Assembly: GCA_030608925.1 (NCBI GenBank)
Contig: JAUWDF010000008.1
Span: 1 to 11,687, forward strand
Direction of reading: 5' to 3'
From: Candidatus Bathyarchaeota archaeon
GTDB taxonomy: Archaea > Thermoproteota > Bathyarchaeia > Bathyarchaeales > SOJC01
Length of the DNA stretch: 11,687 bases
Position numbers and translations under genes: made by a program. Numbering within the stretch: position 1 is the stretch's first letter; every line of letters starts with the position of its first letter. Under the pieces are notes generated by a model. It saw only the letters and a program-made list of their open reading frames with translations, did no database searches and had not been told where the DNA came from. This document shows positions 1 through 11,687 of this stretch, in pieces.

Positions 1-57
1 GTGTTTCTGGATGGTATTTACGTATACGAACGTGTTGAGGGAATGAGCCTTGACTAG
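1..57 (+). CDS. rpl6: Ribosomal protein uL6 (L6), C-terminal end only
   Basis: Frame 1 is open from the left edge and stops with TAG at 55-57, giving 18 residues that begin VFLDGIYVYERVEG. The pattern F-x-DGIYV near the C terminus is typical of archaeal uL6, a protein of the large subunit near the factor-binding site. uL6 directly precedes eL32 in archaeal ribosomal operons, and the next gene here is eL32, so context and residues agree. The stop codon overlaps the eL32 start by eight bases. Only the tail is visible, so identity rests on a short match plus gene order. Confidence 0.8.
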   Translation: MFLDGIYVYERVEGMSLD

Positions 58-568
58 AAGAACAGCAGCAATCGAAGCCATAAAGTTACGGAAAACCGTG
101 AAGGCTAACAAGCCGAGATTTAGGCGTCATGAGAGCTGGCGCTATAAACGTCTGAAGGAAAACTGGAGAAAACCACGTGGTTTGGATAACAGAGTGCGAC
201 GGAAAATTAAAGGCTGGCCCAAATCTGTGAATGTTGGATATGGTGGACCTCGAATAGCCAGAGGACTCCATCCATCTGGATACAAGGAAGTTCTGGTTCA
301 TACACCCGATGAAGTCACACGAGTAGATCCGAAAGAACAAGCAATTAGAATAGCCCATCAAGTGGGGATGAGAAAGCGAATTCAAATAACATCAATAGCG
401 AAAGACCGAGAAGTATATGTTTTGAACCCAATTGTCAAGAGAGAAGTTGAAGAAGAGGAAAAAATCGAAGAAGCCCTTTCAGAAGCTGAAGAATCAAAGG
501 AAGAGGAAGATGAGAAACAACAACGCGTAGAAAACGAGAAGGGCGCGAAGGGAGTTGACGTTAAGTGA
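50..568 (+). CDS. rpl32e: Ribosomal protein eL32 (L32e) with acidic C-terminal tail
   Basis: Structural protein of the large ribosomal subunit, found in archaea and eukaryotes but not bacteria. The family core lies at residues about 20-130: a basic stretch with PRFRRHESWRYKRL, WRKPRGLDNRVRRKIKGWP, then GYGGPRIARGLHPSGYKEV. The start is TTG at 50, overlapping the uL6 stop, with GAGGG at 37-41 upstream as a possible ribosome-binding site. At 172 residues it is longer than many archaeal homologues. The excess is a strongly acidic tail (about residues 132-156, nearly all E, D, S and K), which is unusual for an RNA-binding ribosomal protein. The stop TGA overlaps the GTG start of eL19. Confidence 0.95.
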   Translation: MTRRTAAIEAIKLRKTVKANKPRFRRHESWRYKRLKENWRKPRGLDNRVRRKIKGWPKSVNVGYGGPRIARGLHPSGYKEVLVHTPDEVTRVDPKEQAIRIAHQVGMRKRIQITSIAKDREVYVLNPIVKREVEEEEKIEEALSEAEESKEEEDEKQQRVENEKGAKGVDVK

Positions 569-1008
569 GCCTGAAAAGCCAACGTCGTTTAGCAGCTGAG
601 ATCCTCAAGGTAGGACGAAATCGGATTTGGATAGATCCTGAAAGAATAGATGATGTTGAGATAGCGATTACGCGAGATGAATTAAGGAAGCTAATCCATG
701 AAAGAGTCATACAGCCAAAACCTGTCACTGGAGTGAATAGATCAAATGCACGCATTCTCCATTTGAAGAAGAAGAAAGGTCTAAGACAAGGTCCAGGGAA
801 AAGGAGTAAGTCGAGACGCTCGAAGAAAGAGATCTGGATGATGAGGATTCGAGCGATGCGAAGGAGACTGCGCGAGCTAAAAGAACAACGAATCATAACA
901 CAAAGCACATACCGCCAGTTCTATAAGAAGGCTGGAAGTGGTGTTTTCGAATCAAATGCCGAAATTGAACGCCGAATAAAAGCTAGTAATTTGTGGAGGA
1001 CCCGTTGA
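565..1008 (+). CDS. rpl19e: Ribosomal protein eL19 (L19e)
   Basis: Large-subunit protein specific to archaea and eukaryotes, helical and very basic. The N-terminal signature SLKSQRRLAAEILKVGRNRI and the later basic run KKKKGLRQGPGKRSKSR are characteristic of the family; the C-terminal helices (about residues 80-147) are rich in R and K. Its 147 residues fit the usual archaeal length. The start is GTG at 565, which overlaps the eL32 stop (GTGA), and its own stop overlaps the uL18 start (TGATG), so expression is probably by translational coupling within the operon. Confidence 0.96.
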   Translation: MSLKSQRRLAAEILKVGRNRIWIDPERIDDVEIAITRDELRKLIHERVIQPKPVTGVNRSNARILHLKKKKGLRQGPGKRSKSRRSKKEIWMMRIRAMRRRLRELKEQRIITQSTYRQFYKKAGSGVFESNAEIERRIKASNLWRTR

Positions 1009-1673
1009 TGGCAAAAGGGCCTTCGTATCGTCTCCCATTTCGACGACGTCGAGAAGGAAAAACAGACTATAAAGCGAGAAGAGCAATGATAATATCGAGG
1101 CTCCCCCGTGTGGTGGTACGAGGGTCCCTCAAACATATGAACGTCCAACTTGTGGACGCAACCTCCAAGGGAGACGAAGTTATCGCATCAGCAAACTCGC
1201 AAGAACTCCAAAAATATGGTTGGAAAGCAGGGTGTGGGAACTTACCCTCAGCCTATTTAACAGGACTACTCTGTGGAAAAAAAGCAGTTAATAAAAAAGT
1301 GAAAAAAGCAGTAGCGGATATAGGATTGCATCAACCTACAAAAGGCGCACGGGTATTTGCATCGATAAAAGGTGTGATAGATGCAGGCGTTGACGTTCCT
1401 CACAAAACAAGGAAATTTCCACCAGAAGAGAGACTAACGGGACAGCACATCGTTGACTACGCTAAGGCTTTTGCCACCTCAAACGCTGAGTTGTATGAGA
1501 AACATTTCTCCAAGTACATCAAAGCCAAAATCTCCCCTGAAAAACTCGTGGAACACTTCAAAATTACAAAGGAAAAAATCACCGCGCCACCACGAAAAGA
1601 AAAGGCAAAGAAAAAGATTTCTCCTGAGAAAAAAGTGAAACGAAAAAATAGAGGGAAAAGTGAAAAATCATGA
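1008..1673 (+). CDS. rpl18: Ribosomal protein uL18 (L18), 5S rRNA-binding
   Basis: Binds 5S rRNA and helps anchor it in the central protuberance of the large subunit. The N terminus MAKGPSYRLPFRRRREGKTD is the archaeal/eukaryotic uL18 pattern, followed by the alpha/beta core (about residues 30-125) with RLPRVVVRGS and GWKAGCGNLPSAYLTG. I chose ATG at 1008, not the in-frame GTG at 993, because GGAGG at 995-999 is an ideal ribosome-binding site for 1008 and the family begins at this Met. The protein is 221 residues. The last 30 or so form a lysine-rich, probably disordered tail (KKKISPEKKVKRKNRGKSEK). The stop overlaps the uS5 start (ATGA). Confidence 0.96.
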   Translation: MAKGPSYRLPFRRRREGKTDYKARRAMIISRLPRVVVRGSLKHMNVQLVDATSKGDEVIASANSQELQKYGWKAGCGNLPSAYLTGLLCGKKAVNKKVKKAVADIGLHQPTKGARVFASIKGVIDAGVDVPHKTRKFPPEERLTGQHIVDYAKAFATSNAELYEKHFSKYIKAKISPEKLVEHFKITKEKITAPPRKEKAKKKISPEKKVKRKNRGKSEKS

Positions 1674-2335
1674 GACGGGGACGGAGACGCTCACGACCAC
1701 GAAGAAGATCAGTTAGGAGACCAGATGAAACATGGATACCAAAAACCAGTCTAGGCAAGATGATCAAAGAAGGTAGAATATCGTCCATGGAGGAAGTTTT
1801 CATGGAAGGGTTGAAAATTCGAGAACAGGAGATTGTGGATCTTCTGCTTCCGGACCTGCAGGAAGAGGTTATTGACATAAATCTTGTGCAGAAACAGACT
1901 GATGCGGGTGAAAGATCTCGATTTAGGGCAATTGTAGCTGTTGGCAGCCGTGATGGATATATAGGACTTGGTAATGGAAAGGCAAAGCAAGTACGCACAG
2001 CAATTGAAAAGGCTGCCACCAACGCAAGATTGAACATAACTTTTGTGCGAAGAGGCTGTGGAAGCTGGGAGTGTGGGTGTGGAAGGCAACACTCTTTGCC
2101 ATTCAAAACAAAAGGTAAAAGTAGTGGTGTACAAATTATGCTGCTTCCAGGACCTAGAGGCTTGGGGCTAGTGGCAAGTGAAACAGCTAAGGTTATTCTT
2201 AGCCTTGCTGGAGTAAAAGATTGCTGGACTAGAAGCTTTGGCTCAACAAGAACAATTCCTTCCTTTGCCTATGCAGTTTTTGACGCACTCAAGAAGACCT
2301 ACAGCCTGATCACTCCCGAAGAATGGGTGAGATGA
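1670..2335 (+). CDS. rps5: Ribosomal protein uS5 (S5)
   Basis: Small-subunit protein at the mRNA entry channel that contributes to decoding accuracy. After an arginine-rich N terminus (MRRGRRRSRPRRRSVRR), the N-terminal double-stranded-RNA-binding-like domain spans about residues 55-120, with FRAIVAVGSRDGYIGLGNGK. A cysteine-rich patch RRGCGSWECGCGRQHSLPF (C130, C135, C137) matches the form seen in archaeal and eukaryotic homologues. The C-terminal domain has LLPGPRGLGLVASETAK and ends near TPEEWVR. Length 221 residues is normal for archaea. The start overlaps the uL18 stop by four bases, and uL30 follows one base after the stop. Confidence 0.97.
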   Translation: MRRGRRRSRPRRRSVRRPDETWIPKTSLGKMIKEGRISSMEEVFMEGLKIREQEIVDLLLPDLQEEVIDINLVQKQTDAGERSRFRAIVAVGSRDGYIGLGNGKAKQVRTAIEKAATNARLNITFVRRGCGSWECGCGRQHSLPFKTKGKSSGVQIMLLPGPRGLGLVASETAKVILSLAGVKDCWTRSFGSTRTIPSFAYAVFDALKKTYSLITPEEWVR

Positions 2336-2336
2336 A

Positions 2337-2816
2337 ATGAAAAGTAAACACAAATGCTTAACGGTTGTACGCGTCAGAGGAGTAGGTGATGCATCACCTG
2401 AAATAGAAAAAACGCTCGAAATCCTACACCTGAATAGAAACTGTCACATAACGTTAGTCGATGACCGACCATCCTTCCTCGGTATGCTGAAGAAACTCCA
2501 CCACTTCGTGACTTGGGGTGAAACTACAAAGGAAAGCGCTCTTCGACTGCTAAAAGAGCGAGGTCGACTTATTGGAGATAAAAAACTTGATGACAACTAT
2601 GCTCAAAAAGTTGGCTTCAAGAGCCTTGAAGAGTTGGCTGAAGCCACAGTTACGTTGACAGTCGAATTCAGACATCTACCTGAAATCAAACCAGTTTTTC
2701 GCGGACACCCTCCACGAAAGGGCTATAAGGGGAAAATAAAAAAGAGTTACACTTCAAAAGGAGTCACGGGATATCGAGGTGAAGCAATCAACTCTCTGGT
2801 AGAGAGAATGACCTAA
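2337..2816 (+). CDS. rpl30: Ribosomal protein uL30 (L30), archaeal long form
   Basis: Large-subunit protein. The N-terminal ferredoxin-like core is visible as CLTVVRVRGVGDASPEIEKT and LEILHLNRNCHITLVDDRPS, followed by GMLKKLHHFVTWGE, typical of the archaeal/eukaryotic L30 (eukaryotic L7) family. The 159-residue length reflects the C-terminal extension that the 60-residue bacterial protein lacks. The extension contains the basic segment FRGHPPRKGYKGKIKKSYTS. The gene starts one base after the uS5 stop and ends the tightly packed part of the operon: 72 bases separate it from uL15. Confidence 0.96.
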   Translation: MKSKHKCLTVVRVRGVGDASPEIEKTLEILHLNRNCHITLVDDRPSFLGMLKKLHHFVTWGETTKESALRLLKERGRLIGDKKLDDNYAQKVGFKSLEELAEATVTLTVEFRHLPEIKPVFRGHPPRKGYKGKIKKSYTSKGVTGYRGEAINSLVERMT

Positions 2817-2840
2817 GAATCGTTAGGTGACCACACAAAG

Positions 2841-2850
2841 ACTTTATGTT
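2841..2850 (+). promoter_or_regulatory. Weak TATA-like element before uL15
   Basis: The 72-base gap between uL30 and uL15 contains ACTTTATGTT, a weak archaeal TATA-like sequence about 40 bases before the uL15 ATG. It could be an internal promoter, but uL15 is just as likely read from the upstream operon. AAGTGATAA just before the start may serve as a ribosome-binding site. Confidence 0.25.
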
Positions 2851-2888
2851 AACTATTCGTCTAATCTCAAACCGAAAAGTGATAAAGA

Positions 2889-3314
2889 ATGCCACACAAA
2901 TTTCGAAAAACTCGCAAGAAACGTGGTACTAGGACAGTTGGTTACGGTAGAATAGGTCAACATAGAGGTGGAGGTCAAAGAGGAGGTCATGGGAAGGCAG
3001 GCCGCCACAAAGGTAAATGGTCCTACGTACTAAGATATGAACCAGACTATTTCAGCAAGAAAGGATTCTATTGTCCAAACCAAAAGCAAGTCAACGTAAT
3101 GAATGTAAGCGAGTTAGAGGATTTAGCAGCTATACTCTCACGAGAAAATCGCCTAGAAGAAAAGAATGGAATTCCCTTTCTGGATTTAGCTAGCTTGGGC
3201 ATTGACAAGCTCTTGGGTTTAGGCAGAATGACTAAACCTTTTTCAATAAAAGTTGCATCCTACTCAGAATCAGCCACTAGGAAAGTAGAAGAAATCGGGG
3301 GCAAAATTAACTAG
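2889..3314 (+). CDS. rpl15: Ribosomal protein uL15 (L15)
   Basis: Early-assembly protein of the large subunit. The N-terminal half is the glycine- and arginine-rich extension that threads into rRNA: KFRKTRKKRGTRTVGYGRIG then QHRGGGQRGGHGKAGRHKG. The archaeal signature YEPDYFSKKGF follows at about residues 50-60. The globular C-terminal domain includes LGIDKLLGLGRMTKPFSIKV and ends KVEEIGGKIN. Length 141 residues is usual for archaea. It lies immediately upstream of secY, as in most archaea, with a 52-base gap. Confidence 0.96.
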   Translation: MPHKFRKTRKKRGTRTVGYGRIGQHRGGGQRGGHGKAGRHKGKWSYVLRYEPDYFSKKGFYCPNQKQVNVMNVSELEDLAAILSRENRLEEKNGIPFLDLASLGIDKLLGLGRMTKPFSIKVASYSESATRKVEEIGGKIN

Positions 3315-3366
3315 TTAGGTATCCACTAGGAAATCAAACGCCGGAAAACTCAAGGGAAAGGAAAAA

Positions 3367-4860
3367 ATGGCTGGACGATTCCTCGGTTTATTCAAACCCG
3401 TTGCCCGATTCTTACCTGAAGCCACGCCTCCAAAAAGACGAGTTAGCTTCAACCAGAAGATACTATGGACTGCTCTAGCCCTCATCATTTATTTGATTAT
3501 GGCTGAAGTACCATTGTATGGATTACCTTCAGGCGAATCAGGCTTTGAGATGAGCTATATCAGAGTCATATTTGCCTCCAACCGCGGAACCCTGCTCGAG
3601 CTCGGTATTGGACCCATTGTTACTGCAGGTCTAATCCTCCAACTTCTAGCTGGCTCAGGAATGATCGGAGTGGACATGAGCAATCCTGAGGATAGAGGTC
3701 TCTTCACAACAGCCAGCAAATTCTTCTCAATTCTACTAACTGGTGTACAAGCATTTGCTTACGTCATTGGGGGAGTCTATGGAGCTCTTCCGACACCTGT
3801 GGGTATTATAATATTTCTCCAGCTACTTTTTGCAGGCATAATAATTATGTTATTAGACGAAATGGTGCAAAAGGGGTGGGGAATAGGAAGCGGAATTAGC
3901 CTCTTCATTATGGCTGGAGTAGCTCAGAGAATAATGTGGGATAGTTTCGCCTTGACCCCCGGACTAGCTGATGGAAAAAGCTACGGAATATTTCCCGCTT
4001 TGGCTCAAACTATCGGATTCGGTCAGCCCGTTTTCTCCACCGCTCTGGAATACGTTCCCTTCAACGCGACATCTGGCGCGTTAGCCCACTTCATCCCAGC
4101 TGTGGACAACGCCTTCATACGACCTCAAAATTTGCCTTCGCTGCTTGGATTCTTTACGACTATCGTGGTGTTTCTGGTCGTGATCTATGTGGAGGGTGTG
4201 AGAGTCGAGCTTCCTGTTTCCCATGCTGATTACAGAGGTTACCGTGGAAGATATCCTATCAAGTTACTCTACGTCTCAAATCTACCAGTAATTTTCGCCT
4301 CTGCACTTTTTGCCAACGTATACTTCTTCTCTCAGATAATATGGAGCAATTTCAATCAAGCCAACGCTAACTTCTTTCTAAATTTATTAGGCACATATGC
4401 CTGGGTGGGAAATCAACCACAACCAACTGGTGGTCTAGTATACTACGTAATGGCGCCCCGAAGCATTCTAGATGTCGCCTTGAATCCCATGAGAGGGATA
4501 GTTTTCGCACTGATCCTCATAGGATTCTGCATAATCTTCTCAATAACATGGCTGGAGGTGGGCGGACTTGGTCCAGCCACAGTTGCTAAACAATTGGTGG
4601 ATTCCGGCATGCACATACCAGGCTATCGAAGGTCAACCAAACCAATTGAGACAGTACTGAAAAGGTATATTCCTGTGGTGACAATCCTTGGAGGAATCAC
4701 AGTTGGAACGATAGCAGCCCTCGCAGACTTCTTTGGCGTTTTCGGGACAGGTATGGGCGTGTTACTGTCTGTGGGCATAATCTATCAATATTATCAGCAG
4801 CTAATGCAAGAACGCGTTGCAGAAATGTACCCCGCATTCAGACGCCTCTTCGGCGGCTGA
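3367..4860 (+). CDS. secY: Protein translocase subunit SecY
   Basis: Channel-forming subunit of the Sec translocon (Sec61-alpha homologue), through which proteins cross or enter the cytoplasmic membrane. The 497-residue sequence has about ten hydrophobic segments. The first (about 31-48) is followed by the plug/second-helix region with LLELGIGPIVTAGLILQLLA. The cytosolic loop around residue 288 has the conserved YRGYRGRYPIKLLYVSNLP, involved in ribosome and SecA-type partner binding. The C terminus, MQERVAEMYPAFRRLFG, is typical of archaeal SecY. A purine-rich GGGAAAGG about six bases before the ATG fits a ribosome-binding site. The expected next gene, adk, is represented only by apparent remnants. 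Confidence 0.97.
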   Translation: MAGRFLGLFKPVARFLPEATPPKRRVSFNQKILWTALALIIYLIMAEVPLYGLPSGESGFEMSYIRVIFASNRGTLLELGIGPIVTAGLILQLLAGSGMIGVDMSNPEDRGLFTTASKFFSILLTGVQAFAYVIGGVYGALPTPVGIIIFLQLLFAGIIIMLLDEMVQKGWGIGSGISLFIMAGVAQRIMWDSFALTPGLADGKSYGIFPALAQTIGFGQPVFSTALEYVPFNATSGALAHFIPAVDNAFIRPQNLPSLLGFFTTIVVFLVVIYVEGVRVELPVSHADYRGYRGRYPIKLLYVSNLPVIFASALFANVYFFSQIIWSNFNQANANFFLNLLGTYAWVGNQPQPTGGLVYYVMAPRSILDVALNPMRGIVFALILIGFCIIFSITWLEVGGLGPATVAKQLVDSGMHIPGYRRSTKPIETVLKRYIPVVTILGGITVGTIAALADFFGVFGTGMGVLLSVGIIYQYYQQLMQERVAEMYPAFRRLFGG

Positions 4861-4951
4861 AAACCTACAGATGCAGCCCAAGCCCCATGTAAGGGACACG
4901 CAAGCGTTAGGAAATCGTTGTTGCAACATCTCGTTTTGGATAAATGCCAGT

Positions 4952-5289
4952 GATATCTGCGTGATAGTTGAAGGCGTATTTGGAATTAATATTCTGACTT
5001 CGAAAGTCTTAGCTACATACTCATCTAATTAGCCTTTACATTCAAGGTGAAAAGGTTGGAGACGTCAAGGTTTGAGAAGAAAGAACATGTTTATCCGCTT
5101 AGGAATTCAGATGAAGTGTATGATGAGCCAAGAGGGGGATCCAATAGACCCATTACAGAGTCTCCTAAGGGATTAGTATCTGGATGTTTAACCACTTTGT
5201 TTTCTAGACTAATGCTCTTCTATATTTCTGACATAGGAAACCTGTGGACTTGGATGGAGTCAGAGTTTCCAAGAGGAAATAATGTTTAG
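4952..5289 (+). pseudogene. Probable remnant of archaeal adenylate kinase (adkA)
   Basis: No intact gene lies between secY and the DUF106 gene, the slot where many archaea carry adk. Three vestiges resemble archaeal AdkA in the right order. (1) At 4955-5011, ICVIVEGVFGINILTSKVL resembles a beta-strand plus P-loop (VVVVTGxPGxGKTT), with the lysine lost. (2) At 5058-5130, KVGDV, a one-base slip, then FEKKEHVYPLRNSDEVYDEP resembles the NFGDVMFExAKExGLVxxRDEMRKLP region. (3) At 5152-5208, ITESPKGLVSGCL resembles STVKTPKGYLAGLP. From memory of AdkA, P-loop to GDV should be about 90 bases (85 here). The gap between parts 2 and 3 is about 70 bases short, suggesting a deletion. The C-terminal third is not recognisable and stops interrupt the frames. 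Gene identity is inference from residual similarity and synteny. Confidence 0.55.
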
Positions 5290-5371
5290 TTTAATCTCTT
5301 AAACGCGATTAGCTAGCTCCATTTTTGATACGTGAAAGCCACTGAATTTGCATAAGTTTCCTTGAAGAATC

Positions 5372-5379
5372 TTTTTATC
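5372..5379 (+). promoter_or_regulatory. TATA box for the DUF106 gene
   Basis: TTTTTATC lies about 45 bases before the ATG at 5421. With the usual archaeal spacing of about 26 bases, transcription would start near 5402, giving a short leader of about 19 bases. A new promoter here makes sense because the upstream adk slot has decayed and coupling to secY is interrupted by 560 bases. Confidence 0.45.
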
Positions 5380-5420
5380 AGAGCTCTATAAGATATAGAG
5401 TGCTCTTGAACTAGGCAGGT

Positions 5421-5987
5421 ATGTTTGCCGTGTTATTGATTAATCTGAGCCTGATATTCGGTCTCCTTCATGCCTTCATTTATACGGGGAGTTCTGGATT
5501 CTTGAATGTTGGAGTTGGCAAAGCCTTGTTCATCGATTGGCTATTGACCCCCCAGGCTCCGGGGGCAACCGTTTTCATCCTTTTAATTTGCGTGTTTATG
5601 ACATCTCTCACCTCGGGAGTAAACCGATTGTTCAGCAAGCCTAAACAATTAAGGGCTTGGAGAAAGGAGGTCAAAGAATGGACAGACCAATTCAGAGACG
5701 CCTCGAAAAAGAAAGATCAGAAACGCATAGACAAGTTAGGAAAGCAGAAATCTAGAATAATGAAGCTACAGCAGAAAATGTCTTGGCAGTCAATGAAAGT
5801 ATCACTGCTTTTCTTCATTCCGTTCATTATCCTGTGGCAGGTCCTGTGGGGTATCTACAGTGAACCAGTTGCCTTTCTCCCAGGATTTGGTCCACTCACA
5901 ATAATTCTATGGTATTTGGCCTGCTCCATGTTTTTCAACTCATTGTTCTCACGCGCACTAGGTGTTGGTTTGGGAGCAGCTGATTGA
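5421..5987 (+). CDS. EMC3/TMCO1-like membrane insertase (DUF106 family)
   Basis: Archaeal member of the Oxa1/YidC/EMC3/TMCO1 superfamily, thought to help insert membrane proteins next to the Sec channel. The 188-residue protein has hydrophobic segments at about 3-20, 49-66, 124-145 and 158-176. Between the second and third lies a long, charged, helical coiled-coil-like cytosolic stretch (about 71-120: KPKQLRAWRKEVKEW through KLQQKMSWQSMK), the family's hallmark arrangement, followed by FFIPFIILWQVLWGIY. Its position between secY and eL34 matches conserved archaeal synteny and supports a role in membrane insertion. The start at 5421 has only a weak ribosome-binding site (GGCAGGT, directly adjacent). 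The stop lies one base before the eL34 start. Confidence 0.88.
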   Translation: MFAVLLINLSLIFGLLHAFIYTGSSGFLNVGVGKALFIDWLLTPQAPGATVFILLICVFMTSLTSGVNRLFSKPKQLRAWRKEVKEWTDQFRDASKKKDQKRIDKLGKQKSRIMKLQQKMSWQSMKVSLLFFIPFIILWQVLWGIYSEPVAFLPGFGPLTIILWYLACSMFFNSLFSRALGVGLGAAD

Positions 5988-5988
5988 T

Positions 5989-6255
5989 ATGCCACGACCA
6001 GCACTGAGAACAAGAAGTAAGAAACGAAAATCACGTGGCTTACCTGGCGGTCAACACAAGACCATATACATGGCAGAGAAAGTTTCTGGGTCAAAATGTT
6101 CAAAGTGTGGTCGTAAGCTCACTTTTCAACCCCATTCTTCTTCAGAAATCCGCAAGCTTAACAAGACCAAAAAAAGAATCAGTCGAACACACGGCGGGCA
6201 ACTATGCCCTTCTTGTCTACGTAATTTGCTGTTGCATGAATCCAGAGTCATTTAG
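5989..6255 (+). CDS. rpl34e: Ribosomal protein eL34 (L34e), zinc-ribbon type
   Basis: Large-subunit protein of archaea and eukaryotes. The start MPRPALRTRSKKRKSRGLPG matches the archaeal family, so ATG at 5989 is preferred to an in-frame upstream start at 5962 that would overlap the preceding gene. The 88 residues include two CxxC pairs (C37/C40 in CSKCGRKL and C73/C76 in CPSC), expected to bind one zinc ion. Between them is the conserved SEIRKLNKTKKRISRTHGG. It begins one base after the DUF106 stop, so the two are likely co-translated, and cmk follows 20 bases later. Confidence 0.95.
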   Translation: MPRPALRTRSKKRKSRGLPGGQHKTIYMAEKVSGSKCSKCGRKLTFQPHSSSEIRKLNKTKKRISRTHGGQLCPSCLRNLLLHESRVI

Positions 6256-6275
6256 AGTATAGGCGTTAATTCGAA

Positions 6276-6866
6276 ATGAGCGTCCATTCCTCCGCTAGGA
6301 TGGTTGTTTGTTTATCTGGAATGGCTGGATGTGGCAAGAGCACTGTTGCAAAGAAGATTGCTGAAAAATATAACTTACGTTATTTCTCTGGAGGTGACGC
6401 ATTAAAGGCTATAGCTTTGGAAATGGGCTATACTCCTCTAGACAGGGGGTGGTGGGAAAGCGAGGAAGGAATGCGATTCCTCTCGGAGCGAATGCAAGAC
6501 CCTACTTTTGACAAAAAAGTAGATGAGAAATTATTGACTTGGGCAAAAGAGAGAAATGTTGTCCTGGACAGCTGGACTATGCCTTGGCTTCTAAAAGATG
6601 GGTTCAAGATATGGCTAGTAGCATCTACAGAGGAGAGGGCTCGACGAATTGCAAATCGGGATGGAATAACCTTTGAGCATGCTCTCTCGGCTCAAAAGAA
6701 GAAAGATGCACGAACCAAGACAATCTATAAGAAACTTTATGGATTCACCTTAGGTGAAGACTTTTCCCCCTTTGATGTTGTCTTAGATGTAAACTGCTTA
6801 ACTCCAGAAGAAGTTTTTCAGACGATATCCCAAGTGATAGACAATTTTCTGAAAGCTAATGAGTGA
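6276..6866 (+). CDS. cmk: Archaeal cytidylate kinase (CMP kinase)
   Basis: Transfers the gamma-phosphate of ATP to CMP/dCMP in pyrimidine nucleotide salvage and RNA turnover. The P-loop GMAGCGKST is at residues 15-23, followed by KIAEKYNLRYFSGGDALKA, with the motif ISGG/FSGGD of the archaeal enzyme. Later motifs are VVLDSWTMPWLLKDGFKIWL and the lid segment RIANRDGITFEHAL, ending with KKLYGFTLGEDFSPFDVVLD. Length 196 residues fits the family. ATG at 6276 is given. ATG at 6300 (MVVCLSGMAGCGKST) is an equally plausible start because the family often begins at that strand. Located between eL34 and eL14 as in other archaea. Confidence 0.9.
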   Translation: MSVHSSARMVVCLSGMAGCGKSTVAKKIAEKYNLRYFSGGDALKAIALEMGYTPLDRGWWESEEGMRFLSERMQDPTFDKKVDEKLLTWAKERNVVLDSWTMPWLLKDGFKIWLVASTEERARRIANRDGITFEHALSAQKKKDARTKTIYKKLYGFTLGEDFSPFDVVLDVNCLTPEEVFQTISQVIDNFLKANE

Positions 6867-7353
6867 CTATGACTTTTAAATGCGCGAATATATAATTCTA
6901 CATGTTGAACACACTGACGAGTGCCCAGCAAATTGGGTTTCAGGCAGCCTTTTCAGGCACTTGTTACATTGCTTCAGGGATTTTCACCACTACTTTTGAA
7001 CTGTCAGCGAATACTAACTACATAAGCATTTCTAGAAGCAATAGAACGCTATCAAGGTCCTACGTATGCTTCGTTTGATTCCATATTTCCGCAAAAGCAG
7101 AAATAGCCTGACTTTGAAAACTAGGTTCTCAAAGCTTTTTGTGATATTCATTATCAACCTCTCAAAGGTTACACTAATTATTTTCTAGTCTTGTTCAGAT
7201 ATAGGTATAGTTTCAGAAATCGACACATCAGAGAAATCGACTGGTCATCTGATCACATACATGTCATAGTAGGGTTCTACCTATTTTTCCAATTAGTACA
7301 TTCGAATGTGAGAATCATGAACTACTCTCAAATCTGTGCAAGAATCCAGTTAC
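6867..7353 (+). other. Unusual non-coding or decayed stretch between cmk and eL14
   Basis: In related archaea eL14 usually follows cmk closely; here about 490 bases intervene with no convincing gene. Two short open frames exist: 6880-6999 (39 codons, MREYIILHVEHTDECPANWV...), 13 bases after cmk, and 6902-7078 (58 codons, serine/threonine-rich, start MLNTLTSAQQIGFQAAFSG). Two TATA-like elements (TTTTAAAT 6874-6881, ATATATAA 6888-6895) precede a stem (AGTGCC 6920-6925 with GGCACT 6956-6961). A terminator-like hairpin with T5 ends at 7140. It may be a small RNA gene, a leaderless small protein gene or a decayed gene; I cannot decide between them. Confidence 0.4.
7112..7140 (+). terminator. Hairpin followed by T5 (terminator-like)
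   Basis: CTTTGA (7112-7117) pairs with TCAAAG (7129-7134), and after one mismatch AAC pairs with GTT around a TAG loop; TTTTT follows at 7136-7140. The form resembles an intrinsic terminator. It lies in the cmk-eL14 gap and could end either the cmk transcript or a small RNA. Archaeal termination depends mainly on the T-run, so the hairpin may be incidental. Confidence 0.35.
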
Positions 7354-7362
7354 CTATAAATA
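7354..7362 (+). promoter_or_regulatory. TATA box for eL14
   Basis: CTATAAATA is a strong archaeal TATA box. A start about 26 bases downstream (near 7384) leaves a leader of about 20 bases that contains the GGGGGA ribosome-binding site before the eL14 ATG at 7404. This suggests eL14 is transcribed separately from cmk. Confidence 0.55.
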
Positions 7363-7403
7363 TGAGATGCATGTTTTCTTTCAAAGTCTATGGGGGAATG
7401 TTA

Positions 7404-7685
7404 ATGCCCGCAGTTGAAGTTGGTAGAATTTGTGTAAAAATCGCAGGAAGAGAAGCTGCCCACAAGTGTGTGATCGTGGATGTGGTTGATAAGAACTTTG
7501 TATTAATAACTGGTCCGAGAAAAGTCACAGGAATAAAACGTAGAAGAGTCAACGTAAATCATCTTGGACTCACTAAAGATAAGATCAATGTAGATCGAGG
7601 GGCAAGCGACAAAGACGTGACTGAAGCACTTGAGAAAGCAGGTAAGATTGACGGAATGAAGCAACCTGTGAAACCAGCTGTATAA
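7404..7685 (+). CDS. rpl14e: Ribosomal protein eL14 (L14e)
   Basis: Large-subunit protein of archaea and eukaryotes with an SH3-like (KOW-type) barrel. The conserved sequence MPAVEVGRICVKIAGREAAH begins the protein. KCVIVDVVDKNFVLITGPRK and GIKRRRVNVNHL complete the core, and a charged helical tail (about 66-93) follows. I chose ATG at 7404 (93 residues) because GGGGGA at 7392-7397 is well spaced and the family starts here. ATG at 7398 is a close alternative. The frame remains open upstream to 7191, but those residues do not resemble the family and would precede the likely promoter. No cbf5/truB follows, which is a common archaeal neighbour. Confidence 0.94.
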   Translation: MPAVEVGRICVKIAGREAAHKCVIVDVVDKNFVLITGPRKVTGIKRRRVNVNHLGLTKDKINVDRGASDKDVTEALEKAGKIDGMKQPVKPAV

Positions 7686-7735
7686 GTTTACGCTGTAGCT
7701 TAATCCATTTACTGACCTTTAACTCAAAGTGCAGT

Positions 7736-7752
7736 TGATTTTCTTTCGCTTC
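7736..7752 (+). terminator. Pyrimidine-rich tract after eL14
   Basis: The 73-base convergent gap between eL14 and the minus-strand deacetylase gene contains TTGATTTTCTTTCGCTTCT, a T-rich tract of the type that ends archaeal transcripts. No strong hairpin is seen. Confidence 0.35.
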
Positions 7753-7758
7753 TATCAC

Positions 7759-8433
7759 TCATATATGATATGTATATTGCTCTTTGCCAGATTCGAATTC
7801 CCACTGTAGGGTTTCTCGCAAGTCTGAGTTTCTAAGACATTTAGTAATGGGGTCGTAACCATAAAGTTTGGCTTGACTTAAATGGCACTCTTGAAAGATC
7901 CGTGTTTTCAACTTTTGAACCTCAGGAGCTAGATAAAGTGTGAAATTTCCATTGGGAACTTTACTTTCAAACGCTTTTTGGCTAAATTTCTTTGATCCAG
8001 GCGAAATAAAGAGCCATGTATTGGAGCTCTTGATTGAACTAGTGACACTTCGATGGACTCGTCTATGATTTTCGCTTCCATATTCCCCCTCCCTATTATG
8101 GGTGAGCACAAAATCATATCCGGTCGCATAGGATTCCAGCTCCTTAGTTAACCAATTAGTGTTAAGGGTGCCATCATGATTAAGAATGGACGTTAGCAAT
8201 AATGGATTTATTTGATTGTCTGATTCTTTGGCGAGAGACTGGCATGCTAAAAGAAATTCATTTTCCCTTTGTTTGCCCTGAGGATTGCAGCATACAATTG
8301 TCCATTTGGTTTTACGGGAACAGAGTATCAATCCTCCTGCGAATATTGTCTCATCGTCAGCATGAGCAACAACGAGAAGGGCTTTAGGTTTTGAAATATC
8401 AAATAGCCAGATTGGATCATTATTGGTTTTCAC
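7759..8433 (-). CDS. PIG-L/LmbE-family zinc deacetylase
   Basis: Family enzymes remove an N-acetyl group from GlcNAc-containing sugars, glycolipids or related metabolites using a metal ion. The first metal motif is VVAHADDETIFAGG (H24, D26-D27, E28), the usual AHPDDE with Ala in place of Pro. The second region is THNREGEYGSENHRRVH (residues 111-127), whose H123 and H127 sit where the third metal ligand is expected. A family-type R-x-NE segment lies at about 56-60 (QRENEFLLACQSLAKE). The 224-residue length is normal. The start is GTG at 8433, supported by GAGGTTGG a few bases upstream. It faces eL14 convergently. No glycosyltransferase or lipid gene is adjacent, so the substrate cannot be inferred; sugar N-deacetylation is the family default. 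Confidence 0.85.
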   Translation of the reverse strand: MKTNNDPIWLFDISKPKALLVVAHADDETIFAGGLILCSRKTKWTIVCCNPQGKQRENEFLLACQSLAKESDNQINPLLLTSILNHDGTLNTNWLTKELESYATGYDFVLTHNREGEYGSENHRRVHRSVTSSIKSSNTWLFISPGSKKFSQKAFESKVPNGNFTLYLAPEVQKLKTRIFQECHLSQAKLYGYDPITKCLRNSDLRETLQWEFESGKEQYTYHI

Positions 8434-8460
8434 GTATCCAACCTCTTGAATCCGGTTTCC

Positions 8461-8504
8461 CTAAGTTTTCTTAGCCTTCACTTATCTATACGTCTCTGTG
8501 AAGG
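8461..8504. repeat. Two adjacent perfect hairpins in the intergenic region
   Basis: CTAAG-TTTT-CTTAG (8461-8474) is directly followed by CCTTCAC (8475-8481) and its exact reverse complement GTGAAGG (8498-8504) around a 16-base loop. They lie in the 217-base gap between the deacetylase and coiled-coil genes, both minus strand, so they fall in the 5' region of the former or the 3' end of the latter. TATAGATAA on the minus strand (within the larger loop) could be a weak promoter for the deacetylase. Apart from this the gap (8434-8650) shows nothing recognisable. Confidence 0.35.
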
Positions 8505-8650
8505 GACTTCATACTTTATTCTATTGTCCGGTTTTCTTCTTTTGGGACTAACCAGGGGAGATACAATCTGCAATCTATCTGTCTGTTTTGTAACAAATAA
8601 AGAGGTTGAGTTTATTGGACGCTGTAGAGGAATGTGTAGCTTTGAATACG

Positions 8651-9046
8651 CTATGGCAACTTCTGATAACTCCAGGAGAAAACCAAATTTCTATGTAAGC
8701 GCACCCGATTTCCAGGCTCGAATCCAATCCGAATTCTACTGATCTGCTCTCCAGTTTGCAGTCTACCTTTTAAGACTGCAGATTTGATGCCCAGTGCGAT
8801 TAAGCTTTCTGGGTACTTTTTTCCTTCATCTAACCTATCTTCAAGTTTCTTTAGTTTTATTGTCGCACTAGCAAAGCGAGTAGTCAGGTTGTGTTTTCCC
8901 ACCTTTCTCTCCATAGCATTAAGATTTGTAAGCTCTTCAAGGGCATTCATTTTTCGTTGCAGAGTTTCTTCCTTCTCATCCAATGATTCTAACAATGCAA
9001 TTAGTTTAGACTTCTTTTTCTGCAGAGTTCCTAGTTTATTACGCAT
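8651..9046 (-). CDS. Orphan coiled-coil protein, function unknown
   Basis: I do not recognise a family. The 131-residue product is highly charged and helical: residues about 1-45 (MRNKLGTLQKKKSKLIALLE, then SLDEKEETLQRKMNALEEL) have the heptad-like spacing of a coiled coil, and a second charged helix follows (IKLKKLEDRLDEGKK). The C-terminal 50 residues look more globular, with KSAVLKGRLQTGEQISRIRI and a final aromatic stretch. ATG at 9046 is preferred over TTG at 9061 because a TATA box at 9071-9077 would place the transcript start at about 9047, giving a leaderless mRNA. A gene rather than a shadow is supported by the promoter, the stop-free length and protein-like composition. Confidence 0.6.
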   Translation of the reverse strand: MRNKLGTLQKKKSKLIALLESLDEKEETLQRKMNALEELTNLNAMERKVGKHNLTTRFASATIKLKKLEDRLDEGKKYPESLIALGIKSAVLKGRLQTGEQISRIRIGFEPGNRVRLHRNLVFSWSYQKLP

Positions 9047-9070
9047 GATTGTCTTACTCAATATGTTCGT

Positions 9071-9077
9071 TAAATAT
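9071..9077 (-). promoter_or_regulatory. TATA box for the coiled-coil gene
   Basis: Read on the minus strand, ATATTTA is centred about 27 bases before 9047, one base upstream of the ATG at 9046. The spacing predicts a leaderless transcript, as with the thioredoxin-like gene. Confidence 0.5.
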
Positions 9078-9124
9078 CTGGAATTAATAAATTAGTTATG
9101 AAACAAGAATCAATATTAAATGTG

Positions 9125-9775
9125 TTAGCAGGTCATGTTTTCCAGAGTGGTTTCTATTATAATCTCCAATGCTTTTATTATGGTGTGAAGGTCCATACTT
9201 GGTATGGTCGATTTCTTACTTTTCTGTATCGCCACTGCTTGAGCTGGTAAGCTAGGAACATGTATGAATCCTGCAATAATCTTTAGTTTGTCTTTGATGA
9301 TTTTATTCATCGTAGAGAAAAATATCTGGTTGCACCCAAATGTTCCAGCATTGTAGGAAATTTCCGAGGGGATCTTGTTTTCGCGTAGTCTGTTGAGGAT
9401 TTTTCTGACTGGGAGATTTGTGAAATATGCAGCCGGGGCTGAAACTTCTAAGAGTTCATCAAAGGGTCGACTCCCACAATTATATGGAGTATTTGATTCA
9501 GTTAGATCAGCGAAGTTCAGAGCGACTTTCTCTAGGGAGATTACGGGGTGCGGAGATTGTCCAAGGCTGATTAGGACACTGGGTTCGTGTTTGTCGATTA
9601 AACTTTCTATCTTGTCTTTGATTTCTCTATACTCTAGGGGTATCTTGAATGATTTGATTTTAAACGATTTTATCTCTCTTCCATTCAGTACCCTTGCAGC
9701 TTCCCATGATGGATTTACGGTGAAGTTACCAAAGGGTTCAAAACCAGTCACTATAACAAGTTTTCTGGAGGACAT
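9125..9775 (-). CDS. pcp: Pyroglutamyl-peptidase I (pyrrolidone-carboxylate peptidase)
   Basis: Cytosolic cysteine peptidase (family C15) that removes N-terminal pyroglutamate from peptides. The N-terminal motif VIVTGFEPFGNFTVNPSWEA is diagnostic. All three catalytic residues can be placed: E82 in SLEKVALN, C148 in YNAGTFGCNQ and H172 in AGFIHVPSLP, close to the family numbering E81/C144/H168. The 216-residue length is normal. GGAGTG five bases before ATG 9775 supports the start. It lies 36 bases downstream of the thioredoxin-like gene with no obvious promoter between them, so the two probably form an operon. The enzyme should be active judging by its residues. Confidence 0.95.
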   Translation of the reverse strand: MSSRKLVIVTGFEPFGNFTVNPSWEAARVLNGREIKSFKIKSFKIPLEYREIKDKIESLIDKHEPSVLISLGQSPHPVISLEKVALNFADLTESNTPYNCGSRPFDELLEVSAPAAYFTNLPVRKILNRLRENKIPSEISYNAGTFGCNQIFFSTMNKIIKDKLKIIAGFIHVPSLPAQAVAIQKSKKSTIPSMDLHTIIKALEIIIETTLENMTC

Positions 9776-9811
9776 TTGTACACTCCGTGAGTTTGGTGAA
9801 GCAGCGCTCCG

Positions 9812-10246
9812 TTAGTTGGTTTGTTCTGCTAACATGGTGGCAACTTCAACTGCGTGTTGAAGATTTTTGTCAAGTTCCTTCATTTCCGGGACGACATTTC
9901 TATAATACTCAATCGCTCCCCGATCTACAGTTCTTAGTAAGATCAGATTGGTGGGATAGAAGTAATGTTTAAACATTGTTTTGCTTCGAAGAGATTCTTC
10001 CACTGAATCGCTTGAGTAGTTAATGTGTATTCGAGTAAACACCACTTTGTCTCCATGCTTCTTCACTGCGTTAGCAGCTAATTCGTTCAGCTTGGGTTTC
10101 TGTTTTTCACAAGCAGAGCATCCGTCTCGAGTAATTGTTATAACATAAGCTTTTCCAAGTGTGGGCGCGAGAAAGTCTACGGGTTGTTTGTGAGTTGAAG
10201 ACAACTCTTTCTCAAGTCTACTGAACTCTACAACATCAATAATCAT
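9812..10246 (-). CDS. Thioredoxin-fold protein with CSAC active site
   Basis: Probable thiol-disulfide oxidoreductase or related thioredoxin-like protein. The redox motif is at residues 43-46: YVITITRDGCSACEKQKPKL, a strand followed by CxxC at a helix start as in thioredoxins. A later YPTNLILL (about 96-103) has the proline position expected for the cis-Pro facing the active site. DKVVFTRIHINYSSD is the expected central strand. The extra 25-30 N-terminal residues and long C-terminal helix differ from classical thioredoxin (about 105 residues). No signal peptide is visible, so it is probably cytosolic. The start ATG 10246 coincides with the predicted transcript start. The downstream partner is pcp. 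The exact substrate is unknown. Confidence 0.75.
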   Translation of the reverse strand: MIIDVVEFSRLEKELSSTHKQPVDFLAPTLGKAYVITITRDGCSACEKQKPKLNELAANAVKKHGDKVVFTRIHINYSSDSVEESLRSKTMFKHYFYPTNLILLRTVDRGAIEYYRNVVPEMKELDKNLQHAVEVATMLAEQTN

Positions 10247-10268
10247 AATATTCTATCAAGGACAAGGA

Positions 10269-10277
10269 ATATTTAAG
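10269..10277 (-). promoter_or_regulatory. TATA box for the thioredoxin-like/pcp operon
   Basis: On the minus strand the sequence reads CTTAAATAT, centred about 27 bases before the ATG at 10246. The spacing predicts transcription starting at the start codon, i.e. a leaderless mRNA for the first gene, while pcp downstream keeps its own ribosome-binding site. Confidence 0.55.
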
Positions 10278-10309
10278 AGCACGCCTCCTTCCAGCTTTCA
10301 CTTGGGCGT

Positions 10310-10771
10310 TTAGGCGAATCCAAATAGATCTCTTAGTTCATCCCAAGTGTAGACTAAGATGGTAATTATGACGCTTGTGTAAACCGGCCAACGTAGGCTC
10401 TGGGAGACTCCAAGTATGATCTGTGGATTCACACCGAGAAGAAAGTTTGCCAATATAGTGTTTGTCAAGACAGCTTCAATCAGGCAAATAGTTACGACTA
10501 GTAGAAGTAATACGAGTTCATCGAAAAACCTGTTTGAGCTTACTTCGTGTTTAATGAATAGAAGCGTACCTGTCATTCCAGACAAGATTCCTAAATAGAT
10601 AAAAACGTAAACGTGGATGAGACCTCTTTGCGCAAAATAGGATGCAAATAGCCCTGACTCATAGAGTTGTATGGGAATTCCTCGCCAATCTGCGAAAAAT
10701 GTCGATAGGATATCCAAAATACCTAGGACTGGCAAAAGGAGGATCACTCGGTCCAGATGGCTTAGTTTCAT
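10310..10771 (-). CDS. Small four-helix membrane protein, function unknown
   Basis: A 153-residue hydrophobic protein with four likely membrane segments at about 8-26, 52-74, 85-112 and 126-142. The first helix contains LGILDILSTFFADWRG, and a DILST-type motif at the end of helix 1 together with ESG at 38-40 is reminiscent of DUF5658-like membrane proteins; that link is weak and from memory. The C terminus (TWDELRDLFGFA) is charged and probably cytosolic. It is transcribed divergently from the JAMM protease gene from a shared TATA region at 10801-10810, with a predicted leader of only about 7 bases. No catalytic residues are evident. Confidence 0.65.
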   Translation of the reverse strand: MKLSHLDRVILLLPVLGILDILSTFFADWRGIPIQLYESGLFASYFAQRGLIHVYVFIYLGILSGMTGTLLFIKHEVSSNRFFDELVLLLLVVTICLIEAVLTNTILANFLLGVNPQIILGVSQSLRWPVYTSVIITILVYTWDELRDLFGFA

Positions 10772-10800
10772 TTAGACCTGAAGTGTTTTAGGTGTACAAG

Positions 10801-10810
10801 ATTTATAATG
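10801..10810. promoter_or_regulatory. Shared bidirectional TATA element
   Basis: ATTTATAATG reads as a TATA box on the plus strand (TTTATAAT) and on the minus strand (ATTATAAAT). At usual archaeal spacing, the plus start would fall near 10830, at the TTG start of the JAMM gene (10828). The minus start would fall near 10778, seven bases before the ATG (10771) of the membrane-protein gene. Only 56 bases separate the two coding regions, so both genes must be driven from within this stretch. Confidence 0.5.
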
Positions 10811-10827
10811 GTTAGCGCAGGTAGGTT

Positions 10828-11253
10828 TTGACGATTTCAGTTCTTCAAATCGAAGGTCAATATTTGGATTTGCTGAAAGATGCAGCTCGGAAAGTGGAGC
10901 CCATCGAGGCTTGTGCCATGCTTTTTGGTGAGATCAAGGATGAAGAGATTGTTGTCAAAAAGGTTGTGGTGGCAACCAACAAGTTGCACTCGGAGAAAAG
11001 ATTCGAGATTGACCCCGAAGCTGTGGCTGAAGCTTTGACGGAAGCGGAGCGAGAAGGACTGGAATTTGTTGGTTTATTCCACTCTCACCCCGCACCAGCT
11101 TCTCCATCCTCGCTTGATGTCGAATTCATGAGATTGTGGGGGGACGCCATCTGGCTGATTTTGTCCTCGAAAGATAGCAGGATTGGTGCTTATAGAATGG
11201 AGAACGGCAAAGTGAGTGAAGTGGCAATAAAATGTGTCAATACTAAATCTTGA
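10828..11253 (+). CDS. JAMM/MPN+ domain metalloprotease
   Basis: Zinc isopeptidase family (JAB1/MPN/Mov34); archaeal relatives cleave small archaeal ubiquitin-like modifiers (SAMPs) from proteins, though others act on sulfur-carrier or peptide substrates. The catalytic glutamate is likely E27 (PIEACAMLFGE), and the metal motif is VGLFHSHPAPASPSSLDVEF with H85, H87 and D97. The loop between the second His and the Ser-x-x-Asp is one residue shorter than the standard H-x-H-x7-S-x2-D if S94 and D97 are paired. The 141-residue protein is a single domain. Start TTG at 10828 is near the predicted transcript start. The gene is divergent from the membrane-protein gene; no ubiquitin-like or E1-like gene is adjacent in this window. 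Confidence 0.88.
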   Translation: MTISVLQIEGQYLDLLKDAARKVEPIEACAMLFGEIKDEEIVVKKVVVATNKLHSEKRFEIDPEAVAEALTEAEREGLEFVGLFHSHPAPASPSSLDVEFMRLWGDAIWLILSSKDSRIGAYRMENGKVSEVAIKCVNTKS

Positions 11254-11343
11254 GGTGCTAGAGGATGAGGGCAAGAATTGCGGGAAACGTGATGAAACAT
11301 ACTCATAAGGAATTGAGTTAAGTGTTAGCTGTTAGCTTCAACC

Positions 11344-11349
11344 TTTTTA
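11344..11349 (+). promoter_or_regulatory. TATA-like box for the nitroreductase gene
   Basis: TTTTTA lies about 26 bases before position 11372, which would give a leader of about 20 bases holding GGAGGT (11381-11386), a strong ribosome-binding site six bases before the TTG start at 11393. Confidence 0.4.
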
Positions 11350-11392
11350 GGCAACGTGTTGTGAAGACATAGTGTAAAATGGAGGTCAATAC

Positions 11393-11687
11393 TTGGCTTA
11401 TGAGTATATCAAGCAGCGAAGGACGATCAGAAAGTATGTGCAGAAACCTGTTCCAAAAGAGATTTTGGAAAGATGCGTAGATGCTGCTAGGCTCTCACCT
11501 TCGGGGCTTAACTGTCAACCCTTAAAGTATTGCATTGTAGATGAGTCGAATCTAGTCAGAGAGGTTTTTGACACTGTTAGATGGGCTGGGTATCTACCGG
11601 AATATGAGCCAACTTTGAAAGAAATGCCGTCAGCCTACATCGTGATACTATTGGATAAGAAGATACGGGCAAACTATGGGCATGACG
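11393..11687 (+). CDS. Nitroreductase-family protein, N-terminal part
   Basis: FMN-dependent oxidoreductase family using NAD(P)H. The visible 98 residues start LAYEYIKQRRTIRKYVQKPV, with the RRTIRKY-type arginine motif that contacts the FMN phosphate. ILERCVDAARLSPSGLNCQP follows, the ARLSPSGxNxQP flavin-binding signature. The start is TTG at 11393: GGAGGT at 11381-11386 is ideally spaced, an in-frame TAA at 11375 excludes an earlier start, and no in-frame ATG lies between. The gene runs off the right edge, so the C-terminal part and the specific substrate (nitroaromatic, quinone, or a specialised reaction) cannot be judged. Confidence 0.88.
   Translation, partial: MAYEYIKQRRTIRKYVQKPVPKEILERCVDAARLSPSGLNCQPLKYCIVDESNLVREVFDTVRWAGYLPEYEPTLKEMPSAYIVILLDKKIRANYGHD

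Follow-up and report, generated by a model that had tools for sequence, protein, structure and literature searches.

Does the segment between secY and the DUF106 gene in this archaeal ribosomal-protein operon hold an adenylate kinase gene that decayed in place, as the original prediction for the locus held, and if not, what fills it? The window, meaning the whole stretch of 11,687 nucleotides analysed here, is contig C97 of a fragmentary MAG (G000; 1,194,217 bases, 246 contigs, 64.68% complete) whose nearest SecY relatives among named records belong to Candidatus Bathyarchaeota. From secY onward the gene order is secY, DUF106/EMC3-TMCO1, L34e, cmk and L14e, and the features that matter here are the following.

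3367..4860, plus strand: secY (NF006341, 474.7 bits), the upstream border of the slot.
4861..5420, plus strand: the secY-DUF106 slot of 560 bp, the position of adkA in AdkA-bearing relatives; here apparently a lineage-specific spacer whose similarity to AdkA is not significant.
4955..4999, plus strand: the P-loop-like peptide ICVIVEGVFGINILT of the original prediction, a chance-level match.
5047..5289, plus strand: an 80-aa open reading frame with a GTG start, containing the second and third predicted peptides and having two metagenome homologues.
5071-5130, plus strand: the second peptide, FEKKEHVYPLRNSDEVYDEP.
5158-5190, plus strand: the third peptide, ESPKGLVSGCL.
5197..5214, plus strand: LFSRLM, the top AdkA-like stretch in the slot, non-significant and off the collinear position.
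5421..5987, plus strand: DUF106/EMC3-TMCO1, archaeal YidC-like (PF01956, 49.1 bits), the downstream border of the slot.
5421..5525, plus strand: about 35 additional N-terminal codons of DUF106, by which it exceeds the 155-162-aa frames seen in relatives from the window's family (f1).
5993..6255, plus strand: ribosomal protein L34e (NF003143, 64.3 bits, under the curated cut-off of 97).
6276..6866, plus strand: cmk, (d)CMP kinase (TIGR02173, 103.3 bits).

The weak ADK and AdkA profile matches in the window come from cmk. Between cmk and the L14e match, about 0.5 kb (6867-7400) is without a recognised gene.

The premise of the prediction was sound. There is no adk frame in 4861-5420, and the slot is indeed the site of adkA in many archaea, since an AdkA frame follows secY in 30 of 73 secY loci, some of them cut off at secY, and adkA lies at most about 110 nt after secY in 10 of the 11 class-level AdkA loci. 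A figure legend in one account of the secY/YidC neighbourhood places AdkA among its genes, and the same source gives DUF106/EMC3-TMCO1 (PF01956, arCOG02673) as the archaeal YidC (PMC5898192). AdkA (NF003122 / PRK04040) thus fills the post-secY slot in AdkA-bearing archaea, whereas the window has no significant trace of it and remnants are found only in relatives.

The three peptides that had been read as ordered vestiges of AdkA are present where they were placed, but they resemble AdkA no more than chance would allow. The check proposed with that reading, a frameshift-tolerant alignment of 4861-5420, was made with profiles built from AdkA proteins, with frameshifts and stops permitted and dinucleotide shuffles as the control. 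A profile of five Bathyarchaeia AdkA sequences scored 14.7 (shuffle mean 12.8; reversed profile 13.3, antisense 13.2), with 21/200 shuffles equal or better, and a profile of 10 of 15 intended sequences scored 12.6 (shuffle mean 12.5; reversed profile 14.9, antisense 13.4), with 80/200 equal or better. Similarly, when AdkA segments in gene order were chained at any spacing, the score of the slot was reached by 29-55/200 shuffles with the 5-sequence profile and by 52-164/200 with a 35-sequence profile. Within the spacer the strongest P-loop-like segment, whose end at 4984 falls inside ICVIVEGVFGINILT, is reached by 48/500 shuffles, while the scores of the second and third peptides are matched by 166/500 and 262/500 shuffled peptides with the 5-sequence profile and by 32/500 and 124/500 with the 35-sequence profile. 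The frame does change between the first and second peptides, as claimed, but the second and third share one uninterrupted 80-aa frame and so are not separate fragments. The highest-scoring match of the 5-sequence alignment, LFSRLM, was not among the three peptides; it lies where the 80-aa frame is conserved, and hhalign rates the match at E 0.01 but with a probability of 4%. An nhmmer search with an adk DNA query gave nothing in the window at E<=10 and recovered a relative's spacer at E=1.5e-8.

An AdkA pseudogene would be recognised by its place in the slot, by significant similarity and by the order of its segments, and of these the window offers the place alone. Any remains of adk in its slot are, on these alignments, indistinguishable from chance. 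Silent sites of secY are only 34% identical between the window and G010, so that a full-length adk decaying neutrally would be unrecognisable. The case is a warning that resemblance of peptides judged by eye in a slot of this kind may be due to chance, while the recognisable remnants are in relatives.

Several other identities were tried for the 560-bp segment and rejected. The only match of the spacer within G000 at E<=1e-3 is to itself, which speaks against a second copy or mobile element, and other genomes yielded only short matches (best E 0.0028). No tRNA was found in the slot, no Rfam family reached the gathering score (best sub-threshold match E 0.24), no strong RNA fold was seen (fold z 0.88 and -0.34), no tandem or inverted repeats were found flanking the segment, and no known domains were found in its 80-aa frame, its 71-aa frame or two minus-strand frames.

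Decay of adk in place is well supported by alignment in some relatives, and it is for the window, where the prediction had located it, that support fails. The 5-sequence test covered 27 of 51 measured slots, leaving aside four AdkA-bearing loci, three f5 and 11 f9 slots, G048, and five genomes (G034, G043, G049, G052 and G055) whose spacers were very short or very long or in which DUF106 was not found; the 10-sequence test and the controls covered 25 relatives, with G040 left out. The clearest cases are G017 and G036, which keep a frameshifted C-terminal third of adk in the slot (scores 33.0 and 24.9; 0/100 shuffles; nhmmer E 1.5e-8 and 5.9e-4), the G017 remnant aligning to the intact AdkA C-terminus of G078, also of family f6. 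In G028 (L161, f4) the middle of the gene is missing, and an N-terminal P-loop piece and a C-terminal AdkA piece abut in the ~100 nt that directly follow secY. A P-loop stub lies right after secY in G024 and G030 (3/100 and 0/100 shuffles with the 5-sequence profile; 1/100 and 0/100 with the 10-sequence profile), and the f1 genomes G001, G006 and G010 have short adk 3' stubs.

Remnants at no more than 1/100 shuffles were thus found in 8/26 AdkA-less spacers with the 5-sequence profile and in 8/25 with the 10-sequence profile; seven genomes reach this level with both (G017, G036, G010, G001, G006, G028 and G030), G008 with the 5-sequence profile only and G024 with the 10-sequence profile only. 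In the 25 relatives, reversed-profile and antisense controls never exceeded 14.8, a value passed by nine sense scores. The remaining spacers, 18/26 and 17/25 respectively, did not reach the 1/100 level, and no remnant signal was seen in the f1 spacers of G002, G003, G004, G007, G009, G011 and G012. In addition, a 16-nt stub core (GAAAATAGTTAAAAAC-like) lies upstream of DUF106 in 11 f1 relatives (L108-L118), with 2 to 86 nt of sequence left before it.

The original prediction also reasoned that loss of adk implies relocation or replacement of the enzyme, and for most relatives replacement is borne out by another adenylate kinase family elsewhere in the genome. Among 61 genomes (60 relatives and G000, with 13 f1 genomes included), AdkA exceeds the cut-off in five and a near-full-length bacterial-type ADK (PF00406) occurs in 50, none of them among the five AdkA carriers, which gives 5 genomes with AdkA only, 50 with ADK only, 0 with both and 6 with neither. 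Across 129 class members, all at least 90% complete except G000, the corresponding tally at E<=1e-20 for either enzyme is 19, 104, 3 and 3. This class-level count comprises 22 AdkA matches (21 over the cut-off) and 107 ADK matches (one, in G085, partial), with two unlisted genomes taken as G130 and G131 because these do not appear among the ADK positives; the 61- and 129-genome sets overlap, and the genomes are related to each other. Both kinases occur in G078 (L285) and G079 (L286), where an intact adkA directly follows secY, and in G116 (L287), whose AdkA-like gene is diverged and falls under the cut-off, with no secY found in the 5 kb examined. The genomes with neither at E<=1e-20 are G000, G042 and G108, the latter two despite being at least 90% complete.

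AdkA and ADK are therefore nearly mutually exclusive, as expected of a displacement, and it is well supported by these gene surveys that adkA has been lost from the slot while ADK sits at other loci in most class members. ADK, which belongs to a different subfamily, appears to replace AdkA in most of the Bathyarchaeia searched and probably performs the adenylate kinase job there. Three changes of the AdkA/ADK label are needed on the SecY tree, and a single archaeal class would then have exchanged an essential enzyme family repeatedly. The ADK tree was made with 40 of the 50 ADK sequences, and the ADK protein of G001 has a CxxC zinc-finger-like LID.

For the window's own genome the replacement was not recovered. 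A search of G000, 64.68% complete, gave neither an AdkA above the cut-off nor a full-length ADK; roughly a third of the genome is missing, and ADK may lie in that part. Six f1 relatives that were inspected have a presumably methyltransferase-like frame about 0.03-0.7 kb before ADK. Its counterpart in G000, 80% identical, sits on a contig of 3,070 bp, where the next frame is not ADK but a presumably FAD-oxidase-like one on the other strand.

What, then, is the 560-bp segment? The distance from the end of secY to the DUF106 core is 695 nt in the window, compared to 109-168 nt in 11 f1 relatives and 610-627 nt in four AdkA-bearing genomes. Slot length was measured in 51 of the 61 genomes; those left out are G005, G022 and G054 (no secY found), G033 (L190, secY C-terminus not found), and G014, G019, G027, G031, G039 and G050 (secY truncated by a contig end or close to one, or not retrieved). 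On a SecY tree of 49 of these 51 (two short rows dropped), the window is sister to G001 plus G010 (SH-aLRT 97), within a clade that G000 forms with ten f1 relatives, all ten of which have short slots; G006 falls outside that clade. None of ten f1 spacers (10 of the 11 f1 relatives, G012 left out) aligns with that of the window beyond shuffles (65-196/200 as good). Close relatives that lack adk here and show unrelated sequence, an outcome named beforehand as speaking against decay in place, are thus largely what f1 presents, with AdkA over the cut-off in 0/13 f1 genomes, short spacers in 11 and 0/10 spacers aligning with the window. Among themselves, 16/36 f1 spacer comparisons beat all 100 shuffles and 20/36 fail to, including every one with G004 or G011; since these spacers have diverged from each other as well, the fact that they do not align with the window carries little weight.

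Short f1 spacers, none of the ten compared aligning with the window, make it most likely that the 560 bp replaced such a spacer later and in this lineage specifically, and we consider the following history probable. A bacterial-type ADK (PF00406) at another locus would have taken over the essential reaction of AdkA, after which adkA would have been lost from the secY-DUF106 slot before f1 diversified. It would have decayed in place in several relatives, the measured f1 members keeping a short spacer, some with a stub of the adk 3' end. In the window's lineage the short spacer would later have given way to, or grown into, some 560 bp of new sequence with the 80-aa frame, and DUF106 would have gained its N-terminal hydrophobic extension. 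A single later gain in that lineage is the simplest history, with the order of events inferred from these comparisons. A strong caveat is that neutral remains of adk would go unseen at such divergence of silent sites. The slot, at 560 bp, is also about as long as adk, its 695-nt offset resembles the 610-627 nt measured in AdkA-bearing genomes, and no ADK was found in the recovered part of G000.

The same coincidences of length and position favour a contrary history, in which the 560 bp would be adkA itself, never deleted and decayed past recognition, with the 80-aa frame arising inside it and the sister lineages each deleting most of the gene. Largely saturated silent sites would hide such a gene, the 2 to 86 nt before the f1 stub cores look as if trimmed independently, and the weak LFSRLM match fits as well. 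This history is nevertheless quite unlikely, because the segment aligns no better than chance with three AdkA profiles, the f1 stub core was not found in the alignments of ten f1 spacers to the window, and several separate deletions are needed on the SecY tree versus one gain.

Later replacement leaves the nature of the new sequence to be considered. Its 80-aa frame has homologues in two metagenome proteins, P0001 (90% identity over 100% of the length) and P0002 (78% over 95%), and is open in all three sequences, with residues 59-76 invariant. As a refinement of the preferred history, a gene for an 80-aa small protein with one predicted helix may have arisen in or moved into the slot, a proposal we hold at somewhat short of an even chance. 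In its favour are the frame kept open at 78-90% identity, an AlphaFold2 model with one helix at residues 43-73, and an in-frame codon score of 0.058, the best of six frames but weak and close to the 0.049 of L34e, whose own frame the codon measure does not single out. Opposed to it are the low confidence of the model (pLDDT 64, with a low-confidence N-terminus) and substitutions that prove conservative for P0002 alone (p 0.03, against p 0.49 for P0001). Furthermore, a three-sequence profile search found no other homologue, a search of solved structures gave none (best E 1.8), and no family was found for the frame. Codon and substitution statistics are thus suggestive of a coding gene rather than firm, and translation of the frame is putative.

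The DUF106 extension, hydrophobic and on present comparisons particular to the window's lineage, is shared with metagenome protein P0003 and, in diverged form, with P0004; otherwise this downstream neighbour is an intact member of its family. These proteins also bear on an assembly artefact, that is, foreign or misjoined DNA between secY and DUF106. The fragmentation of the MAG into 246 contigs and the lack of the segment in the measured relatives would fit such an error, but independent metagenome proteins match both the 80-aa frame and the N-terminal extension of DUF106, although none was seen to join the two, and we regard an artefact as highly improbable. Two further metagenome DUF106 proteins, P0022 and P0024, start with VKIVKN, the AdkA C-terminal motif, as an in-frame fusion or an over-long gene call.

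The stub that f1 relatives retain is of interest in its own right. In nine f1 pairs the 16-nt core is identical at 10-15 of 16 positions, of which 5-6 match by construction through anchoring on GTTAA, and secY silent sites in the same pairs are 22-59% identical (G005 being without secY). As f1 secY silent sites are mostly saturated, retention of the core points to selection on DNA or RNA. One idea is that the stub could serve as a promoter, with GAAAATAGTTAAAA as a candidate element and, in that reading, a start ~25 nt downstream. Tests gave this idea no significant support. The motif occurred in 0/84 upstream regions in 400 kb of G009 under crude gene calling. Against a motif derived from 30 tRNA upstream regions of G012 (sites 3.6-13.7) the stub core scores 3.1-7.7, and the best spacer site for that motif, not always the stub, beats shuffles at 0.05 in 1/11 f1 spacers (G011, 0.044). 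A joint reading would have about 16-40 nt of the adk 3' end preserved by selection as a promoter or leader for the YidC-like gene and the operon, and overwritten in the window's genus when a small-protein gene arose there and DUF106 acquired an N-terminal helix. We think this unlikely; were it true, a single slot would record how an essential enzyme was displaced, how its remnant was exapted and how a new gene was born.

Non-orthologous displacement accompanied by decay of a gene in place is a known evolutionary pattern. Bathyarchaeia resemble it in having two enzyme families assigned to the same essential step that almost never occur together, with three genomes carrying both, and differ in the graded decay remnants inside a ribosomal-protein operon and in the 16-nt 3' stub core of the 11 f1 relatives. 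A literature search, judged by titles and abstract openings, found nothing on adkA loss or remnants in Bathyarchaeia. With graded remains of adk in the operon and a few genomes holding both enzymes, the order of events in a displacement becomes testable. Slots of other lengths occur in family f7, where the secY-DUF106 intervals of L164 (G034), L169 (G043) and L120 (G040) are 1.6 kb or 0.7 kb, and in G040 a 306-aa frame runs into DUF106.
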